Assembly: GCF_031157525.1 (NCBI RefSeq)
Contig: NZ_JAVIXR010000005.1
Span: 62,001 to 126,000, forward strand
DNA length: 64,000 nucleotides
From: Marinobacter sediminicola
GTDB taxonomy: Bacteria > Pseudomonadota > Gammaproteobacteria > Pseudomonadales > Oleiphilaceae
Direction of reading: 5' to 3'
The notes beneath the pieces are model-generated. The model made no database searches. It saw nothing but the letters and a program-made list of their open reading frames with translations, and was not told the origin of the DNA. Positions 1-64,000 of this stretch are shown here, piece after piece. Within the stretch, counting starts at the first letter, position 1, and every line of letters begins with the position of its first letter. The translations under genes and the position numbers were made by a program.

Positions 1-2
1 AC

Positions 3-2153
3 ATTATAGATTCTCTGAATGATGCCCAGCGTGAGGCAGTTACGGCACAGAATGACCACCTGCTGGTGCTGGCGGGTGCCGGCAGTGGCAAAACCCGGGT
101 GCTGGTGCACCGGATAGCGTGGTTGATGCAGGTGGATCGTGTTCCACCCACGGGGATTTTGGCGGTCACTTTTACCAATAAAGCCGCCAAAGAAATGCGT
201 TACCGCATCGAAGAGATGATGAATATTCCGTCTCGCGGCCTTTGGTTTGGCACCTTCCACGGTATCGCCCACCGTTTGCTAAGGGCGCATTCGAAGGATG
301 CCGGGCTGCCGGAGAACTTTCAGGTGCTGGACAGCGATGATCAGCTGCGTATGGTCAAGCGGGTGATGCGGGAGGCGCAGATCGATGAGAGCCAGTTCCC
401 GCCCAAGCAGGCTCAATGGTTTATCAGCAGCCAGAAAGACGAAGGGTTGCGGGCCGATCATATTCAGGAAAACCCGGGGGATCACTTCACTTCCACTATG
501 GTGAAGGTGTACCGCCGATACGAAGAACTTTGCCAACAGAGTGGTCTGGTGGACTTTGGCGAGTTGCTGCTGCGTTCCCACGAACTCTGGCTGCACCGGC
601 CGGAATTGCTGGCCCATTACCAACAGCGGTTTCAGCATATTCTGGTGGACGAGTTTCAGGATACCAATACCATTCAGTATGCCTGGCTGCAGGTGCTGGC
701 CGGCCATCGCGTGCCGCTGACCGTGGTGGGTGATGACGACCAGTCCATTTACGGCTGGCGCGGGGCCAAAATCGAGAACATCCAGCAATACCAACGGGAT
801 TTTCCGAACTCCCGGCTGGTGCGCCTGGAACAGAACTACCGCTCTACACAGCTGATTCTGAAAGCTGCTAATGCCGTAATTGCCAACAACCAGGGCAGGC
901 TCGGTAAAGAGCTTTGGACAGATGGCGTGGAAGGTGAGCCCATCAGTCTGTACGCAGCATTCAACGAGCAGGACGAAGCCAACTATATCGCCGACAGCAT
1001 CTCCAGCTGGGCCAATGAAGGCAACCTGCGTAGCGAATCCGCCATCTTGTACCGCTCCAACGCCCAATCCCGGGTGCTGGAAGAGTCCCTGATGCGCCAG
1101 GGCATCCCTTACCGGGTGTACGGCGGCCTGCGCTTTTACGACCGCCAGGAAATCCGCAACGCCTTGGCTTACTTGCGTTTGGTGCACTACCGGCGGGACG
1201 ATGCAGCCTTCGAGCGAGTGGTGAACTTGCCCACTCGTGGCATAGGCGCAAAAAGCCTGGCGGAACTGCGTGAATATGCAAGCAACCTGAGCATATCTCT
1301 ATGGGAGTCGGCCGAGCGATTGCTGGCGGCCGGGCAGGTGAAAGGTCGCGCCAAAACCGGGCTGCAGGCGTTCCTCGATATTATAGAAGAGCTGTCTGCG
1401 ATGGCTGAAGGCGCGTCGCTTCATGGGCTTATGAAGCAGACCATCGAAGCCAGCGGCCTGAAGGACTATCACGCCAGTGAAAAAGGCGAGAAGGCTCAGG
1501 CGCGGGTGGAGAACCTGGAAGAGCTGGTGAACGCCCTTGCAGATTTTGATGTGGAAGAGGGTGTGGACCCGCTCTCGGAGTTTATTGCCCAGGCTGCACT
1601 GGATGCTGGTGAATCCCAAGCGGAAGACCACGAAGACAGCGTGCAGTTGATGACCCTGCACTCCGCTAAAGGCTTGGAATTCCCGTTGGTATTCCTTGCC
1701 GGTGTTGAAGAGGGTTTGTTCCCCCACAGCATGTCTCTGGAAGAGCCGGGGCGCATGGAGGAAGAGCGGCGGCTGGCCTATGTAGGCATCACCCGGGCCA
1801 TGAAAAAGTTGGTGATTACCTACGCCGAATCCCGCCGTTTGTACGGTCAGGAGAAGTTCAACGCGCTTTCCCGCTTCGTTCGGGAGATTCCCGGCGATTG
1901 CCTGCAGGAGGTGCGCCTACGTAATACGGTAACCCGCCCGGCCATGATGGATCGCCCTAACGAAGGCCTGTTCAGCCAGGACTCTGCCCAGCAGACCGGT
2001 TTCAGCCTGGGGCAGCGTGTTCGGCACCCCAAGTTCGGCGAAGGAGTTGTGATGAATGCTGAAGGCACCGGGCACCACACAAGGGTGCAGGTGAATTTTG
2101 ACGAAGGGGCTAAGTGGTTGGTGCTGGCTTATGCGCCGTTGGAGGCCTGCTAG
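3..2153 (+). CDS. uvrD: DNA helicase II UvrD, 5' end missing
   Basis: Superfamily 1A 3'-5' DNA helicase acting in nucleotide-excision and mismatch repair. The reading frame is open from the window edge, so the start codon and a few residues lie upstream; 716 residues are visible, close to the usual 720 or so. Visible motifs: Walker A GAGSGKT at about residue 25, the DEFQDTN motif II, DDDQSIYGWRGA (motif III), and the late motifs TLHSAKGLEF and AYVGITRA. The C-terminal end (KFGEGV...) matches the UvrD Tudor-like RNA polymerase-binding tail, which favours UvrD over Rep. It converges on uppP, with a long hairpin element between them. Confidence 0.95.
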   Translation: MIDSLNDAQREAVTAQNDHLLVLAGAGSGKTRVLVHRIAWLMQVDRVPPTGILAVTFTNKAAKEMRYRIEEMMNIPSRGLWFGTFHGIAHRLLRAHSKDAGLPENFQVLDSDDQLRMVKRVMREAQIDESQFPPKQAQWFISSQKDEGLRADHIQENPGDHFTSTMVKVYRRYEELCQQSGLVDFGELLLRSHELWLHRPELLAHYQQRFQHILVDEFQDTNTIQYAWLQVLAGHRVPLTVVGDDDQSIYGWRGAKIENIQQYQRDFPNSRLVRLEQNYRSTQLILKAANAVIANNQGRLGKELWTDGVEGEPISLYAAFNEQDEANYIADSISSWANEGNLRSESAILYRSNAQSRVLEESLMRQGIPYRVYGGLRFYDRQEIRNALAYLRLVHYRRDDAAFERVVNLPTRGIGAKSLAELREYASNLSISLWESAERLLAAGQVKGRAKTGLQAFLDIIEELSAMAEGASLHGLMKQTIEASGLKDYHASEKGEKAQARVENLEELVNALADFDVEEGVDPLSEFIAQAALDAGESQAEDHEDSVQLMTLHSAKGLEFPLVFLAGVEEGLFPHSMSLEEPGRMEEERRLAYVGITRAMKKLVITYAESRRLYGQEKFNALSRFVREIPGDCLQEVRLRNTVTRPAMMDRPNEGLFSQDSAQQTGFSLGQRVRHPKFGEGVVMNAEGTGHHTRVQVNFDEGAKWLVLAYAPLEAC

Positions 2154-2165
2154 GCTTTGGTGTTT

Positions 2166-2278
2166 GCAGATAGCGGGCTGCGCCTCCCAAAAAACGCTCC
2201 TTCGGCACATCCATGTGGCGCTTGGGCTCCGCCATCCATGGCTCCGCACATTTTTGGGAGGCGCAGCCCGCTATCTGC
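2166..2278 (+). repeat. Dispersed hairpin element, copy A (28-bp perfect arms, conserved loop)
   Basis: Perfect inverted repeat: left arm 2166-2193 begins GCAGATAGCGGGCTGCGCCT, and right arm 2251-2278 is its exact reverse complement. The 57-nt loop (2194-2250) starts ACGCT and ends with GGCTCCGCCATCC then TGGCTCCGCAC. The same loop, with unrelated arm sequences, recurs at 54036-54136 (reverse orientation) and 56383-56479. This copy fills the gap between the convergent uvrD and uppP stop codons, so it could also end transcription from either side, although neither arm is followed by a long T run. Confidence 0.85.
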
Positions 2279-2317
2279 TTCGGACACGGTGCTGGCCTCA
2301 GCAAGACCTCACAGTGC

Positions 2318-3115
2318 CTACATCAACACCGCGTAAATAACCCCAGCCAGAATGACTCTGTAGATAACATAAGGCCACATGCCCACCTTGTTCAGCCATT
2401 TCAGGAAGAAGTGGATAGCGGTAATGGCAATAACGAAGGATGTAACGCCCCCTACCAGAAATGCACTCCAGTCCACGGCAATATCCGAAGTCGCTACTTC
2501 CAGAAGCTTAACTGCAGATGCCAGAGCGGTAATGGGAATGGCCAGCAGGAACGAGAAGCGGGAGGCGGTTTCCCGGCTCATGCCCAGGAACAAACCAGCA
2601 GTTATGGTAATTCCAGAACGAGAAGTGCCCGGTACAAGGGCGATGGCCTGTGCGATACCTACCAGTAAAGCGTCTTTCCAGTTCAGAGAGTCTATCGAAC
2701 GTTGGCGCTTTGGCATCCAGTCCGCAACGCCCAGCAGCAGACCGAAGAACAGGGTGGTGGCAAAGATGATTTCTACCGCACGCAGTTCGTTATCGATAAT
2801 GTCCAGTAACGCCAATCCTGCAAGACCAGCCGGGATTGTGCCAATCACCATATATAACGCCAGAGCGCCCTGGCCGACTACGCGGCGCCGGCCTATGGAC
2901 ATGAGGCCGTCCCGCGCGATGCTGAACACGTCCGTGCGGAAGTAAATCACCACCGCCAGCAAGGTGCCCACATGAACCGCAAGGTCGAACGCAACGCCCT
3001 GATCCACCCAGTCAAAAAATGCGGGTACAAGGATCAGGTGGGCTGAGCTGGAAATAGGCAGAAATTCGGTCAGTCCCTGCATAAGGCCAAGGAAAAAAGC
3101 CTGGAGAAAATCCAT
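2318..3115 (-). CDS. uppP: Undecaprenyl-diphosphatase (UppP/BacA)
   Basis: Integral membrane phosphatase that converts undecaprenyl diphosphate to the monophosphate lipid carrier for peptidoglycan and other envelope polymers. The 265-residue length is normal. The N-terminus carries the family signature GLTEFLPISSSAHL, with the two expected glutamate positions, and the second motif PGTSRSGITI with its arginine. Several hydrophobic segments follow. I chose the ATG at 3113-3115 because the protein starts MDFLQAFFLG, as in homologues; a longer reading frame upstream has no family-like sequence. It lies downstream of acr3 on the same strand but is separated by about 150 nt, so it is probably expressed on its own. 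Confidence 0.95.
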   Translation of the reverse strand: MDFLQAFFLGLMQGLTEFLPISSSAHLILVPAFFDWVDQGVAFDLAVHVGTLLAVVIYFRTDVFSIARDGLMSIGRRRVVGQGALALYMVIGTIPAGLAGLALLDIIDNELRAVEIIFATTLFFGLLLGVADWMPKRQRSIDSLNWKDALLVGIAQAIALVPGTSRSGITITAGLFLGMSRETASRFSFLLAIPITALASAVKLLEVATSDIAVDWSAFLVGGVTSFVIAITAIHFFLKWLNKVGMWPYVIYRVILAGVIYAVLM

Positions 3116-3269
3116 TCTGTTGGTTCCGTTCGGGTCAGAGGTTTGCGGTTCAATGGTAAGAAAGATGGGCGGGATATTAGCAGGGTGGTGGTTAGCTGAA
3201 CAGGTCGTGAGCCCCGGCACTGTGCTTTGTAAGCTAGCCCCGGCCAGTCACCGGGGCTCTGCGCGGGGG

Positions 3270-4334
3270 TCAAGCCGGGAATTTATCTCGGGTATTGTTG
3301 GCGATACGCACCAGAACCAGCATCAAAGGCACTTCCACCAGCACGCCAACCACTGTGGCCAATGCTGCCCCGGATTGCAGGCCAAACAGCGCAATGGCTG
3401 CGGCTACTGCCAGTTCAAAGAAATTACTGGCACCGATCATGGCGCCGGGTGCGGCGATGCAGTGGCGAACCTTCCACAGTCTGGCCCAGCCGTAGGCGAT
3501 GAAGAAAATCAGCACCGTCTGGATGGTCAGTGGTACGGCAATCAGCGCAATGTGCAGCGGGTTTTCCAGAATGACCTCGCCCTGAAAGGCGAACAGCAAC
3601 ACCAGAGTGACAATCAGCGCTGCTGGCGTAATAGGCCCCAGCCGCTTCATGAATACCTCGTCGTACCACTGCTCGCCACGGCGGGCGATCAATGTGCGGC
3701 GGGTGAGATAGCCGGCAGCCAGCGGGATCACGATGTACAGCACAACCGACAGAATCACTGTATCCCAGGGCACCTGAATGTCGGAAATGCCCAGCAGGAA
3801 AACCACAATAGGTGCGAAGGCAAACAGCATAATGATGTCGTTCAGGGATACCTGCACCAGTGTGTAGGCCGCATCGCCTTTGGTCAGGTAACTCCAGACG
3901 AACACCATCGCAGTGCAAGGTGCCGCACCCAGCAAAATGGCGCCCGCCAGGTATTCACTCGCTAATTGCGGAGCAATCCAGGGCTCGAACACCACCATCA
4001 GGAAGAACCAGGCAATGGCGAACATGGTGAAGGGTTTGATCAGCCAGTTCACGATGGTGGTAATCGCCAGTCCTTTAGGCTCCTTTCTTACACCAACAAT
4101 CGCACCGAAATCGATCTGCGCCATGATCGGAAAGATCATTGCCCAGATCAGTATGGCGATAGGGATAGACACCTGGGCGTATTCGAAGCGGGACAGGGCT
4201 TCGGGTATTCCAGGCGCAAGCTGGCCTAGCGCCACGCCGGCAATAATGGCTAGCGCTACCCAGACCGACAGGTAGCGGCCGAACAGGTCCATGCCTTCTG
4301 AGGCAGTGCTTGCGGCTTCTCTATTTTGGCTCAT
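3270..4334 (-). CDS. acr3: Arsenite efflux permease Acr3
   Basis: ACR3-family (bile/arsenite/riboflavin superfamily) carrier that exports arsenite, and in some members antimonite, across the inner membrane. The protein has 354 residues, about ten hydrophobic segments, and the family motif GAAPCTAMVFVWSYL containing the conserved cysteine needed for metalloid transport. It starts 9 nt after the arsH stop, so the two form one leftward operon divergent from arsR. No ArsA ATPase or ArsC arsenate reductase is present in the window, so its arsenite substrate must come from outside or from a reductase encoded elsewhere. Confidence 0.95.
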   Translation of the reverse strand: MSQNREAASTASEGMDLFGRYLSVWVALAIIAGVALGQLAPGIPEALSRFEYAQVSIPIAILIWAMIFPIMAQIDFGAIVGVRKEPKGLAITTIVNWLIKPFTMFAIAWFFLMVVFEPWIAPQLASEYLAGAILLGAAPCTAMVFVWSYLTKGDAAYTLVQVSLNDIIMLFAFAPIVVFLLGISDIQVPWDTVILSVVLYIVIPLAAGYLTRRTLIARRGEQWYDEVFMKRLGPITPAALIVTLVLLFAFQGEVILENPLHIALIAVPLTIQTVLIFFIAYGWARLWKVRHCIAAPGAMIGASNFFELAVAAAIALFGLQSGAALATVVGVLVEVPLMLVLVRIANNTRDKFPA

Positions 4335-4343
4335 GACTACCCC

Positions 4344-5060
4344 TCAGATGGACCGTTGGTTAACACGTTTTGATAACTCTTCAGCGCTTTCCTTGCGCTC
4401 GGAATAGCGGTTGGTCAGGTAGTCGCTGCGGTCGCGAGTCAGCAGGGTGAACTTCACCAGTTCTTCCATCACATCCACGATGCGATCGTAGTAGGAGGAC
4501 GGCTTCATGCGGTCGTTGTCATCGAACTCCATAAAGGCTTTGGCTACGGACGACTGGTTAGGAATAGTCACCATTCGCATCCACCGGCCAAGCACCCGCA
4601 ACTGATTCACCACATTGAACGACTGGGAGCCACCGCACACCTGCATCACCGCAAGGGTCTTGCCCTGAGTGGGACGAACGGCGCCCATAGACAGCGGAAT
4701 CCAGTCGATCTGGGTTTTCATGATGCCGGTCATGGCGCCGTGGCGCTCCGGGGAGCACCACACCATGCCTTCAGCCCATTGCGCCAGCTCTCGCAGCTCC
4801 TGAACTTTGGGGTGCGAGTCACCTTCGGCATCGGCCAAAGGCAGGCCGCGAGGGTTAAAGATGCGGGGTTCCGCGCCCATGGCTTCCAGTAAACGGGCGG
4901 ACTCTTCCACCACGAGCCTGCTGAATGAACGGTCTCGCAGAGAACCATAGAGCAGCAAGATGCGAGGTGCATGGTTTGAAGGCGCCGCTCCAAATACTTG
5001 CTCTGCAGTCGGTGGCTGGAACAGCTCAGAATCGATGTTGGGAGGTACGGTCGGCTTCAT
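4344..5060 (-). CDS. arsH: Arsenical resistance protein ArsH (NADPH-dependent FMN reductase fold)
   Basis: Flavoprotein of the NADPH-dependent FMN reductase family; characterised ArsH enzymes oxidise trivalent organoarsenicals to less toxic pentavalent forms. The 238-residue length is typical. The flavodoxin-like region opens [15 protein letters not shown] (about residues 33-47), the phosphate-binding loop of the family, and the later segments [10 protein letters not shown] and [17 protein letters not shown] are characteristic of ArsH. It is the first gene of the leftward arsH-acr3 unit; its start faces the arsR operator region. Confidence 0.94.
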
Positions 5061-5108
5061 GGTGTAATTTATAATCTCGCTATCCGGGTGTCTTTACTTT
5101 GTCATCTT

Positions 5109-5154
5109 CGATAATTAGTATCGCAAAAAAAGCATATACGGAAAACCGAATATG
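5109..5154. promoter_or_regulatory. Divergent arsH/arsR control region with operator-like palindromes
   Basis: Two inverted repeats lie in the 120-nt gap between the divergent arsH and arsR starts. CGATA-attag-TATCG is at 5109-5123. CATATACGG-aaaa-CCGAATATG is at 5133-5154 and has 9-bp arms with a single mismatch. The second lies 26 nt before the arsR ATG and is the better candidate for the ArsR operator. Assignment to ArsR is inferred from position and symmetry only. Confidence 0.6.
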
Positions 5155-5180
5155 CCAAAAATTCAGGATTGGAAAGCTTC

Positions 5181-5570
5181 ATGAATAGAGACGTTGTTCC
5201 ACATCAGGAAACTGCGCTGACGCACCAAGACTTTAGCCCGGTCACCGTATTCAAGGCCTTGAGCGACGAGTTGCGGCTGGCTGCTTTATTGCTTATTCGG
5301 GGGCAGAAAGAGCTGTGTGTGTGCGAACTGACGGAAGCCTTTGATGTGTCCCAGCCGAAGGTCAGTCGCCACCTTGCCGCATTACGGGAGGCCGGGCTGG
5401 TAGAAACAGAGCGTCGTGGGCAATGGATTTACTATTCAGTGAACCCACAGTTGCCGGACTGGGTAGCTCGGGTTCTGGATGAAACGGCGGAAAATAATAA
5501 AGCCTTGATCGAAACGCCTATGGCGAAGTTGCAGGCAATGGCCGAGCGCCCGGCACCGCAGTGCCCCTGA
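5181..5570 (+). CDS. arsR: Arsenic-responsive repressor ArsR (ArsR/SmtB family)
   Basis: Winged-helix metalloid sensor expected to repress the divergent arsH-acr3 and arsR-gap-arsJ units until As(III) binds. The protein has 129 residues. The recognition region carries ELCVCEL, a Cys-X-Cys pair at the start of the DNA-binding helix as in the E. coli-type As(III) site, followed by SQPKVSRHLAALREAGLV. A further cysteine sits near the C-terminus (QCP) and may contribute the third ligand. I chose the ATG at 5181, preceded by GGAAA at 5171-5175; a TTG at 5169 in the same frame is less likely. Confidence 0.93.
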   Translation: MNRDVVPHQETALTHQDFSPVTVFKALSDELRLAALLLIRGQKELCVCELTEAFDVSQPKVSRHLAALREAGLVETERRGQWIYYSVNPQLPDWVARVLDETAENNKALIETPMAKLQAMAERPAPQCP

Positions 5571-5615
5571 ACATTCATTGGATATATCACCTGCGAAATT
5601 CGCAAGGAGAACACC

Positions 5616-6620
5616 ATGAGTAAAATCAAAGTAGGCATTAACGGGTTTGGCCGTATTGGTCGCTTGGCGTTAAGGGCCGCCTGGGAGTGGCCTGAACTGG
5701 AATTTGTGGCGATTAATGACCCGGGCGCAGACGCTCATACTTTGGCTCATCTGCTGAACTTCGACAGTATCCATGGCCGCTGGAGCCGTGAGGCAGCTGC
5801 TGATGGCGATGACATGGTGATTGATGGCCAGCGCATCCGTGTCACTCGTAATAAAGCCATTGCCGATACCGACTGGTCTGGATGCGATCTGGTGATCGAA
5901 GCCAGCGGTGCGCACAAGACAGTGTCGGTGCTGCAGGGCTACCTCGATCAAGGCGTAAAACGGGTGGTGGTCACCGCGCCGGTGAAAGAAGCGGGCGCGA
6001 AGAATATTGTTGTGGGTGTGAATGAAGACATTTTTGATCCGGCCAGGGATCGAATTGTAACCGCGGCGTCGTGCACCACTAACTGTTTGGCGCCAGTGGT
6101 GAAAGTGATTCACGAGAAACTGGGTATCAAACACGGCTCCATTACTACCATCCACAGCCTGACCAATACCCAGACAATCATTGATGCGCCCCACAAAGAC
6201 CTGCGGCGGGCACGGGCGTGCGGCAGTTCGCTGATTCCCACAAGCACCGGTTCTGCCACGGCAATTATCGAAATATTCCCGGACCTTAAAGGACGTTTGG
6301 ATGGCCACGCAGTGCGTGTTCCCCTCACCAACGCGTCTCTGACGGATTGTGTGTTTGAGGTGGAAACGCCGACAGATCGCGATGCGGTAAACCGGCTGCT
6401 CAAAGAAGCCTCAGAGGGTGAATTGAAGGACATTCTGGGCTACGAAGAACGCCCGCTGGTATCCATCGATTACAAAACAGACCCGCGCTCGTCCATCGTC
6501 GATGCCTTGTCCACACTTGTGATCAACGGCACTCAGGTGAAGATCTATGCCTGGTATGACAACGAGTGGGGTTACGCCAACCGCACCGTTGAACTGGCAC
6601 GCAAGGTGGGCCTGGCTTGA
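5616..6620 (+). CDS. gap: ArsJ-associated glyceraldehyde-3-phosphate dehydrogenase
   Basis: Type I GAPDH of 334 residues: NAD-binding [14 protein letters not shown] at the N-terminus, catalytic cysteine in [10 protein letters not shown], and C-terminal [11 protein letters not shown]. In ars operons this enzyme uses arsenate in place of phosphate to make unstable 1-arseno-3-phosphoglycerate, which ArsJ then exports. The gene is preceded by a good ribosome-binding site (AAGGAG), lies 45 nt after arsR and is only 1 nt from arsJ, so the three are almost certainly co-transcribed. A housekeeping glycolytic role is possible from sequence alone, but the context argues for arsenate resistance. Confidence 0.93.
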
Positions 6621-6621
6621 T

Positions 6622-7815
6622 ATGAATGCCGCCATTCGTCAGTACCTAGTGATCACGGGTAATTACTGGGCCTTCACCCTGACGGATGGGGCGTTGCGCA
6701 TGCTGGTGGTGCTGCATTTCCACCAGCTTGGTTACTCGCCGCTGCAAATCGCCCTGCTATTCGTTTTCTACGAGTTCTTCGGGGTGGTGACCAATCTGTT
6801 GGGCGGGTATCTGGGCGCTCGCATGGGTTTGAATCGCACCATGAATATCGGGCTGTTCCTGCAGATCGCGGCCTTGGCCATGCTGGCTGTTCCGGCGACC
6901 ATGCTCTCAGTGCCCTGGGTGATGGCGGCGCAAGCTATGTCCGGTATTGCCAAAGACCTGAACAAAATGTCTGCCAAAAGTGGAATCAAATTGCTGGTGC
7001 CAGATGAGCAGCAGGGCACTTTGTATAAATGGGTCGCCATCCTGACGGGGTCCAAGAACACCCTGAAGGGCGTGGGTTTTTTTCTGGGTGGCGTGTTGCT
7101 GATGTCAGTGGGCTTCACCGGCGCGGTGCTTGCCATGGCCGTGGCGCTCGGGTTGGTTTGGCTCGCCAGTCTGTTTTTGCTTAAACAGGAGTTGGGCAAG
7201 AGCACCGCAAAACCAAAATTCCGGGAGATTCTTTCAAAAAGCCGTGCCATTAACGTGCTGTCTGCAGCCCGTATGTTTCTGTTTGGTGCCCGGGATGTGT
7301 GGTTTGTTGTGGCTCTGCCCGTTTATCTGCATACGGTCTTTGGCTGGGACTTCTGGAAGGTTGGCGGTTTTATGGCCACCTGGGTCATCGGCTATGGCTT
7401 TATCCAGGCCATGGCACCCCGGATTACCGGAACAGGCGAAGGCAAGCAGCCTGTCGCATTCTGGGCCGCAGCACTGGCATTAGTTCCCGCAGCGATTGCC
7501 TTTGGTCTGATGGTCGGCTGGTCACCACAGTTTGTGGTCGTCGGTGGTTTGTTGCTGTTCGGAATCTTGTTTGCCATCAACTCCTCCCTGCATAGCTACC
7601 TGATTGTCAGCTATGCCAGAGGTGATGGTGTATCCCTGGATGTGGGTTTCTATTACATGTCCAATGCCGCAGGCCGGTTGCTGGGTACGATATTGTCTGG
7701 CTGGGTGTATCAGGTTTACGGGCTGGAGGCGTGCTTGTGGATATCATCGGGTCTGCTGGCAGCCGCCGCGTTGTTGTCATTGATGCTGCCCGAAAGGCGC
7801 GTGGCTAGAGCATGA
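6622..7815 (+). CDS. arsJ: Organoarsenical efflux MFS transporter ArsJ
   Basis: Major-facilitator protein of 397 residues with about twelve hydrophobic segments. Known ArsJ proteins expel 1-arseno-3-phosphoglycerate made by the partner GAPDH; the product then breaks down outside to arsenate, giving a reductase-free arsenate export route. The start ATG is 1 nt after the gap stop, implying translational coupling; a longer in-frame start inside gap is not needed. The conserved N-terminus (QYLVITGNYWAFTLTDGALR) matches the family. It ends 12 nt from the convergent outer-membrane protein gene. Confidence 0.93.
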   Translation: MNAAIRQYLVITGNYWAFTLTDGALRMLVVLHFHQLGYSPLQIALLFVFYEFFGVVTNLLGGYLGARMGLNRTMNIGLFLQIAALAMLAVPATMLSVPWVMAAQAMSGIAKDLNKMSAKSGIKLLVPDEQQGTLYKWVAILTGSKNTLKGVGFFLGGVLLMSVGFTGAVLAMAVALGLVWLASLFLLKQELGKSTAKPKFREILSKSRAINVLSAARMFLFGARDVWFVVALPVYLHTVFGWDFWKVGGFMATWVIGYGFIQAMAPRITGTGEGKQPVAFWAAALALVPAAIAFGLMVGWSPQFVVVGGLLLFGILFAINSSLHSYLIVSYARGDGVSLDVGFYYMSNAAGRLLGTILSGWVYQVYGLEACLWISSGLLAAAALLSLMLPERRVARA

Positions 7816-7827
7816 CAGCAGGTGGAT

Positions 7828-8454
7828 TCAGAAGCGCAGGACCAAGCCTGCACCTGCCTCAAGTTGCAGGTAGCCACTGCTGCGGTAGGTGAGCTCGCAA
7901 CCGCCGGAGCAGAGCACAGAACCACCGGAATCGAGGGCTGTATAGACACCACGAAGGTCAAGCCGCAGGCGCAAACTCTCGTTGAGTAGGAACTGGTAAC
8001 CACCGCCAAGGGATAGGGCCAGGCGGTGTTCGGTATCGTAGGTTGAATTGTCTGGTTCCAGGCGGGTCAACCCCAGTACGCCAGAGGCAAAACCGCCGTA
8101 GCTTTTGCCTCCCGGAAAGTAAAGGCCGCCGAATTGCAGTTGGTAGATGGTGACGTCGATTTCCTGTGTGCCGGGTGCAAAGACACCGTTATCCAGCTTT
8201 GCTGAGGTATCCTGCCGGCCAAAATAGAGTTCGCCCTGCGTACCGGCTTCTGGCAGGTCGAAGTTCAAAATCAACCCTTGGCTTGCAGAATCCTTGAACT
8301 TGATTTGATCTTGTGTGCTGGCCACGGAGGATTCAATATCGACAGAACTGCCCACGCGGTAGCCCACGAAAGGCGTGATGCCGATATCAGCGGCTACGGA
8401 TGTCGACATCAGGGAAAGGGCTGTTGTAAATAGGAATAGCTGCCTGAAGCTCAT
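7828..8454 (-). CDS. Putative outer-membrane beta-barrel protein, function unknown
   Basis: A 208-residue protein with a clear signal peptide (hydrophobic LFLFTTALSLMSTSVAA then a cleavage-like Ala-Asp). The mature part alternates polar and hydrophobic residues, ends in the terminal aromatic pattern GLVLRF typical of barrel-assembly signals, and has glycine-rich strand turns. Two cysteines close together (CSGGC) could form a disulfide in a loop. It resembles small OmpW/OmpA-barrel-like proteins, but I cannot assign a substrate. It is isolated: convergent with arsJ, with a terminator-like hairpin upstream. Confidence 0.75.
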   Translation of the reverse strand: MSFRQLFLFTTALSLMSTSVAADIGITPFVGYRVGSSVDIESSVASTQDQIKFKDSASQGLILNFDLPEAGTQGELYFGRQDTSAKLDNGVFAPGTQEIDVTIYQLQFGGLYFPGGKSYGGFASGVLGLTRLEPDNSTYDTEHRLALSLGGGYQFLLNESLRLRLDLRGVYTALDSGGSVLCSGGCELTYRSSGYLQLEAGAGLVLRF

Positions 8455-8478
8455 GAGCTGAGGGTCTCTGATTTCTTG

Positions 8479-8496
8479 AAAAGGCCGTGCCGGCCG
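8479..8496 (-). terminator. Possible terminator after the hotdog thioesterase gene
   Basis: On the minus strand GGCCG-gca-CGGCC is followed by TTTTC. The stem is short (5 bp, very GC-rich) and lies about 75 nt beyond the stop of the gene at 8568. Confidence 0.4.
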
Positions 8497-8567
8497 TTAT
8501 GGGATAATCATTACAGACTCTGGCTGTCTTGCCAATCGCGATGGCCCAGGGCACCTGAGTTTCCGGG

Positions 8568-8972
8568 TTAGCTGCGCTGTTCCGGAACTTCCCGTATCCG
8601 ACCTTGTTCATCAATCGCAACGTACACAAACCGACCTTCTGTCACCTTGCGAGGGTGTTTGGCCGCACGGTCAAGGGTCCACACTTCCACGTGAATTTTC
8701 ATGGAGCTGCGGCCGATGTCTACCAACTCGCAATAACAGCCCACCTGCGAACCCACTCGCAGTGGTGAAAGAAACTCCATTCCATCCATTGCCACAGTGG
8801 CATTGCGGCCCAGAGATATACGGCCAGCCATAGTTGCTGCAGCTATATCCATCTGCTTGACTAGCCAGCCTGCAAATACGTCGCCATTGGCGTTGGTATC
8901 TTGTGGTAGGGGAACAATCTGAAGGATCAAGTCGCCGCGGGGCTTGGGTTTATCGTCATCGTACGCCGTCAT
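8568..8972 (-). CDS. Acyl-CoA thioesterase, hotdog fold (YciA-like)
   Basis: A 134-residue single-domain hotdog thioesterase of the YciA/acyl-CoA hydrolase group, expected to hydrolyse short- to medium-chain acyl-CoAs in the cytosol. Visible family features are the early segment ANGDVFAGWLVKQMD, whose aspartate is in the position of the catalytic residue, and the substrate-loop segment MEFLSPLRVGS. It is divergent from pstS, with the 194-nt gap containing the Pho box, and there is no functional link to its neighbours that I can see. Confidence 0.88.
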   Translation of the reverse strand: MTAYDDDKPKPRGDLILQIVPLPQDTNANGDVFAGWLVKQMDIAAATMAGRISLGRNATVAMDGMEFLSPLRVGSQVGCYCELVDIGRSSMKIHVEVWTLDRAAKHPRKVTEGRFVYVAIDEQGRIREVPEQRS

Positions 8973-9076
8973 GAAGCCTGCCTTTTATTAGATTTCTGGA
9001 ATTATTTTCTTAGCATGGTAACGACCTGCCGCACGGCTGCAAGCTTATTTGCAGCTTGGGTACAATATTTCAAAAG

Positions 9077-9110
9077 GTGTAACAAAGTTGTCACACACAA
9101 GCTCTAGTCT
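9077..9110 (+). promoter_or_regulatory. Pho box and -10 element of the pst operon
   Basis: GTGTAAC (9077-9083), a 4-nt spacer, then TTGTCAC (9088-9094) give two PhoB half-sites with 11-nt periodicity. TAGTCT at 9105-9110 follows after 10 nt as the -10 element. The same geometry, including the 10-nt distance to the -10, occurs in front of phoB in this window. Expected effect: activation by phosphorylated PhoB at low phosphate. Confidence 0.8.
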
Positions 9111-9166
9111 TTAGCCATCAGTAAACCGGTGCTGTACACAATATAAGTGACTGATGGAGATTTAAC

Positions 9167-10216
9167 GTGATTAAACCGAATACAGCTATTGCTATCGTTG
9201 CACTGACTGGCGGGTTATCCATGCTTTCCGCTCCGGCATTGGCCCGTGACACCGTAAACGTTGTGGGTTCTTCAACGGTTTATCCTTTTGCCACGGTTGT
9301 AGCCGAGCGCTTTGGCCGCAACACCAGTTTTCCTACACCCAAGCTGGAGTCAACCGGTTCTGGCGGCGGTTTCAAACTGTTCTGTGCGGGCATTGGCACT
9401 CAGCACCCGGACATTACCAACGCCTCTCGCCGGATGAAAGCCAGCGAATTCGAAATGTGCCAGCGCAATGGCGTGGAAGCCATTACCGAAGTGAAAATCG
9501 GCGCTGATGGCATTGTAATCGCAAACTCCAAGCAAGCTGACCAGATGGATCTAAGCCTGCAGCAGGTGTTCCTGGCGTTGGCCAAAGAAGTTCCCGATCC
9601 AAAAGGCGGTGACAAGCTGGTTGCCAACCCATATGAGAAATGGAGCGATATCGATTCCAGCCTGCCAGGTAAGGCCATCCGTGTGATGGGACCGCCTCCT
9701 ACTTCCGGCACCCGCGACGCCTTTGTAGAAATTGCGATGGAAGGTGGCTGCAAAACCTACGGCTTCATCAAGGCCATGGAAAAGAAAGAAATGCGCGGTG
9801 TTTGCCACAATATGCGTGAAGATGGCGCATTCGTAGAGGCTGGCGAAAACGATAACCTGATCGTGCAGCGCCTAGTGCAGGACAAAGACACCCTTGGTAT
9901 CTTCGGCTACAGCTTCCTGATGGAAAACAGCGGTGAAATTCAGGCAACAACCATCAACGGAGTGGCGCCAACACCAGACACCATTGCAGATGAGGAGTAC
10001 CCGGTTGCCCGCTCTCTGTTCTTCTATATCAAAAATGCCCACGCAGGTGTGGTTCCAGGCATTGCGGAGTATGCGCAGGAATTCACCACTGAAGGCGCCT
10101 GGGGCGATAACGGTTACCTGGTGGATGTGGGGCTGATCCCTAACCCCCGCAACGTTCGCATGGAAACCGCGAAAGCCGTTCGGGAACTCAAACCAATGAC
10201 AGGTGATGAGCTTTAA
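9167..10216 (+). CDS. pstS: Phosphate-binding periplasmic protein PstS
   Basis: Solute-binding protein of the high-affinity phosphate ABC transporter, 349 residues. A signal peptide (about residues 1-26, ending SAPALA) precedes the mature start RDTVNVVGSSTVYPF, which contains the GSSTVYP phosphate-binding loop; PTSGTRDAF is the second phosphate-binding segment. The start is GTG at 9167, placed 6 nt after GGAGA. The stop codon overlaps the pstC start by one base (TAATG), so this is the first gene of pstSCAB-phoU and is driven by the Pho box at 9077-9110. Confidence 0.95.
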   Translation: MIKPNTAIAIVALTGGLSMLSAPALARDTVNVVGSSTVYPFATVVAERFGRNTSFPTPKLESTGSGGGFKLFCAGIGTQHPDITNASRRMKASEFEMCQRNGVEAITEVKIGADGIVIANSKQADQMDLSLQQVFLALAKEVPDPKGGDKLVANPYEKWSDIDSSLPGKAIRVMGPPPTSGTRDAFVEIAMEGGCKTYGFIKAMEKKEMRGVCHNMREDGAFVEAGENDNLIVQRLVQDKDTLGIFGYSFLMENSGEIQATTINGVAPTPDTIADEEYPVARSLFFYIKNAHAGVVPGIAEYAQEFTTEGAWGDNGYLVDVGLIPNPRNVRMETAKAVRELKPMTGDEL

Positions 10217-11604
10217 TGCAGACGGCTGATTTATTGCCCCTGGTTCTGGTGCTTGCCGCAGTAGCTTACGGGTCCGCTTATATGCGTTCCCGGGCTGTGG
10301 CAGCGCCCCTGGGGGGCATACGTAACCTCAAGGCCCTGCCGGCATACTATGCCGCCAGGGCTGCGCTTTGGTGTGCGATACCAGCCCTGATCATCCTGGG
10401 TGCCTGGGCCGCTTTTGAAGGCAAGGTTATTCAGAACATCGTGATGGCTTCCCTGCCGGCAGAGTTGACGCCGCAATCTGCAGGGCACGCCAGCCTGACA
10501 CTTTCCCAGATCAGTAACCTGGCGGCAGGTAAGCTGAATCCTGCTATGGTGCCCGATGGCATTTCCAGTGCGGCCGTGTTGCTGCAAGAGTTGCGAGAGC
10601 AAAGCAGTCGCTTCAAAAGTCTTTTGGTTGTTTTGATTGCGGTTCTTGGCGGCACCTTCGCCTGGACACGCGTAGCTCCGACTATTAATGCACGCAAGAG
10701 CGTGGAGCGCACGCTTCAGCGCCTGTTCTTTGTGTGTGCCGCTGTGGCGATTCTGACCACCATCGGCATTGTTTTTTCCGTTATTTTTGAAACTGTCCGC
10801 TTCTTTGGCAAGGTGCCGATGAGCGAGTTTCTGTTTGGCACCAACTGGAGCCCACAAACTGCGTTGCGGGCGGATCAGGTAGGTTCAGAGGGTGCCTTCG
10901 GCGTTATTCCGCTCTTCACCGGCACCCTGATGATTTCCGCCATTGCCATGCTGATCGCCGTGCCGGTGGGCCTGCTGTCTGCGGTTTATCTTTCAGAATA
11001 CGCCAGCCCAAGGATGCGCTCGGTGGTAAAGCCATTGCTGGAAATGTTGGCGGGGGTGCCCACCGTCGTTTATGGCTTTTTTGCGGCGCTCACTGTAGCG
11101 CCTTTCATCCGTGATCTGGCCCTGATGCTTGGCCTTGAAGCCTCTTCCCAGAGCGCTTTGGCCGCGGGCTTGGTGATGGGCATTATGATCATCCCCTTCG
11201 TGTCTTCGCTATCTGATGACGTGATCAACGCAGTGCCGCGCAGCCTTCGCGATGGATCCCTGGCGCTGGGTGCCACTCAGTCCGAAACAATGAAAAACGT
11301 GATTTTCCCGGCGGCGCTGCCCGGCATTATGGGCGGCATATTGTTGGCCGCTTCCCGTGCCATTGGTGAAACCATGATTGTGGTGATGGCCGCTGGCCTG
11401 GCTGCGAATCTGACGGCCAACCCTCTGGATTCAGTGACTACGGTGACAGTTCAGATTGTCACCCTGCTGACCGGTGACCAGGAGTTCGATAGCGCCAAGA
11501 CGCTGGCTGCCTTCGCACTGGGCATGATGCTCTTCATCGTAACGCTTCTGCTGAACGTGATCGCACTGAAAGTCGTGCGTAAATACAGGGAACAATATGA
11601 CTAA
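10216..11604 (+). CDS. pstC: Phosphate ABC transporter permease PstC, long form
   Basis: Inner-membrane permease of 462 residues, roughly 150 longer than E. coli PstC. The extra part is N-terminal: a first membrane segment, then a periplasmic stretch and another membrane helix before the conserved permease core, which starts near residue 220 (EGAFGVIPLFTGTLMIS). The EAA-loop-like segment (ALGATQSETMKNVIFPAALPG) contacts the ATPase. It overlaps pstS by 1 nt and pstA by 8 nt. Extended PstC proteins of this kind are usual in marine gammaproteobacteria. Confidence 0.93.
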   Translation: MQTADLLPLVLVLAAVAYGSAYMRSRAVAAPLGGIRNLKALPAYYAARAALWCAIPALIILGAWAAFEGKVIQNIVMASLPAELTPQSAGHASLTLSQISNLAAGKLNPAMVPDGISSAAVLLQELREQSSRFKSLLVVLIAVLGGTFAWTRVAPTINARKSVERTLQRLFFVCAAVAILTTIGIVFSVIFETVRFFGKVPMSEFLFGTNWSPQTALRADQVGSEGAFGVIPLFTGTLMISAIAMLIAVPVGLLSAVYLSEYASPRMRSVVKPLLEMLAGVPTVVYGFFAALTVAPFIRDLALMLGLEASSQSALAAGLVMGIMIIPFVSSLSDDVINAVPRSLRDGSLALGATQSETMKNVIFPAALPGIMGGILLAASRAIGETMIVVMAAGLAANLTANPLDSVTTVTVQIVTLLTGDQEFDSAKTLAAFALGMMLFIVTLLLNVIALKVVRKYREQYD

Positions 11605-12895
11605 GCCAGGTTCACACGCGGAGCGTGAAGGCTCGCAGGCGGAGCTGATCCGCCGTTCGCTCAAGCGCCGCTATCGCAAGGAGCGCCGGTTCCGCCTTTA
11701 TGGCATCACGGCCATCTCCATTGCGCTTTTCTCGCTGGTGATTCTGTTTACCGACATTATCAGCAAGGGATACACCGGTTTTATCAAAACCACCGTGACC
11801 CTTGAGGTGAATCTGGACGGCGAACTGATGTACCTGAACGATGCCGCAGATCCGGAACAGATCGCCATGGCGGACTTTCAGGCGCCCATCATCAAGGCCA
11901 TGCAGGAATATTTCCCGGAGGCTACCAGCCGGGCGGATATGCGGGAGCTCAGCCGCATGACCGGCAGCTATGCCAGTAACCAGGTTCGCGACTTGCTGAA
12001 GGAGAATCCGGATTGGCTGGGCACTACCCGAACCATTGAGTTCCCGGCCCACGATACGGTGTCCGTTTATGTGAAGCATGCCGGCGACGCCGGGTACTCC
12101 ATTCGATTGAGCGAACAGCAACAACGCTGGACAGATGAACTACTCAGAAAAGGCGTGATCGATACCGGGTTTAACGATGTGTTTTTCACCAATGGCGATT
12201 CACGGGAACCCTCTAACGCCGGCATTCTCGGTGCTTTGATCGGCTCCTTGCTGACTATGGGTATCACCCTGGTCATTGCCTTCCCGGTGGGTGTGGCAGC
12301 GGCGATTTATCTGGAAGAGTTTGCACCCAGCAACCGCCTGACGGACTTTATTGAGGTCAACATCAATAACCTGGCAGCCGTGCCCTCCATCATCTTCGGG
12401 TTGCTGGGGCTGGCGGTATTCATCGGCCTGTTCGGTATGCCCCGCTCGGTGCCCGTGGTGGGTGGCTTGGTGCTGGCGCTGATGACCCTGCCCACCATCA
12501 TTATTTCGAGCCGTGCAGCCATAAAGAGTGTGCCCCCGTCGATTCGGGAGGCAGCCGAAGGCATAGGCGCGTCAAAAATGCAGGTGGTGTTGCACCACGT
12601 TCTGCCCCTTGCCATGCCCGGCATGCTGACCGGCTCCATCATTGGTATGGCGCAAGCCTTGGGTGAGACGGCACCTCTACTGTTGATTGGCATGGTGGCG
12701 TTTATTGTGGAGATACCGGATGGCTTCTTCAGTTCCGCCACCGTGTTGCCCGTACAAATCTTCATCTGGGCCGGCAGTGCAGAACAGGGATTCGTGGAGC
12801 TGGCCTCCGCCGGCATTATGGTACTGCTCGCCTTCCTGATCACCATGAACGCGTTCGCCATCTGGCTGCGTAAACGCCTTGAGCGCCGTTGGTAA
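11597..12895 (+). CDS. pstA: Phosphate ABC transporter permease PstA, long form
   Basis: Partner permease of PstC, 432 residues, also longer than the E. coli protein because of an N-terminal cytoplasmic arginine-rich stretch, one membrane helix and a periplasmic domain of about 150 residues. The permease core begins near residue 210 ([19 protein letters not shown]) and contains the ATPase-contact segment [20 protein letters not shown]. The start ATG overlaps the end of pstC by 8 nt, implying coupled translation. Confidence 0.93.
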
Positions 12896-12908
12896 AGAGA
12901 CAACACTT

Positions 12909-13736
12909 ATGAGTATTAGTATGAGCCCAGCAGAAACCACGATTGAAGAAGGCAAAACCGTTGGCATTCCCTTCTCCGACGACCCCAAATTTCATCTGCG
13001 GAATGTGGAAGTGTTCTATGGCGAATCGCCGGCCATTAAAAACATCAGCCTGGATATCGCCCGCAACGAAGTTATTGCGTTTATCGGGCCTTCCGGCTGC
13101 GGTAAGTCCACCTTCTTGCGCTGCCTGAACCGGATGAACGACAGTATCGAGAGCTGCCAGATCAAGGGCTCTTTGCTCTTGGACGGCCAGGACATCTACG
13201 ACCCCAAACGGGATGTGGTGGAGTTGCGTGCCCGGGTGGGTATGGTATTCCAGAAGCCCAACCCCTTCCCCAAGTCTATTTACGATAACGTCGCCTACGG
13301 GCCCCGCATTCATGGCCTGGCCAATCGCAAGTCTGACTTGGACGACGTAGTGGAAAACAGCCTGCGTAAGGCTGGCTTGTGGAATGAGGTTAAAGACCGC
13401 CTTGATGCCATGGCAACCGGCATGTCCGGCGGACAGCAGCAGCGCCTGTGTATTGCCAGAGCCATAGCGGTCAGCCCGGAAGTGGTGTTGATGGATGAAC
13501 CTTGTTCGGCGCTGGACCCGATTGCAACCGCGCGCATTGAAGAACTGATTGCCGAGTTGTCCGAAAGCTACACCATAGTGATCGTGACCCACTCCATGCA
13601 GCAGGCTGCGCGCGTTTCCAACCGTACCGCCTACTTCCATTTAGGCCACCTTGTGGAAGTAAACGACACCAGCAAGGTCTTTACCATGCCGGAACATGAG
13701 TTGACGGAATCCTACATCACTGGCCGGTTTGGCTGA
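12909..13736 (+). CDS. pstB: Phosphate ABC transporter ATPase PstB
   Basis: Cytoplasmic ATPase of the Pst importer, 275 residues. Walker A is GPSGCGKST, the signature is [14 protein letters not shown], and Walker B is [15 protein letters not shown], followed by the switch histidine in VTHSM. I chose the ATG at 12909, 13 nt after the pstA stop; a GTG further upstream inside pstA would add ten residues unlike homologues. It is followed after 31 nt by phoU. Confidence 0.95.
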
Positions 13737-13767
13737 TCCAGAGTTTAAAGAACAAGGGAGAGTCACA

Positions 13768-14490
13768 ATGCCTACGAAAAAAGATGACGTATACGGAGAT
13801 CATATCTCCAATCGATTCAATGATGAGTTGCTGGCCCTGCAAACCCGATTCCTGAAAATGGGTGGTTTGGTGGAAACCCAGATCGACAGTGCTGTTAAGG
13901 CACTCATTGATGGCGATGGCCACACTGCGGAAGAGATACGGGCTAAAGACAAGTTGGTCGATCGCATGGAGATGGATATCGACGAAGAGGCGATGCTGAT
14001 CATTGCCCGCCGCCAGCCGACAGCTCGCGATCTGAGGCTGGTGATTTCGGTGATCAGAATGGTTGCAGATCTGGAGCGGGTAGGAGATGAAGCCAAGAAA
14101 ATCGCCAAATTTGCCATCAAACTCCTGGATGAAGGCCAGTCGCCACAGGGCTATGTGGAGGTGCGCCATATTAGTGCCCATGTAATTACCATGCTTCACG
14201 ATTCACTGGATGCGTTTGCACGCCTGGATTCTGAGCAGGCACTGCGCGTCATGAAAGAAGACAAACGGGTGGACGAGGAATACCAGGCTGCGGCCCGCAC
14301 CTTGCTGACCTTCATGATGGAAGACCCCCGTAACATCTCACGGTGCATGTCAGTGATGTGGGTACTTCGGTCGCTGGAGCGGGTGGGGGATCACGCCTGC
14401 AACATTGCCGAGAACGTGATTTTCATGGTCAAAGGCGAAGACGTGCGCCATTCACCCATGGAAGAGGCGGAGCGGGTAGTGGGGCGTTAA
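13768..14490 (+). CDS. phoU: Phosphate regulon accessory protein PhoU
   Basis: Negative modulator that links Pst activity to the PhoR kinase, 240 residues, all-helical. It contains two PhoU repeats; the metal-binding motifs are seen as ERVGDEAKKIAKF in the first and ERVGDHACNIAENV in the second. ATG at 13768 follows the ribosome-binding site AGGGAG. It is the last gene of the pst operon; its PhoR and PhoB partners lie at 40.8-42.9 kb. Confidence 0.95.
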   Translation: MPTKKDDVYGDHISNRFNDELLALQTRFLKMGGLVETQIDSAVKALIDGDGHTAEEIRAKDKLVDRMEMDIDEEAMLIIARRQPTARDLRLVISVIRMVADLERVGDEAKKIAKFAIKLLDEGQSPQGYVEVRHISAHVITMLHDSLDAFARLDSEQALRVMKEDKRVDEEYQAAARTLLTFMMEDPRNISRCMSVMWVLRSLERVGDHACNIAENVIFMVKGEDVRHSPMEEAERVVGR

Positions 14491-14500
14491 GCCCCACTTT
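14478..14500 (+). terminator. Hairpin at the end of the pst-phoU operon
   Basis: AGTGGGGC, loop gttaa, GCCCCACT then TT. The phoU stop codon TAA lies in the loop. The T run is short, so termination strength is uncertain. Confidence 0.45.
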
Positions 14501-14517
14501 AGCCAGGCCTGGACTGC

Positions 14518-14883
14518 TCAGGCCTGCTTCATTTTGTCGGTATAAGGCGGCCAGCCCAGAGGTTTTCCTGCCAGTAAGTGCAGGTGAATATGAAACACCG
14601 TCTGGCCGGAGTTTTCGCCGCAGTTCATCACGGTGCGATAGCCGTCTTCGGCAAAGCCCATCTCTTTTGCGAGCTTGGCGGCTACCCAGTACAGGTGGCC
14701 AACCAGTTCGCGATCCATCTCTTCGATGTCGTTAATGGTCGCGATCAGTTTTTTCGGGATAATCAGCAGGTGCACTGGCGCCTGCGGGTTGATATCCCGA
14801 AATGCCAGGCTGATGTCGTCTTCATAGACGATATCCGCCGGGATTTCGCGATTGATGATTTTGGTAAAAAGGGTTTCAGACAT
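14518..14883 (-). CDS. hinT: HIT-family purine nucleoside phosphoramidase (HinT)
   Basis: Small histidine-triad hydrolase of 121 residues acting on adenosine phosphoramidates and acyl-adenylates. The catalytic triad motif is near the C-terminus as VFHIHLHLL. The N-terminal segment [18 protein letters not shown] and the central [13 protein letters not shown] are standard for bacterial HinT. It converges with phoU and lies downstream of the monooxygenase gene on the same strand, 55 nt apart. Confidence 0.94.
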
Positions 14884-14938
14884 TTTGGCTTCCTTTTATT
14901 GTCGTCACTCTATGTAGGTCACGTTGTGATTTGAGCAT

Positions 14939-16234
14939 TTAAAGCTGGTTCAGCCCAGGTAAGCGGGCTGTGAGTTGCCGAATAACCGCCGGCAACTCAT
15001 CGTCTATGCCCATGGCATAGCGCGCCACCTGATTACGGGCAAAGGGCAGGGCGCGAGCGGCGCCCAACCCCAGATTGCGGAGCAGATGAACGGGCGGAAT
15101 CTGGTTGCTGAACAGATGATAGAAGGCATCCATGGCATACATCATGCGCCGGTTCGCCGGGCGCCGTTGTGCCTCGTAGTTGGCCAATACCGAGGCGTCG
15201 GCCAGATCCCTGCCAGCTCTCCGTGCTTCTTTCAGAATAGATTGCAGGCACTGGGCATCCTGAAATCCAAGATTCACGCCCTGTCCCGCCAAGGGGTTGA
15301 TGGTATGGGCAGCATCCCCCACAAGCACAATGCGCCCCGCCGAGTAGTGCTTCGCGTGCTGGCGGGCGATGGGAAAGCTGGCGCGATCTTCAATATGAGT
15401 CAGCTGTGGCAGCTCTGCCGGGAAAGCCTGCTGTATTTCCGCCATCAGTGCCTCACTGCTGAGGCTTTTCAGCCGGACGATTTCCTCAGGGGAGTCGTAC
15501 CATACCAGCGACGCACGGCTTTCACCCGGGTGATCAGAGCCGGCGGCGTAAAGTGGCAAGAAGGCTCTGGGCCCTGAGGGATAAAACCCCTGCCAGGTAA
15601 TGTCTTGCACCGGCCCCTGATAGCGAACGGAAATGATCATGGCCTGCTGGCCATACTGATTCCGTGTAACGCCAATGCCTGCCATATCCCGCACCCGGGA
15701 TTGTGCGCCATCTGCACCAATAACCAGTGTGGCGCTCAGCTGCGCTCCGTTCTCAAGCGCAACGATGGCCTGCTCGCCTGTTTTGGTAATGCCAGTAACG
15801 CCATTGCCGGCGAGCATGGTGACTGAGGATTCAGCTTCCGCAGCCTGCCAAAGGCCCTGCTGGGTAACTGAGTTTTCCACAATATGACCAAGGTGAGAGG
15901 TGTTCAACCCGTTCGCATCAAACTCCACCTGGTTGGATGTTCGCGGGAGAAGGTTGCTCAACGGGTGCCGGGTTTCATCCCACACTGCGAGTCGACGATA
16001 GGGTGTGGCGCGCATGTTGAGGATATGGTCCCAGGCGCCCAGGCTTTGCAGATAGCGTTCACTGCCTGCGCTGAGAGCTGACACGCGGATATCGGGGGCC
16101 GAATCAGGGTCGAAACCGGGGGCAGGGGCGCGATCAACCATCGCGACGCTAAAGCCCTCTCGCCCGAGGCCAGTGGCAAGTGCGGCGCCGACCATGCCGG
16201 CACCGACAATCACAATATCAAAAGCTTGAGTCAT
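14939..16234 (-). CDS. FAD-dependent ubiquinone-biosynthesis-type hydroxylase (UbiH/UbiF family)
   Basis: Class A flavin monooxygenase of 431 residues. Landmarks in order: Rossmann fold IVGAGMVGAALATGLG near the start, the central ATLVIGADGAQSRVR (DG motif), and GRIVLVGDAAHTINPLAGQGVNLGFQDA (quoted in part: GDAAHTINPLAGQG), the FAD/ribityl motif typical of UbiH, UbiF and UbiI. The family hydroxylates the ubiquinone ring; which position cannot be fixed from sequence alone, though a UbiF-like role is plausible. The chosen ATG at 16234 follows AGGAAC. ubiA and ubiC are at 43-44.6 kb. Confidence 0.88.
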   Translation of the reverse strand: MTQAFDIVIVGAGMVGAALATGLGREGFSVAMVDRAPAPGFDPDSAPDIRVSALSAGSERYLQSLGAWDHILNMRATPYRRLAVWDETRHPLSNLLPRTSNQVEFDANGLNTSHLGHIVENSVTQQGLWQAAEAESSVTMLAGNGVTGITKTGEQAIVALENGAQLSATLVIGADGAQSRVRDMAGIGVTRNQYGQQAMIISVRYQGPVQDITWQGFYPSGPRAFLPLYAAGSDHPGESRASLVWYDSPEEIVRLKSLSSEALMAEIQQAFPAELPQLTHIEDRASFPIARQHAKHYSAGRIVLVGDAAHTINPLAGQGVNLGFQDAQCLQSILKEARRAGRDLADASVLANYEAQRRPANRRMMYAMDAFYHLFSNQIPPVHLLRNLGLGAARALPFARNQVARYAMGIDDELPAVIRQLTARLPGLNQL

Positions 16235-16320
16235 ATCGGGTTCCTGTCTGATGCCCCACAGTTTACGCGATGGCAAAGAACAGACAAGCGACCGGGATCA
16301 AGCCGGTTACGAAAGCTCCA

Positions 16321-16875
16321 TCAACCTATCATGCCCGAGACCAAGTGCTCGGAGGGTTCTCCTGGCTGGCGCCGGCTCTTTTTAAGCCAGGCAGGCTTCT
16401 GGGCACCGGGCTTGATAAAACCCCGGTTTAGCACGATAGGCTGTACCAGGTTCAGGAAATCCCGGGTTTTCATGTGCAGGGTTTCGGTATGGCTGCCTGC
16501 GGCAAAGGCGAGTTCCGGCTGTTCTGTCAGCGGCTCAGCACAATACACCGTCATCCCGAACAAACTGCCGAAGGGTGGCATGGCGCCAACTTCACAATCC
16601 GGGAAGCGATCCTGAAATTCCTGCTCGTCGGCAAGGTCTACAAAGTCCGTATCCAGAATGCGGGAAAGGCTTTCCCAGCGCACGCGCCAGGTTGCCGGCA
16701 TGACCAGCATGGCCATTTTTCCATCGAGTTCGATAATGACGGTTTTGACAACCTTGTCACCCGCAATTTTTACGTGGTGAGCCAGTTGCTGAGCGGTAAA
16801 CGCGGGGGGGTGGGTGAGGCACATGTATTCAACATTTGCCCCATCCAGAAATTCTTTTAACTGCTGAATCGGCAT
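16321..16875 (-). CDS. YbaK/EbsC-type aminoacyl-tRNA deacylase domain protein
   Basis: A 184-residue protein whose first 150 residues match the YbaK/ProX editing fold, which hydrolyses mischarged tRNA in trans. Support comes from the early segment VEYMCLTHPPAFTAQQLA, the KVVKTVIIELDG lysine motif used for substrate binding, and the GAMPPFGSLFGM glycine loop. The last 35 residues are basic and unlike the family core. Which tRNA it edits is not evident. Confidence 0.82.
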   Translation of the reverse strand: MPIQQLKEFLDGANVEYMCLTHPPAFTAQQLAHHVKIAGDKVVKTVIIELDGKMAMLVMPATWRVRWESLSRILDTDFVDLADEQEFQDRFPDCEVGAMPPFGSLFGMTVYCAEPLTEQPELAFAAGSHTETLHMKTRDFLNLVQPIVLNRGFIKPGAQKPAWLKKSRRQPGEPSEHLVSGMIG

Positions 16876-16946
16876 AGTGACAGCTTCCTACCAGCATGGA
16901 CAGCAACCCGGAGTGGTTTGATATGGGCTCCACTCCGACGACGTTC

Positions 16947-16970
16947 TGACGGGGCCATCAGGCCCCGTCA
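16947..16970 (-). terminator. Strong hairpin between mscS and the YbaK-type gene
   Basis: Perfect 10-bp stem TGACGGGGCC-atca-GGCCCCGTCA about 75 nt beyond the mscS stop. No T run follows on either strand, so it may be a terminator or an RNA-stabilising hairpin. Confidence 0.4.
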
Positions 16971-17043
16971 TTAATCGTCAGCTTAGCTGAGGTTGTGCCG
17001 AATGCGAGTAACGGGTTGTATCTATGCGATACGAATTGCTACG

Positions 17044-17877
17044 TCACTCGCTTTTGTACAGATGTACGTCGCGCTGTGGGAAGGGGATGGAGATACCTTC
17101 GGCATCAAACGCTTTCTTCACAGCCTCCTGCATGGCCCAGTTGAATGGCCACAGGTCGCCGGCCTTGGTCCAGGCGCGCACGGTCAGATTGACTGAGCTA
17201 TCGCCCAGGCTGCCAACAACGATGAGCGGCTCCGGGTCTTTCAAGGCACGCTCGTCTTCAGAGATCAGTCGCAGAATAATGTCTCTTGCCTTGTCGATGT
17301 CATCGCTGTAGCCAATGCCAAAGGACATATCGCAGCGACGTGTTTCATAGACGCTCATGTTGGTCAGGCTGGAGTTCGATAGCTGGCCGTTGGGGATCAC
17401 TACACGGCGGTTATCGAAGGTGTCGATAATCGTGTAGAGAATGGTGATTTCGCGCACTGAGCCGAGAAACCCTTGTGCTTCGATCGCGTCACCTACTTTG
17501 AAAGGCTTGAACAGCAGGATCAGCACGCCGCCCGCAAAGTTGCCCAGACTACCTTGCAGCGCGAAGCCAACAGCCAGGCCGGCAGCACCAATAATCGCAA
17601 CAAAAGAAGTGGTCGCAATGCCGACCATGGAGGCGACAGAGACGAGCAGGAGGATCTTCAGAATTGCGCTGATAAGACCGCACAGGAACTTGTTCAGGGT
17701 GGGGTCTTTTTTGCCAAGCTTCGCATCCAGTACGTTTACAAAGCGATTGATCAGCCACATACCGACAATCAGTGTGATAATGGCCAGCAGGACCTTCGGG
17801 GCATAGGTCATAACCAATGCGATGGCCTGATCCATGTATTCTGCGGCGCGTCCGTCCGCGCTGAATAGCTCTTCCAT
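17044..17877 (-). CDS. mscS: Small-conductance mechanosensitive channel MscS
   Basis: Osmotic safety valve of the inner membrane, 277 residues, close to E. coli MscS (286). Three hydrophobic segments lie in the first 120 residues; the pore helix shows the glycine-alanine pattern GAAGLAVGFALQGSLGNFAGG. The beta domain begins FKVGDAIEAQGFLG. The cytoplasmic vestibule region and the final short basic end complete the family layout. The minus-strand start is preceded by a ribosome-binding site (AAGGAACC). Its promoter region holds TATAAA-like sequence just downstream of the selU terminator. Confidence 0.94.
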   Translation of the reverse strand: MEELFSADGRAAEYMDQAIALVMTYAPKVLLAIITLIVGMWLINRFVNVLDAKLGKKDPTLNKFLCGLISAILKILLLVSVASMVGIATTSFVAIIGAAGLAVGFALQGSLGNFAGGVLILLFKPFKVGDAIEAQGFLGSVREITILYTIIDTFDNRRVVIPNGQLSNSSLTNMSVYETRRCDMSFGIGYSDDIDKARDIILRLISEDERALKDPEPLIVVGSLGDSSVNLTVRAWTKAGDLWPFNWAMQEAVKKAFDAEGISIPFPQRDVHLYKSE

Positions 17878-17927
17878 AGTGGTTCCTTATTGTTTCCTGA
17901 TGATGAATGCTTACAGCTTTTTATAGT

Positions 17928-17948
17928 AAAAATCCGGCATGTCCGGAT
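17928..17948 (-). terminator. Terminator downstream of selU
   Basis: On the minus strand ATCCGG-acatg-CCGGAT is followed directly by TTTT. It lies 71 nt after the selU stop and just before the mscS promoter region. Confidence 0.6.
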
Positions 17949-18018
17949 AGGCTAAAACCCTTATATAGCAGACAAAGCCGCAGAGGTATATGTGGGTTGC
18001 AGGGCGCGCCCACAAGAT

Positions 18019-19122
18019 CTAGGCCGGGTTCGCTTTTCCAGCCCACTTGAGCAAGGCGCCGGAGTTTCCACGAGCCAGGATTTTCCCCTGTTTCTGCCGG
18101 AGCTGGTAATCGTACATAGGATCATAGTAATCCTGCAGCAGCGGCTGAATCCAGGCATCATGGCCTCCCAGGTCACCATTGCTTTCCTGCTGGGTTAGCG
18201 CGCGCTCCATAAGGTTTTTTAGCTGGCGGTGACGTTCGCCTCCCAACCGTTTACTGATACGTTCAAGAGCGCCCAGAAGGTAGTCACGAAAATTCAGCCA
18301 GCCGGCTTCCTCGCCATCACGGCTCATGTAGTCAGCAGCCATATTTTCTACATAGTCTTCCCGAATAATGCGAGTGCGGTCTTCCAGCGATTCCTCGAGA
18401 ACCAGAAGGGGTGTGCGGGCCATGCGCTCTTTCAGCGCATCGGGCAGTGCGCAGCGACCAACCAGGCGACTTTCGTCTTCGAGATAGATCGGGCCACCCT
18501 TCAAGTGGCGCGCTCTCAGCATGGCAACGGCCAGGCGATTTTCAAAGTCTATTTGGGATGGCTGCGGCGTTACTTGTCGCCCGAAGCTGGAGCCCCTGTG
18601 GTTTGCCAGGCCTTCCAGATCTACCGGGTTGGGAAGTTGATGCAGCACGCGGGTTTTGCCGGTCCCTGTGCGCCCACTGATGATGCGGAAATCCGCGGAA
18701 TTGATGAGTTCGTCGAGGCTGTCGATGAGGAACCGACGTAGGGCTTTATAGCCGCCTTTCACGAGGGGGTAATCAATGCCGGCATCCCTGATCCACTGCT
18801 GGGTTAGCCTTGATCTCAAGCCGCCACGGAAGCAGAACAGATAACCTTCCGGATGGTTCGCTATAAATCGCTTCCAGGTTTCGATGCGCTGAGCTTGAAC
18901 ATCCCCCGAAACCAGTTGGTGGCCGAGCCGAATGGCTTCATCCTGTCCTTTTTCCTTGTAGCAGATGCCTACCCGGTGCCGCTCTTCATCATTCATCAGC
19001 GGTGCGTTTACAGCGCCAGGGAAGCTGCCCCTGGCAAACTCTACCGGTGCCCGGACATCCATCAGAGGCGTGTTGTTCAGGAACAGTGAGAGGTAGTTTT
19101 CGGTATCGGGTCTGCTTGGCAT
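18019..19122 (-). CDS. selU: tRNA 2-selenouridine synthase (SelU/MnmH)
   Basis: Replaces sulfur by selenium (via a geranylated intermediate) at wobble 2-thiouridine of tRNA. 367 residues: an N-terminal rhodanese domain with LMDVRAPVEF and the catalytic cysteine in YLFCFRGGLRS, then a P-loop domain with GRTGTGKT. The ATG at 19122 aligns with known N-termini; a TTG four codons upstream is possible. The enzyme needs selenophosphate from SelD, which is not in this window. A terminator follows at 17928-17948. Immediately upstream on the same strand ends the CsrB-like RNA. Confidence 0.93.
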   Translation of the reverse strand: MPSRPDTENYLSLFLNNTPLMDVRAPVEFARGSFPGAVNAPLMNDEERHRVGICYKEKGQDEAIRLGHQLVSGDVQAQRIETWKRFIANHPEGYLFCFRGGLRSRLTQQWIRDAGIDYPLVKGGYKALRRFLIDSLDELINSADFRIISGRTGTGKTRVLHQLPNPVDLEGLANHRGSSFGRQVTPQPSQIDFENRLAVAMLRARHLKGGPIYLEDESRLVGRCALPDALKERMARTPLLVLEESLEDRTRIIREDYVENMAADYMSRDGEEAGWLNFRDYLLGALERISKRLGGERHRQLKNLMERALTQQESNGDLGGHDAWIQPLLQDYYDPMYDYQLRQKQGKILARGNSGALLKWAGKANPA

Positions 19123-19184
19123 TTCAGGGCTCAATCGCTTGCCAGAATGAGGCGGCAGTATAGCGGATGTGTAGAAAATCCGTG

Positions 19185-19215
19185 AAAAAAAAGGGCAGCC
19201 CTGAGGCTGCCCTTT
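19185..19215 (-). terminator. Intrinsic terminator of the CsrB-like RNA
   Basis: Stem AAAGGGCAGCC / GGCTGCCCTTT with loop tcag on the minus strand, then an uninterrupted run of T (A at 19185-19192 on the plus strand). The nearest upstream protein stop on this strand is 380 nt away, which argues that a separate transcript ends here. Confidence 0.85.
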
Positions 19216-19413
19216 ACCGGAACAGGTCGGCGCATCCTTGCGCTGAGTGCAACAACCGTGTTGCGAATCCTTTTGCCACTCCGTGGTGCCGGCGTCCGAG
19301 CCAGCGATCCGAATAGTTATCCCTTAAGCCAGGTATCCCTGTATCCCTGCTTCTCCCTGCATTCCTTGCCGGGGTGCATCCAGTGCGTCGTCCTTATCCT
19401 TGTCATCCTTGAC
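19185..19413 (-). ncRNA. Candidate CsrB/RsmZ-like small RNA sequestering CsrA/RsmA
   Basis: A gene-free stretch on the minus strand, about 229 nt, containing 14 GGA triplets; roughly 4 would be expected by chance at this base composition. Many have the AAGGA, CAAGGA or AGGGAUA context preferred by CsrA/RsmA, as in CsrB, RsmY and RsmZ. The RNA would end at a strong intrinsic terminator: GGGCAGCC-tcag-GGCTGCCC followed by eight T (19185-19215). A TATAGT -10 element lies at 19420-19425, placing the start near 19413. No conserved protein is encoded here. I infer family membership from motif density, terminator and promoter, not from a covariance search. Confidence 0.72.
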
Positions 19414-19419
19414 GAAGCC

Positions 19420-19469
19420 ACTATACCAATGGATGAGTGTGGAAATGTGTGAGCTGTGCACGCTTGTGT
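19420..19469 (-). promoter_or_regulatory. Promoter and possible activator site of the CsrB-like RNA
   Basis: TATAGT (minus strand, 19420-19425) is a good -10; the -35 position is poor, as expected for an activator-dependent promoter. Just upstream, 19448-19469 reads (plus strand) TGTGAGC-tgtgcac-GCTTGTG, an imperfect dyad that recalls the GacA/UvrY upstream site TGTAAG-N6-CTTACA but with wider spacing. The activator assignment is tentative. Confidence 0.45.
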
Positions 19470-19570
19470 CTGGAGTTTTCCCAAAGAGATTACTGAAGCG
19501 TAATCATATCAGTGTGTTAACTAATTCCCGGTGATGGCTGTAGTGGGTGCGCACGAGCAATTGCTGCAAG

Positions 19571-19590
19571 ATCGCACACGTTTGTGCGAT
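19571..19590. repeat. Perfect 8-bp hairpin at the 3' end of the VanZ-like gene
   Basis: ATCGCACA-cgtt-TGTGCGAT begins 6 nt past the stop codon of the VanZ-like gene and about 160 nt upstream of the CsrB-like RNA start. No T run follows on either strand, so a terminator is uncertain. Confidence 0.5.
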
Positions 19591-19595
19591 ATATC

Positions 19596-20000
19596 TCACA
19601 CTGACTTGGGCGAATTTCTCAAATCTCTTTTGTTGCTTGAGGGGAGTCCGGGCCAGGGTAGGAGGCCAATCAGTATTCCTGCGCCGTCAGCGGCCACGTC
19701 TGCCAGCGAGAAGTCCCGGTAGGGAAGAAGGGCTTGAACAGCTTCTATGCCCAGCCCAAAAGCCAGCAACGCCGGTGCGAACCAGATGGCGCGGAGCTCC
19801 GGCCAGGCTAACCGCGTAACCAGCGTGAGTTCAACAAATGCGATCAAGTGGTTCACTTTGTCGCTGGGGGCTGAGGGGATCGGGTAACTGTTGCTTGTGG
19901 TTGCCAGAAAGCCAATAGCAATGACCGACAGCAGCAAGGCAAAGCGCCACAGCGGCCGGAAGTTCAGCAGGCTTGTCAGTTGATGTTTCAGTGTTCCCAT
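19596..20000 (-). CDS. VanZ-like family membrane protein
   Basis: A 134-residue inner-membrane protein with about four hydrophobic segments. The pattern DKVNHLIAFVELTLV after the first helix, and YRDFSLADVAADGAGILIG near the end, match the VanZ-like family (the D-x-x-x-H and D-x-x-A-N/D positions). The biochemical role of this family in non-resistant bacteria is not established. It is divergent from cysZ with 97 nt between starts. Confidence 0.85.
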   Translation of the reverse strand: MGTLKHQLTSLLNFRPLWRFALLLSVIAIGFLATTSNSYPIPSAPSDKVNHLIAFVELTLVTRLAWPELRAIWFAPALLAFGLGIEAVQALLPYRDFSLADVAADGAGILIGLLPWPGLPSSNKRDLRNSPKSV

Positions 20001-20097
20001 TGGTGAAATCCGTCAGAGTTCTCTGGCTGTGTGAAGGTTTTCAACATGATATGCTTTGCGCCCCGTCACTGTCATTGAAGCGGAGGGCCATTCGGCG

Positions 20098-20847
20098 ATG
20101 CTCAGAGGTAATTTTTTTCGTGGACTGGGCTATCTGGGTGAGGGCTTTCACCTGATTCGCCAGCCTGGTTTGCGGCTATTTGTCGTCATTCCGCTTGTTA
20201 TCAACATTTTTCTCTTCGGATTGTTGTTCTATTTTCTGGGCGAACTTTTCGGCGCTTTGATTGCGACTGCCATGAGCTGGCTGCCTGACTGGGCCTGGCT
20301 GCAGGCGCTCGACTGGCTGTTCTGGATTTTGTACGGCGCTGTGATCCTGCTCATGCTGGCATACGGCTTTGTGATAATCGCCAACCTGATTGGCTCGCCT
20401 TTCTACGGTTATCTGGCAGAACTCACGGAGAAGCACCTCACCGGCCAGGAAGTCAGCACTGATGATGGCTGGGCGGCCATCATAAAAGACATCCCCCGAG
20501 CGCTCTGGCGGGAAGTACAAAAAATTGTCTATTACCTGCCACGGGCTATTGGGCTGTTCATCATTGGCTTGATCCCGGTGGTCAATCTGGTTGCGGCGGT
20601 GCTCTGGTTTCTGTTCAACAGCTGGATGATGGCGTTGCAGTATGTGGATTACCCCGCAGACAACCACAAAGTGAGTTTCAAGGCCTTGCGCCAGCTGCTT
20701 GCCAATACCCGTTTGTCTGCCTTGGGTTTCGGGCTGCCCGTGGCTTTGGCCGCCATGGTGCCTGTTTTGAATCTTATTGTGGTTCCTGCCGCTGTTTGCG
20801 GGGCGACTGCTTATTGGGTGCGCGAAAACGGCGCAACACGACATTAA
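20098..20847 (+). CDS. cysZ: Sulfate transporter CysZ
   Basis: Inner-membrane sulfate uptake protein, 249 residues, of the CysZ/EI24 family. N-terminal GNFFRGLGYLGEGFHLIRQPGLR precedes alternating hydrophobic helices; the segment ANLIGSPFYGYLAELTEKHL is a strong family marker. I chose the ATG at 20098, with GGAGG about 11 nt upstream; an earlier ATG in frame has no ribosome-binding site. The stop is 16 nt before the rapA start, so rapA may be co-transcribed. Confidence 0.9.
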   Translation: MLRGNFFRGLGYLGEGFHLIRQPGLRLFVVIPLVINIFLFGLLFYFLGELFGALIATAMSWLPDWAWLQALDWLFWILYGAVILLMLAYGFVIIANLIGSPFYGYLAELTEKHLTGQEVSTDDGWAAIIKDIPRALWREVQKIVYYLPRAIGLFIIGLIPVVNLVAAVLWFLFNSWMMALQYVDYPADNHKVSFKALRQLLANTRLSALGFGLPVALAAMVPVLNLIVVPAAVCGATAYWVRENGATRH

Positions 20848-20863
20848 AGAGTTTGGAGGTTTT

Positions 20864-23749
20864 TTGGACGCATCGGAACTTGCTATTGGCCAGCGTTGGG
20901 TCAGCCACAGCGATACAGCGCTCGGGCTGGGAATAGTAACAGACATTTCTGGCCGTCGGATTACCCTGGGTTTTCCTGCGGCCGACGAAGAACGCACCTA
21001 TGCAATTGATAACGCGCCGCTTTCCCGCATCGTGTATCAGCTTGGTGAGGAAATCGAGACCTTCGATGGCTCCAGGTATCTGGTGCGGGCGGTCGAGGAT
21101 CTCGGTGGTGTGCTTTTGTACCACGGGGAGCCGTTGGCGGAGGGTGACGAGCAGCCTGAGGCAGATCTGGAACAGATCTCTGAGGTGAAACTTGCCGGCT
21201 CTGTCAATTTCTCTGCGCCCCATCAACGCCTGTTTGCGGGCCAATTTGACCGCAATGGCGCTTTCCGCCTGCGCTTCGCCACACTGCAGCACATGGATCG
21301 ATTGCGGGCGTCTCCCGCCCGGGGGCTGATTGGCGCTCGCACACAGCATTTGCAGCACCAGATTTATATCGCCCACGAAGTCGCCAAACGCCACGCGCCG
21401 CGAGTGCTTCTGGCAGACGAGGTTGGCCTGGGTAAAACCATTGAGGCGGGCCTTATTCTGCATTATCAGTTGCAGACGGGCCGGGCTCGGCGGGCCCTGA
21501 TCGTGGTACCGGATTCGTTGATTCATCAGTGGCTGGTGGAAATGCTCCGGCGCTTCAATCTGCGCTTCTCCATTGTTGACCAGAGCCGCTACGACGCCCT
21601 GAAAGACTCGGAAGATGATGTGGACGCCTTGATGGATCATATCTTTGGCGGCGACTCATCTGTTAACCCCTTTGAAAGTGACCAGTTGGTTCTGTGTAGC
21701 CTCGATTTTCTTGTGAACAGCGAGAAGGCTCGGGCAGATGTGCTGAAAGCAGACTGGGATCTAATGGTTGTGGACGAGGCCCACCATCTGGCGTGGAGCC
21801 CAGACGATGTTAGCCCGGAATACCAGTTGGTGGAGGAGCTTTCAGCAATCAGCGAAGGCCTTCTGTTGCTGACTGCGACGCCGGAACAGGTGGGAGTGGC
21901 CAGTCACTTTGCCCGGTTGAGGCTGCTCGACCCGGCACGTTTTCATGATTTGCAGGCGTTTCAGGACGAAGAGCTGCAGTACGAGGCGATTAACGGCGTA
22001 GTGCGGCGCTTGCAGGATGAGAGTTCAGACATTCATGAGGATGACCGCAAAGCATTGCAGGCCTGGCTAGGTGATGAGCTGACGCAGCTGTTGGCGGGGG
22101 ATTCACCACGGCAGGCTGTTATAGATGCGCTGCTGGATCGCCATGGCACCGGGCGGGTGCTTTTCCGTAATACTCGCGCAGCCATTCAGGGGTTTCCTGA
22201 GCGGCGGGCCAATGCAGTTCCTCTTGAGTGCCCCGAAATGTATCTGGGGCAAGAGTTCGGTTACCCCGGCCTGGCCCCGGAGCAATCCGTGCCAGAAGAG
22301 TTGTGGCTGGCGGATGATCCCAGGGTTGCCTGGCTGGAGAAAAAACTGGCGAGCTTACGGCCAGCCAAGGTTGTGGTTATCTGCGCTCTGGCCGAAACCG
22401 CTATGGCGCTGGAGCATTATCTTCAGCTTCGCGCCGGTATTCGCAGTGCGGCATTTCATGAGCATTTGAGCCTGGTGGAGCGTGATCGTGCGGCTGCCTA
22501 CTTTGCTGATAACGAACAAGGTGCCCAGGCGCTGATCTGTTCGGAGATTGGCAGCGAAGGCCGCAACTTCCAGTTTGCTCACCACCTTGTACTGTTTGAT
22601 TTGCCAGCAAACCCGGACTTGCTCGAGCAACGCATCGGGCGCTTGGATCGTATTGGGCAAACCGAAACCATCGACATTCATATCCCTTACCTTCAGGGCA
22701 CCTCGCAAGAGGTTCAGTACCGCTGGTTCCAGGAAGGCCTGAACGCGTTCTCTGAAAGTTGCGCCGTCGGTGTTGCGGTGCAAGAGAAGGTTGGCGGGCA
22801 ATGGACGAGTGCCATTGAAGGCGATCTGTCGGTGCTGGATGGCCTGGTTGAAGCCTCGGCTGCCGAGACTGGCCGTTTAAAAACACTGCTGCAAAATGGT
22901 CGCGATGCGCTGATCGAGCTTAACTCCTGCCGCCGCGATATCGCTGATGCTCTGATTGCGGGAATTGAGGAGGAAGAAGGTTCAGCTGAGGTGCGTGATT
23001 ACATGATCGAAGCCTTCGATATTCTCGGGGTGGATATCGAAGATCATTCTGATCATGCGGATATTCTGCGCCCCGGGGAGCAGTATCAGGCCGGCCATGT
23101 TGCGGAGTTGCCCGAAGATGGTGTAACCGTTACCTGGAGTCGACAGCACGCTCTTGAGCGCGAAGACATCGCCTTCATGAGCTGGGAACACCCCATGGTG
23201 ACTGGCGTGATGGACTCAGTGACCAGTTCCGGCTTGGGCAAGGCGGCTTTGGCCAGTCTGTCGGTGAAGGCGTTGCCACCGGGTACCTTGCTGATGGAAG
23301 CGCTGTTTACCGTGCACTGCCCGGCGCCGGAAGCCCTGCAGTTGACCCGCTACCTCCCGGTTTCGCCATTGCGGCTGCTGGTGGACGTGAACGGAAAGGA
23401 GCTTTCCGCCGCGCTGCCCCATGATCGCCTGAACGATCTGTGCTCCAACATTCGCCGGCGCACCGCCCAGGCGATTGTGCCGCAGATCCGGCCCCAGGTA
23501 GAGACTATGGTGGATCACGTGGAGCGCCTGTCTGCTCCGCATCTGGAGCCAATGAAGCAAAAGGCGCTGGAACAGCTGGCTGCAAACTTTGAGCCGGAGA
23601 TTCGCAGGCTGGAAGCATTGAAAAAAGTGAACCCGGCTATCCGGGACGAGGAAATTGATTATTTCCGCAACCAGCTGGGTGCTGCGCGAGAAGCCATTGG
23701 GCATGCCAGTCTGGCTCTGGAAGGGATCCGGGTTATCGTCACAGCGTGA
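20864..23749 (+). CDS. rapA: RNA polymerase-associated SWI2/SNF2 ATPase RapA
   Basis: Recycles stalled or post-termination RNA polymerase. 961 residues, like E. coli RapA (968). N-terminal Tudor-like domains begin IGQRWVSHSDTALGLG; Walker A is ADEVGLGKTIEAG, motif II is VVDEAHHL, the helicase C-half has RIGRLDRIGQ. The start is TTG at 20864: GGAGG sits 4 nt upstream and this gives the conserved N-terminus, whereas the only longer options read through the end of cysZ in another frame. No in-frame ATG is near. Confidence 0.94.
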   Translation: MDASELAIGQRWVSHSDTALGLGIVTDISGRRITLGFPAADEERTYAIDNAPLSRIVYQLGEEIETFDGSRYLVRAVEDLGGVLLYHGEPLAEGDEQPEADLEQISEVKLAGSVNFSAPHQRLFAGQFDRNGAFRLRFATLQHMDRLRASPARGLIGARTQHLQHQIYIAHEVAKRHAPRVLLADEVGLGKTIEAGLILHYQLQTGRARRALIVVPDSLIHQWLVEMLRRFNLRFSIVDQSRYDALKDSEDDVDALMDHIFGGDSSVNPFESDQLVLCSLDFLVNSEKARADVLKADWDLMVVDEAHHLAWSPDDVSPEYQLVEELSAISEGLLLLTATPEQVGVASHFARLRLLDPARFHDLQAFQDEELQYEAINGVVRRLQDESSDIHEDDRKALQAWLGDELTQLLAGDSPRQAVIDALLDRHGTGRVLFRNTRAAIQGFPERRANAVPLECPEMYLGQEFGYPGLAPEQSVPEELWLADDPRVAWLEKKLASLRPAKVVVICALAETAMALEHYLQLRAGIRSAAFHEHLSLVERDRAAAYFADNEQGAQALICSEIGSEGRNFQFAHHLVLFDLPANPDLLEQRIGRLDRIGQTETIDIHIPYLQGTSQEVQYRWFQEGLNAFSESCAVGVAVQEKVGGQWTSAIEGDLSVLDGLVEASAAETGRLKTLLQNGRDALIELNSCRRDIADALIAGIEEEEGSAEVRDYMIEAFDILGVDIEDHSDHADILRPGEQYQAGHVAELPEDGVTVTWSRQHALEREDIAFMSWEHPMVTGVMDSVTSSGLGKAALASLSVKALPPGTLLMEALFTVHCPAPEALQLTRYLPVSPLRLLVDVNGKELSAALPHDRLNDLCSNIRRRTAQAIVPQIRPQVETMVDHVERLSAPHLEPMKQKALEQLAANFEPEIRRLEALKKVNPAIRDEEIDYFRNQLGAAREAIGHASLALEGIRVIVTA

Positions 23750-23816
23750 GGCTGTTTTTTGCGATATCCTTGACGTAACATTTTGTAAATTGACCCATGG
23801 ATGACAGAGAGACCCT

Positions 23817-26267
23817 ATGATGACTTTGATTCTGTTGATAGCAGCGCTGACAGGCCTGCTGATTGTCATGCGGCGTGAATCCGGTGCCAAGCCTGCCATT
23901 GGCGTAATGGTAGTGGTTGGTGTTCTGTCGATGATCTTTGCATCTGGATGGCTGGCGCTGATTCTATTTATCGGTGCTGCAGTTACCGCAGCGGCGGGTC
24001 TGCCCGGTCTTCGTCAGGGCTGGCTCACACCACGCATTTTTGCCATTTTCAAGAAAGTTGCCCCCAAAGTATCTGATACCGAAAAAGTGGCGCTTGAAGC
24101 AGGTACGGTTGGTTGGGATGGTGAGCTGTTTACCGGGCGGCCGGATTGGCACAACCTGTTGATCAATCGCCACACTGGCCTGAGTGAAGAAGAGCAGGCG
24201 TTTGTGGATAACCAGTGCGTTCAGGCAGTGTCCATGTGTAATGCGTGGGACATTGCAGTAGAGCGAGCGGACCTTCCAAAAGAGTTGTGGGACTTTCTCA
24301 AGAAAGAGAAGTTCTTCGGAATGATCATCCCCAAAGAATATGGTGGACTCGGCTTTTCCGCGAAAGCCCAGACTGCCGTGCTGCAAAAAATTGCGGCCAA
24401 TGAAATGCTCATGGTTACCGTCGGCGTGCCCAACTCTCTTGGGCCGGGCGAGTTGCTGCTCAAATACGGTACGGAAGAGCAGAAAGAACACTATTTGCCG
24501 CGTCTGGCGGATGGCCGGGAAATTCCCTGTTTTGGCCTTACCGGCACTCGTGCAGGCTCTGATGCCACCTCATTGCCGGATGTCGGCACCGTGTGTAAGC
24601 AGGAGATAGACGGCAAGGAAGTTATTGGCATAAGACTGAATTTTGAAAAGCGTTGGATCACACTTGCACCCATCGCAACGGTTGTGGGCTTGGCGTTCCG
24701 TATGTTTGACCCGGATGGGCTGGTGGGTGAGACCAAGGATTATGGCATTACCTGCGCGCTGATCCCCCGCGATACCAAAGGTATGGAGATTGGTCGTCGC
24801 CATTGCCCGATAGGAAGTCCTTTCCTGAACGGTCCAATCATTGGCAAGGATGTGTTCATACCCCTGGACTACATTATTGGTGGTCTGGATATGGCCGGCC
24901 AAGGTTGGCGCATGCTGGTTGAATGCCTCTCGGTTGGTCGTTGCATCACCTTGCCTTCCGGTGCTGCAGGCACGGCGGCCTATGCTGTTGGTACTGCCGG
25001 TGGTTTCACCCGCATTCGCCGCCAGTTCAATACGCCAGTGGCCGATATGGAAGGCGTGCAGGAGCCTCTGGCTCGTATTGCTGCCAAAACCTATATTTCC
25101 CAGGCGGCGGTTAATCACACGGCCAACATGATCGACAAGGGCGAGAAGCCGGCCGTGCCCTCGGCGATTCTCAAGTATCACCTGACTGAATTCCAGCGCG
25201 GCATTCTGGCTGATGCCATGGATGTTCACGGTGGGAAAACGGTGACTCTGGGGCCCCGTAACTATCTGGGCATAGGCTATAGCGGTTCACCGGTTTCCAT
25301 TACGGTGGAAGGCGCGAATATCATGACACGCAGCCTGATGATCTTTGGCCAGGGCGCTATCCGCTGCCATCCCTATGTACTTAAAGAATTGGCGGCCAAG
25401 GATAATGACGACATCAACGCATTTGACGACGCCTTCTTTGGCCACGCGGGCCTGATTTTTGGTAACGCCGCAAGAGCCTTTACCCAGGCACTGAGTATCG
25501 GCCGTGCAGACGTGCCTTTTGACAGCGCAAGCCGCAAATATGCGCAGGCAGTTGCCCGCTTCAGCGCAGCCTTTGGCCTGTGCTCGGACGCAGCCATGAC
25601 CACCCTTGGCAGCGAGCTGAAAATGCGCGAGCTGATCTCAGCGCGCCTCGGTGACATGCTGTCGAATCTGTATCTCGCCTCCATGGTGCTCAAGAACTGG
25701 CATGAAACCCAGCCTGTAGAAGGTGAGAAAGAGGTCATGCAGTACAGCCTTGGCTTATTGCTACATCGCACAGAAGAAGCGTTGGACGGCTTCCTGCAAA
25801 ACCTGCCAAATCGTGCAGTCGCTTTGGTTCTGCGAGGGGTCACTCTGCCCCTGGGCCGGCGCTGGGGTAACCCCCATGATGACCTTGCCCGCAAAATCGC
25901 GCGGTTTATATCCACCGATACGCCTATCCGCCACAAGCTGCTTGCGGGCACCTGGACCACAGATGGCGAAGGCTCAGTGGAGAATCCGGTGGCGCGCTAC
26001 AACGGTTTGCTGAAAGATTATGACAAAGCTGAGCAGCTCTATCGCAAAGCCACCAAGGCATACGCTAAAGGCGAACTGCCAATGACGGCTTTGCATCCGG
26101 AGCAGCGTTTTGACGCTGCGTTAGAGGCAGGCATTTTCACCAAAGAAGAAGCCAGGTTCATGGATGAGTACGAAGCCGTGGTGTACGACATGCTCACCGT
26201 GGACGACTTCCCGTTTGATGAGTTTGCCCGCAACAAGGATACGGTGATTGATCACAACCCAGCGTAA
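23817..26267 (+). CDS. fadE: Acyl-CoA dehydrogenase FadE
   Basis: First enzyme of fatty-acid beta-oxidation, inner-membrane associated. 816 residues, matching the unusually long FadE family (E. coli 814). Two N-terminal hydrophobic segments (about residues 3-60) anchor the protein; the acyl-CoA dehydrogenase N, middle and C regions follow (for example IIPKEYGGLGFSAKAQ, GLTGTRAGSDATSLPD), then a C-terminal extension of about 250 residues specific to FadE. ATG at 23817 or 23820; they differ by one Met. crcB starts 17 nt after the stop. Confidence 0.95.
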   Translation: MMTLILLIAALTGLLIVMRRESGAKPAIGVMVVVGVLSMIFASGWLALILFIGAAVTAAAGLPGLRQGWLTPRIFAIFKKVAPKVSDTEKVALEAGTVGWDGELFTGRPDWHNLLINRHTGLSEEEQAFVDNQCVQAVSMCNAWDIAVERADLPKELWDFLKKEKFFGMIIPKEYGGLGFSAKAQTAVLQKIAANEMLMVTVGVPNSLGPGELLLKYGTEEQKEHYLPRLADGREIPCFGLTGTRAGSDATSLPDVGTVCKQEIDGKEVIGIRLNFEKRWITLAPIATVVGLAFRMFDPDGLVGETKDYGITCALIPRDTKGMEIGRRHCPIGSPFLNGPIIGKDVFIPLDYIIGGLDMAGQGWRMLVECLSVGRCITLPSGAAGTAAYAVGTAGGFTRIRRQFNTPVADMEGVQEPLARIAAKTYISQAAVNHTANMIDKGEKPAVPSAILKYHLTEFQRGILADAMDVHGGKTVTLGPRNYLGIGYSGSPVSITVEGANIMTRSLMIFGQGAIRCHPYVLKELAAKDNDDINAFDDAFFGHAGLIFGNAARAFTQALSIGRADVPFDSASRKYAQAVARFSAAFGLCSDAAMTTLGSELKMRELISARLGDMLSNLYLASMVLKNWHETQPVEGEKEVMQYSLGLLLHRTEEALDGFLQNLPNRAVALVLRGVTLPLGRRWGNPHDDLARKIARFISTDTPIRHKLLAGTWTTDGEGSVENPVARYNGLLKDYDKAEQLYRKATKAYAKGELPMTALHPEQRFDAALEAGIFTKEEARFMDEYEAVVYDMLTVDDFPFDEFARNKDTVIDHNPA

Positions 26268-26284
26268 CGGGGCAGGCCGCTAAT

Positions 26285-26665
26285 ATGTGGCTGTCTTTTT
26301 TGGCCGTGAGTGTTGGCGCCGTTGTTGGCGCCAACCTGCGTTGGTTGCTGGGGCTGTGGTTGAACACCAGTTACCACGCGATTCCCTATGGCACCCTCGC
26401 AGCCAACCTCGGCGGCGGCTGGCTGGTTGGCTTGCTCATTGGCTATTTCAGTCATGCCAGCACACTGGCGCCTGAGTGGCGCCTGTTTGCTATCACCGGC
26501 TTGTGTGGCGCACTGACAACATTTTCTACCTTTTCACTGGAAATGGTTTCCGCTATCCAGGATGGCAAATGGGCAATGGCCATAACCGGGATTCTCGCCC
26601 ATGTAATTGGCTCTATACTCATGACTGCATTGGGTATTTACACCTTTAGTCTAATGAAAGGCTAA
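26285..26665 (+). CDS. crcB: Fluoride channel CrcB/Fluc
   Basis: Dual-topology fluoride exporter, 126 residues, four hydrophobic helices. Family motifs: GAVVGANLRWLLGLW at the start, GTLAANLGGGWLVGLL, and GLCGALTTFSTFSLE, whose threonine-phenylalanine residues line the fluoride path. It is packed directly behind fadE with no room for a fluoride riboswitch, so expression probably depends on the upstream gene. Confidence 0.95.
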   Translation: MWLSFLAVSVGAVVGANLRWLLGLWLNTSYHAIPYGTLAANLGGGWLVGLLIGYFSHASTLAPEWRLFAITGLCGALTTFSTFSLEMVSAIQDGKWAMAITGILAHVIGSILMTALGIYTFSLMKG

Positions 26666-26703
26666 ATGGGTATGACTACCTAGTGGATTTATTTTAAATC
26701 TAC

Positions 26704-26732
26704 TTGGCAAGTTGGTGATTCAGTAGTAGAGT
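26704..26732 (+). promoter_or_regulatory. Predicted promoter of the cold-shock gene with a long leader
   Basis: TTGGCA (26704-26709), a 17-nt spacer, TAGAGT (26727-26732). Transcription would start near 26739, giving a leader of about 163 nt before the cold-shock ATG, comparable to the roughly 160-nt leader of E. coli cspA. Confidence 0.55.
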
Positions 26733-26764
26733 GTTTTGGAAGGAAAGATTCAGCAAAGCATTTC

Positions 26765-26875
26765 ATGAATAAGACGTACTCCGCAGTTAGTAGTGACCGT
26801 CCTGTTTTTGATTCCGCGAGTTCTGTATTTCCGTACAACGCTGACCAGCCACATTCAGTGAATGGCAGCAGTTAA
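26765..26875 (+). CDS. Possible 36-residue small protein in the cold-shock leader
   Basis: ATG at 26765 opens a 36-residue frame (MNKTYSAVSSDRPVFDS...) ending TAA at 26873-26875, inside the predicted cold-shock leader and 26 nt before the csp ATG. It is serine-rich, has no signal peptide and matches nothing I recognise. The nearest purine-rich stretch, GGAAGGAAAG, is about 16 nt upstream, too far to be ideal. It may be a real leader peptide or chance. Confidence 0.3.
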   Translation: MNKTYSAVSSDRPVFDSASSVFPYNADQPHSVNGSS

Positions 26876-26901
26876 TATGATTGATTTCAGGAAGTTTAAG
26901 T

Positions 26902-27108
26902 ATGTCTACTACTACCGGTACTGTTAAGTTCTTCAACGAAGCTAAAGGCTTTGGCTTTATCACTCGTGAAGGCGGCCCGGACGTTTTTGTTCACTACAGC
27001 GCAATTCAGGGCGGCGGTTTCAAGACTCTGGCTGAAGGCCAGCAAGTTGAGTTCACCGTTACCCAGGGCCAGAAAGGTCCTCAGGCGGAAAACGTTACTC
27101 CTCTCTAA
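26902..27108 (+). CDS. CspA-family cold-shock protein
   Basis: Single-stranded nucleic-acid chaperone of 68 residues forming one OB fold. RNP1 is KGFGFIT and RNP2 is VFVHYSAI, both intact. The ATG at 26902 follows AGGAAG; a TTG 21 nt upstream is unlikely. The gene has its own promoter with a long leader and a strong terminator directly after it, so it is monocistronic. Confidence 0.95.
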
Positions 27109-27135
27109 TCCCACTCGGATAGAGTAGTAACCGCC

Positions 27136-27163
27136 AAAAAGGCAGCTTCGGCTGCCTTTTTTT
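27136..27163 (+). terminator. Terminator of the cold-shock gene
   Basis: AAAAAGGCAGC-ttcg-GCTGCCTTTTTTT: 11-bp stem with a UUCG tetraloop and a T run. Confidence 0.92.
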
Positions 27164-27314
27164 CGTTATAAGGGCTCGGTTCTTTTCCTGCACTGAAGCA
27201 CTAATGTGGTACATTTTCAGCCAAGCACAGTAAGTTGTTTAAAGAGAATTACTGGCGATCGTTACCCATGAGTGTCAACAAAGAGTATCACTGGGTTACA
27301 CAACCGGAGAGCTT

Positions 27315-27890
27315 ATGAAGCTGATTGGATCAACTACCTCGCCCTATGTTCGGCGCATCCGCATTCTGCTGGACGAGGAGCGCTACGACTTTGTAAATCT
27401 CGATATTTACGGCGCAGACCGTGACGAAATCAGAAGAGCCAATCCCGCACTGAAAATACCTGTGCTGGAAAGCGATGGTCAGGAAATTTATGACTCGCGG
27501 ATTATTGCCCGCTATCTCAGCTCCAAACAGGGAAGAGACCCACTCACATGGGATCAGCAAAACCAGCTAACCCTGATTGATGGCGCTAATGACTCAGCAG
27601 TTACCCTGTTGTTAGCAAGACGTTCCGGCGTGGATGTAGATGCACCCGGCGTGCTGTTTTTTGATTTGCAGCGTGAGCGTATTATGACAACTCTGCGCAC
27701 GCTTGCAGCGCAAGTGGAAGATGGCCAGTTTGAAGAATGGAACTACCCGGCCATCTGCCTCTATTGCCTGGTAGACTGGCTTGATTTTCGTGATCTTGTG
27801 GACTTCACCGGTATCGAAAGCTTGATTGCCTTCCGGGATAGCCATAACACCCTCCCATGGGTAGCCGAGACCGATCCACGGCAGTCTTAG
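27315..27890 (+). CDS. Glutathione S-transferase family protein
   Basis: A 191-residue protein with an N-terminal thioredoxin-like domain. STTSPYVRRIRILLDE contains the usual GST start, with Ser/Thr rather than a cysteine; NPALKIPVLESDGQEIYDSRII carries the cis-proline and the glutathione-binding Asp-Ser. The C-terminal helical domain (about residues 85-191) is less conserved. Substrate unknown. It stands alone between the cold-shock gene and the phosphatase gene. Confidence 0.88.
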   Translation: MKLIGSTTSPYVRRIRILLDEERYDFVNLDIYGADRDEIRRANPALKIPVLESDGQEIYDSRIIARYLSSKQGRDPLTWDQQNQLTLIDGANDSAVTLLLARRSGVDVDAPGVLFFDLQRERIMTTLRTLAAQVEDGQFEEWNYPAICLYCLVDWLDFRDLVDFTGIESLIAFRDSHNTLPWVAETDPRQS

Positions 27891-27902
27891 GCACCGCACC
27901 AT

Positions 27903-27926
27903 AGGTGCTCGCCCAGCCGGGCACCT
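27903..27926 (+). terminator. Possible terminator after the GST gene
   Basis: AGGTGC and GCACCT pair around an inner GCCC-agcc-GGGC stem, 13 nt after the stop. No T run follows. Confidence 0.35.
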
Positions 27927-28001
27927 GTTACCTCGCATATTCCCATTATTCCTGCCTGTTAACCTTTTTCATTGCGAATGCATTTTGGATGGCTGATTGC
28001 G

Positions 28002-28037
28002 TGTCGCAATTTGGCATCGCGTTGTCGCAATTTAGCA
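28002..28037 (+). promoter_or_regulatory. Two 15-bp direct repeats 21 bp apart upstream of the phosphatase gene
   Basis: TGTCGCAATTTGGCA (28002-28016) and TGTCGCAATTTAGCA (28023-28037) differ at one base and are spaced two helical turns apart, about 115-150 nt before the start codon. This looks like tandem binding sites for one regulator. It does not resemble the Pho boxes found elsewhere in the window. Confidence 0.5.
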
Positions 28038-28150
28038 GTGCGTTTTGCATGCAAGCAGACTAGATTTCATTGTGACTCCTTCAGCGGCATAAGCTGTTGT
28101 GTATTGGGCGTCGGGCGCCCAGCCTCCAAGAATTCAAAGGAAATATAACA

Positions 28151-29899
28151 ATGACAAAACTGACGAGACGGGATTTCCTGAAAGCCTCTGCTATGGGTAT
28201 GGGCGCTGTAGTAGTGTCAACTGGCTTGGCCGGGTGCGTATTTGATAGCGACGATAAACGCACCACGGATTTCACTCACGGTGTGGCAAGTGGTGACCCG
28301 CTGGCAAACGGTGTGGTTCTATGGACCCGTGTTGTTCCGAACAAAGATTTTGAGAAAGCGGTGAACGTGGCTTGGGAAGTAGCTACGGACACCGATTTTG
28401 AAAACCTGGTGCACTCTGGCACGGCGGCGGCTAAAAATGCCCACGACTTTACAGTGAAAGTTGATGTTCGTGGTCTTGCTCCGGCTCAAAAATACTACTA
28501 CCGGTTCCGTACGGCTGATAGGCAGTCCACTACGGGCACAACACTGACTTTGCCCGAAGGCGCTGTGGACTCCGTTCGGCTGGCTGTGGTGTCTTGTGCA
28601 AACTACCCTGCAGGCTACTTCAACGTTTATCGCGAACTCAGCAAGCGTGATGATCTGGATGCAGTTTTGCACCTGGGTGACTATATCTACGAGTACAGCA
28701 GTGAGTCTGGCAGTTACGCTGCGTCTGATGCCGCTGCGCTGAGTCGCACCTTTCCGGCAGATAACAACCTGGAGTTAATAAAGCTGAAGGATTACCGTCG
28801 CCGGTATGGAATTTACCGTGGCGACGCAGATCTGCAGGCACTGCACCAGAAAGTGCCGTTTATCGTTGTTTGGGATGACCATGAAATCGCCAACGATGCC
28901 TGGGAAAACGGAGCCGCAAACCACAATGCCGGGGAAGGCGACTATGGCACCCGCAAGCTTGAAGCCTTGCAGGCGTACTTTGAGTGGATGCCCATCCGCC
29001 CAGTGATCGAAGGTAATGATGAGGCAATTTTCCGCACCTTCCGGTTCGGTAACCTGGTGGATCTGCACATGCTGGATACCCGTCACATGGGGCGGGATAA
29101 GCAGTTGGACTACCAGGATTATTTCACTCAGACGGGGCTTGATGAGGCCCGCTTCAGAGCGGATGTGGGAAGCACCAACCGCACATTGTTGGGCGCCGAA
29201 CAACTGCTCTGGCTGCAAGCTTCCATGGGCTACTCCACAGCCACCTGGCAGGTTCTGGGACAGCAGATACTGATGGGGCGGATGAATCTGCCCGCAGAGC
29301 TGTTGATGGCTATAGCAACAGAGAACTTTGGCGGCCTGCCGCAGGCACTTGCAGAGCTGGCGGAACTCAAGGGTCGCTACCTTGCTGACGAGAATTCACT
29401 TTCGGCCGCTGAGCTGGCGCGACTCATGACCGCAGCACCTTATAATCTGGATGCGTGGGACGGTTACCAATACGAACGTGAAGTCGTTCTGGGCACCGCA
29501 AAGAAGCTTGACAGAAACCTTGTGGTTCTAGCCGGTGATACTCACAACGCCTGGGCTAATAATTTGAAAGATATCTATGGCGATCAGATTGGTGTGGAGT
29601 TTGCCGCGCCGTCGGTTTCCTCACCAGGGCTGGAGGAATACCTTGAGTTGCCAGATAGTCCGGAGGCTATCATTGGTGCGGAGCAAGGCATTAGCCTGCT
29701 GGCGGATGATCTGGACTACCTGAACATCAACCAGCGCGGATTTATGATCGTGACCTTCACTGCCGAGGAAGCCCGGTCTGATTGGTACTTTGTCGATACC
29801 ATCAAATCCCGTGACTACGCCATCGATACCGCCCGCAGCACAAGCCGGAAAGTTCGGCCCGGTGCGGGCAATCGTTACGTGGAATCTGTTCCCTCCTGA
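28151..29899 (+). CDS. phoD: PhoD-like alkaline phosphatase/phosphodiesterase, Tat-exported
   Basis: 582-residue metallophosphatase releasing phosphate from phosphomonoesters and diesters outside the cytoplasm. The N-terminus has a twin-arginine motif (TRRDFLKAS) and a lipobox-like LAGC with Cys29, suggesting a Tat-exported lipoprotein. A PhoD N-terminal domain follows, then metal-binding segments HLGDYIYEY, WDDHEIANDAW and AGDTHNAWA. The ATG at 28151 is preceded by AAGGAAA. No Pho box is visible; two direct repeats upstream may bind another regulator. The gene converges with the phosphoketolase-family gene, 3 nt apart. Confidence 0.9.
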   Translation: MTKLTRRDFLKASAMGMGAVVVSTGLAGCVFDSDDKRTTDFTHGVASGDPLANGVVLWTRVVPNKDFEKAVNVAWEVATDTDFENLVHSGTAAAKNAHDFTVKVDVRGLAPAQKYYYRFRTADRQSTTGTTLTLPEGAVDSVRLAVVSCANYPAGYFNVYRELSKRDDLDAVLHLGDYIYEYSSESGSYAASDAAALSRTFPADNNLELIKLKDYRRRYGIYRGDADLQALHQKVPFIVVWDDHEIANDAWENGAANHNAGEGDYGTRKLEALQAYFEWMPIRPVIEGNDEAIFRTFRFGNLVDLHMLDTRHMGRDKQLDYQDYFTQTGLDEARFRADVGSTNRTLLGAEQLLWLQASMGYSTATWQVLGQQILMGRMNLPAELLMAIATENFGGLPQALAELAELKGRYLADENSLSAAELARLMTAAPYNLDAWDGYQYEREVVLGTAKKLDRNLVVLAGDTHNAWANNLKDIYGDQIGVEFAAPSVSSPGLEEYLELPDSPEAIIGAEQGISLLADDLDYLNINQRGFMIVTFTAEEARSDWYFVDTIKSRDYAIDTARSTSRKVRPGAGNRYVESVPS

Positions 29900-29902
29900 A
29901 CA

Positions 29903-32302
29903 TCAGCACAAGCCGCGGGTGATCAATGCAGGGTCACCGCGGCCTTCCACTGCCGCAAGTTCAGCACTGGATAGCCACTCCCCGGGTGGCTTGTCCAGAA
30001 CACTGGCGCAGGCTGCTAAAGCGTGGCCCCAGGAGCAGCCGTTGGCAAACAACATTCCAGCCTCATTCAGTGTACCGCCCCGGTTAATGTAGCCCAGCAC
30101 TCTGCTGTGGGCAGGATCGGGGAACAGCGGGTGCATGTGTCCGCGAAATACTTCGGGGCGCATGTGGGTGAGGGCAACTCTACGATGTAACCGGCCCGGA
30201 AACAGGCGTTCCCGTTCAAACTCTGAAGCACCGTTCTCCGCCTCCAGGGTGTCTCTTGGCTCCCTGAACCGCCCGGGCTCCTGAATATAGACCAAACGAA
30301 ACGAGGTGCTGGTATCGCGCAACCGCTCGCAAGCGCGGATTGCTTCCGAAAGCTGGTAGGCTCCGTTCGCAATCAGCAATATCGGCTCTCCCCCGGAGGT
30401 GTCTTCGTCTACCACCAGCGCCCCGTTCCTTGCGAGTGCTTCTGCTTCCTGCGCATCGAATACGCACGGCCGATTGCGTTTAGGAATAACCATGCAGCTG
30501 ATACTGCCTCGCTTGGCAAATACTGAAGGAAGAACCGCCAGCGCACTGTTGTAATCGGCAGGAAAGAGCACCCGGGATACATCGTTCATTTCACCCAGCA
30601 GGCTCTCACAAAAAGTGGTGTCTTGGTGGGACTGTTCATTTTTGCCATTTTCCCAGGTGTGGGATGTGGCAATAACCGGCAGGCCAAGCCAGCGGGCCGG
30701 GCGGCCCAGGGCCTTTTGGTGGCGAGTAAAGATAAGTTCCTGGCGGATAGCGCCAAGCATTTTTACACAGAATGCTTCGTAGCTGGCCACCAGGTTTATC
30801 CCGGCTTTATTCGCCAGACAGGCAGATACAACCGCTTCCTCGTTCAGCGCGGTGATGATGTTGCCATGAACCGACTCAGAATCGTTCTCCGGCTCGTTCA
30901 CCCGGTGTTTCAGGTTTTCCAGAACGCCGGTCAGGCGGTTACTGGCAAGTTCATCCGGGTTGCCTACACGGGCTCGAAGATTCGGGTTTTGCGCAACCAG
31001 AGCGCAGAAAAAATCATCCACGGCCTGCATGGGAGAAACCGAGTCAGCCCGGTCAGGGATGGCAGGAATAACAAGATCGGGCGGATCGCGCCTTGCCAGC
31101 GGGTGATCGCGCTCCAAGGGGCGGGATTGCTCGGTGTGTTCTTTTAGCCGCTGCACGCTTTGCGCAAGTTCTTCTGGCGCAACCCAAAGGCGGTGCGCGT
31201 GCGTCTGAAACAGCTCCCGGGCGCGAATATCCATGCGTGGATTGCCTGGTAGCGGCAGGTTGTGGGCAGGGTTCAGGCCGGCGCCATAAAAGCCAAAGCC
31301 TTTTACGGTTTCGGCAATACCGTAGGGCATTCGAACCGGATAGCCCAGCGCGCCTGCCAGTGCTTCCTCACTTCTTTGTTGCAGTGTATTTTCCATCTCT
31401 GCAAGGGCGCACACGAAGGCTGCCGGGTCGCGGCCGTCAAACCTGAATGGCTCGAAGCCAAGGGCCTCCAGTCTGGCCTCGAATCGCTCCAGCCCTTCGC
31501 GGGTGCCCAACTCAGTACGTTGCTCAATGCGGCGACCGTTGGCAATCATAACGGGGGTTACCAGACCACAATCGGCTGCCCGCCACCAACGGGGAATCCA
31601 GTCACTGCCGCGCTGTTCTTCGGCGGCACCATCGGATAGAAAGGCGACCAGAGACTCTCCGGGCAATGGCATGTGTGCGTACTGAAGCTCGGCAAAGCCC
31701 AGATAGCCACCCTCAATAATGCCTCCCGCTGTGTAGGGATTAACATGGCTACCCAGCGGCGCTGCCACGCTGCCGTCCGGTTTTTGTTGGTAACTGTAAA
31801 AATCCGCTACCATCCGTGACAGCCCCTCTGTTCCGGTGTAGCGTTTATGCTGCTCCGGAAGGAGATTGCCCGTTAGCACATTCAACGCATCAATGGCGGC
31901 TACGCAATGGCCCTGGCCCATAAGCCAGCTGCGGGTTTGGCCCGTCAGGTTGTTGAGTGCCATATAAGCTGCGTAAGCCGGCACCATATTCAACGCTCCG
32001 CCGGTGTGACCTTCCGGAGTGCTTTTGAAGTCCGTTGGGGCCAGTGGCGCACCGGAGGTGTCTACGCGATTTGCGTAGGTCATGTGTACTACCAGCCACA
32101 TGCCAGCGCTGGTTAACCGGTCAAGATCCGCCAACTTGCGGTAGACTGTTGCTGAATCAGGTTGAAGACCTTTGGCAACAAGGTGTGCCGCCAGAAGCTG
32201 AACACGCTCGCAAGTGGTCTCGGTATGTTGGATAACGCCATAGCCCTTGCGCCAGAGTTCATACTCGGAACAGGCCGTGGATGGCGAGATGTGTGATGGC
32301 AT
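29903..32302 (-). CDS. Divergent phosphoketolase-family (TPP-dependent) protein
   Basis: 799 residues, co-linear with xylulose-5-phosphate/fructose-6-phosphate phosphoketolase. C-terminal segments such as SYEAFCVKML, NEQSHQDT and VLFPADYNSALAV follow the family. The N-terminal TPP half is altered: phosphoketolases have MGPGHGGP, EGGELGYS and GDGEAETG, while this protein has MGQGHCVA, EGGYLGFA and SDGAAEEQ. Chemistry may therefore differ from acetyl-phosphate formation; a sugar-phosphate epimerase-like or other TPP role is possible. The start at 32302 follows GGAGG. It is divergent from ilvD. Confidence 0.72.
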   Translation of the reverse strand: MPSHISPSTACSEYELWRKGYGVIQHTETTCERVQLLAAHLVAKGLQPDSATVYRKLADLDRLTSAGMWLVVHMTYANRVDTSGAPLAPTDFKSTPEGHTGGALNMVPAYAAYMALNNLTGQTRSWLMGQGHCVAAIDALNVLTGNLLPEQHKRYTGTEGLSRMVADFYSYQQKPDGSVAAPLGSHVNPYTAGGIIEGGYLGFAELQYAHMPLPGESLVAFLSDGAAEEQRGSDWIPRWWRAADCGLVTPVMIANGRRIEQRTELGTREGLERFEARLEALGFEPFRFDGRDPAAFVCALAEMENTLQQRSEEALAGALGYPVRMPYGIAETVKGFGFYGAGLNPAHNLPLPGNPRMDIRARELFQTHAHRLWVAPEELAQSVQRLKEHTEQSRPLERDHPLARRDPPDLVIPAIPDRADSVSPMQAVDDFFCALVAQNPNLRARVGNPDELASNRLTGVLENLKHRVNEPENDSESVHGNIITALNEEAVVSACLANKAGINLVASYEAFCVKMLGAIRQELIFTRHQKALGRPARWLGLPVIATSHTWENGKNEQSHQDTTFCESLLGEMNDVSRVLFPADYNSALAVLPSVFAKRGSISCMVIPKRNRPCVFDAQEAEALARNGALVVDEDTSGGEPILLIANGAYQLSEAIRACERLRDTSTSFRLVYIQEPGRFREPRDTLEAENGASEFERERLFPGRLHRRVALTHMRPEVFRGHMHPLFPDPAHSRVLGYINRGGTLNEAGMLFANGCSWGHALAACASVLDKPPGEWLSSAELAAVEGRGDPALITRGLC

Positions 32303-32433
32303 AATGTGCCTCCAATGCACAAAAATTGTGCAATTATTGTAGAGGGCGCCTGCAATCTGCTGTTTGATGCAGGTCAGGTGGGCTCGCTTCTGGCATTAAT
32401 TTTGTTTGAGAACCATATTTTTGGGAGAGATCG

Positions 32434-34110
32434 ATGACTGATGACAAACGCCGCCGTTATTCCGCCCCCGTGGTGGATGGAGTGGGCAAGTCTGCCAGCC
32501 GGGCAATGCTCCGAGCTGTCGGTTTTACCGATGAGGATTTCCGTAAGCCGCAGATTGGTATCGCTTCCACCTGGAGCAATCTGACGCCGTGCAACATGCA
32601 CATTCACGAATTGGCAGAAGCTTCTTCGACGGGTGCGGATGCAGCTGGCGGCAAGTCATTGATCTTCAATACCATTACAGTGTCTGACGGTATCGCCAAT
32701 GGTACCTTGGGAATGAAGTATTCACTGGTGTCCCGGGAAGTCATTGCGGATTCCATTGAAACCGTCGCGGGCTGTGAAGGATTCGACGGACTGGTTGCAA
32801 TCGGCGGTTGCGACAAAAATATGCCCGGTTGCATTATGGGGCTGGCGCGGCTCAACCGGCCATCGGTGTTTGTGTATGGCGGTACGATTCTACCCGGTGA
32901 AAATCACACCGATATTGTGTCGGTGTTCGAAGCAGTAGGCGCCCACGCCCGAGGCGATCTTGATTTAATCGAAGTAAAACAGATTGAAGAAACGGCCATT
33001 CCCGGCCCGGGTTCCTGTGGTGGCATGTACACCGCCAACACCATGGCATCGGCGATTGAAGCGATGGGCATGAGCCTTCCGGGCAGTTCTGCCCAGAATG
33101 CGGTATCCAATAACAAGCTGGATGACTGTCGCGCTGCTGGAGCGGCAGTTTTGAATCTTCTGGATAAAGACATCAAGCCTTCGGACATCATGACCCGCGA
33201 AGCATTTGAGAACGCGATTACCGTCGTGATCGCTTTGGGCGGCTCAACCAACGCGGTTCTTCACCTGTTGGCTATGGCCAGCACGGTCGATGTGGAGCTG
33301 AGCCTGGAAGACTTCGTAGAGATTGGTAAGCGCGTTCCTGTTCTTGCAGACCTGCGCCCCAGCGGCCACTACATGATGTCGGAATTGGTGGCGATTGGTG
33401 GTATACAGCCGCTGATGAAGATGCTGTTGGAGCGGGGGCTTTTGCATGGTGACTGCCTGACGGTTACAGGACAATCGCTGGCGCAAAACCTGGCTGAAGT
33501 AGACCCTTACCCGGAAGGTCAGGACATTATCCGGGCATTCGACAACCCGGTGAAAGCAGATAGCCACTTGCGCATTCTTCACGGTAACCTGGCACCGGAA
33601 GGCGCTGTTGCCAAGATCACCGGTAAAGAGGGCACTCATTTTTCCGGACGAGCCCGGGTGTTTCATTCGGAAGAGGAAGCGCAAGAGCGGATTATCGATG
33701 GAACCGTGGTTGCTGGCGACGTACTGGTGATCCGTTACGAGGGTCCGAAGGGTGGGCCAGGAATGCGTGAAATGCTCACACCTACGTCGGCCATCATGGG
33801 CAAGGGTCTTGGTAACGACGTGGCCTTGATTACGGATGGACGTTTCTCCGGGGGCAGTCACGGTTTTGTGGTGGGGCATATCAGCCCGGAAGCGGCAGAA
33901 GGTGGCCCCATTGCGTTGGTTGAGGATGGCGATACAATCATCATCGATGCCGTCGCAAACACCATGGTATTGGATGTTCCTGACGAAGAGCTTGAGCGCC
34001 GGCGCAAAGCCTGGGTTGCTCCCGAACCACGATTTACCCGTGGTGTGCTTGCGAAATATGCTCGCACAGTAAGCTCTGCATCCACCGGCGCGGTTACCGA
34101 CCTGCCATGA
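32434..34110 (+). CDS. ilvD: Dihydroxy-acid dehydratase IlvD
   Basis: Third step of branched-chain amino acid synthesis, dehydrating 2,3-dihydroxy acids to 2-oxo acids. 558 residues. Iron-sulfur ligands are in [14 protein letters not shown] and [12 protein letters not shown]; the active-site serine is in [14 protein letters not shown]. Length and spacing fit the shorter group of IlvD proteins. The ATG at 32434 follows GGGAGA. The pbpG-like gene starts 30 nt later on the same strand. Confidence 0.95.
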
Positions 34111-34140
34111 TGCATCGATAACGCAAAAACAGAGTGCAAC

Positions 34141-35079
34141 ATGCATATAATGAACATCGTGCGGATGCTGCTGTGGCTGGTGTTATGCCTGCCACTTGCA
34201 GTAAATGCACAGCAGAAGAGCGCCAGCTTGGCTGGTGCTCAGAACCTGAATTTGGCATCGGTCAATGCGGCCGTGGCGATGGCTGGTAGCAATAAGCTGG
34301 TATTTGGCCGGAATGCAAACAGGCCTGTGCCCATCGCTTCCATAACCAAGGTGATGACAGCTCTAGTGGTGCTTGAATCTGGCGCTCCGCTGAATGAGTG
34401 GCTGGTGTTCGAGAAGCGCCACACAGCTGCTGCTGCCAATGCCTACACCCGCATCCGGATCGGCTCAACGATGCGTCGCGCCGATGTGCTACGCATTGCG
34501 CTTATGTCGTCTGAGAACTTTGCGGCCTACACCTTGGCCAGAAGCCACCCGGGTGGCTTCGATGCATTTATTGTTGCCATGAACGCCAAAGCGAAAGCCC
34601 TTGGCATGATGGGCACCCACTTTGTGGATCCAACTGGCCTCTCGGCGGAAAACCTTTCAACCGCAGGGGACCTGGTGAAGCTGGTCAATGCTGCTGCAAA
34701 GCACCCGGAAATTCGAGAATATTCCACAACAGGTTATTTTCGCGGCAACTTCCGTAACCCCCGTTACAGCTTGTCGTTTGGCAACACCAATACGCTGGTG
34801 CACCGTGAAAGCTGGGGCGTAGGGTTGAGCAAAACCGGCTATCTTTCGGAAGCAGGACGCTGTCTTGTTATGATCTCTGAAATGAACGGTAAGCAGGTGG
34901 TCACGGTACTGCTCGACTCCCTGGGCACTCGATCCCCCATGGGCGATGCCGGCCGCATAAAGCGCTGGCTGGATACCGGTGCCAGTGGGCAGGTAGCTAA
35001 AGCCGCGCGGCAATACGCACAGGAAAAGAACGCGGCCTACAACGCTTTGGCACAGAGCACTGCAACCGCTCTGAAATAG
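34141..35079 (+). CDS. pbpG: D-alanyl-D-alanine endopeptidase, PBP7 type (peptidase S11)
   Basis: Periplasmic low-molecular-mass penicillin-binding protein of 312 residues that cuts peptide cross-links in peptidoglycan. A signal peptide (about residues 1-23, ending AVNA) is followed by the three active-site motifs: SITK (in PIASITKVMTA), SEN (SSENFA) and KTG (LSKTGYLSEAG). No C-terminal amphipathic anchor of the PBP5 kind is evident. Two Met codons (34141 and 34150) are possible starts. Confidence 0.92.
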   Translation: MHIMNIVRMLLWLVLCLPLAVNAQQKSASLAGAQNLNLASVNAAVAMAGSNKLVFGRNANRPVPIASITKVMTALVVLESGAPLNEWLVFEKRHTAAAANAYTRIRIGSTMRRADVLRIALMSSENFAAYTLARSHPGGFDAFIVAMNAKAKALGMMGTHFVDPTGLSAENLSTAGDLVKLVNAAAKHPEIREYSTTGYFRGNFRNPRYSLSFGNTNTLVHRESWGVGLSKTGYLSEAGRCLVMISEMNGKQVVTVLLDSLGTRSPMGDAGRIKRWLDTGASGQVAKAARQYAQEKNAAYNALAQSTATALK

Positions 35080-35124
35080 AACCCGAGCGACATTGCACAA
35101 TGCGCTGAATAAGGCAGGAACCTC

Positions 35125-35604
35125 ATGATCCGGATTTTCACTACTGGCGGCACCATCGATAAGGTGTACTTTGACGCAAACAGCGAGTTTGAAATCGGTG
35201 AGTCTCTGGTGCCGGAGCTGCTGGCGGAATCGAATATCCACAAAGGTTACAGCCTGCAGGGGTTATTGCGCAAAGACAGCCTGGAAATGACCGATGCAGA
35301 TCGTGACAAGGTGTTTGCTGCAGTTAATGCCTGCGATAACAGCCGCATTCTGATTACCCACGGCACTGATACTATGGCGGAAACCGCTCAGGTGCTGTCA
35401 TCTCTGAAAGACAAAACCATTGTGCTGACGGGAGCCATGCAGCCCGCACGGATGCGTCGTAGCGATGCGGTGTTCAACATAGGTTTTGCCTGGGCGGCGG
35501 TGCAGCTTTTGCCCCCCGGCGTCTATATTGCCATGAATGGAGAAGTGTTCGAGGCCGGCGCTGTGCGTAAAAACCTGAAAGCCCAACGCTTCGAGCGTTC
35601 CTGA
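35125..35604 (+). CDS. Short asparaginase-domain protein (N-terminal domain only)
   Basis: 159 residues corresponding only to the N-terminal half of type I/II L-asparaginase. It retains the first catalytic motif FTTGGTIDK and the second THGTDTMAETAQ, plus VLTGAMQPARM with the conserved lysine position replaced by a methionine-glutamine region. The C-terminal domain is absent, but the frame ends in a natural stop with no sign of a following remnant (rsuA converges 2 nt later). Stand-alone short proteins like this are known, so I treat it as a gene rather than a pseudogene; activity is unproven. Confidence 0.75.
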   Translation: MIRIFTTGGTIDKVYFDANSEFEIGESLVPELLAESNIHKGYSLQGLLRKDSLEMTDADRDKVFAAVNACDNSRILITHGTDTMAETAQVLSSLKDKTIVLTGAMQPARMRRSDAVFNIGFAWAAVQLLPPGVYIAMNGEVFEAGAVRKNLKAQRFERS

Positions 35605-35606
35605 AC

Positions 35607-36299
35607 TCAGCCAATCGAAGCGATTTCCTGCTCCGTCAGGTCCCGATACGCACCCGGCTCCAATGCCGGGTCGAGGGATATATCACCAATGCGCTGCCTG
35701 TGCAGGGCCTCCACATGATTCCCTACCGCCGCCAACATGCGCTTGACCTGGTGATAGCGCCCTTCTGAAATAGTCAGTTCAATCAACTGAGGCTCCACAA
35801 CCTTCACCTGGGCAGGCTTTGTGGGCTTTGTGTCATTTTTAAGCAGGATGCCGGTTTCCAGTTCCTTGATGGCTGAATCTGTTATAGGTGTGTTCAGGTT
35901 TACCCGGTAAGTTTTCGGACAGTCTACTTTTGGGGAGGTGGCCCGGTGAGACCATTTTCCATCGGTTGTCAGTAGCAGCAAGCCCGTGGTGTCGGCGTCC
36001 AGTCGTCCCGCAATGTGCAGATCCTGGGTCAGCTCCGCGGAGATAAGGTCCAAAGCAGTGGGATGATCACTGTCGCGAGTAGCACTAACAACGCCAGCAG
36101 GCTTATTCAGCATGAGATAGCGTTCACCCTGAATCGTCAGATGCGCGCCATCCATAGATATCTCAGCATCCGCAGGGACGTGCTTTCCCGTGTCTTTCCA
36201 AACCTTGCCGTTAACCTCAATTCTCCCGGCATGTATGGCGCGCCTGGCCTCTTTGCGTGAAAGCGGTGAGCTTGTCGAAATGAACTGATCAAGACGCAT
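35607..36299 (-). CDS. rsuA: 16S rRNA pseudouridine-516 synthase RsuA
   Basis: 230 residues. An N-terminal S4 RNA-binding domain (MRLDQFISTSSPLSRKEARR and following) precedes the RsuA/RluB catalytic domain, in which GRLDADTTGLLLLT contains the catalytic aspartate. KTYRVNLNTPIT and GRYHQVKRMLAAVGN are further family motifs. The ATG at 36299 gives the standard N-terminus. The start is 5 nt from the stop of the YdjM-like gene, so these two leftward genes are probably one operon. Confidence 0.93.
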   Translation of the reverse strand: MRLDQFISTSSPLSRKEARRAIHAGRIEVNGKVWKDTGKHVPADAEISMDGAHLTIQGERYLMLNKPAGVVSATRDSDHPTALDLISAELTQDLHIAGRLDADTTGLLLLTTDGKWSHRATSPKVDCPKTYRVNLNTPITDSAIKELETGILLKNDTKPTKPAQVKVVEPQLIELTISEGRYHQVKRMLAAVGNHVEALHRQRIGDISLDPALEPGAYRDLTEQEIASIG

Positions 36300-36304
36300 G
36301 GTTG

Positions 36305-37333
36305 TTAACACTCCTGGCCAGGGGCTGGCGTTGCAAGATTGGCAAGACACAGCACAGGAATAGCGCCGGTGGTGCGGGCCCAGAGCAGAGGCAGTGCGCC
36401 GGTATTCATGATAGGCCGCGGGGCACGTTCACCATTGCCTGGCGTGAGCGCGCCATCTTGATCATCCGCCAGAATGAAGGTGAATGGGTGTGCCCCGGGG
36501 ATGCCCAGGCGAACATCGGTTGCGGTGATTTCGCCATTGCGTGCCTGGTAGTCGAGAAAGCCATTCGTAAACCATTCCAGGCGACGGGCTTCGGGTAATT
36601 GCGCGACAGATTTGGCCAATTCTGGCTCACGGGGGAAATGCTCAAGGGTTAAAGGAGCGCCGCCATCCAGAAACCCGGTTACGATCTCGACTCGTTGATC
36701 ATTCTTGATGGCCGTGGCACGCCATAACACCGTATTGAACGGCATGGGCTGTACCAGCAGTTCGGCCTTCTCAAAGCCCGCCTCTGCGAGAGCCGGTTGG
36801 ACTCGTTCGGTAATGATCTGTTGGGCCGCGAAAGACCACCCGAGATACGCAGTGGACAGAACCAGTCCCGCCGCTATGGCACGCGCCGCTGGAGGGCGTA
36901 TTAAAAAAGCAATGCAGCCTGCCAACAGCGGGAGTGTGTACAAAGGATCGATGATGAATATGCTGCTTATGGCAAGGGGTCGGCCAATCGGCCAGAAAAG
37001 TTGTGTGCCGTAAGTAGTAAAGGTGTCCAGAAGCGGGTGCGTCATCAACGCCAAAGCCGTTAGTAATAACCAGCGGGGAAACCCCGGTTCAGGTTTCCAG
37101 CGCCAGAGCAAAGCGGCAAGCAACAGTGATAAAGGCGCAAGCACAAACAGAGAGTGGCTAAAACCCCGGTGCTGGGTAAAGTTAGCCACCGCCGTTCCGT
37201 AATCAATCAGCACATCAAGATCGGGAAGCGTAGCCAGCAGCGCGCCGGTGAGGAGAACCGGTCGCCCGAGGGTTTTGCCTGCCACAAGGCCAGCAATTGA
37301 GGCGCCAAGAGCCGCCTGAGTGATTGAGTCCAT
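36305..37333 (-). CDS. YdjM-like membrane-bound metal-dependent hydrolase
   Basis: 342 residues of the YdjM/DUF457 family. The N-terminus MDSITQAALGASIAGLVAGK, the motif LLATLPDLDVLIDYG and the histidine-rich HRGFSHSLFVL plus THPLLDTFTTYG are the putative metal-binding positions. Four to five hydrophobic segments fill the first 190 residues; the C-terminal 150 residues are soluble. The physiological substrate of this family is not established. Confidence 0.85.
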   Translation of the reverse strand: MDSITQAALGASIAGLVAGKTLGRPVLLTGALLATLPDLDVLIDYGTAVANFTQHRGFSHSLFVLAPLSLLLAALLWRWKPEPGFPRWLLLTALALMTHPLLDTFTTYGTQLFWPIGRPLAISSIFIIDPLYTLPLLAGCIAFLIRPPAARAIAAGLVLSTAYLGWSFAAQQIITERVQPALAEAGFEKAELLVQPMPFNTVLWRATAIKNDQRVEIVTGFLDGGAPLTLEHFPREPELAKSVAQLPEARRLEWFTNGFLDYQARNGEITATDVRLGIPGAHPFTFILADDQDGALTPGNGERAPRPIMNTGALPLLWARTTGAIPVLCLANLATPAPGQEC

Positions 37334-37426
37334 GAATTCCGCAAAAGTAGAGGGTGATGGTGGGTATTATGCTTGGAATGCGGGTTCAGATCACGGGAAG
37401 AAGGATGTGTTGAAAAAACGTGTGTT

Positions 37427-37474
37427 AAAAAAACCGACACCCCGGACTTGATGCAAGCGCGGGGTGTCGGTTTT
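37427..37474 (-). terminator. Terminator of the PEP-CTERM gene, possibly bidirectional
   Basis: Perfect 15-bp stem AAAACCGACACCCCG / CGGGGTGTCGGTTTT with a 15-nt loop, followed on the minus strand by a run of T. It lies 50 nt after the PEP-CTERM gene stop. Confidence 0.9.
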
Positions 37475-37524
37475 GTACTATGTGCACAACAGGGCTATAG
37501 AGTTCCTGTTAGTGTACTAACCAA

Positions 37525-38271
37525 TCAAGCGGCTTTGCGGCGACGTGCCATGCCTAGACCGGCCAGGCCAAGGCCGAGCAGTGCCAGAGTGCCTGGCTCG
37601 GGGACTGCTACAGAGCGTACATTTAGCTTCGCTAGAAGGTCGACGGAGGTTGCGTCGCCTTCAGGGGTGAATATCTCAGTGGCTCCACCGTCGAATCCCA
37701 GGAGGGATAGCGAGTAGATGTTGGAGCCAAACTGGAACTCTGAACTTTCGATCATGTTGTCCAAACGAACAACGTCATCCACGTCGCGACTTGAGCAGCC
37801 AAAAATAAACGCAAGTGGGCCGCAGTGAACGTTTGGCGTTTCAGTATGACTGAAATCAAACGTGTACGGACCGGTGATGTTGCCATTGCTTGGGTTTGTG
37901 GAGAACGAAGCGTACACGTCAAGCGCGGCGCCGGAGATGCTTTCTCCAGTGATGCGGTTGTTAAAATGGGTGAAGGTTCCCAACACGAACGGGTCGTTCG
38001 AAGTCAGTGTTTGCGGCAAATTGTTAGGACCTTCAAAGCTGAAACCACTTTGGGGCCCATTTGAGCACTCTCTCCACCATAGGATCCCTGAGCACGACTC
38101 CTCGCCGGTACCCCAGCGAATGCTCTCTGATCCAACTCCTTGAATATTTGATCCGCCGACAGGCGATTGCCATTCGCCATTCACAGAGTCAAGATTTACT
38201 GGATAGGCAGCTACACTCATAGCCGCCGTCAAAAACAACGCACCAATGGATCCCTTCGCCAACATCTTCAT
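37525..38271 (-). CDS. PEP-CTERM sorting-signal protein, THxN type
   Basis: A 248-residue secreted protein. It has a signal peptide (MKMLAKGSIGALFLTAAMSVAA) [about residues 1-22], a mature domain with the motif GTFTHFNNRI that typifies the THxN PEP-CTERM family, several cysteines (CSGILWWREC), and the sorting tail VPEPGTLALLGLGLAGLG followed by a basic RRRK. Such proteins are normally cut and anchored by an exosortase (EpsH/XrtA type), which is not in this window. The ATG at 38271 starts the signal peptide. Strong terminator downstream; monocistronic. Confidence 0.9.
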   Translation of the reverse strand: MKMLAKGSIGALFLTAAMSVAAYPVNLDSVNGEWQSPVGGSNIQGVGSESIRWGTGEESCSGILWWRECSNGPQSGFSFEGPNNLPQTLTSNDPFVLGTFTHFNNRITGESISGAALDVYASFSTNPSNGNITGPYTFDFSHTETPNVHCGPLAFIFGCSSRDVDDVVRLDNMIESSEFQFGSNIYSLSLLGFDGGATEIFTPEGDATSVDLLAKLNVRSVAVPEPGTLALLGLGLAGLGMARRRKAA

Positions 38272-38428
38272 GGCATAACTCCTAGCTTTAACAGTGAAAT
38301 GACACAATTCGTTTTATGTCGTCAGTTGCTACCATTAAGCTAATTCCGTGCCAACTAGGTATAGCTATATATATCAGTGTGTTATGCATCGATTTCTTTT
38401 TGGTTGTAAAAAAAGCTGACAGCCTGTG

Positions 38429-39685
38429 CTAAATGCTAAGCCCAAGCCGGTCAAGCAATTCCTGCCCCGGGAAGCCGTCGGCGATCAGCCCTTCAGCGTG
38501 TTGATATTTACGAATCGCAGAGCGGGTTGCTGGCCCGGTAATACCATCAGGCTTGCCCGCATCGTACCCACGCTCGTTGAGCGCTGCCTGAAGTGCAAGA
38601 ACCGTATCTCGAGAAAGGGCCGGCGTATCCTCCGGTGGCGGATTCTGCAACATTCCCGCGCCCGCAATGCGGTCAGCCAGGTGGCCTACGGCTATGGCGT
38701 AGAACTCCGACCGGTTCCAGCCCATGATCACTTTGAAGTTGTGATAGGCAAGAAATGCCGGCCCGCTGTGGCCGGCTGGAACAATCAGTGCGGCGGTAAT
38801 CTCTTCCCGGGCAAGAGGTTTGCCGAACGCATCGGTAATACCCAGTTCGCCCCATTTGCTCAACTCAAGGCGACGCCCATCAGCCAATGAGTAGTCGAAG
38901 TTCTTGGGCAGCAGCACTTCACGGCCCCAACGGTAGTCGCCGTCCCAGTTCATGGACTGAAGGAACTTGCCTGCAGACATCATGGCGTCTGGCAGGCTGT
39001 TCCACAGGTCGCGGCGGCCGTCGCCATCGGCGTCTACCGCATGCTTCAGGAATACGGTGGGCATGAATTGTACGTGCCCCATTGCACCGGCCCAGGAACC
39101 TTCCATTTGCTCCACCGGGATTGCGCCTTCATCAATAATGCGCAACGCGGCAATCAGCTGTTCGGTAAAGAATTTGCTGCGTCGGGCATCACAGGCCAGA
39201 GTTGTCAGCGAGTCCGGCACGGACATTTTACCAAAGTAGCTGCCGAAGTTGGTTTCCAGTCCCCAGAAGGCGACGAGATAGGGCGCGGGCACGCCGGTCT
39301 CTTCAGTTACCCGAGCCAGAAGTTCGCTGTGTTCTTTGATCAGCACCCGGCCTTTGCTCACCCTGTCGTCGTTAACCCGACGGTTCAGGTAGTCGGCAAA
39401 GGTGGTGGTGAACTCGGGCTGCCTGCGGTCCAGCTCGATTACCCGGTCTATATGCTTGACCCCGGTCATAACGTCTTGAGCGGTTTTTGCGCTCACCCCG
39501 GCTGCAATGGCTTTTTCCTGAAGTTGCAGTTTGCACTCCTCAAAGCCAACCGGCGCCGCCAGTACGGCCTCGTTGTCTGCCACTTTGGCCATTGCAGGCA
39601 GAGCGGAGATAGCCAGAAACGCGGATACAGAGACATGGCATGCTATACGCCGGTTGGGCAGAATCCTTGCAAGCTTGGTCAGCAC
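38429..39685 (-). CDS. Lytic murein transglycosylase, MltB type, with peptidoglycan-binding domain
   Basis: 418 residues. After an N-terminal signal-like segment ending ALPAMA, the MltB/SltB catalytic domain shows FWGLETNFGSYFG with the catalytic glutamate and AGAMGHVQFMPTVFLKHA. The C-terminal 60 residues form a PG_binding_1 domain (LQAALNERGYDAGKPDGITG). It cleaves the glycan strand to 1,6-anhydromuropeptides. I prefer the GTG at 39685, which follows GAGG by 6 nt and places the signal peptide at the start; an upstream in-frame codon would add 15 residues. Confidence 0.9.
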   Translation of the reverse strand: MLTKLARILPNRRIACHVSVSAFLAISALPAMAKVADNEAVLAAPVGFEECKLQLQEKAIAAGVSAKTAQDVMTGVKHIDRVIELDRRQPEFTTTFADYLNRRVNDDRVSKGRVLIKEHSELLARVTEETGVPAPYLVAFWGLETNFGSYFGKMSVPDSLTTLACDARRSKFFTEQLIAALRIIDEGAIPVEQMEGSWAGAMGHVQFMPTVFLKHAVDADGDGRRDLWNSLPDAMMSAGKFLQSMNWDGDYRWGREVLLPKNFDYSLADGRRLELSKWGELGITDAFGKPLAREEITAALIVPAGHSGPAFLAYHNFKVIMGWNRSEFYAIAVGHLADRIAGAGMLQNPPPEDTPALSRDTVLALQAALNERGYDAGKPDGITGPATRSAIRKYQHAEGLIADGFPGQELLDRLGLSI

Positions 39686-39930
39686 GGAAAACCTCGGTAA
39701 TAGAAGAAGGTGTGGACTGTAAAAGGTCATGGTAGCGTGTTTTTCAGTTGGTGAAACACTTTACAAGGCCCATGGGGGTGACAGTTCTTTAACATGCTGC
39801 TGCAAGGGGGGCGCAAATACCGCAGTTGGTGGCTTTCAGGTTGGAAGTTTGTGGTTTTTTGTAGCATGCGGGTTTCCCCTGCGGGCCTTTGTTCTATAGT
39901 TGGAGGCATACATTCATAAGAGTTCAAAAC

Positions 39931-40812
39931 ATGGCAATGCTGAAAGCGCTGGTGGTTGATGACGCCAGTTTTGTAAGGGATCTGGTCAAGCGTACAATAC
40001 GCCAGCGTTTTCCCGTTATAGAAACCACCGACGCCCAGAATGGTCGCAGGGCGCAGTCCCTGATGTCTCGCGGCATGTTTGATCTGATTCTTTGTGACTG
40101 GGAAATGCCCGAGATGTCTGGCCTTGAGCTGCTGCAGTGGATGCGCCAACAGCCTCAGTACGAAAAAGTGCCTTTTATCATGATTACCAGCCGTGGCGAC
40201 AAAGACCATGTCATTGAGGCTGTAAAGGAAGGTGTATCTGAATATCTTGGCAAGCCGTTCAGCCCGGAGGGCCTGAGCAAGAAGATCATCAAGGTAATGG
40301 GCAGCACGCTGACAACGGCTATGGGCCGCACGGGCAAATCCATGGAGGGGCCAGCAGATGCGTTCAAGGAGTCAGCGGCACTGCTGACACAAAAGAGGGA
40401 GCCAGTACCCGCACCAGTAGCTCAGCCCACCCCGGCAGCCGGTGCCTTCGCGCCGCCGGTTCAGCAGTCTTCCAAGCCCGCGGCCACCCGAAGCACTATG
40501 AGCCTTGCGTCAATCCGCTTTGCAGAGAGCACTCTGAAATCGGTCGTTAAAGACATTAACCTGACGGAAGTACGAGTCATTGCCCGGCGGGATCAAGAGT
40601 TTCCGGGCATTCTGGATCAGGCGGTGGTCGATATAGAAACCGGAGAGGGGCAGATGGCGCGGCTGAATGGGTACGTGCATCAGCTGCAAGCGGTTGATAA
40701 GCGGCAGGATACCGATTTTGTGAGTGTGTCCATTCGGTTTGTGGACGAGGATCCAAAGAAAATGGAGGATCTTTCCCGGTTCATCGCCCGTTTCAGGGCA
40801 GGTAAGCGATAG
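39931..40812 (+). CDS. Response regulator with a PilZ-like or unknown C-terminal domain
   Basis: 293 residues. Residues 1-125 form a receiver domain: acidic pair in LVVDDASFVRDLV, phosphoacceptor in LILCDWEMPEMSG, conserved Thr/Ser in FIMITSRGD and lysine in YLGKPF. A proline/alanine-rich linker (about 150-190) follows. The last 100 residues (IRFAESTLKSVVKDINLTEV... to SRFIARFRAGKR) recall a degenerate PilZ fold, without the RxxxR and DxSxxG motifs that bind c-di-GMP. No histidine kinase is adjacent; phoR is convergent, 1 nt away. The output is unknown. Confidence 0.8.
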   Translation: MAMLKALVVDDASFVRDLVKRTIRQRFPVIETTDAQNGRRAQSLMSRGMFDLILCDWEMPEMSGLELLQWMRQQPQYEKVPFIMITSRGDKDHVIEAVKEGVSEYLGKPFSPEGLSKKIIKVMGSTLTTAMGRTGKSMEGPADAFKESAALLTQKREPVPAPVAQPTPAAGAFAPPVQQSSKPAATRSTMSLASIRFAESTLKSVVKDINLTEVRVIARRDQEFPGILDQAVVDIETGEGQMARLNGYVHQLQAVDKRQDTDFVSVSIRFVDEDPKKMEDLSRFIARFRAGKR

Positions 40813-40813
40813 T

Positions 40814-42121
40814 TTATTCAGTAATCGTCGACACTAGCCGTTCTGGGGGAAAGTGACACACAAACTCGCTGCCTTCACCAAGCCGGCTTTTTATCTCCAG
40901 ATTCCCATCGTGGTTAATCAGTACATGTTTGACGATGGCCAGGCCTAGCCCGGTTCCGCCGGTGTCTTTGTGTCGGCTGGGATCTGCACGATAAAAGCGT
41001 TCCGTGAGCCGGGGAATGTGAACCTCATCAATGCCGGAGCCTGTGTCTTTAACTGACAGATGCCCCCCTTCATTGTCTGTGAACCAGAGCACCTTGATTT
41101 TGCCCCGAGCAGGCGTGTATTTAACCGCATTGAAGATAAGGTTGGAGAAGGCGCTTCGTAGCTGGTTTTCATCGCCGCTTATCAGTTGCTCGCTGGCCGC
41201 TTCAAAGCGGATGTCATGCTGGCTTTCACCGCTGAGAGTTCTTGCATCCTGGCAGATTTGCCGCACTAACCGGTCAACGTTGGTTGGTGCATCCTGCTCG
41301 GATTGCTTACCGGTTTCGATACGGGATAAAAGAATAAGATCGGCAATCAGTGTCTCCATTCGGAACGATTGGGTAGCCATTGTGTTGACCGCTCTCCGCC
41401 ACTTGGCGGGCAGATCATCGGCGTTGTCCACAAGGGTTTCCAGATAACCGCTGATTACCGTTAGTGGTGTGCGCATTTCATGGGAAACATTGCTTACGAA
41501 ATCCTGGCGCATCTGCTCTAACTGATGCAGGCGCGAGACATCCTTGGCCACAATTAGGCGGTCGTCTTCTCCGAACAGGCTGATCTGGATTTGCAGATGA
41601 ATATGAGGTTTCGCGGGCGAGCTCAGCTCCAGGGGTTCCCGGTAGTTTTTTGCGTCAAAGTAGGCTTTGAAAGCCGGTGTTCGGATGAGATTGTAAATAT
41701 ACTGCCCTTGATCCGTAGAGCGTTGAAATCCCAATAGGTGCTCTGCAGAGCCATTCCACCATTCCATGGCGCCAAGAGCGTCGGTCATGATGACGCCGTC
41801 GCGCATGGCGTTTGTGGATTCCTGTATGCGATCTATGCGCGATCGCAGACTGCTCTGGGCTTGTAGAGAACTCTGGGTGAGCTTGTGCAGTTTTTCAAAA
41901 AAGCTGCCCCAGATGCCTATGCTTTGAGGCGCTTCACTGGCGCTATTCGGGTCTGACAGCCAATGCGCCAGGCTCCGGGTTTGGTAGAGCGTCCACAACA
42001 GATAGAGCGCAAGGCCGGCGGACAAACCGTAAACCGGGTAACCCAAATACAGGCCAGCAAGCGTGCTGCCTGCAAGCCCGGCAAGTGTGAGGCGCAGATG
42101 TCGCGACCAGATTTTCTGCAT
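40814..42121 (-). CDS. phoR: Phosphate-regulon sensor kinase PhoR
   Basis: 435 residues. Two hydrophobic helices lie within residues 8-48, then a linker and a PAS domain (about 95-190). The H-box is FVSNVSHEMRTPLTVISGY, followed by the ATPase domain with N box NLIFNAVKYTP, G1 DTGSGIDE, F box ERFYRAD and G2 GGTGLGLAIVKH. It lacks a large periplasmic sensor, as expected for PhoR, which reads phosphate through Pst and PhoU. It lies 44 nt downstream of phoB in the same leftward operon. Confidence 0.94.
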   Translation of the reverse strand: MQKIWSRHLRLTLAGLAGSTLAGLYLGYPVYGLSAGLALYLLWTLYQTRSLAHWLSDPNSASEAPQSIGIWGSFFEKLHKLTQSSLQAQSSLRSRIDRIQESTNAMRDGVIMTDALGAMEWWNGSAEHLLGFQRSTDQGQYIYNLIRTPAFKAYFDAKNYREPLELSSPAKPHIHLQIQISLFGEDDRLIVAKDVSRLHQLEQMRQDFVSNVSHEMRTPLTVISGYLETLVDNADDLPAKWRRAVNTMATQSFRMETLIADLILLSRIETGKQSEQDAPTNVDRLVRQICQDARTLSGESQHDIRFEAASEQLISGDENQLRSAFSNLIFNAVKYTPARGKIKVLWFTDNEGGHLSVKDTGSGIDEVHIPRLTERFYRADPSRHKDTGGTGLGLAIVKHVLINHDGNLEIKSRLGEGSEFVCHFPPERLVSTITE

Positions 42122-42165
42122 TTAAAGGCAGCCTTGTGGTGCTTTTGGTGAGCGGCAAGCGTAGA

Positions 42166-42858
42166 TCAAGCGGGCTGGGTAGAGAACCGGTAGCCTGCGC
42201 CTCTCACAGTTTGAATCAGATAGTCGTGATGCTCTCCCAACGCTTTGCGTAGCCGCCGAATGTGCACATCAACCGTTCGCTCTTCAACGTATACATTGCC
42301 GCCCCATACCTGGTCCAGAAGCTGGGAGCGTGTGTAAACCCGCTCCTGGTGAGTCATGAAGAACTGCAGCAGGCGGTACTCCGTAGGCCCGATATTCAGG
42401 GGGCGCTCGTTTGAAGTGACGCGGTGGCTGGCGGGGTCCAGTGCCAGGCCGTCTACCTCAATGGGGTCGTCGATGCCAGGAGGCGTTGCCCGGCGCAGCA
42501 CGGCTTTCAGGCGGGCGACCAGTTCTCTTGGGCTGAAAGGTTTGGTGATGTAGTCATCAGCCCCGATTTCCAGGCCGCGGATCTTGTTGTCTTCCTCAAC
42601 CTTGGCGGTGAGCATGATGATGGGTATATCTGAGGTGGTTTCTTCTTTTTTCAGCCGTCTTGCCAGTTCTATGCCGCTGGTGCCGGGCAGCATCCAGTCC
42701 AGCAGAATAATGTCGGGTTGCCTGTCGACGATCAGGGCGTGGGCCTCGGGGGCATCGCTGGCCTCGAGGCATTCGTAATCAGCCATCTCCAGCGCCACAA
42801 CGATCATTTCGCGGATAGCGGGCTCGTCATCGACAATCAGGACGGTTTTTCCAGACAT
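42166..42858 (-). CDS. phoB: Phosphate-regulon response regulator PhoB
   Basis: 230 residues: receiver domain (acidic residues in [12 protein letters not shown], phosphoacceptor in [13 protein letters not shown], lysine in [10 protein letters not shown]) and an OmpR-type winged helix whose recognition segment is [16 protein letters not shown]. It activates Pho-box promoters such as those at 9077 and its own at 42915. The gene follows ubiA on the same strand, but the Pho box in the gap gives it its own promoter. Confidence 0.96.
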
Positions 42859-42898
42859 ATTCTCTAACCTGTTTCAGACCATGATGTGTTGCTGAACT

Positions 42899-42932
42899 AT
42901 TACAACGCTAGAGTGTTACAGCTGTGTGACAG
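42899..42932 (-). promoter_or_regulatory. Pho box and -10 element of phoB
   Basis: Minus strand: CTGTCAC-ACAG-CTGTAAC (42932 to 42915), then 10 nt, then TGTAAT (42904 to 42899) as -10. Both half-sites match the PhoB consensus closely. This implies autoactivation of phoBR. Confidence 0.88.
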
Positions 42933-42976
42933 CCTTGCCGATTCCGCCGTTACCAGCTTTCTGCGGTGACTCTTTT

Positions 42977-43885
42977 CTACGACACGATCAGATCGATAAC
43001 CAACCCGGTAAATACCGCGAACCCCGCCCAGTTGTTGTTCAGGAAGGCCTTGAAGCAGCCATCTCTGTCACGGTCTTTGGCAAGGTATTGCTGGTAGATG
43101 AACAGGCAAGCCATGGCGACCAGCCCCAGGTAATAGAAACTGCCCAGCTCGCAGCGATTGCCGACAATCATCAGAATAAGCACCACCATGGCCTGGAGTG
43201 CGCCGATGATTGCACGGTCGCCATCGCCGAACAGGATGGCTGTGGATTTGATGCCGACTTTCAGGTCGTCGTCGCGATCCACCATGGCGTAGAAGGTGTC
43301 GTAAGCCACTGTCCAGAGCACGTTGGCCGTGAACAGCAACCAGGTAACCTGGCTGAGCTCGCCGGCTTCTGCCGCCCATGCCATGGGGATGGCCCAGGAA
43401 AATGCAGCACCGAGGAACAACTGGGGTAAATGGGTGAAGCGCTTGGAGAAGGGGTAAATAAACGCCAGCAGGGCGCCGCCAAAGGAAAGGTAGAGCGTGA
43501 AGGTGTTGGTGAAAAACACCACCATCAGGAAGGAGATAATGCAAAGTCCGCCAAACAGGGCGATCGCCTCCCAGGCCTTTACCCGGCCGGTAGTAAGTGG
43601 GCGGTCTTTGGTGCGCTCTACGTGTTTGTCCCAGTCCCGGTCGGCAAAATCATTAATGGCGCAGCCGGCGGCACGCATAAAGAAAACGCCCAGTGTGAAC
43701 ACGATGATATTGCCTAGGCCGGGGTTGCCCTTACCGGCAAGCCAGAGTGCCCAGTATGTGGGCCACAGCAGGAGGAGAGTGCCAATTGGGCGGTCGATGC
43801 GCAGCAGTTTTGCGTAATCGGTTAATCGGCTCCGTATGTGTTCGGGCACGGCGTCTGGCAGCATGGGTCTATCCGTTTGGGGCAT
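42977..43885 (-). CDS. ubiA: 4-hydroxybenzoate polyprenyltransferase UbiA
   Basis: Integral membrane prenyltransferase attaching the isoprenoid tail to 4-hydroxybenzoate in ubiquinone synthesis, 302 residues. The first aspartate-rich motif is NDFADRDWDKHVERTKDRP and the second is YDTFYAMVDRDDD; about eight hydrophobic helices are visible. Start ATG at 43885 or 43864. It follows ubiC by 86 nt on the same strand. Confidence 0.95.
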   Translation of the reverse strand: MPQTDRPMLPDAVPEHIRSRLTDYAKLLRIDRPIGTLLLLWPTYWALWLAGKGNPGLGNIIVFTLGVFFMRAAGCAINDFADRDWDKHVERTKDRPLTTGRVKAWEAIALFGGLCIISFLMVVFFTNTFTLYLSFGGALLAFIYPFSKRFTHLPQLFLGAAFSWAIPMAWAAEAGELSQVTWLLFTANVLWTVAYDTFYAMVDRDDDLKVGIKSTAILFGDGDRAIIGALQAMVVLILMIVGNRCELGSFYYLGLVAMACLFIYQQYLAKDRDRDGCFKAFLNNNWAGFAVFTGLVIDLIVS

Positions 43886-43971
43886 GGAACTGAATGTCTG
43901 GAACGTGAACGTGCAGGGATTATAGCCAGTGGGCGGGCAGGGGCGAAAGCCGGAGTTTTCTCCGCAGCCCA

Positions 43972-44559
43972 TCAGCTCCTGCGGTAAAGCACGGGAAGCA
44001 GATATTCGCCTACCAGCAACGCGTTCTCTTTGTTGCTGAATAGAGAGCGACGCGCAAGTGCAGGCCGCTCAGCTACTGAGAAACTGCGGTTTGATGGGGG
44101 GCACAGCCCGGTTTCAAGAGGCCCTCGCTGCCAGTCCCGGCTGCTGAACAGGAAAGCGCCCAGAGGTTTGCTGCCAAGATTAAGCAGTCGCCGACCTTCA
44201 CCTTTGAGGCAGGCAAGGGGAATAACGGTACGAGCTAGAACCAAGGGCTTGCCATCGCCGCACAGGCGTACTTCGCGAATCCAGGCAAGTTGGCGAAAAG
44301 GGATCCCCAGGCGTCGGGCTTCTTCTAGGGTGGGTGTGGCAAAGCCTTCGCGCTGCACGTCTACGTGAAACGAACTCACACATTGCTTTTGCAGCGCCCG
44401 TGTGAAGGAGCCTTCAACTTTCAGCCAGTAACTCGCCGGGCCATGCACCTCCGGGTTGCGCAGTCCGGCAGCGGCAAAAGAGCTATACCAATTGGTTGGT
44501 GGTATAGCCGTGCCCGGCTTGTCTATAGGGGGCTCGATTTCAAAGGCCCTTAACGGCAT
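43972..44559 (-). CDS. ubiC: Chorismate lyase UbiC
   Basis: Cytosolic enzyme producing 4-hydroxybenzoate and pyruvate from chorismate, feeding UbiA next door. 195 residues, with the family segments WLKVEGSFTRALQKQC, FRQLAWIREVRLCGDG, VLARTVIPL, and the C-terminal LFSNKENALLVGEYLLP. The ATG at 44559 lies inside the last codons of hpt (20-nt overlap), suggesting coupled translation with that gene. Confidence 0.9.
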   Translation of the reverse strand: MPLRAFEIEPPIDKPGTAIPPTNWYSSFAAAGLRNPEVHGPASYWLKVEGSFTRALQKQCVSSFHVDVQREGFATPTLEEARRLGIPFRQLAWIREVRLCGDGKPLVLARTVIPLACLKGEGRRLLNLGSKPLGAFLFSSRDWQRGPLETGLCPPSNRSFSVAERPALARRSLFSNKENALLVGEYLLPVLYRRS

Positions 44560-45097
44560 AGATTCCAGGAGCGTTGCGCCAGTACCCTTTGTAATCCATG
44601 CCGTAGCCAAACAGGAAGCGGTCTTCAACATACAGGCCTGTGAAATCAGCCTTCAGATCCGGGCGGGCTTTGCGGTCGTGCTGTTTGTCCACCAGAACGG
44701 CCGTCAGAACCTCTTTTGCCCCTTGGCTCAAACAATAGTCAGCTATCGCACAGAGGGTGGTGCCTTCGTCAAGGATGTCGTCAATAACCAGGACAGTGCG
44801 ACCTTTCATGTCGGCCTTGGGCTGAAGTGTCCACTCCAGAATGCCGCCGGTGGTTTCCTGCCTGTAGCGTGTTGCATGCAGGTACTCCGCCTGAACCGGG
44901 AAGTTGAGGCGAGGCAACAGCTGACCGGTAAAGATCAGACCGCCGTTCATCACACAAAACAGCAGGGGATTACTGTCTTTGAGGCGGCCGGTAATGTCGT
45001 CGGCAAGATTGCGAATGGCAGTCTGTACTCGCTGCTCATCAACCAGGCAATCAGCTTCGGCCATAACCTGATTCATTTCGGCGACGGTATCGCTCAT
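44540..45097 (-). CDS. hpt: Hypoxanthine-guanine phosphoribosyltransferase
   Basis: Purine salvage enzyme of 185 residues using PRPP. The PRPP-binding motif is VLVIDDILDEGTTL; an early FCVMNGGLIFTGQLL segment and the C-terminal VEDRFLFGYGMDYKGYWRN fit the HPRT family. ATG at 45097. It is the first gene of the leftward hpt-ubiC-ubiA series and is divergent from rubA, with several TATAAT-like hexamers in the 183-nt gap. Confidence 0.92.
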   Translation of the reverse strand: MSDTVAEMNQVMAEADCLVDEQRVQTAIRNLADDITGRLKDSNPLLFCVMNGGLIFTGQLLPRLNFPVQAEYLHATRYRQETTGGILEWTLQPKADMKGRTVLVIDDILDEGTTLCAIADYCLSQGAKEVLTAVLVDKQHDRKARPDLKADFTGLYVEDRFLFGYGMDYKGYWRNAPGIYAVKGL

Positions 45098-45280
45098 AAC
45101 GGTCGGTCCTGTCGTAAAACGGGCGATTATACCGGAGAGGGACAGCGGAGGGGAGGGGGTATAATACGGACAATTGGCAGAAAAACTCGGTGTGAGCGTC
45201 TTTGTTGGCATTGGTCAATCATTACGCGCCGCGTATCATTGCGACGCATCCTTTAAAAATGTGTGGTGGAGAGATTGTTT

Positions 45281-45448
45281 ATGAAGAAGTGGCAGTGCGT
45301 AGTGTGTGGCCTGGTTTACGATGAAGCAGAAGGTTGGCCGGAAGATGGTATTGAGCCCGGGACTGCCTGGGATGATGTGCCCGAAGATTGGGTTTGCCCC
45401 GACTGCGGTGTGGGCAAGGAAGATTTTGAAATGATCGAGATCGGTTGA
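45281..45448 (+). CDS. rubA: Rubredoxin
   Basis: 55-residue electron carrier with one Fe(Cys)4 site, the ligands being in CVVCG and CPDCG. The ATG at 45281 follows GGAGAG; a GTG 18 nt upstream in frame is less likely. With the adjacent rubredoxin reductase it can pass electrons from NADH to an alkane hydroxylase or to peroxide-detoxifying enzymes; no such acceptor gene lies in the window. Confidence 0.96.
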
Positions 45449-45467
45449 ACCCGAACGGAGCATGGCT

Positions 45468-46622
45468 ATGACAGAGCAGACACCCATCGTAATTGTCGGA
45501 ACCGGTTTGGCAGGTTACTCCCTGGCCCGTGAAATCCGTAAGCAGGACAAAGACGTGCGGATAGTAATGGTGACCGCCGATGATGGCGTCAGCTACTCCA
45601 AGCCCATGCTCTCTACCGGGTTTTCAAAAGGTAAGGATGCAGACGGCCTGGCTCAGGCAGCCACTGCTGCAATGGCAGAACAGTTGGACCTGGAGCTACG
45701 TACCTTCACCACTGTGACCGGCATAGACACCAACGGCCACCGATTATTGCTGGGTGATGGTAGCCTGACATACAGCAAGCTGGTGTTGGCCTGGGGCGCA
45801 GATGTGATTCGGCTGACGATACCCGGTGAGGGTCAGGAGCGGGTATTTCCGATCAACGATCTGGAAGATTACCGGGTTTTCCGCAAGGCACTGATGCCGG
45901 GTGGTCGAGTGGCCATTATGGGTGCCGGGCTGATTGGCTGTGAGTTTGCCAACGACCTGCGTAATGGCGGCTACGAGGTGGATGTAATTGCGCCTTCCGA
46001 TGCTGTTATGCCGAGCTTGCTGCCTCCAGTTGCCGCGAACGCGGTGCAGCAGGAACTGGAAGCCTTGGGGGTGCGGTTTCATCTGGAAACCGTGGTGGAG
46101 CGTGTAGAGCCAGATGGAGCGAGTGTAAAACTGTTCCTCGCTAATGATGAAACACTGCCCGCGGACATTGTCATTTCTGCAGTTGGCTTGCGGCCCCGCA
46201 CGCAACTGGCAAGAGCGGCCGGGATCGACGTTGGCCGTGGTATTAAAGTAAACAGGCTGCTGGAAACCTCGGCCAAGGATGTTTATGCCCTGGGTGACTG
46301 TGCTGAAGTAGATGGCCATGTGCTGCTCTACGTTCTGCCGTTGATGGCCTGTGCCCGTGCCCTGGCAAAGACCCTGACGGGAGCGCCGACAGAGGTAATC
46401 TACGGCACCATGCCTGTGATGATCAAAACCCCGTGTTGCCCGACAGCAGTGTGCCCGCCGCCATCAGATGCCGAAGGTAGCTGGGAAACCGAGCAGGATG
46501 GGACCCATGTAAAATCCCTGTTCAGAAGCAAAGAGGGAGAGGTTCTGGGCTTTGCGGTTACCGGCCGGTTTGCATTGGAAAAGCAGGCGCTGTCCAAGGT
46601 GGTGCCGCCCATTCATTCTTGA
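45468..46622 (+). CDS. rubB: Rubredoxin-NAD(+) reductase
   Basis: FAD-dependent pyridine nucleotide-disulfide-type reductase of 384 residues. FAD motif IVIVGTGLAGYSLARE at the start, NAD motif GGRVAIMGAGLIGCEFANDL in the middle, and DVYALGDCAEVDGH near the end, the third conserved FAD contact. The start at 45468 is 7 nt after GGAG; the ATG at 45462 would be only 1 nt away. It follows rubA by 19 nt, so the pair is one operon. Confidence 0.95.
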   Translation: MTEQTPIVIVGTGLAGYSLAREIRKQDKDVRIVMVTADDGVSYSKPMLSTGFSKGKDADGLAQAATAAMAEQLDLELRTFTTVTGIDTNGHRLLLGDGSLTYSKLVLAWGADVIRLTIPGEGQERVFPINDLEDYRVFRKALMPGGRVAIMGAGLIGCEFANDLRNGGYEVDVIAPSDAVMPSLLPPVAANAVQQELEALGVRFHLETVVERVEPDGASVKLFLANDETLPADIVISAVGLRPRTQLARAAGIDVGRGIKVNRLLETSAKDVYALGDCAEVDGHVLLYVLPLMACARALAKTLTGAPTEVIYGTMPVMIKTPCCPTAVCPPPSDAEGSWETEQDGTHVKSLFRSKEGEVLGFAVTGRFALEKQALSKVVPPIHS

Positions 46623-46714
46623 ATGCGCTGCCTCCTGTTGGCGCTTTTCGTTGCGAAAGTTCCGCGCTTGCGGTAGAAAACCCTTCGTGAGCTAACGAAT
46701 CAACAGGAGCAGGC

Positions 46715-47569
46715 ATGCTTGACGTTACAAAAAAACTGGTAGAACTGCTGTATCTCGCCCCCACTGGCGATGATCACTATCGGGGCGAGAGCCAGGATCT
46801 GGGATTCCCCCGCGTGTTTGGAGGGCAGGTTCTCGGGCAGGCGCTGATGGCGGCTAGCCATACGGTCGAAGACCGCCTCTGCCATTCTCTGCATGCCTAT
46901 TTCCTGCGGCCAGGCAACAAGGAAATGCCGATAGAATACGAGGTTCAGCGGGTGCGTGATGGCGGCAGTTTTTCTGTTCGCCGGGTTATTGCCCGCCAGG
47001 ATGGCAAGGAAATACTGACAGGTTCCATGTCGTTTCATGCCGCTGAGGAAGGTTTTGAGCACCAGGCAGAGATGCCTGAAGCACCAGATCCCGACACCCT
47101 GCGCTCCGAGCAGGACTGGGGCAAGTTGATGGCACCGCAGGCGCCTGAAGCCATGCGGGAAGTTATGACCCGCGACCGGCCCATCGAAATCCGCCCGGTG
47201 GATCCCACAAATCCGTTTAAGCCTGAGAAGCGCCCACCCCATAAACAAAGCTGGATTCGTGCTCAGGGCCCTCTGCCTGACGATCCGGTTTTGCATCGTT
47301 GCCTGCTTGCCTACGCATCGGATTTTTCGTTTTTAGGTACGTCGCTGAACCCCCACGGCAAATCGTTTATAGATAAGAGTCTACAGGTCGCGAGTCTTGA
47401 TCATGCCATGTGGTTCCATCGGGATTTTCGCATGGAGGATTGGTTGCTTTATGACAAAGACAGCCCGAGTGCTTCAGCAGGGCGAGGTTTCAATCGGGGC
47501 AACTTCTTTAATCAGAAGGGTGATCTGGTGGCATCGGCCACTCAGGAAGCACTGATTCGCAGGCGCTAA
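46715..47569 (+). CDS. tesB: Acyl-CoA thioesterase II TesB
   Basis: Double-hotdog thioesterase of 284 residues, hydrolysing medium- to long-chain acyl-CoAs. N-terminal hotdog with FGGQVLGQALMAA, C-terminal hotdog with SLDHAMWFHRDFR, where the aspartate is catalytic, and the final ATQEALIRRR with the conserved glutamine. The length matches E. coli TesB (286). It converges on the EAL-domain gene. Confidence 0.94.
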   Translation: MLDVTKKLVELLYLAPTGDDHYRGESQDLGFPRVFGGQVLGQALMAASHTVEDRLCHSLHAYFLRPGNKEMPIEYEVQRVRDGGSFSVRRVIARQDGKEILTGSMSFHAAEEGFEHQAEMPEAPDPDTLRSEQDWGKLMAPQAPEAMREVMTRDRPIEIRPVDPTNPFKPEKRPPHKQSWIRAQGPLPDDPVLHRCLLAYASDFSFLGTSLNPHGKSFIDKSLQVASLDHAMWFHRDFRMEDWLLYDKDSPSASAGRGFNRGNFFNQKGDLVASATQEALIRRR

Positions 47570-47582
47570 TGTCGACTGAGTG

Positions 47583-50144
47583 TTATCCGGGGGTGTGCTG
47601 TCTGGTGACGGCTTCACGCCTTTGGGATAGCCAGCCCAGCATGCGTTCAAGTGGCAGCGGCCGGCTCAGGAAGTAGCCCTGAATCATGTCACAGCCCATC
47701 CCTTTCAGCAGATCTGCAGTGGCTTCTTCTTCCACGCCCTCGGCCACAACCAGGTAGCCGAGGCTGTGACACATATTGATGGTCGTTTGAACAATCACTC
47801 TGTCTTCTTCGCGGGTAGCCAGATCCGTTATAAGCGATCGGTCGATTTTGATTTCGCTGGCGGGCAGCTGCTTGATGTAGGAAAGCGAGGAGTAGCCAGA
47901 ACCAAAGTCATCAATGGAAACCGGAATTCCGGCGCTGGCCAGTGAGTTAAGGGCTTTAAGAGCGTTAGCGGGGTCCTGCATCATCGATGTTTCTGTAACC
48001 TCAAAGATGATCGAGCCCCTGTGTTCCAAGTGTGCGCCCATCAAGCGTTTTACAAACATCGGGAAATCCGGCTCCCGGAGATTATTCGGTGAGATATTGA
48101 CCGAGAGGTCCAGAAGGTGGCCGTTTTCGAGCAGGCGGCTCCGGAGTTCAAGTGATTGCTCCAGCACCCAGCGGGTGAGTGGTTTTATCAGCCCTGTCTG
48201 CTCAGCCAGCGTGATGATTTCATCCGCAGGCACGGGCTGTTCTCTTGCTGGCCAGCGAATGAGGGCCTCCATTCCACAGATCCGGCCGGTTCTTAAATTC
48301 AGCTTTGGCTGCAAATGGAGCGCCAGTTCATTATTCACAAGTGCTTTCTGTAATTCTGAAACCATCGTAAGCCGGCTGGCACTGTATGAGTCCAGGGATG
48401 GCCTGTAGTACGCAATTCCGCGCTCACGGGCGCGGTCTGAGCCCTCCGCTATAGAAGCTCTGCGAATCAAAGTGGATGCGTCAGTGCCATCAACCGGGGA
48501 AACCGCGATACCAATCTGGGCGTTCAGTGGAATCTTCATGCCAAGAAAATCGACCGGGGCACGGATAGCTTCCAGTGCACGGACAACCGCTCTGCGTGCC
48601 TGCTCGGTCGTGTCGGCATCCACTATGCAGACCAATGTCTCCAGGTCGAGAGAGGCTGTGTAAAAGCTGCGTCCGTTATGCTGACCAAGAGAAATAACGC
48701 CTGGAATCTGACGGGCGATAGCATTCGCGTTTTTCGCGGTTACCTCTGATATGAGGTCGCTGTTTCGGTGCCCAAGAGTCTTGGTCACAGACTGCAAGTT
48801 ATTCAGGTGGATGATGACAATGCCGTGCCGGGTATTTGGACCCCGGCGAATCAGGTCATTCACTTGCATCTCAAAATTGGTTCGGTTGGGAAGGCCTGTA
48901 AGCGAGTTGTGTAGCGCGTTTTCTATTAGTTTCAGCTCGGCTGAACGCCGGGCTGCCATGGCTTTCAGCTCCGCATCGCGGGCTTCTACCTTCCCTTGGC
49001 GTTCTTGGTAAAGCCTCGCGGCCAGCGCCAGTGCCAGCAAAACTGCCTGAAGTGCCGACCCGATCTCCATGCCGTAGGCTGTAATAAAGTTGTTGGGCAT
49101 AAACCCGGCTTTGTTGGCACCGGTGATGGCGCTGCCAACGGATAAAGCGCACCAGGCTATTGTGTAATAGCCAGCTTGTGGGTTGCCGCGTATCCATTGT
49201 AATGGCCCCATGATGGTAAGAAGCAGCGTGCTTGGGATCGCGACAGCCACCGATAACCGTATGGAAGTGCCGAAATCAAGCAGGCCGGAGGCTGCGATCA
49301 GGAGTGCGTTTGCCGCAACAAAGCCAATGACGACCCGGTTCAGAGCCGGCCCGGAATGTTCAAGCTGGAGAAATGAACGCGAAAATAACAGGGTAAACAT
49401 GACGGCAAAGGGGATGGAGAGCAACGTGACCCAGCTATGAAGCTCGGGGCTCCTTGGCCACAGTAGTTGGAAGGCCGTGCCATTCAAGCTGCTGATTAAC
49501 AGGAGGTAGCTTAGCGTCGAGAGCACATAGAAAAGATAGACATTCTCGCGCAGAGCAAAAAATACAAACAGGTTGAAAAAGATAACGCTGATCAGTACGC
49601 CGTAATAGATGGCATGGAGCTGCTCCTCAACGGATGCGTGCTCGAAAAACGATTGAGCATTCCATAGAGCCAAGGGTACTTGCAAAGTACCTGTTGTTCT
49701 CACTTCGAGCAAAACTTGCCGATCAGTGCTTGTGTCCGCGCTGAATGGGAACAGGAAGTGTCGGTTGAGAATGGGGCGCTCTTTGAAGGGGTGATGGTCG
49801 CCAGTAACGGTCGCTTCGATAACCTGGCCGTTTTCCATCAGATAGAAGGCAACGTGATCCAAATGGGCGTACCCGATCTCAAGCAAATTAATCTGGCGGT
49901 TAACAGGAACGTCAAAACGGAACCAAATGGTATCCCGAGTGTAGCCAAAATTTGCGCTGCTGTTTGCGAGAGGTTGCCAGTCAGCAGAGGCTGATGCTTT
50001 GGCGGGCGACAGTTCAGCGTCGGGTGACAGGCGGAGAAACTCGACACTGGGAAAACGGAACGCCTCAGCGCCCTGGCAGCTAAACGCCAGGGGTAAAAAC
50101 AGCACAATTGCTGCCAGAGTGCGAAACCATTGGAATCTTGTCAC
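47583..50144 (-). CDS. 7TMR-DISM membrane protein with degenerate GGDEF and intact EAL domain
   Basis: 853 residues. A signal peptide, an extracellular DISM-type beta domain (to about residue 180), seven hydrophobic helices (about 180-385), a coiled linker, then GGDEF (about 410-565) and EAL (about 590-840). The GGDEF signature is lost: the region reads GQHNGRSF. The EAL motif is present as EALIRWPA, with DDFGSGYSSLSYIKQLP and EGVE, so the protein is expected to degrade c-di-GMP, possibly with GTP or another ligand sensed by the GGDEF remnant. The DISM domain probably senses a carbohydrate-like ligand. Confidence 0.9.
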   Translation of the reverse strand: MTRFQWFRTLAAIVLFLPLAFSCQGAEAFRFPSVEFLRLSPDAELSPAKASASADWQPLANSSANFGYTRDTIWFRFDVPVNRQINLLEIGYAHLDHVAFYLMENGQVIEATVTGDHHPFKERPILNRHFLFPFSADTSTDRQVLLEVRTTGTLQVPLALWNAQSFFEHASVEEQLHAIYYGVLISVIFFNLFVFFALRENVYLFYVLSTLSYLLLISSLNGTAFQLLWPRSPELHSWVTLLSIPFAVMFTLLFSRSFLQLEHSGPALNRVVIGFVAANALLIAASGLLDFGTSIRLSVAVAIPSTLLLTIMGPLQWIRGNPQAGYYTIAWCALSVGSAITGANKAGFMPNNFITAYGMEIGSALQAVLLALALAARLYQERQGKVEARDAELKAMAARRSAELKLIENALHNSLTGLPNRTNFEMQVNDLIRRGPNTRHGIVIIHLNNLQSVTKTLGHRNSDLISEVTAKNANAIARQIPGVISLGQHNGRSFYTASLDLETLVCIVDADTTEQARRAVVRALEAIRAPVDFLGMKIPLNAQIGIAVSPVDGTDASTLIRRASIAEGSDRARERGIAYYRPSLDSYSASRLTMVSELQKALVNNELALHLQPKLNLRTGRICGMEALIRWPAREQPVPADEIITLAEQTGLIKPLTRWVLEQSLELRSRLLENGHLLDLSVNISPNNLREPDFPMFVKRLMGAHLEHRGSIIFEVTETSMMQDPANALKALNSLASAGIPVSIDDFGSGYSSLSYIKQLPASEIKIDRSLITDLATREEDRVIVQTTINMCHSLGYLVVAEGVEEEATADLLKGMGCDMIQGYFLSRPLPLERMLGWLSQRREAVTRQHTPG

Positions 50145-50213
50145 GATTCACCGAAAGTTATAGTTGTTTTCAAAATCAGCATGGACTGTAGCTAATAGCG
50201 GCCCAAAGTACGC

Positions 50214-50666
50214 CTAGTGTAGTACAGCGGATACCCATTCACGTACCCAAGGCAAGGCTTCTTCTTCCGGCTCCTGGGTTTCCAGCGCATCAATGCGTAG
50301 AGTGTCGCCAACCTTTCGGGCAGCGGTTTCATAAAGTGCTTCTTCCATCAGCTCGCCGGCGCCACAAAACGTATCACCGTAAGAGCTGTCCCCCAAAACA
50401 ATGATGCCAAAGGGGCGTCCTGGCTGTTGTGGTAACTGATCACGTAAATCCACATAAAAGGGTAGAAGGTTGCTCGGAACTTCTCCTTCGCCAGTGGTCG
50501 ATGTGCAAACCAGCAAAGGGGCTGTATCAGAGGTCATATCTTCCAGTGTCGGGTTCTCCAGAACCTTAACGGAATAGCCTTCGGCATCGAGCGCCTGTTT
50601 GATGGCTTTGGCGGTCATCAGTGCGCCGCCATAGACGCTACCCACCAGAATTCGAATAACTTTCAT
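50214..50666 (-). CDS. Flavodoxin-domain protein (MioC-like)
   Basis: 150 residues forming one flavodoxin fold. The phosphate loop is VGSVYGGALMTAKA, and the isoalloxazine loops are VCTSTTGEGEVPSN and LGDSSYGDTFCGAG. It resembles MioC and the FMN domain of sulfite reductase-type proteins. The redox partner is unknown. Confidence 0.88.
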   Translation of the reverse strand: MKVIRILVGSVYGGALMTAKAIKQALDAEGYSVKVLENPTLEDMTSDTAPLLVCTSTTGEGEVPSNLLPFYVDLRDQLPQQPGRPFGIIVLGDSSYGDTFCGAGELMEEALYETAARKVGDTLRIDALETQEPEEEALPWVREWVSAVLH

Positions 50667-50742
50667 GTGGTTTCCTGTTCAGTGCAAAACGATTTTCCAA
50701 GTGTTATTTAGCGCCGGATAGTAGCGGCCAGATTATGCAGTC

Positions 50743-51846
50743 TCAAGCGCTTGGTGCATTCTGGGCATTTGCAGCCTGACTGCGTACCCGAGGTGCAATC
50801 CGGTTGCGTCCGGATTCCTTGGCGCTGTATAGATGCAAGTCCGCCTGGCGAAGCATGTTGTCAATGGAGTCGGCCTGAGAAATAGAGCAGACGCCCGCAC
50901 TCATGGTTATGGGTAAATCCTCACCGTGGAAACTAAAACGTTCCCGCGCTACCTCGCTGCGTAAGCGTTCGGCCAACGTGAGAGCTGGAAGCAGGGATGT
51001 GTCCGGTAGCAGCAGGAGAAACTCCTCGCCGCCCCAGCGGGCCGCCACGTCGGTTTGACGGATGACGGATTGCACGGTCAAGGCAAATTGCTTTAAAGCC
51101 GCGTCGCCAGCGCTATGACCATAGTGGTCGTTGATATTCTTGAAAAGATCGAGGTCGATCAGAACAATGGAAAAGTGGTGTCCGGAACGCTGGTACCGTG
51201 AAAACTCTTCCGATAACCGATTCAGGATGTCCCGCCTGTTAGACAGCCCGGTAAGCTCGTCGGTTTTGGCCGCATGTTCGTGAGTCAGGGCGAGATCCAG
51301 CAATTCGTTCCGAGCCTTCAGTCTGCTGGCTTCGAGGACAAAACAGAAGATCGATTCAAAGGTCAACGTTGCGAAAAAGCGGATCTTGAAGTCGCCGCTG
51401 TACTCCGCCTGCACAAAGGGCAGGCCGGGAAACTGGAACACAATAAGGGCAACCAGATAGACCAGCAGAAGAATCATGGTGCCGGTTTTCAGATTGGTCA
51501 GGAAAAACAGCAGAGGCGGAAACACGTAGAACCACAGAGGGCCGGTATTGCTCTCACCCCCGGAGGCTATGAGGTAAGTAAAAAGAAAGCTTACAATAAC
51601 CAGAAGCCCGGTTTTTTGTATCTCGCGATTCCGGGAGAAGGCAAACCAGACCATGTTTGCGACCACGGGCAGGATAAATCCCCACAGGGCAAGAGCGTGG
51701 CTGTAGTGTGCTGAACTCCAGGCTTTTGCGCCAATGCCGAGCAGGGTCAAAATCGCCGCGAGTGACAGCCAGGTCAGCACCAGCGAAATCTGCGCGCTTT
51801 CGCGTTCCTGTGCAGCTTGATAGCCCAAGGATGAGTGTTTTGTCAT
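50743..51846 (-). CDS. Membrane diguanylate cyclase (GGDEF)
   Basis: 367 residues. Five or six hydrophobic helices (about residues 20-165) form an N-terminal membrane sensor without a recognisable domain. A short helical linker leads to a GGDEF domain with active site GGEEF. The product-inhibition site RxxD is present as RQTD, five residues ahead of it. It should therefore make c-di-GMP and be feedback-inhibited. The ATG at 51846 removes a 28-residue upstream extension that has no family features. Confidence 0.9.
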   Translation of the reverse strand: MTKHSSLGYQAAQERESAQISLVLTWLSLAAILTLLGIGAKAWSSAHYSHALALWGFILPVVANMVWFAFSRNREIQKTGLLVIVSFLFTYLIASGGESNTGPLWFYVFPPLLFFLTNLKTGTMILLLVYLVALIVFQFPGLPFVQAEYSGDFKIRFFATLTFESIFCFVLEASRLKARNELLDLALTHEHAAKTDELTGLSNRRDILNRLSEEFSRYQRSGHHFSIVLIDLDLFKNINDHYGHSAGDAALKQFALTVQSVIRQTDVAARWGGEEFLLLLPDTSLLPALTLAERLRSEVARERFSFHGEDLPITMSAGVCSISQADSIDNMLRQADLHLYSAKESGRNRIAPRVRSQAANAQNAPSA

Positions 51847-52060
51847 AGCGGCCTTGTTGTTATGTACAACGCTGTTGTTTATTACTCTGGCTCTCTGCCC
51901 ATTATGAATCAGGCAACGGTAGGTATGCATCTATTTCAAGTGTATTGTGTGACCGGTTCGCGCAGACGCACATTAGTTTCAATTTCAGGGTAAAAAATTT
52001 ATAGTTGCGCGCTACACGGTGGATCCTTCCCCATTCAGACCAAATGAGACTTATTCTGTT

Positions 52061-53620
52061 ATGGCCCGTTCAAGCGGATTTCTGGACACTCTCCTTACCA
52101 GCAACTCTACAGAGCGATACCGGGTCGGGCTCAGCCTGTTGTTCTTGCTCGGCGTCTGGCTGGCGGTAGGTTCCTTCAGTGAAGGGCTGCCCAATAGCAC
52201 CTTGCTTATGGCTGCAGCGGTCATCGGCGGCTATATGGCTATCAATATAGGTGCTAACGACGTTGCAAACAACGTTGGTCCTGCGGTTGGTTCTGGTGCT
52301 CTGTCTCTGGGTGCTGCCGTTATTCTGGCAGGCATTTTTGAATCTGCTGGTGCGTTAATTGCGGGTGGCGATGTTGTCTCTACCATCAAGGGCGGCATTA
52401 TTGATCCCACAAGTCTTGAAGATGGCCGCGCCTTTGTCTGGCTGATGACAGCAGCTCTGCTTGCAGGCGCCCTCTGGCTCAATCTGGCGACCTGGATGGG
52501 TGCGCCTGTATCCACCACCCACTCCATTGTCGGCGGCGTGCTCGGCGCCGGCATTGCTGCGGGCGGCTGGGGTATTGCAGATTGGGGTGTTATGGCCAAG
52601 ATTGCCGCCAGCTGGGTTATTTCGCCAGTTCTTGGTGGGGCTTTGGCGGCCCTATTGCTATTTATTATCAACAAGACAGTGCTTTATCGGAAGAATGTAA
52701 TACCTGCAGCGCGAACCTTTGTACCCTGGCTTGTCGCCATCATGGCATGGGCCTTCGGCACCTACCTGATGATCAAAGGCGTAAAGAAAATTGTTGAGGT
52801 CGACTTCCTTCAAGCTTCCCTGGTCGGTTTGGGTGCTGCGGTAGTCTCCTTTTTTATCGTGCGATCTCTGGCTTCCCGTCGTGCAGCCACTATGGAAAAC
52901 AGTGCAGGGGGGGTGAATACCCTGTTCACCTGGCCACTGATATTTGCGGCTGCTCTGCTAAGCTTTGCCCATGGTGCAAACGACGTAGCGAATGCCATCG
53001 GCCCACTTGCAGCCATCAACGACGCGCTATCCAACGGTGCGATCGTGACAGCTTCAAGCATTCCTCTGTGGGTCATGATGATTGGTGCCCTGGGCTTAAC
53101 CGTCGGTCTCATGCTCTTTGGTCCGCGTCTGATCAAAACTGTGGGCAGCGAAATTACCGAGCTGGATAAGACCCGTGCCTTCTGTATCGCACTGTCGGCT
53201 GCGCTTACGGTTATTCTGGCATCGCAACTGGGCTTGCCAGTGAGCTCTACGCATATTGCCATTGGTGGTGTTTTTGGTGTGGGCTTCCTGCGCGAATACC
53301 TGAAATCCAATTACGCGACTCAGCTGCACAAGATCATGGAAGAGCGCGATGAAGACGATCTTGAGCGCCTCAAGCCCTTCCTGGATGACTTCCGTAACGC
53401 CTCTGTTGAAGAGATGGAAAAGCTTCTCAAGCGCGCCAAGAAAAAGAAGCACGTGCCCCTGACCAAATCGGACCGCAAGCGGCTCAAGAAAATCTACAAA
53501 GAAGAAATGGTTAAACGCTCACACCTTGTGCGGATTGCGGCTGCGTGGATTATCACCGTGCCCGCCTCAGCCATTATGGCGGCTCTGTTGTTTTTCACCT
53601 TGCGTGGGCTGTTCGTCTGA
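52061..53620 (+). CDS. Inorganic phosphate transporter, PiT family
   Basis: Low-affinity phosphate (metal-phosphate) symporter of 519 residues. The duplicated PiT signature is visible as INIGANDVANNVGPA near residue 65 and FAHGANDVANAIGPL near residue 305. About ten to eleven helices. Between the last two helices there is a highly charged lysine-rich stretch of about 70 residues (for example LLKRAKKKKHVPLTKSDRKR). I chose ATG at 52061; a GTG at 52019 is possible. No PhoU-like Pit accessory gene is adjacent. Confidence 0.92.
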   Translation: MARSSGFLDTLLTSNSTERYRVGLSLLFLLGVWLAVGSFSEGLPNSTLLMAAAVIGGYMAINIGANDVANNVGPAVGSGALSLGAAVILAGIFESAGALIAGGDVVSTIKGGIIDPTSLEDGRAFVWLMTAALLAGALWLNLATWMGAPVSTTHSIVGGVLGAGIAAGGWGIADWGVMAKIAASWVISPVLGGALAALLLFIINKTVLYRKNVIPAARTFVPWLVAIMAWAFGTYLMIKGVKKIVEVDFLQASLVGLGAAVVSFFIVRSLASRRAATMENSAGGVNTLFTWPLIFAAALLSFAHGANDVANAIGPLAAINDALSNGAIVTASSIPLWVMMIGALGLTVGLMLFGPRLIKTVGSEITELDKTRAFCIALSAALTVILASQLGLPVSSTHIAIGGVFGVGFLREYLKSNYATQLHKIMEERDEDDLERLKPFLDDFRNASVEEMEKLLKRAKKKKHVPLTKSDRKRLKKIYKEEMVKRSHLVRIAAAWIITVPASAIMAALLFFTLRGLFV

Positions 53621-53672
53621 TTGTAGTGGCTGGTTGTAACGCTTAGGTTTGGCCATACTGTGTATATGCTAC

Positions 53673-53689
53673 GGGAGCTGTGCGCTCCC
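53673..53689 (+). terminator. Weak hairpin after the PiT gene
   Basis: GGGAGC-tgtgc-GCTCCC, 52 nt past the stop, followed by TCAGAATTTATTT rather than a clean T run. Confidence 0.4.
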
Positions 53690-53719
53690 TCAGAATTTAT
53701 TTGCCCCGGAGGGTGAGGT

Positions 53720-53989
53720 ATGAGTACACCGATTGAAAGCCGTCGCCAGGCCAAGGTGATTGATGAGCTTCGAGTGTTTATCAAGAAGGTGTTAAGTGAT
53801 CCGACTATCGCGGTAAAGTCTATCGACATTGCCCGAAAGTATCGGTCTCAGCCCGGCTCCGACGAAGTAATCGCCCGGGAAATCAGCGCTAACACAACCA
53901 TCCGTATCCCGGAAAAGTGGAGTGATGCGGATCGAATGTTTCTGGAAATTATTGATGAAGTATTGGATGACGAAGAGGCACTTTACTGA
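53720..53989 (+). CDS. Conserved-looking hypothetical protein
   Basis: 89 residues, charged and probably soluble, with predicted helices at both ends (SRRQAKVIDELRVFIKKVL and DRMFLEIIDEVLDDEEAL) and no cysteines or membrane segment. The ATG is well placed after GGAGG at 53708-53712. I do not recognise the family. It lies between the PiT gene and repeat copy B. Confidence 0.65.
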   Translation: MSTPIESRRQAKVIDELRVFIKKVLSDPTIAVKSIDIARKYRSQPGSDEVIAREISANTTIRIPEKWSDADRMFLEIIDEVLDDEEALY

Positions 53990-54035
53990 GTTAGTTGCCC
54001 CCGGAAATCCGGTATTAGAGGCTAGCACGGAGCGA

Positions 54036-54136
54036 GGGAGGGAATCAGGCTTCCAAAACCGTGCGGAGCCATGGATGGCGGAGCCGAGCGTACAGGGAGG
54101 TATTTACAGCGTGTTTTGGAAGCCTGATTCCCTCCC
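54036..54136 (-). repeat. Dispersed hairpin element, copy B (24-bp perfect arms, conserved loop)
   Basis: Arms 54036-54059 (begins GGGAGGGAATCAGGCTTCCA) and 54113-54136 are exact reverse complements; adding flanking pairs (one G-T) extends them to 28 bp. The 53-nt loop, read on the minus strand, begins ACGCTGTAAATACC and ends GGCTCCGCCATCC then ATGGCTCCGCAC. It lies between convergent stop codons of the 89-residue gene and panP, and is in the opposite orientation to copies A and C. Confidence 0.85.
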
Positions 54137-54166
54137 TTGCGGTTCCTGAAGGGTAATTCCACTACG

Positions 54167-55843
54167 TCAGGCTTGCTTCTGACCCTGCTCATGCTGTTTC
54201 AGCACCGCATCCGCCATCTGATGCAATATCCTGATTTCGTCCTGAATTCCCTCTTCTCCTGAAAGCTCACGCTGCTCTTCCAGAATGTCCGCCAAAATCT
54301 TCGGCGTGGTCAGAGGATTCGCCAGAACAACCCGGAATACGATGCACGGAAACTTGTAGTAACAGGCAGGCTCCAGCCGGGTTCTTGAAACAAACGCCTT
54401 GCCCCGTTCCCGTTGGGTTTTCTGGATAAATTTGGTGACGCTGTTCAGGCATGCATTAAGCTTTTCCGCCTGAAGCGGGTCCGCCAGAGCCAAGGCTTGC
54501 TGCACGTTTTCCGGGCAGTAGCGGTAGGTAAGAATGTTCAGCTCAGGCCGGGTCACCAGCTCAAAATCTGGTTGAGCATCAATCATTTCGGCAAAGCTTG
54601 CCGCCTTTTCAATGCCCTGATCAATCAGTATCTCGTAACCTTCCCGAGCCAATATTTTCAGGCCGGAATGGATCAGCATCGACATGCCGGGGCGTGAGCC
54701 TTCCAGTGTGGTAGAGCCCAGATCGCGAGAGCCTTTGCGGATGATGTATTGGGCATGGTGCTCAACTGCACTGGCGAGACTGGGGTCTTTGAACACCACC
54801 AATCCAACACCCATAGGAACATACAGTTGCTTGTGGGCATCGAAGGTGACTGAGTCTGCCTTTTCTATGCCGCGCAATAAATGACGGTAGGTTCGGGAGA
54901 ACAGTGTTGGGCCGCCCCAGGCTGCATCTACGTGGAAATGGGCACCGAATTCCCGTGCGATGTCTGCCATAGCATCCAGAGGGTCAACGTTGCCGGTCTC
55001 GGTGGTGCCGGCGATGCCGCAGATGGCCATAACCTTGATTTTCTGTTTCTGCAATTCCAGACACTTGTCGCGCAGGGCGTCTGTCTGGATTCGGTTGTCA
55101 TCGTCTGTGTCTACTGCAACCAGAGATTCACGGCCAAGGCCTAGCACGTCGGCGGCTTTACCCAGAGAGTAATGCCCGCGGCGGGATACCACTATGGCAG
55201 CGCCTTCGTAGCCATAGTATTTCAATGCACGGAACAGGCCTTCCTGGTGCAGGCCGCGGAAGCTGCCTTCAGCCGGGAAAGCACGGTTGCGTGCAACCCA
55301 GAGTGCGGTGAGGTTGGCGACGGTGCCCCCGGAGCACATGGCTCCCAGGGAGTGGCGGGGGTCGTGCATCCATTTGCGATAAAAGGCGCCGTCTTCCTGA
55401 TACACCAACCGGTGAATCATGCCCAGCACTTGCCGCTCCATAGGCGTGAAGGCCTTGGAGGTTTCAGTTTTTACCAGGTTCTGGTTCAAGGCAATCATGA
55501 TCTTGGACAGCGGCAGCATGAAGTATGGCAGTGCTGAGGTCATGTGGCCGATAAAGGCGGGTGATGCAGTGTGAACGGAGTTAGCAACCAGTTTGTCGAG
55601 CAGGAATTGCGCCTGCTCTGAAACGAACACGGGCTTTTCCGGGATGGTGTAGTCGGAGAAGTTTTTCTCAACGTCTGCAAGATCCCGTTCAACCGCAACG
55701 ATATGCTCCTGCAGGAAGCCTGCAAGGTTGCGGGAAATGTTCTGGTCAATACGGCTGAGCGTGGACTCCGGTGCCTCGGGCACGGTGAACACGCGATACA
55801 TGGCTTCAACTGAGGCCTGAGCCGTTTTTTTCTTGCCGGTCAT
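54167..55843 (-). CDS. panP: PLP-dependent aspartate 1-decarboxylase-type protein (PanP)
   Basis: 558-residue group II decarboxylase (glutamate/tyrosine decarboxylase fold). The PLP-lysine is in FDAHKQLYVPMG; the aspartate that holds the pyridine ring is in HFHVDAAWGG. The length and the N-terminal region fit the PanP subfamily, which makes beta-alanine from aspartate for coenzyme A synthesis in bacteria lacking PanD. Glutamate decarboxylation cannot be excluded from sequence. It is flanked by hairpin copies B and C together with the DUF503 gene. Confidence 0.82.
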   Translation of the reverse strand: MTGKKKTAQASVEAMYRVFTVPEAPESTLSRIDQNISRNLAGFLQEHIVAVERDLADVEKNFSDYTIPEKPVFVSEQAQFLLDKLVANSVHTASPAFIGHMTSALPYFMLPLSKIMIALNQNLVKTETSKAFTPMERQVLGMIHRLVYQEDGAFYRKWMHDPRHSLGAMCSGGTVANLTALWVARNRAFPAEGSFRGLHQEGLFRALKYYGYEGAAIVVSRRGHYSLGKAADVLGLGRESLVAVDTDDDNRIQTDALRDKCLELQKQKIKVMAICGIAGTTETGNVDPLDAMADIAREFGAHFHVDAAWGGPTLFSRTYRHLLRGIEKADSVTFDAHKQLYVPMGVGLVVFKDPSLASAVEHHAQYIIRKGSRDLGSTTLEGSRPGMSMLIHSGLKILAREGYEILIDQGIEKAASFAEMIDAQPDFELVTRPELNILTYRYCPENVQQALALADPLQAEKLNACLNSVTKFIQKTQRERGKAFVSRTRLEPACYYKFPCIVFRVVLANPLTTPKILADILEEQRELSGEEGIQDEIRILHQMADAVLKQHEQGQKQA

Positions 55844-56015
55844 AGATACCACACACAATCAGTGGTCACCGCAGGGCCTGTTCCCGATGCCCAACGGATA
55901 CAGCCGGGGTCTGTTTCCGGCATTGGTTACTTGTCACCTGTCGCTTCCAGGCACACTGGCATCCCTGAGGGGGCGTAGTATACGGGCTGCTTAAATGTTG
56001 TGCCACTGAGCTTTT

Positions 56016-56363
56016 TCAGAGAATTTCCCGGTGAATGTCGAGTATAGCGGCATCGACCTTTTCCTGTATGGCTTTCTCTACTTGGTCGAGGCGCTGGGTG
56101 ATTTGCTGCGACGAGGTGCCCAGGGCAGCGATTGTCCAGGTGGCACAATCGAGGGCTTCCAGATCGGCGGTTTCTGCTACGGCCAGGTCGGGCTCTTTGC
56201 CCCAGATGGCACGAAGTGGGGTGAAGACTTTGCGTTTGGCCTTGAGGTCTTCGCAGCCGTAGAGCTGGAAGTGCAGGGTGAGCACGCCTACGTGGGGTGT
56301 GATCGCGGTGTTGTGTTGGGGCGCATTGCCTTCTTTGAGTAATTTTCTTAGTGCTTCTGACAT
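56016..56363 (-). CDS. DUF503 family protein
   Basis: 115 residues. HVGVLTLHFQLYGCEDLKAKR is the N-terminal hallmark of DUF503 (quoted in part: HVGVLTLHFQL), followed by a helix and a C-terminal VDAAILDIHREIL. A 20-residue N-terminal extension (SEALRKLLKEG) precedes the domain. The function of this family is unclear. The ATG at 56363 is preferred; the longer frame upstream would run through hairpin copy C and is an artefact. Confidence 0.8.
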   Translation of the reverse strand: MSEALRKLLKEGNAPQHNTAITPHVGVLTLHFQLYGCEDLKAKRKVFTPLRAIWGKEPDLAVAETADLEALDCATWTIAALGTSSQQITQRLDQVEKAIQEKVDAAILDIHREIL

Positions 56364-56382
56364 GTTACTCCGTGAAAGAGCA

Positions 56383-56479
56383 GGTGGGGCGCAGCTTCTG
56401 AAACACGCTGTGGATACGTCCGTGTACGCTTGGCTCCGCCATCCCTGGCTCCGCACCGCTTCAGAAGCTGCGCCCCACC
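56383..56479 (+). repeat. Dispersed hairpin element, copy C (20-bp perfect arms, conserved loop)
   Basis: Arms GGTGGGGCGCAGCTTCTGAA (56383-56402) and its exact reverse complement (56460-56479). The 57-nt loop begins acACGCTGTGGATACG and continues GTGTACGCTTGGCTCC, ending CTGGCTCCGCAC plus CGC. It shares the loop with copies A and B, but its arms are unrelated to theirs. It lies between the aidB stop (56509) and the DUF503 start (56363), and is inverted relative to copy B. Confidence 0.85.
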
Positions 56480-56508
56480 CGCTCCCTTAAGCTGCTGATA
56501 GGTTTTGC

Positions 56509-58209
56509 TTAGCCTACTACAGGCGTTGCCCGCTTGATAATAGCCGCAGCATCAATGCCCGAGGGCAGGTTGCCGTAGTTCATGCCGCCATTGGACTGCA
56601 GTCGTGAGGCGCAGAAGGCATCGGCCAGCGTTTTGTCGCCGTTGCGCAACAGCAAAGAGGCTTGCATGACCAGTGCCATTCGGTCTACCAGGTTGCGGGC
56701 TCGGTACTGGAAGTCGCTGATGTCGGCGAAGTCGTTTTGTAGCTGCGCAAGGAACTGGTCGAAACGGCGATCTGCACCTTTTGCCTTGGCGGCTTCGAGG
56801 AAGAAGGCGTCGAGGGTTTCGGGTTCTTTCTGAATGGCGCGCAGGGTGTCCAGGCACTGCACGTTACCGCTGCCTTCCCAGATGGCGTTCACCGGGGATT
56901 CACGGAACAGGCGGGGCATGATGCAGTCTTCCATCACGCCGCTGCCGCCGATGCATTCCATAGCTTCGTAGGCGTGGTTGGGTGCGCGTTTGCAGATCCA
57001 GTATTTGCCTACGGGTGTTGCCAGGCGGGCAAACAAGCGTTCGTGTTCCTGATCCTGGTTGTCGAGGGCGCGGGCGACTCGCATGGTGTAGGCAAGGGCG
57101 GCTTCATTTTCCAGAGCCAGGTCAGCCAGTACATTTTGCATTAATGGCTGGTCGTTCAGTCGGCTCCCGAAGGCGCTGCGATGGCGGCAGTGGTGTGTGG
57201 CCTGAGCCACGGCCTGGCGCATGCCAGCAGAGCTACCGATCATGCAGTCGAAGCGGGTCATGGCAACCATTTCTATGATGGTGGGTATGCCTCGCCCTTC
57301 TTCGCCGATCATCCAGGCCAGGGCCCCGCGCAGCTCTACTTCGCTGGAGGCGTTGGCTACGTTGCCCATTTTGTTTTTAAGGCGCTGGATCTGCCAGGGG
57401 TTTTTGGTTCCGTCCGGGCGCCAGCGTGGCATCAGGAAGCAAGACAATCCGGCGGGCGCTTGGGCCAGGACCAGAAAGGCATCGCACATGGGAGCCGAGA
57501 CAAACCACTTATGGCCTACCAGCTCATAAGCCTGTCCGGGGCCCTTGGCGCCTACCGGGTAAGCCAGGGTGCTGTTGGAGCGTACGTCGCTGCCACCCTG
57601 TTTTTCGGTCATCGCCATGCCGATGGATACCGAGCGTTTTTGACTGTCGGGCAGGTTGCGGGAGTCGTAGCTGTTGGCCAGTATGCGGGATTCCCAGAGC
57701 GCCGCCAGTTCCGGTTGTTTTCGGATGGAGGGTATTGCAGCGAAGGTCATGGTGACCGGGCAGCAGTGTGCAGCCTCTACCTGGGAGTGCATATAGTACT
57801 TTGCTGCGCGGGTTACATGAGCGCCTTTGCCGGGGTTTGTCCAGGGGCTGCTGTGAAGGCCGCTCTCGAAGGCAATGCTCATCAATTCGTGGTACGAGGG
57901 GTGGAAATCCACTTCGTCGATGCGGTGGCCAAAGCGGTCGTGGGTATTGAGTGCCGGTTTGTTGTTATTGGCCCGGAAACCGAGGTCGATCGTTGCAGCG
58001 CTGCCGGCAAGGGTGCCGAAAGCCTTCAGATCGCTTTCCGCTTTTCCGGCGCCTTCGCGATGAATCGCATTCTGCAGGGCAATATCCTGCTCATACAGGT
58101 TGTAGTTTTCCAGCGCTGGCGGCTGGTTGAGTACTTCGTGTGTGATCGCCAAATAGCGATCACTGGGTGCTTTTTCGGGTGTTCCGGACACGGGCTGTGG
58201 GGTATTCAT
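56509..58209 (-). CDS. aidB: AidB-type acyl-CoA dehydrogenase
   Basis: Flavoprotein of 566 residues of the AidB subfamily, which in E. coli belongs to the adaptive response to alkylating agents and binds DNA. Signature segments: MAMTEKQGGSDVRSN, the FAD-contact LVGHKWFVSAPMCDA, and CIGGSGVMEDCIMPRLFRE. The arginine/lysine C-terminal domain typical of AidB is shorter here. It starts 2 nt after the stop of the TetR gene, with the AGGAGG site overlapping that stop, so the regulator and aidB form an operon. Confidence 0.88.
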   Translation of the reverse strand: MNTPQPVSGTPEKAPSDRYLAITHEVLNQPPALENYNLYEQDIALQNAIHREGAGKAESDLKAFGTLAGSAATIDLGFRANNNKPALNTHDRFGHRIDEVDFHPSYHELMSIAFESGLHSSPWTNPGKGAHVTRAAKYYMHSQVEAAHCCPVTMTFAAIPSIRKQPELAALWESRILANSYDSRNLPDSQKRSVSIGMAMTEKQGGSDVRSNSTLAYPVGAKGPGQAYELVGHKWFVSAPMCDAFLVLAQAPAGLSCFLMPRWRPDGTKNPWQIQRLKNKMGNVANASSEVELRGALAWMIGEEGRGIPTIIEMVAMTRFDCMIGSSAGMRQAVAQATHHCRHRSAFGSRLNDQPLMQNVLADLALENEAALAYTMRVARALDNQDQEHERLFARLATPVGKYWICKRAPNHAYEAMECIGGSGVMEDCIMPRLFRESPVNAIWEGSGNVQCLDTLRAIQKEPETLDAFFLEAAKAKGADRRFDQFLAQLQNDFADISDFQYRARNLVDRMALVMQASLLLRNGDKTLADAFCASRLQSNGGMNYGNLPSGIDAAAIIKRATPVVG

Positions 58210-58211
58210 AA

Positions 58212-58844
58212 CTACCTCCTGATGCCGGTCAACCCCTGTAAGCAAAAGCAGATGATTGTGTTGACCAGCTGGTCGTTGTTTTCAGTTTCTTTCGCGGCTG
58301 CCAGGTTGGTTTGGGTTGGTGACAAAGGGCCAACCAGGCTTTCCGCAATAGCGCCAACCAGACAAGTACTGCTTTGGCGGGCGTTTTGATCCGGAATACA
58401 CCCTTCTTCGATGCCCTCCCGGATAGCTTGTTCAAACAGGCCGGCGTAGGCCTTTCTATAAGCCAACCGCTCTTCTTCAACCTTAGGGTCCACCGGCTCT
58501 GCAATGAGGGACCAAGCCATAACAGGTCCCTTCAGTGCGCGCTCGGCAAACTGCCGCAATGCTTTCTCCAGTCGCTCAGTAGCACTTCCCGACGTTGCCA
58601 GGGCCTTTGTTACCTTGGCTATTTCGCGCTGTGTGGCTTGCCTGAATATTTCAGCGAACAGGTCCTCCTTCGACTCGAAGTGCCGGTAAATCGTTCCTGT
58701 GGCAACATCAGCGAGCTGGGCAATGCGAGTAATTCGTGCATTGCGAAAGCCGCCCTCCGCAACGCATTTGTAGGTGCATTCAGCGATCCGCTGACGCGCG
58801 GCGGCTTTACGCAGTCGCATCTTCTCTGTTTCACGATAAGCCAT
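58212..58844 (-). CDS. TetR-family transcriptional regulator
   Basis: 210 residues. The N-terminal helix-turn-helix reads ITRIAQLADVATGTIYRHFESKEDLF, a strong TetR signature (quoted in part: VATGTIYRHFESKEDL). The C-terminal ligand domain is unspecific. As first gene of a TetR-aidB operon it likely controls its own promoter; an operator-like palindrome lies at 58864-58877. Confidence 0.92.
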   Translation of the reverse strand: MAYRETEKMRLRKAAARQRIAECTYKCVAEGGFRNARITRIAQLADVATGTIYRHFESKEDLFAEIFRQATQREIAKVTKALATSGSATERLEKALRQFAERALKGPVMAWSLIAEPVDPKVEEERLAYRKAYAGLFEQAIREGIEEGCIPDQNARQSSTCLVGAIAESLVGPLSPTQTNLAAAKETENNDQLVNTIICFCLQGLTGIRR

Positions 58845-58863
58845 TCCGGGCTCCCGCTATTAG

Positions 58864-58877
58864 TGAATATTGATTCA
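58864..58877. promoter_or_regulatory. Putative TetR operator
   Basis: TGAAT-attg-ATTCA, a perfect 5-bp dyad 20 nt upstream of the TetR start. The rest of the 269-nt gap to sutA holds no other feature I could support. Confidence 0.5.
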
Positions 58878-59113
58878 TTCTTTTGTTTGGTGCAAACACT
58901 TATTTGTCACCTTTATTTTATCCATTAAATTCATGAGGATGCGGTTAGTTACAAAAAGTTACAAAAAACTTATTGGTGGTAATAGCTCTGCCATGAAAAG
59001 CAGATTATAAAGACGCCAAGACGGCGCCGCAGTAGCGGCTGGTCGAGACGAAGTGCGGCTGCTTAATTTGGGTTGCCGCGCTTGTAACACTGTTTTCGTT
59101 GATGGAGATAACC

Positions 59114-59344
59114 ATGAGCGAGTTCGACGAAAGCAATCTGGAGCAATCCGGTAACTGGGCTAACTCAAACAGCGAAAGTGACGATACACATTCAATCGCT
59201 GGCAGGGCGCGGGTGCGGGCGCAACTACAGCAGGATATCGAAGCTTTCCTGAGTCAGGGAGGCAGAATCCAGGAAGTTGAGACATCGTTTCGCGTTGACT
59301 CCCCTCGTAAGGTGGAGACGGGCTTTAATAACCGCGCACTTTGA
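59114..59344 (+). CDS. sutA: Transcriptional regulator SutA
   Basis: Small RNA polymerase-binding protein that raises transcription of biosynthetic genes in slow-growing cells (known from Pseudomonas). 76 residues: acidic, disordered N-terminal half rich in Asp, Glu, Ser and Asn, then the conserved helix and tail DIEAFLSQGGRIQEVE and a proline/lysine-containing C-terminus, matching the SutA ending EFLSRGGKVQEIE. The ATG at 59114 follows GGAGA. A clear terminator follows. Confidence 0.85.
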   Translation: MSEFDESNLEQSGNWANSNSESDDTHSIAGRARVRAQLQQDIEAFLSQGGRIQEVETSFRVDSPRKVETGFNNRAL

Positions 59345-59356
59345 GTGTTGTCTTTG

Positions 59357-59387
59357 CAGGCCGGGGTTTATGCTCCGGCCTGTTTTT
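59357..59387 (+). terminator. Terminator of sutA
   Basis: CAGGCCGG, a 10-nt loop, CCGGCCTG, then TTTTT; 12 nt after the stop. Confidence 0.85.
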
Positions 59388-59501
59388 GCGGTCTGTCTCG
59401 GTCAAACGTCCAGTTTCCGCCTATTATGGCCCGCATAGGCGCCTCGATCTTCGTTACCCAGGTCGTAGCCAAGCCACCCATGGCCGGAGCTGCTCATCAT
59501 C

Positions 59502-61735
<2,234 letters not shown>

Positions 61736-61801
61736 AGCTGTTAACGGACTACCCCGGGCCGGGAAGCGGCAGGCGGATAATCAGATAGGAATTGAGAGGC
61801 C

Positions 61802-63943
61802 ATGAGAGCGGAAATCGTCAGAAATCTCACAACGGGTGGTGGGCAAAGTGTACCTGCTCCCATAGATCTTCCATCCGAAGGAGAATTGGTCGATCTGGAT
61901 GCCAGTGAAAACTACTTTAACCGTGAACTGAGCCAGCTTCAGTTCAATTACCGTGTGTTGAAACAGGCGCTGGACACCACTCATCCGCTGATCAATCGGT
62001 TGATTTTTTGCTGCATTTTCAGCAGCAACATGGATGAATTCTTTGAAATTCGTGTGGCTGGCCTGCGCCAGCAGATCAAGTACGGCAGGGAAACTCTGGG
62101 TGCTGACGGCATCATGCCGGAACAGGCGCTGGGTGAGATCAGCCGTATTGCCCACGAGTACATTGATGAGCAGTATGACATTCTGAATCATGTGCTTATT
62201 CCGGAGATGGAAAAGCAAAACATCCATTTTGTGCGCCGCAGAGAATGGACGCCGGAGCAGGCCGAGTGGGTGCGCAATTATTTCGATGAAGAAATTCTCC
62301 CGGTAGTCAGCCCCATTGGATTGGATCCTTCGCATCCGTTCCCTCGGTTGGTTAATAAAAGCCTGAACTTTATTGTTGAACTGGATGGCAAAGATGCCTT
62401 TGGGCGCGAGACGGGCATGGCCATAGTGCCTGCGCCGCGCTCTTTGCCACGGCTCGTGCGCTTACCGGACGAAGTCTGCACCGGTGGAGAGAATCTGGTT
62501 TTCCTGTCATCTGTAATCCACGCTCACGCCGATGAGTTGTTCCCGGGGATGGAGGTCAAAGGGTGTTATCAGTTTCGGCTTACTCGCAACGCCGATCTGG
62601 AACTGGAAGACGACCTGGAAGATTTGGCATCTGCGCTACGTGGCGAGCTTCTCAGTCGCCGCTTTGGTGATGGGGTTCGGTTGGAGGTTGCGGACAACTG
62701 TCCTCAGGAACTCGTGCAGTTTTTGCTGACGGAATTCGGCCTTGGGCAGAGAGATTTGTACCAGGTCAACGGGCCGGTGAACCTCACACGGTTGATGGCG
62801 GTTACCGGATTGGTGGATCGTCCTGATTTGCACTATTCCAGCTTCTCGCCTGCCATCCCCCGGCAAATCCGCAGCAAAGAAACCATCTTTGATGCCATCC
62901 GTAAGCGGCCAATATTGCTGCATCATCCATTTCAGAATTTCAGCCCTGTAGTGGATTTGCTGCGCCAGGCCGCGAAAGATCCGCAGGTTTTGGCTATCCG
63001 CCAGACGCTATACCGCACGGGTGCCAATTCAGAGGTTGTAGAAGCGCTGGCAGATGCGGCCCGGCGCGGTAAAGAAGTCACTGTAGTTGTTGAATTGCGG
63101 GCTCGATTCAGCGAGGCGGAGAACCTGGAGCTGGCCAGCCGGCTGCAGGAAGCCGGTGTGATCGTGGTCTATGGCGTTGTGGGCTATAAAACCCATGCCA
63201 AGATGATCCTCATTGTACGTCGTGAGGAAGGGAGGCTGCTCCGTTATGTTCATTTGGGAACCGGAAACTACCATGCGGTGAATGCGCGGCTCTATACCGA
63301 CTACAGCTTCATGACCTGTGACGAGTCCATTGGGGACGACGTCAATAAAATCTTTCAGCAGCTAACCGGTATGGGGAAGGCCCTGAAAATCAAAAAATTG
63401 TTCCATGCCCCGTTTACCCTCCATAAACGCTTGATCAGTCTGATTGAACGTGAAACGGCCTTGGGAGAGAGAGGGCAGATCATCATAAAGATCAACGCCT
63501 TAACAGAAGTGCAGCTTATCAAGGCGCTGTATCGAGCCTCCCAGGCGGGAGTGCAGGTTGATCTGATTGTGCGTGGTATCTGCAGCATCAGGCCCGGGGT
63601 TCCGGGGCTGTCAGATAACATTCGTGTGCGCTCCATTGTGGGGCGTTTTCTTGAGCACACGCGAGCCTACTATTTTGGTAATGACGGTAAGCCCGACGTG
63701 TTCTGCTCAAGTGCAGACTGTATGGAGCGCAACCTGCTAAGCCGGATTGAAATTGCGTTTCCAATTGAAGACCCGGAGCTGATAGCGCGAGTGCGCGAAG
63801 ACCTGGACACGTACCTGGCGGATAACTGCCAGTCATGGATGTTGCAGCCCGATGGCAGTTACGTTCAGAATCAGTTGGCCGAAGGTGAGGAACGAGTGGC
63901 CTCGCAACTGGTTCTTCTGGATCGCCTGACAGGCAAATCCTGA
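61802..63943 (+). CDS. ppk: Polyphosphate kinase Ppk1
   Basis: Reversible synthesis of inorganic polyphosphate from ATP. 713 residues, within the usual 690-740. The autophosphorylated histidine is in VGYKTHAKMILIVRREEG (first catalytic block); HLGTGNYHAVNARLYTDYSF follows, and the second block contains the active-site segment near SSADCMERNLLSRIEIAFP. The N-terminal helical domain has NRELSQLQFNYRVLKQA. No exopolyphosphatase gene is visible downstream within the window. Together with Pst, PhoBR, Pit and a PhoD-like enzyme it is part of a set of phosphate genes. Confidence 0.95.
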   Translation: MRAEIVRNLTTGGGQSVPAPIDLPSEGELVDLDASENYFNRELSQLQFNYRVLKQALDTTHPLINRLIFCCIFSSNMDEFFEIRVAGLRQQIKYGRETLGADGIMPEQALGEISRIAHEYIDEQYDILNHVLIPEMEKQNIHFVRRREWTPEQAEWVRNYFDEEILPVVSPIGLDPSHPFPRLVNKSLNFIVELDGKDAFGRETGMAIVPAPRSLPRLVRLPDEVCTGGENLVFLSSVIHAHADELFPGMEVKGCYQFRLTRNADLELEDDLEDLASALRGELLSRRFGDGVRLEVADNCPQELVQFLLTEFGLGQRDLYQVNGPVNLTRLMAVTGLVDRPDLHYSSFSPAIPRQIRSKETIFDAIRKRPILLHHPFQNFSPVVDLLRQAAKDPQVLAIRQTLYRTGANSEVVEALADAARRGKEVTVVVELRARFSEAENLELASRLQEAGVIVVYGVVGYKTHAKMILIVRREEGRLLRYVHLGTGNYHAVNARLYTDYSFMTCDESIGDDVNKIFQQLTGMGKALKIKKLFHAPFTLHKRLISLIERETALGERGQIIIKINALTEVQLIKALYRASQAGVQVDLIVRGICSIRPGVPGLSDNIRVRSIVGRFLEHTRAYYFGNDGKPDVFCSSADCMERNLLSRIEIAFPIEDPELIARVREDLDTYLADNCQSWMLQPDGSYVQNQLAEGEERVASQLVLLDRLTGKS

Positions 63944-63966
63944 CATTTTCAGACGGAGAGCGTTTT

Positions 63967-64000
63967 TTGAAAGCAAAATGGATCATTGCCGGTGTAGGTG
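63967..64000 (+). CDS. Start of an unidentified gene, cut by the window edge
   Basis: A TTG at 63967 after GGAGAG (63954-63960) opens a frame reading (M)KAKWIIAGVG, which resembles the beginning of a signal peptide or membrane anchor. Only 11 codons are visible, so the product and even the frame are uncertain. Confidence 0.35.
   Translation, partial: MKAKWIIAGVG

Follow-up and report, generated by a model that had tools for sequence, protein, structure and literature searches.

The RsmZ and RsmY RNAs of Pseudomonas (RF00166 and RF00195), which are 110-130 nt long, combine multiple GGA motifs with a GacA box. In the rsmX, rsmY and rsmZ genes this box serves as a control element, according to excerpts of two studies (PMC2375449, PMC4950607); the excerpted text of the second gives TGTAAG-N6-CTTACA as the GacA site at rsmY and rsmZ and places the P. 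aeruginosa sites at -196 for rsmZ and -75 for rsmY (PMC4950607). For the E. coli RNAs, the excerpted text of PMC11882849 quotes 14 GGA in CsrC and 22 in CsrB. Marine bacteria contribute Pf1-Pf3 of Pseudoalteromonas and CsrR1 and CsrR2 of Alcanivorax, which were found by their GGA content and are presented as CsrA antagonists or putative antagonists in the portions consulted (PMC9788540, PMC11882849). In the accessible portions of the open-licence PMC literature, PMC5864184 included, we found no Csr/Rsm RNA or CsrA-antagonist RNA in Marinobacter; the main text of PMC5568370 does not mention the genus, and excerpts of PMC10516948 report upregulation of csrA in Marinobacter sp. C18.

We analysed a 64,000-nt stretch of Marinobacter sediminicola DNA (the window) in which one intergenic region resembles these systems. 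Based on motif count, terminator, conservation, covariation, an upstream GacA box and the presence of CsrA and GacA, all of which are read from sequence, we consider it very probable that this region encodes a GacA-activated, CsrA-sequestering small RNA, a putative new member of the CsrB/RsmZ functional class that we call RNA1. It sits between a VanZ-like gene and selU/mnmH, all on one strand, and the locus is laid out as follows.

19596..20000, minus strand: VanZ-like gene (PF04892), the upstream neighbour, whose 3' end overlaps the GacA box
19583..19600, minus strand: GacA/UvrY box TGTGAGATATATCGCACA, at -187 to -170 from the RNA1 start, with one mismatch to TGTRAG-N6-CTYACA
19443..19463, minus strand: partly conserved TCACA-containing block GCGTGCACAGCTCACACATTT just upstream of the -10, from the alignment of 88 upstream regions
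19420..19425, minus strand: TATAGT -10 element without a consensus -35, from the conserved upstream regions
19185..19413, minus strand: RNA1, putative CsrA-sequestering sRNA of about 229 nt with 14 GGA, its 5' end placed by the -10 and conservation, matched over its full length by a covariance model
19190..19215, minus strand: intrinsic terminator stem-loop of 11 pairs followed by more T, from the scan, with 7 of 9 pairs changed on both sides
19157..19186, minus strand: promoter-like site 3' of the RNA1 terminator, possibly for selU, from the consensus scan
18019..19134, minus strand: selU/mnmH, tRNA 2-selenouridine synthase, the downstream neighbour

An earlier note on this DNA had proposed a CsrB/RsmZ-like RNA here with 14 GGA motifs on the minus strand, a textbook terminator and a TATAGT -10. 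Our recount also gives 14 GGA in the 229 nt. Against a minus-strand mean of 3.0 (sd 1.9), all other regions on that strand of the window stay below 12, and one plus-strand region equals the RNA1 count. The excess that the note described is real, with only 0.04% of 20,000 mononucleotide shuffles yielding 14 or more GGA, but its expectation of about four was too low for this composition, because the shuffles contained 6.0 +/- 2.0. The terminator was found as an 11-pair stem and a run of eight T, three of which lie inside the stem. TATAGT is present at 19425-19420 and places the start of RNA1 six nt downstream, at 19413, though it lacks a good -35 and the promoter is missing from the consensus promoter scan of the window; the evidence for this promoter is the -10 and its conservation. 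The fold energy z-score of RNA1 was -2.6, to which the terminator contributes part.

To look for regulation we scanned with TGTRAG-N6-CTYACA, which we take to be the GacA/UvrY box pattern, using up to 400 nt upstream of each of 88 distinct RNA1 homologues (shorter in L088 and L101). The best match had no mismatch in 21 regions, one in 54 and two in 10, so that 75 of 88 carried a box with at most one mismatch and 85 of 88 one with at most two, counts that are not independent since the homologues share ancestry. The remaining three had weaker boxes, with three mismatches in two regions and four in the truncated region of L088. Boxes with up to two mismatches lay mostly at -185 to -190, the exceptions being at -197, -199 and -209. 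After shuffling, upstream regions contained a box with at most one mismatch in 0.2% of cases and with at most two in 4%, and a reversed control pattern was never found with one mismatch or fewer and was found with two in 2 of the 88. Of 19 loci read outside the genus, 18 had a box at -185 to -209 with at most two mismatches. The exception, L218, has a longer RNA of which the model matches the end, and its box (two mismatches) lies at -188 from the start of that RNA. Across the whole genome the consensus at two mismatches was uninformative (218 matches against 246 for the reversed control), so it is position and conservation that make the box near RNA1 meaningful. By sequence match, RNA1 has the GacA/UvrY-type upstream activating sequence of the CsrB/RsmZ class, and its occurrence in 85 of 88 upstream regions is the decisive new evidence for our reading of the locus. 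The TCACA-containing block, also seen upstream of the RNA1 -10 in several of the loci L207-L226, is possibly a second activator site.

These upstream elements bear on whether RNA1 could instead be the 3' UTR of the VanZ-like gene, with the small RNA a mere processing product. The VanZ-like gene runs in the same direction, its end lying about 180 nt before RNA1, and our scan detected no minus-strand terminator between the two. However, the -10 and the GacA box are conserved at near-fixed spacing, and an expanded homologue in another genus (L222) keeps both the box and the RNA though its upstream ORF is not VanZ-like. That ORF presumably encodes a pseudouridine synthase. We regard the 3' UTR explanation as highly unlikely.

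We also asked how widely RNA1 is distributed. BLAST matches (E<=0.001) were present in 93 of 100 genomes of the genus, the source genome included. We fetched 80 loci via selU, hence independently of RNA1, and 30 more via RNA1 itself; a match was found in 78 of the 80 and in 108 of all 110, giving the 88 distinct sequences. The two selU loci without a match were a short contig (L072) and that of M. xestospongiae (L106), which had no box with two mismatches or fewer in the 3 kb upstream. Named records among the RNA1 loci are Marinobacter plus one Halomonas MAG, and at least L110 belongs to another GTDB genus. The selU of the window is 98% identical to that of its nearest named relative, a Marinobacter. 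All 88 homologues contain 13-17 GGA, exactly 14 in 51 of them. Twelve of the 14 motifs in the window are kept in 88-100% of homologues and the other two in 66-68%, and mean column conservation was 0.96 at GGA compared with 0.82 elsewhere. RNA1 therefore has the many conserved GGA of the CsrB/RsmZ class, with three genomes of one Marinobacter subclade holding only 4.

The same loci allowed us to consider RNA1 as a 5' leader or attenuator of selU, whose terminator would govern read-through. RNA1 does lie upstream of selU in the same direction, with the terminator between them. However, only 20 of the 80 selU loci have at least 13 GGA per 230 nt within 450 nt of selU, while 58 of the remaining 60 still have an RNA1 match in the locus. 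Between RNA1 and selU, two of those 60 loci that we read (L044 and L087) have an oppositely oriented gene, and in two loci of other genera (L218 and L222) no selU was found in the stretch. There, methyltransferase-like and MscS-like ORFs follow RNA1, named by their likeness to ORFs of L044 and of the window. The promoter-like site possibly serving selU also comes after the RNA1 terminator. Taken together, these arrangements leave a leader function with very little credence.

For a wider search for the RNA1 family we built a covariance model from 43 sequences (alignment A1), selected from 60 non-redundant ones; the 17 left out include many with a longer 3' part. At E<=0.01 the model matched 144 of 151 genomes of the family, the weakest matches being short or fragmentary. 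This comprised 111 of 112 genomes in the genus, the exception being G081, and 33 of 39 in other genera of the family. Together with the BLAST result, this bears out the conservation that the earlier note had named as a check. Twelve of 16 genera had a match above 40 bits; the best match in genus g8 scored 39.7 bits, and the loci read there still have the box and a GGA array. The 20 loci chosen for reading were picked among the covariance matches listed. At the level of the order, the model had matches at E<=0.001 in 53 of 293 genomes, of which 13 belong to the family. None of the 40 matched genomes outside it exceeded 32.4 bits, and 17 loci from these matches had, in their central part, no box with at most one mismatch and no 230-nt stretch with at least 11 GGA. 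The sole full-length match among these 17 (L245) was read by eye and rejected, as it ends in a terminator inside ordinary sequence. We do not claim RNA1 homologues outside the family.

Several GGA motifs of RNA1 are predicted to lie in hairpins, four of which are given here.

19402..19413, minus strand: 5' mini-hairpin GUCA-AGGA-UGAC with GGA in the loop, predicted fold and covariation
19288..19305, minus strand: hairpin GCUGGC-UCGGAC-GCCGGC presenting GGA, predicted fold and covariation
19276..19286, minus strand: hairpin CCAC-GGA-GUGG presenting GGA, predicted fold
19230..19243, minus strand: hairpin GCGCA-AGGA-UGCGC presenting GGA, predicted fold and covariation

RNAalifold on the 43 sequences returned 39 pairs, and in 12 of these both sides had changed at least once. 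We also wrote a structure by hand, consisting of five GGA/GG hairpins and the terminator, and scored it on 27 sequences (alignment A2: 18 of the 43 in A1 plus 9 of the 19 loci read in other genera, with much longer, shorter or duplicate ones left out). In this structure 89.3% of cells were paired and 19 of 37 pairs had changed on both sides, a number equalled by none of 500 shuffles, although writing the structure from the same 27 sequences favours it. Sliding it by 1-3 columns left 6-10 such pairs. Accessibility was less clear-cut. The fraction of GGA in local hairpins was slightly enriched (0.48 compared with 0.40 in shuffles), and mean unpaired probability over the 43 sequences was 0.61 for GGA, 0.41 for all bases and 0.50 for G and A, suggesting that GGA accessibility is moderately raised and not extreme. 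The loop placement that the earlier note had asked about is thus seen in part: several covarying hairpins display GGA, but 6 of the 14 GGA in the RNA1 of the window are predicted to be more paired than unpaired, with a mean unpaired probability under 0.5, and for two of these it is under 0.2.

With GGA accessibility moderately raised, and CsrA binding a prediction, RNA1 might be GGA-rich yet work chiefly through base pairing or through a protein other than CsrA. Against this, CsrA is encoded in the genome, no part of RNA1 is better conserved than its GGA trinucleotides, and a GacA box controls the rsmX/Y/Z genes in the excerpts cited above (PMC2375449, PMC4950607). We consider such a role very improbable.

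The region had been described as gene-free, and its coding potential agrees with this. Minus-strand ORFs overlapping RNA1 span 45-55 aa and plus-strand ones 49-64 aa, the three frames are interrupted by a stop in 79, 84 and 84 of the 88 homologues, and the longest closed ORF has a median of 29 aa. Having its own -10 and terminator and being non-coding, RNA1 takes the form expected of the CsrB/RsmZ functional class. That it is a chance or coding artefact, a repetitive or protein-coding sequence, is largely refuted already and of negligible probability: a plus-strand stretch of the window likewise has 14 GGA, a few homologues have a stop-free frame, and the longest closed ORF among all 88 is 79 aa, but frames are broken by stops in most homologues, and the pattern of conservation and covariation is that of an RNA. 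The CsrB/RsmZ-like reading is instead supported by conserved GGA, compensatory stem changes and the upstream GacA box.

The Rfam models for CsrB, RsmY and RsmZ, which the earlier note had suggested as a check, did not recognize RNA1 at threshold. No Csr/Rsm family was found in the whole window at gathering score or in 19100-19550 at E up to 10, where the seven weak matches all overlap the terminator. On the whole genome, the best matches to RF00166 (PrrB_RsmZ; 21 bits, gathering 44) and RF00195 (RsmY; 24.4 bits, gathering 57) were at other loci, and RF00018 (CsrB) had no match at E<=10; among controls for this last model 8 of 14 genomes matched, E. coli included, one of them over the cut-off. 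The best RsmY and RsmZ places (L145 and L146) were rejected as candidates, having no box with at most one mismatch and at most 9 GGA per 230 nt. Because the models score below threshold, we assign RNA1 to the class by mechanism and not to an existing sequence family. With 14 GGA, it is about twice the length of RsmZ and RsmY and has no threshold match to either model. Their gene neighbours also differ from those of RNA1. CsrB and CsrC are long and GGA-rich like RNA1, without a sequence match. Pf1-Pf3 and CsrR1/CsrR2 are likewise GGA-rich RNAs of marine bacteria, though from other lineages, and are likened to RNA1 by their description in the excerpted texts. The RNA1 family could be covered by a new Rfam entry.

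The partners of such an RNA are encoded in the genome. There is one CsrA, of 65 aa, which scores 119.7 bits with NF002469 (cut-off 73), and one regulator of the UvrY/SirA/GacA family above the NCBIfam cut-off (298 against 280 bits), with 47 weaker matches all below it. The ORF directly after the GacA ortholog gene is presumably UvrC. Both CsrA and a GacA ortholog thus accompany RNA1, as expected for an RNA of the CsrB/RsmZ class.

From these features we infer transcription, GacA binding, CsrA binding and target derepression in the following way. Phosphorylated GacA would bind the palindrome about 180 nt upstream of RNA1 and switch on its weak promoter, which has the TATAGT -10 and no consensus -35. 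The 229-nt transcript would stop at its own terminator, and its 14 GGA, several of them in hairpin loops, may bind several CsrA dimers. Titration of CsrA would then release the target mRNAs of CsrA. A second RNA in the same genome, RNA2, may share in the titration and would likewise be activated by GacA.

RNA2 emerged from the genome-wide search for boxes. A box with at most one mismatch occurred at 15 places, one of which is RNA1, and we inspected the other 14. At one of these (L134, on contig C22) the box is followed by 17 GGA within 230 nt.

L134:901-1158: RNA2, flanked by a DUF3185 gene and a helix-hairpin-helix gene; GacA box at -74

The predicted transcript starts with GUCAGGGAUGAC, resembling the 5' end of RNA1, and folds into several predicted GGA hairpins (z -2.95, calculated from the second base and with a 3' end chosen by us). 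The consensus scan found no terminator for RNA2, and no Rfam family reached threshold. BLAST matches to RNA2 were present in 81 of 100 genus genomes, its own included. The 5' motif, for which we demanded a minimum of 8 GGA within 240 nt, was found in 29 of 30 loci fetched by RNA2, and in all 29 the best box match was at -74 with 1-3 mismatches. The box positions of RNA1 (-187) and RNA2 (-74) mirror those quoted for rsmZ (-196) and rsmY (-75) of P. aeruginosa in the excerpts of PMC4950607. We do not claim orthology with rsmZ and rsmY because neither RNA reaches the Rfam threshold.

At the same locus RNA1 itself varies in size: the shortest form is about 105 nt long and has 4 GGA, while the longest forms are about 620 nt and have 35-38 GGA. 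The short form occurs in one Marinobacter subclade (L223, L227 and L228), where RNA1 has 4 GGA and its inferred start follows a perfect box at a distance of roughly 174-187 nt. In L227 it runs about 105 nt to the terminator; in L223 and L228, where our script located no terminator, the length was set by eye. Two of the three short-RNA1 genomes were scanned for boxes (G026 and G063), and both keep an RNA2-like locus, in each case a perfect box followed by 10 GGA within 130 nt, an assignment made by box and GGA density; BLAST with RNA2 found no match in either genome. At the other extreme, RNA1 is about 440-510 nt with 24-31 GGA in genus g8 (L224-L226), about 620 nt with 35 GGA in genus g7 (L218:739-1360) and about 620 nt with 38 GGA in genus g11 (L222:742-1360). 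In the last, for which the script reported no terminator, we set the end at a T-run, and this RNA contains a 17-nt tandem unit, GGTCAGGAAGACTACAA, in 3.7 copies. We lean towards the view that one syntenic GacA-controlled CsrA sponge has acted as an evolutionary capacity dial, set at 4, 14, 24-31 or 35-38 GGA with the box 174-209 nt upstream. The largest form would exceed the 25 GGA quoted for Pf1 of Pseudoalteromonas in the excerpted literature.

Marinobacter species are widespread marine bacteria that degrade hydrocarbons and form biofilms, and RNA1 and RNA2 are together the likely RNA arm of their Gac/Csr switch. A natural series of 4 to 38 GGA under one control element makes it testable how sponge capacity tunes a global regulator. 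The GacA box, RNA2 and the size variation of RNA1 were all absent from the earlier note.

Elsewhere in the window, we located the two c-di-GMP genes and the polyphosphate kinase gene to which that note had pointed, namely a GGDEF gene at 50746-51930, an EAL and GGDEF gene at 47586-50147 and polyphosphate kinase at 61796-63940. A second stretch with 14 GGA per 229 nt lies at 53847-54157 on the plus strand. Within it is an inverted repeat, GGGAATCAGGCTTCCAAAAC ... GTTTTGGAAGCCTGATTCCC. None of the 280 loci compared contains a 22-base piece taken from this stretch, which resembles a repeat element more than a Csr RNA. The sole Rfam match of the window at gathering score was a cspA thermoregulator at 26867-27164 on the plus strand (88.5 bits).
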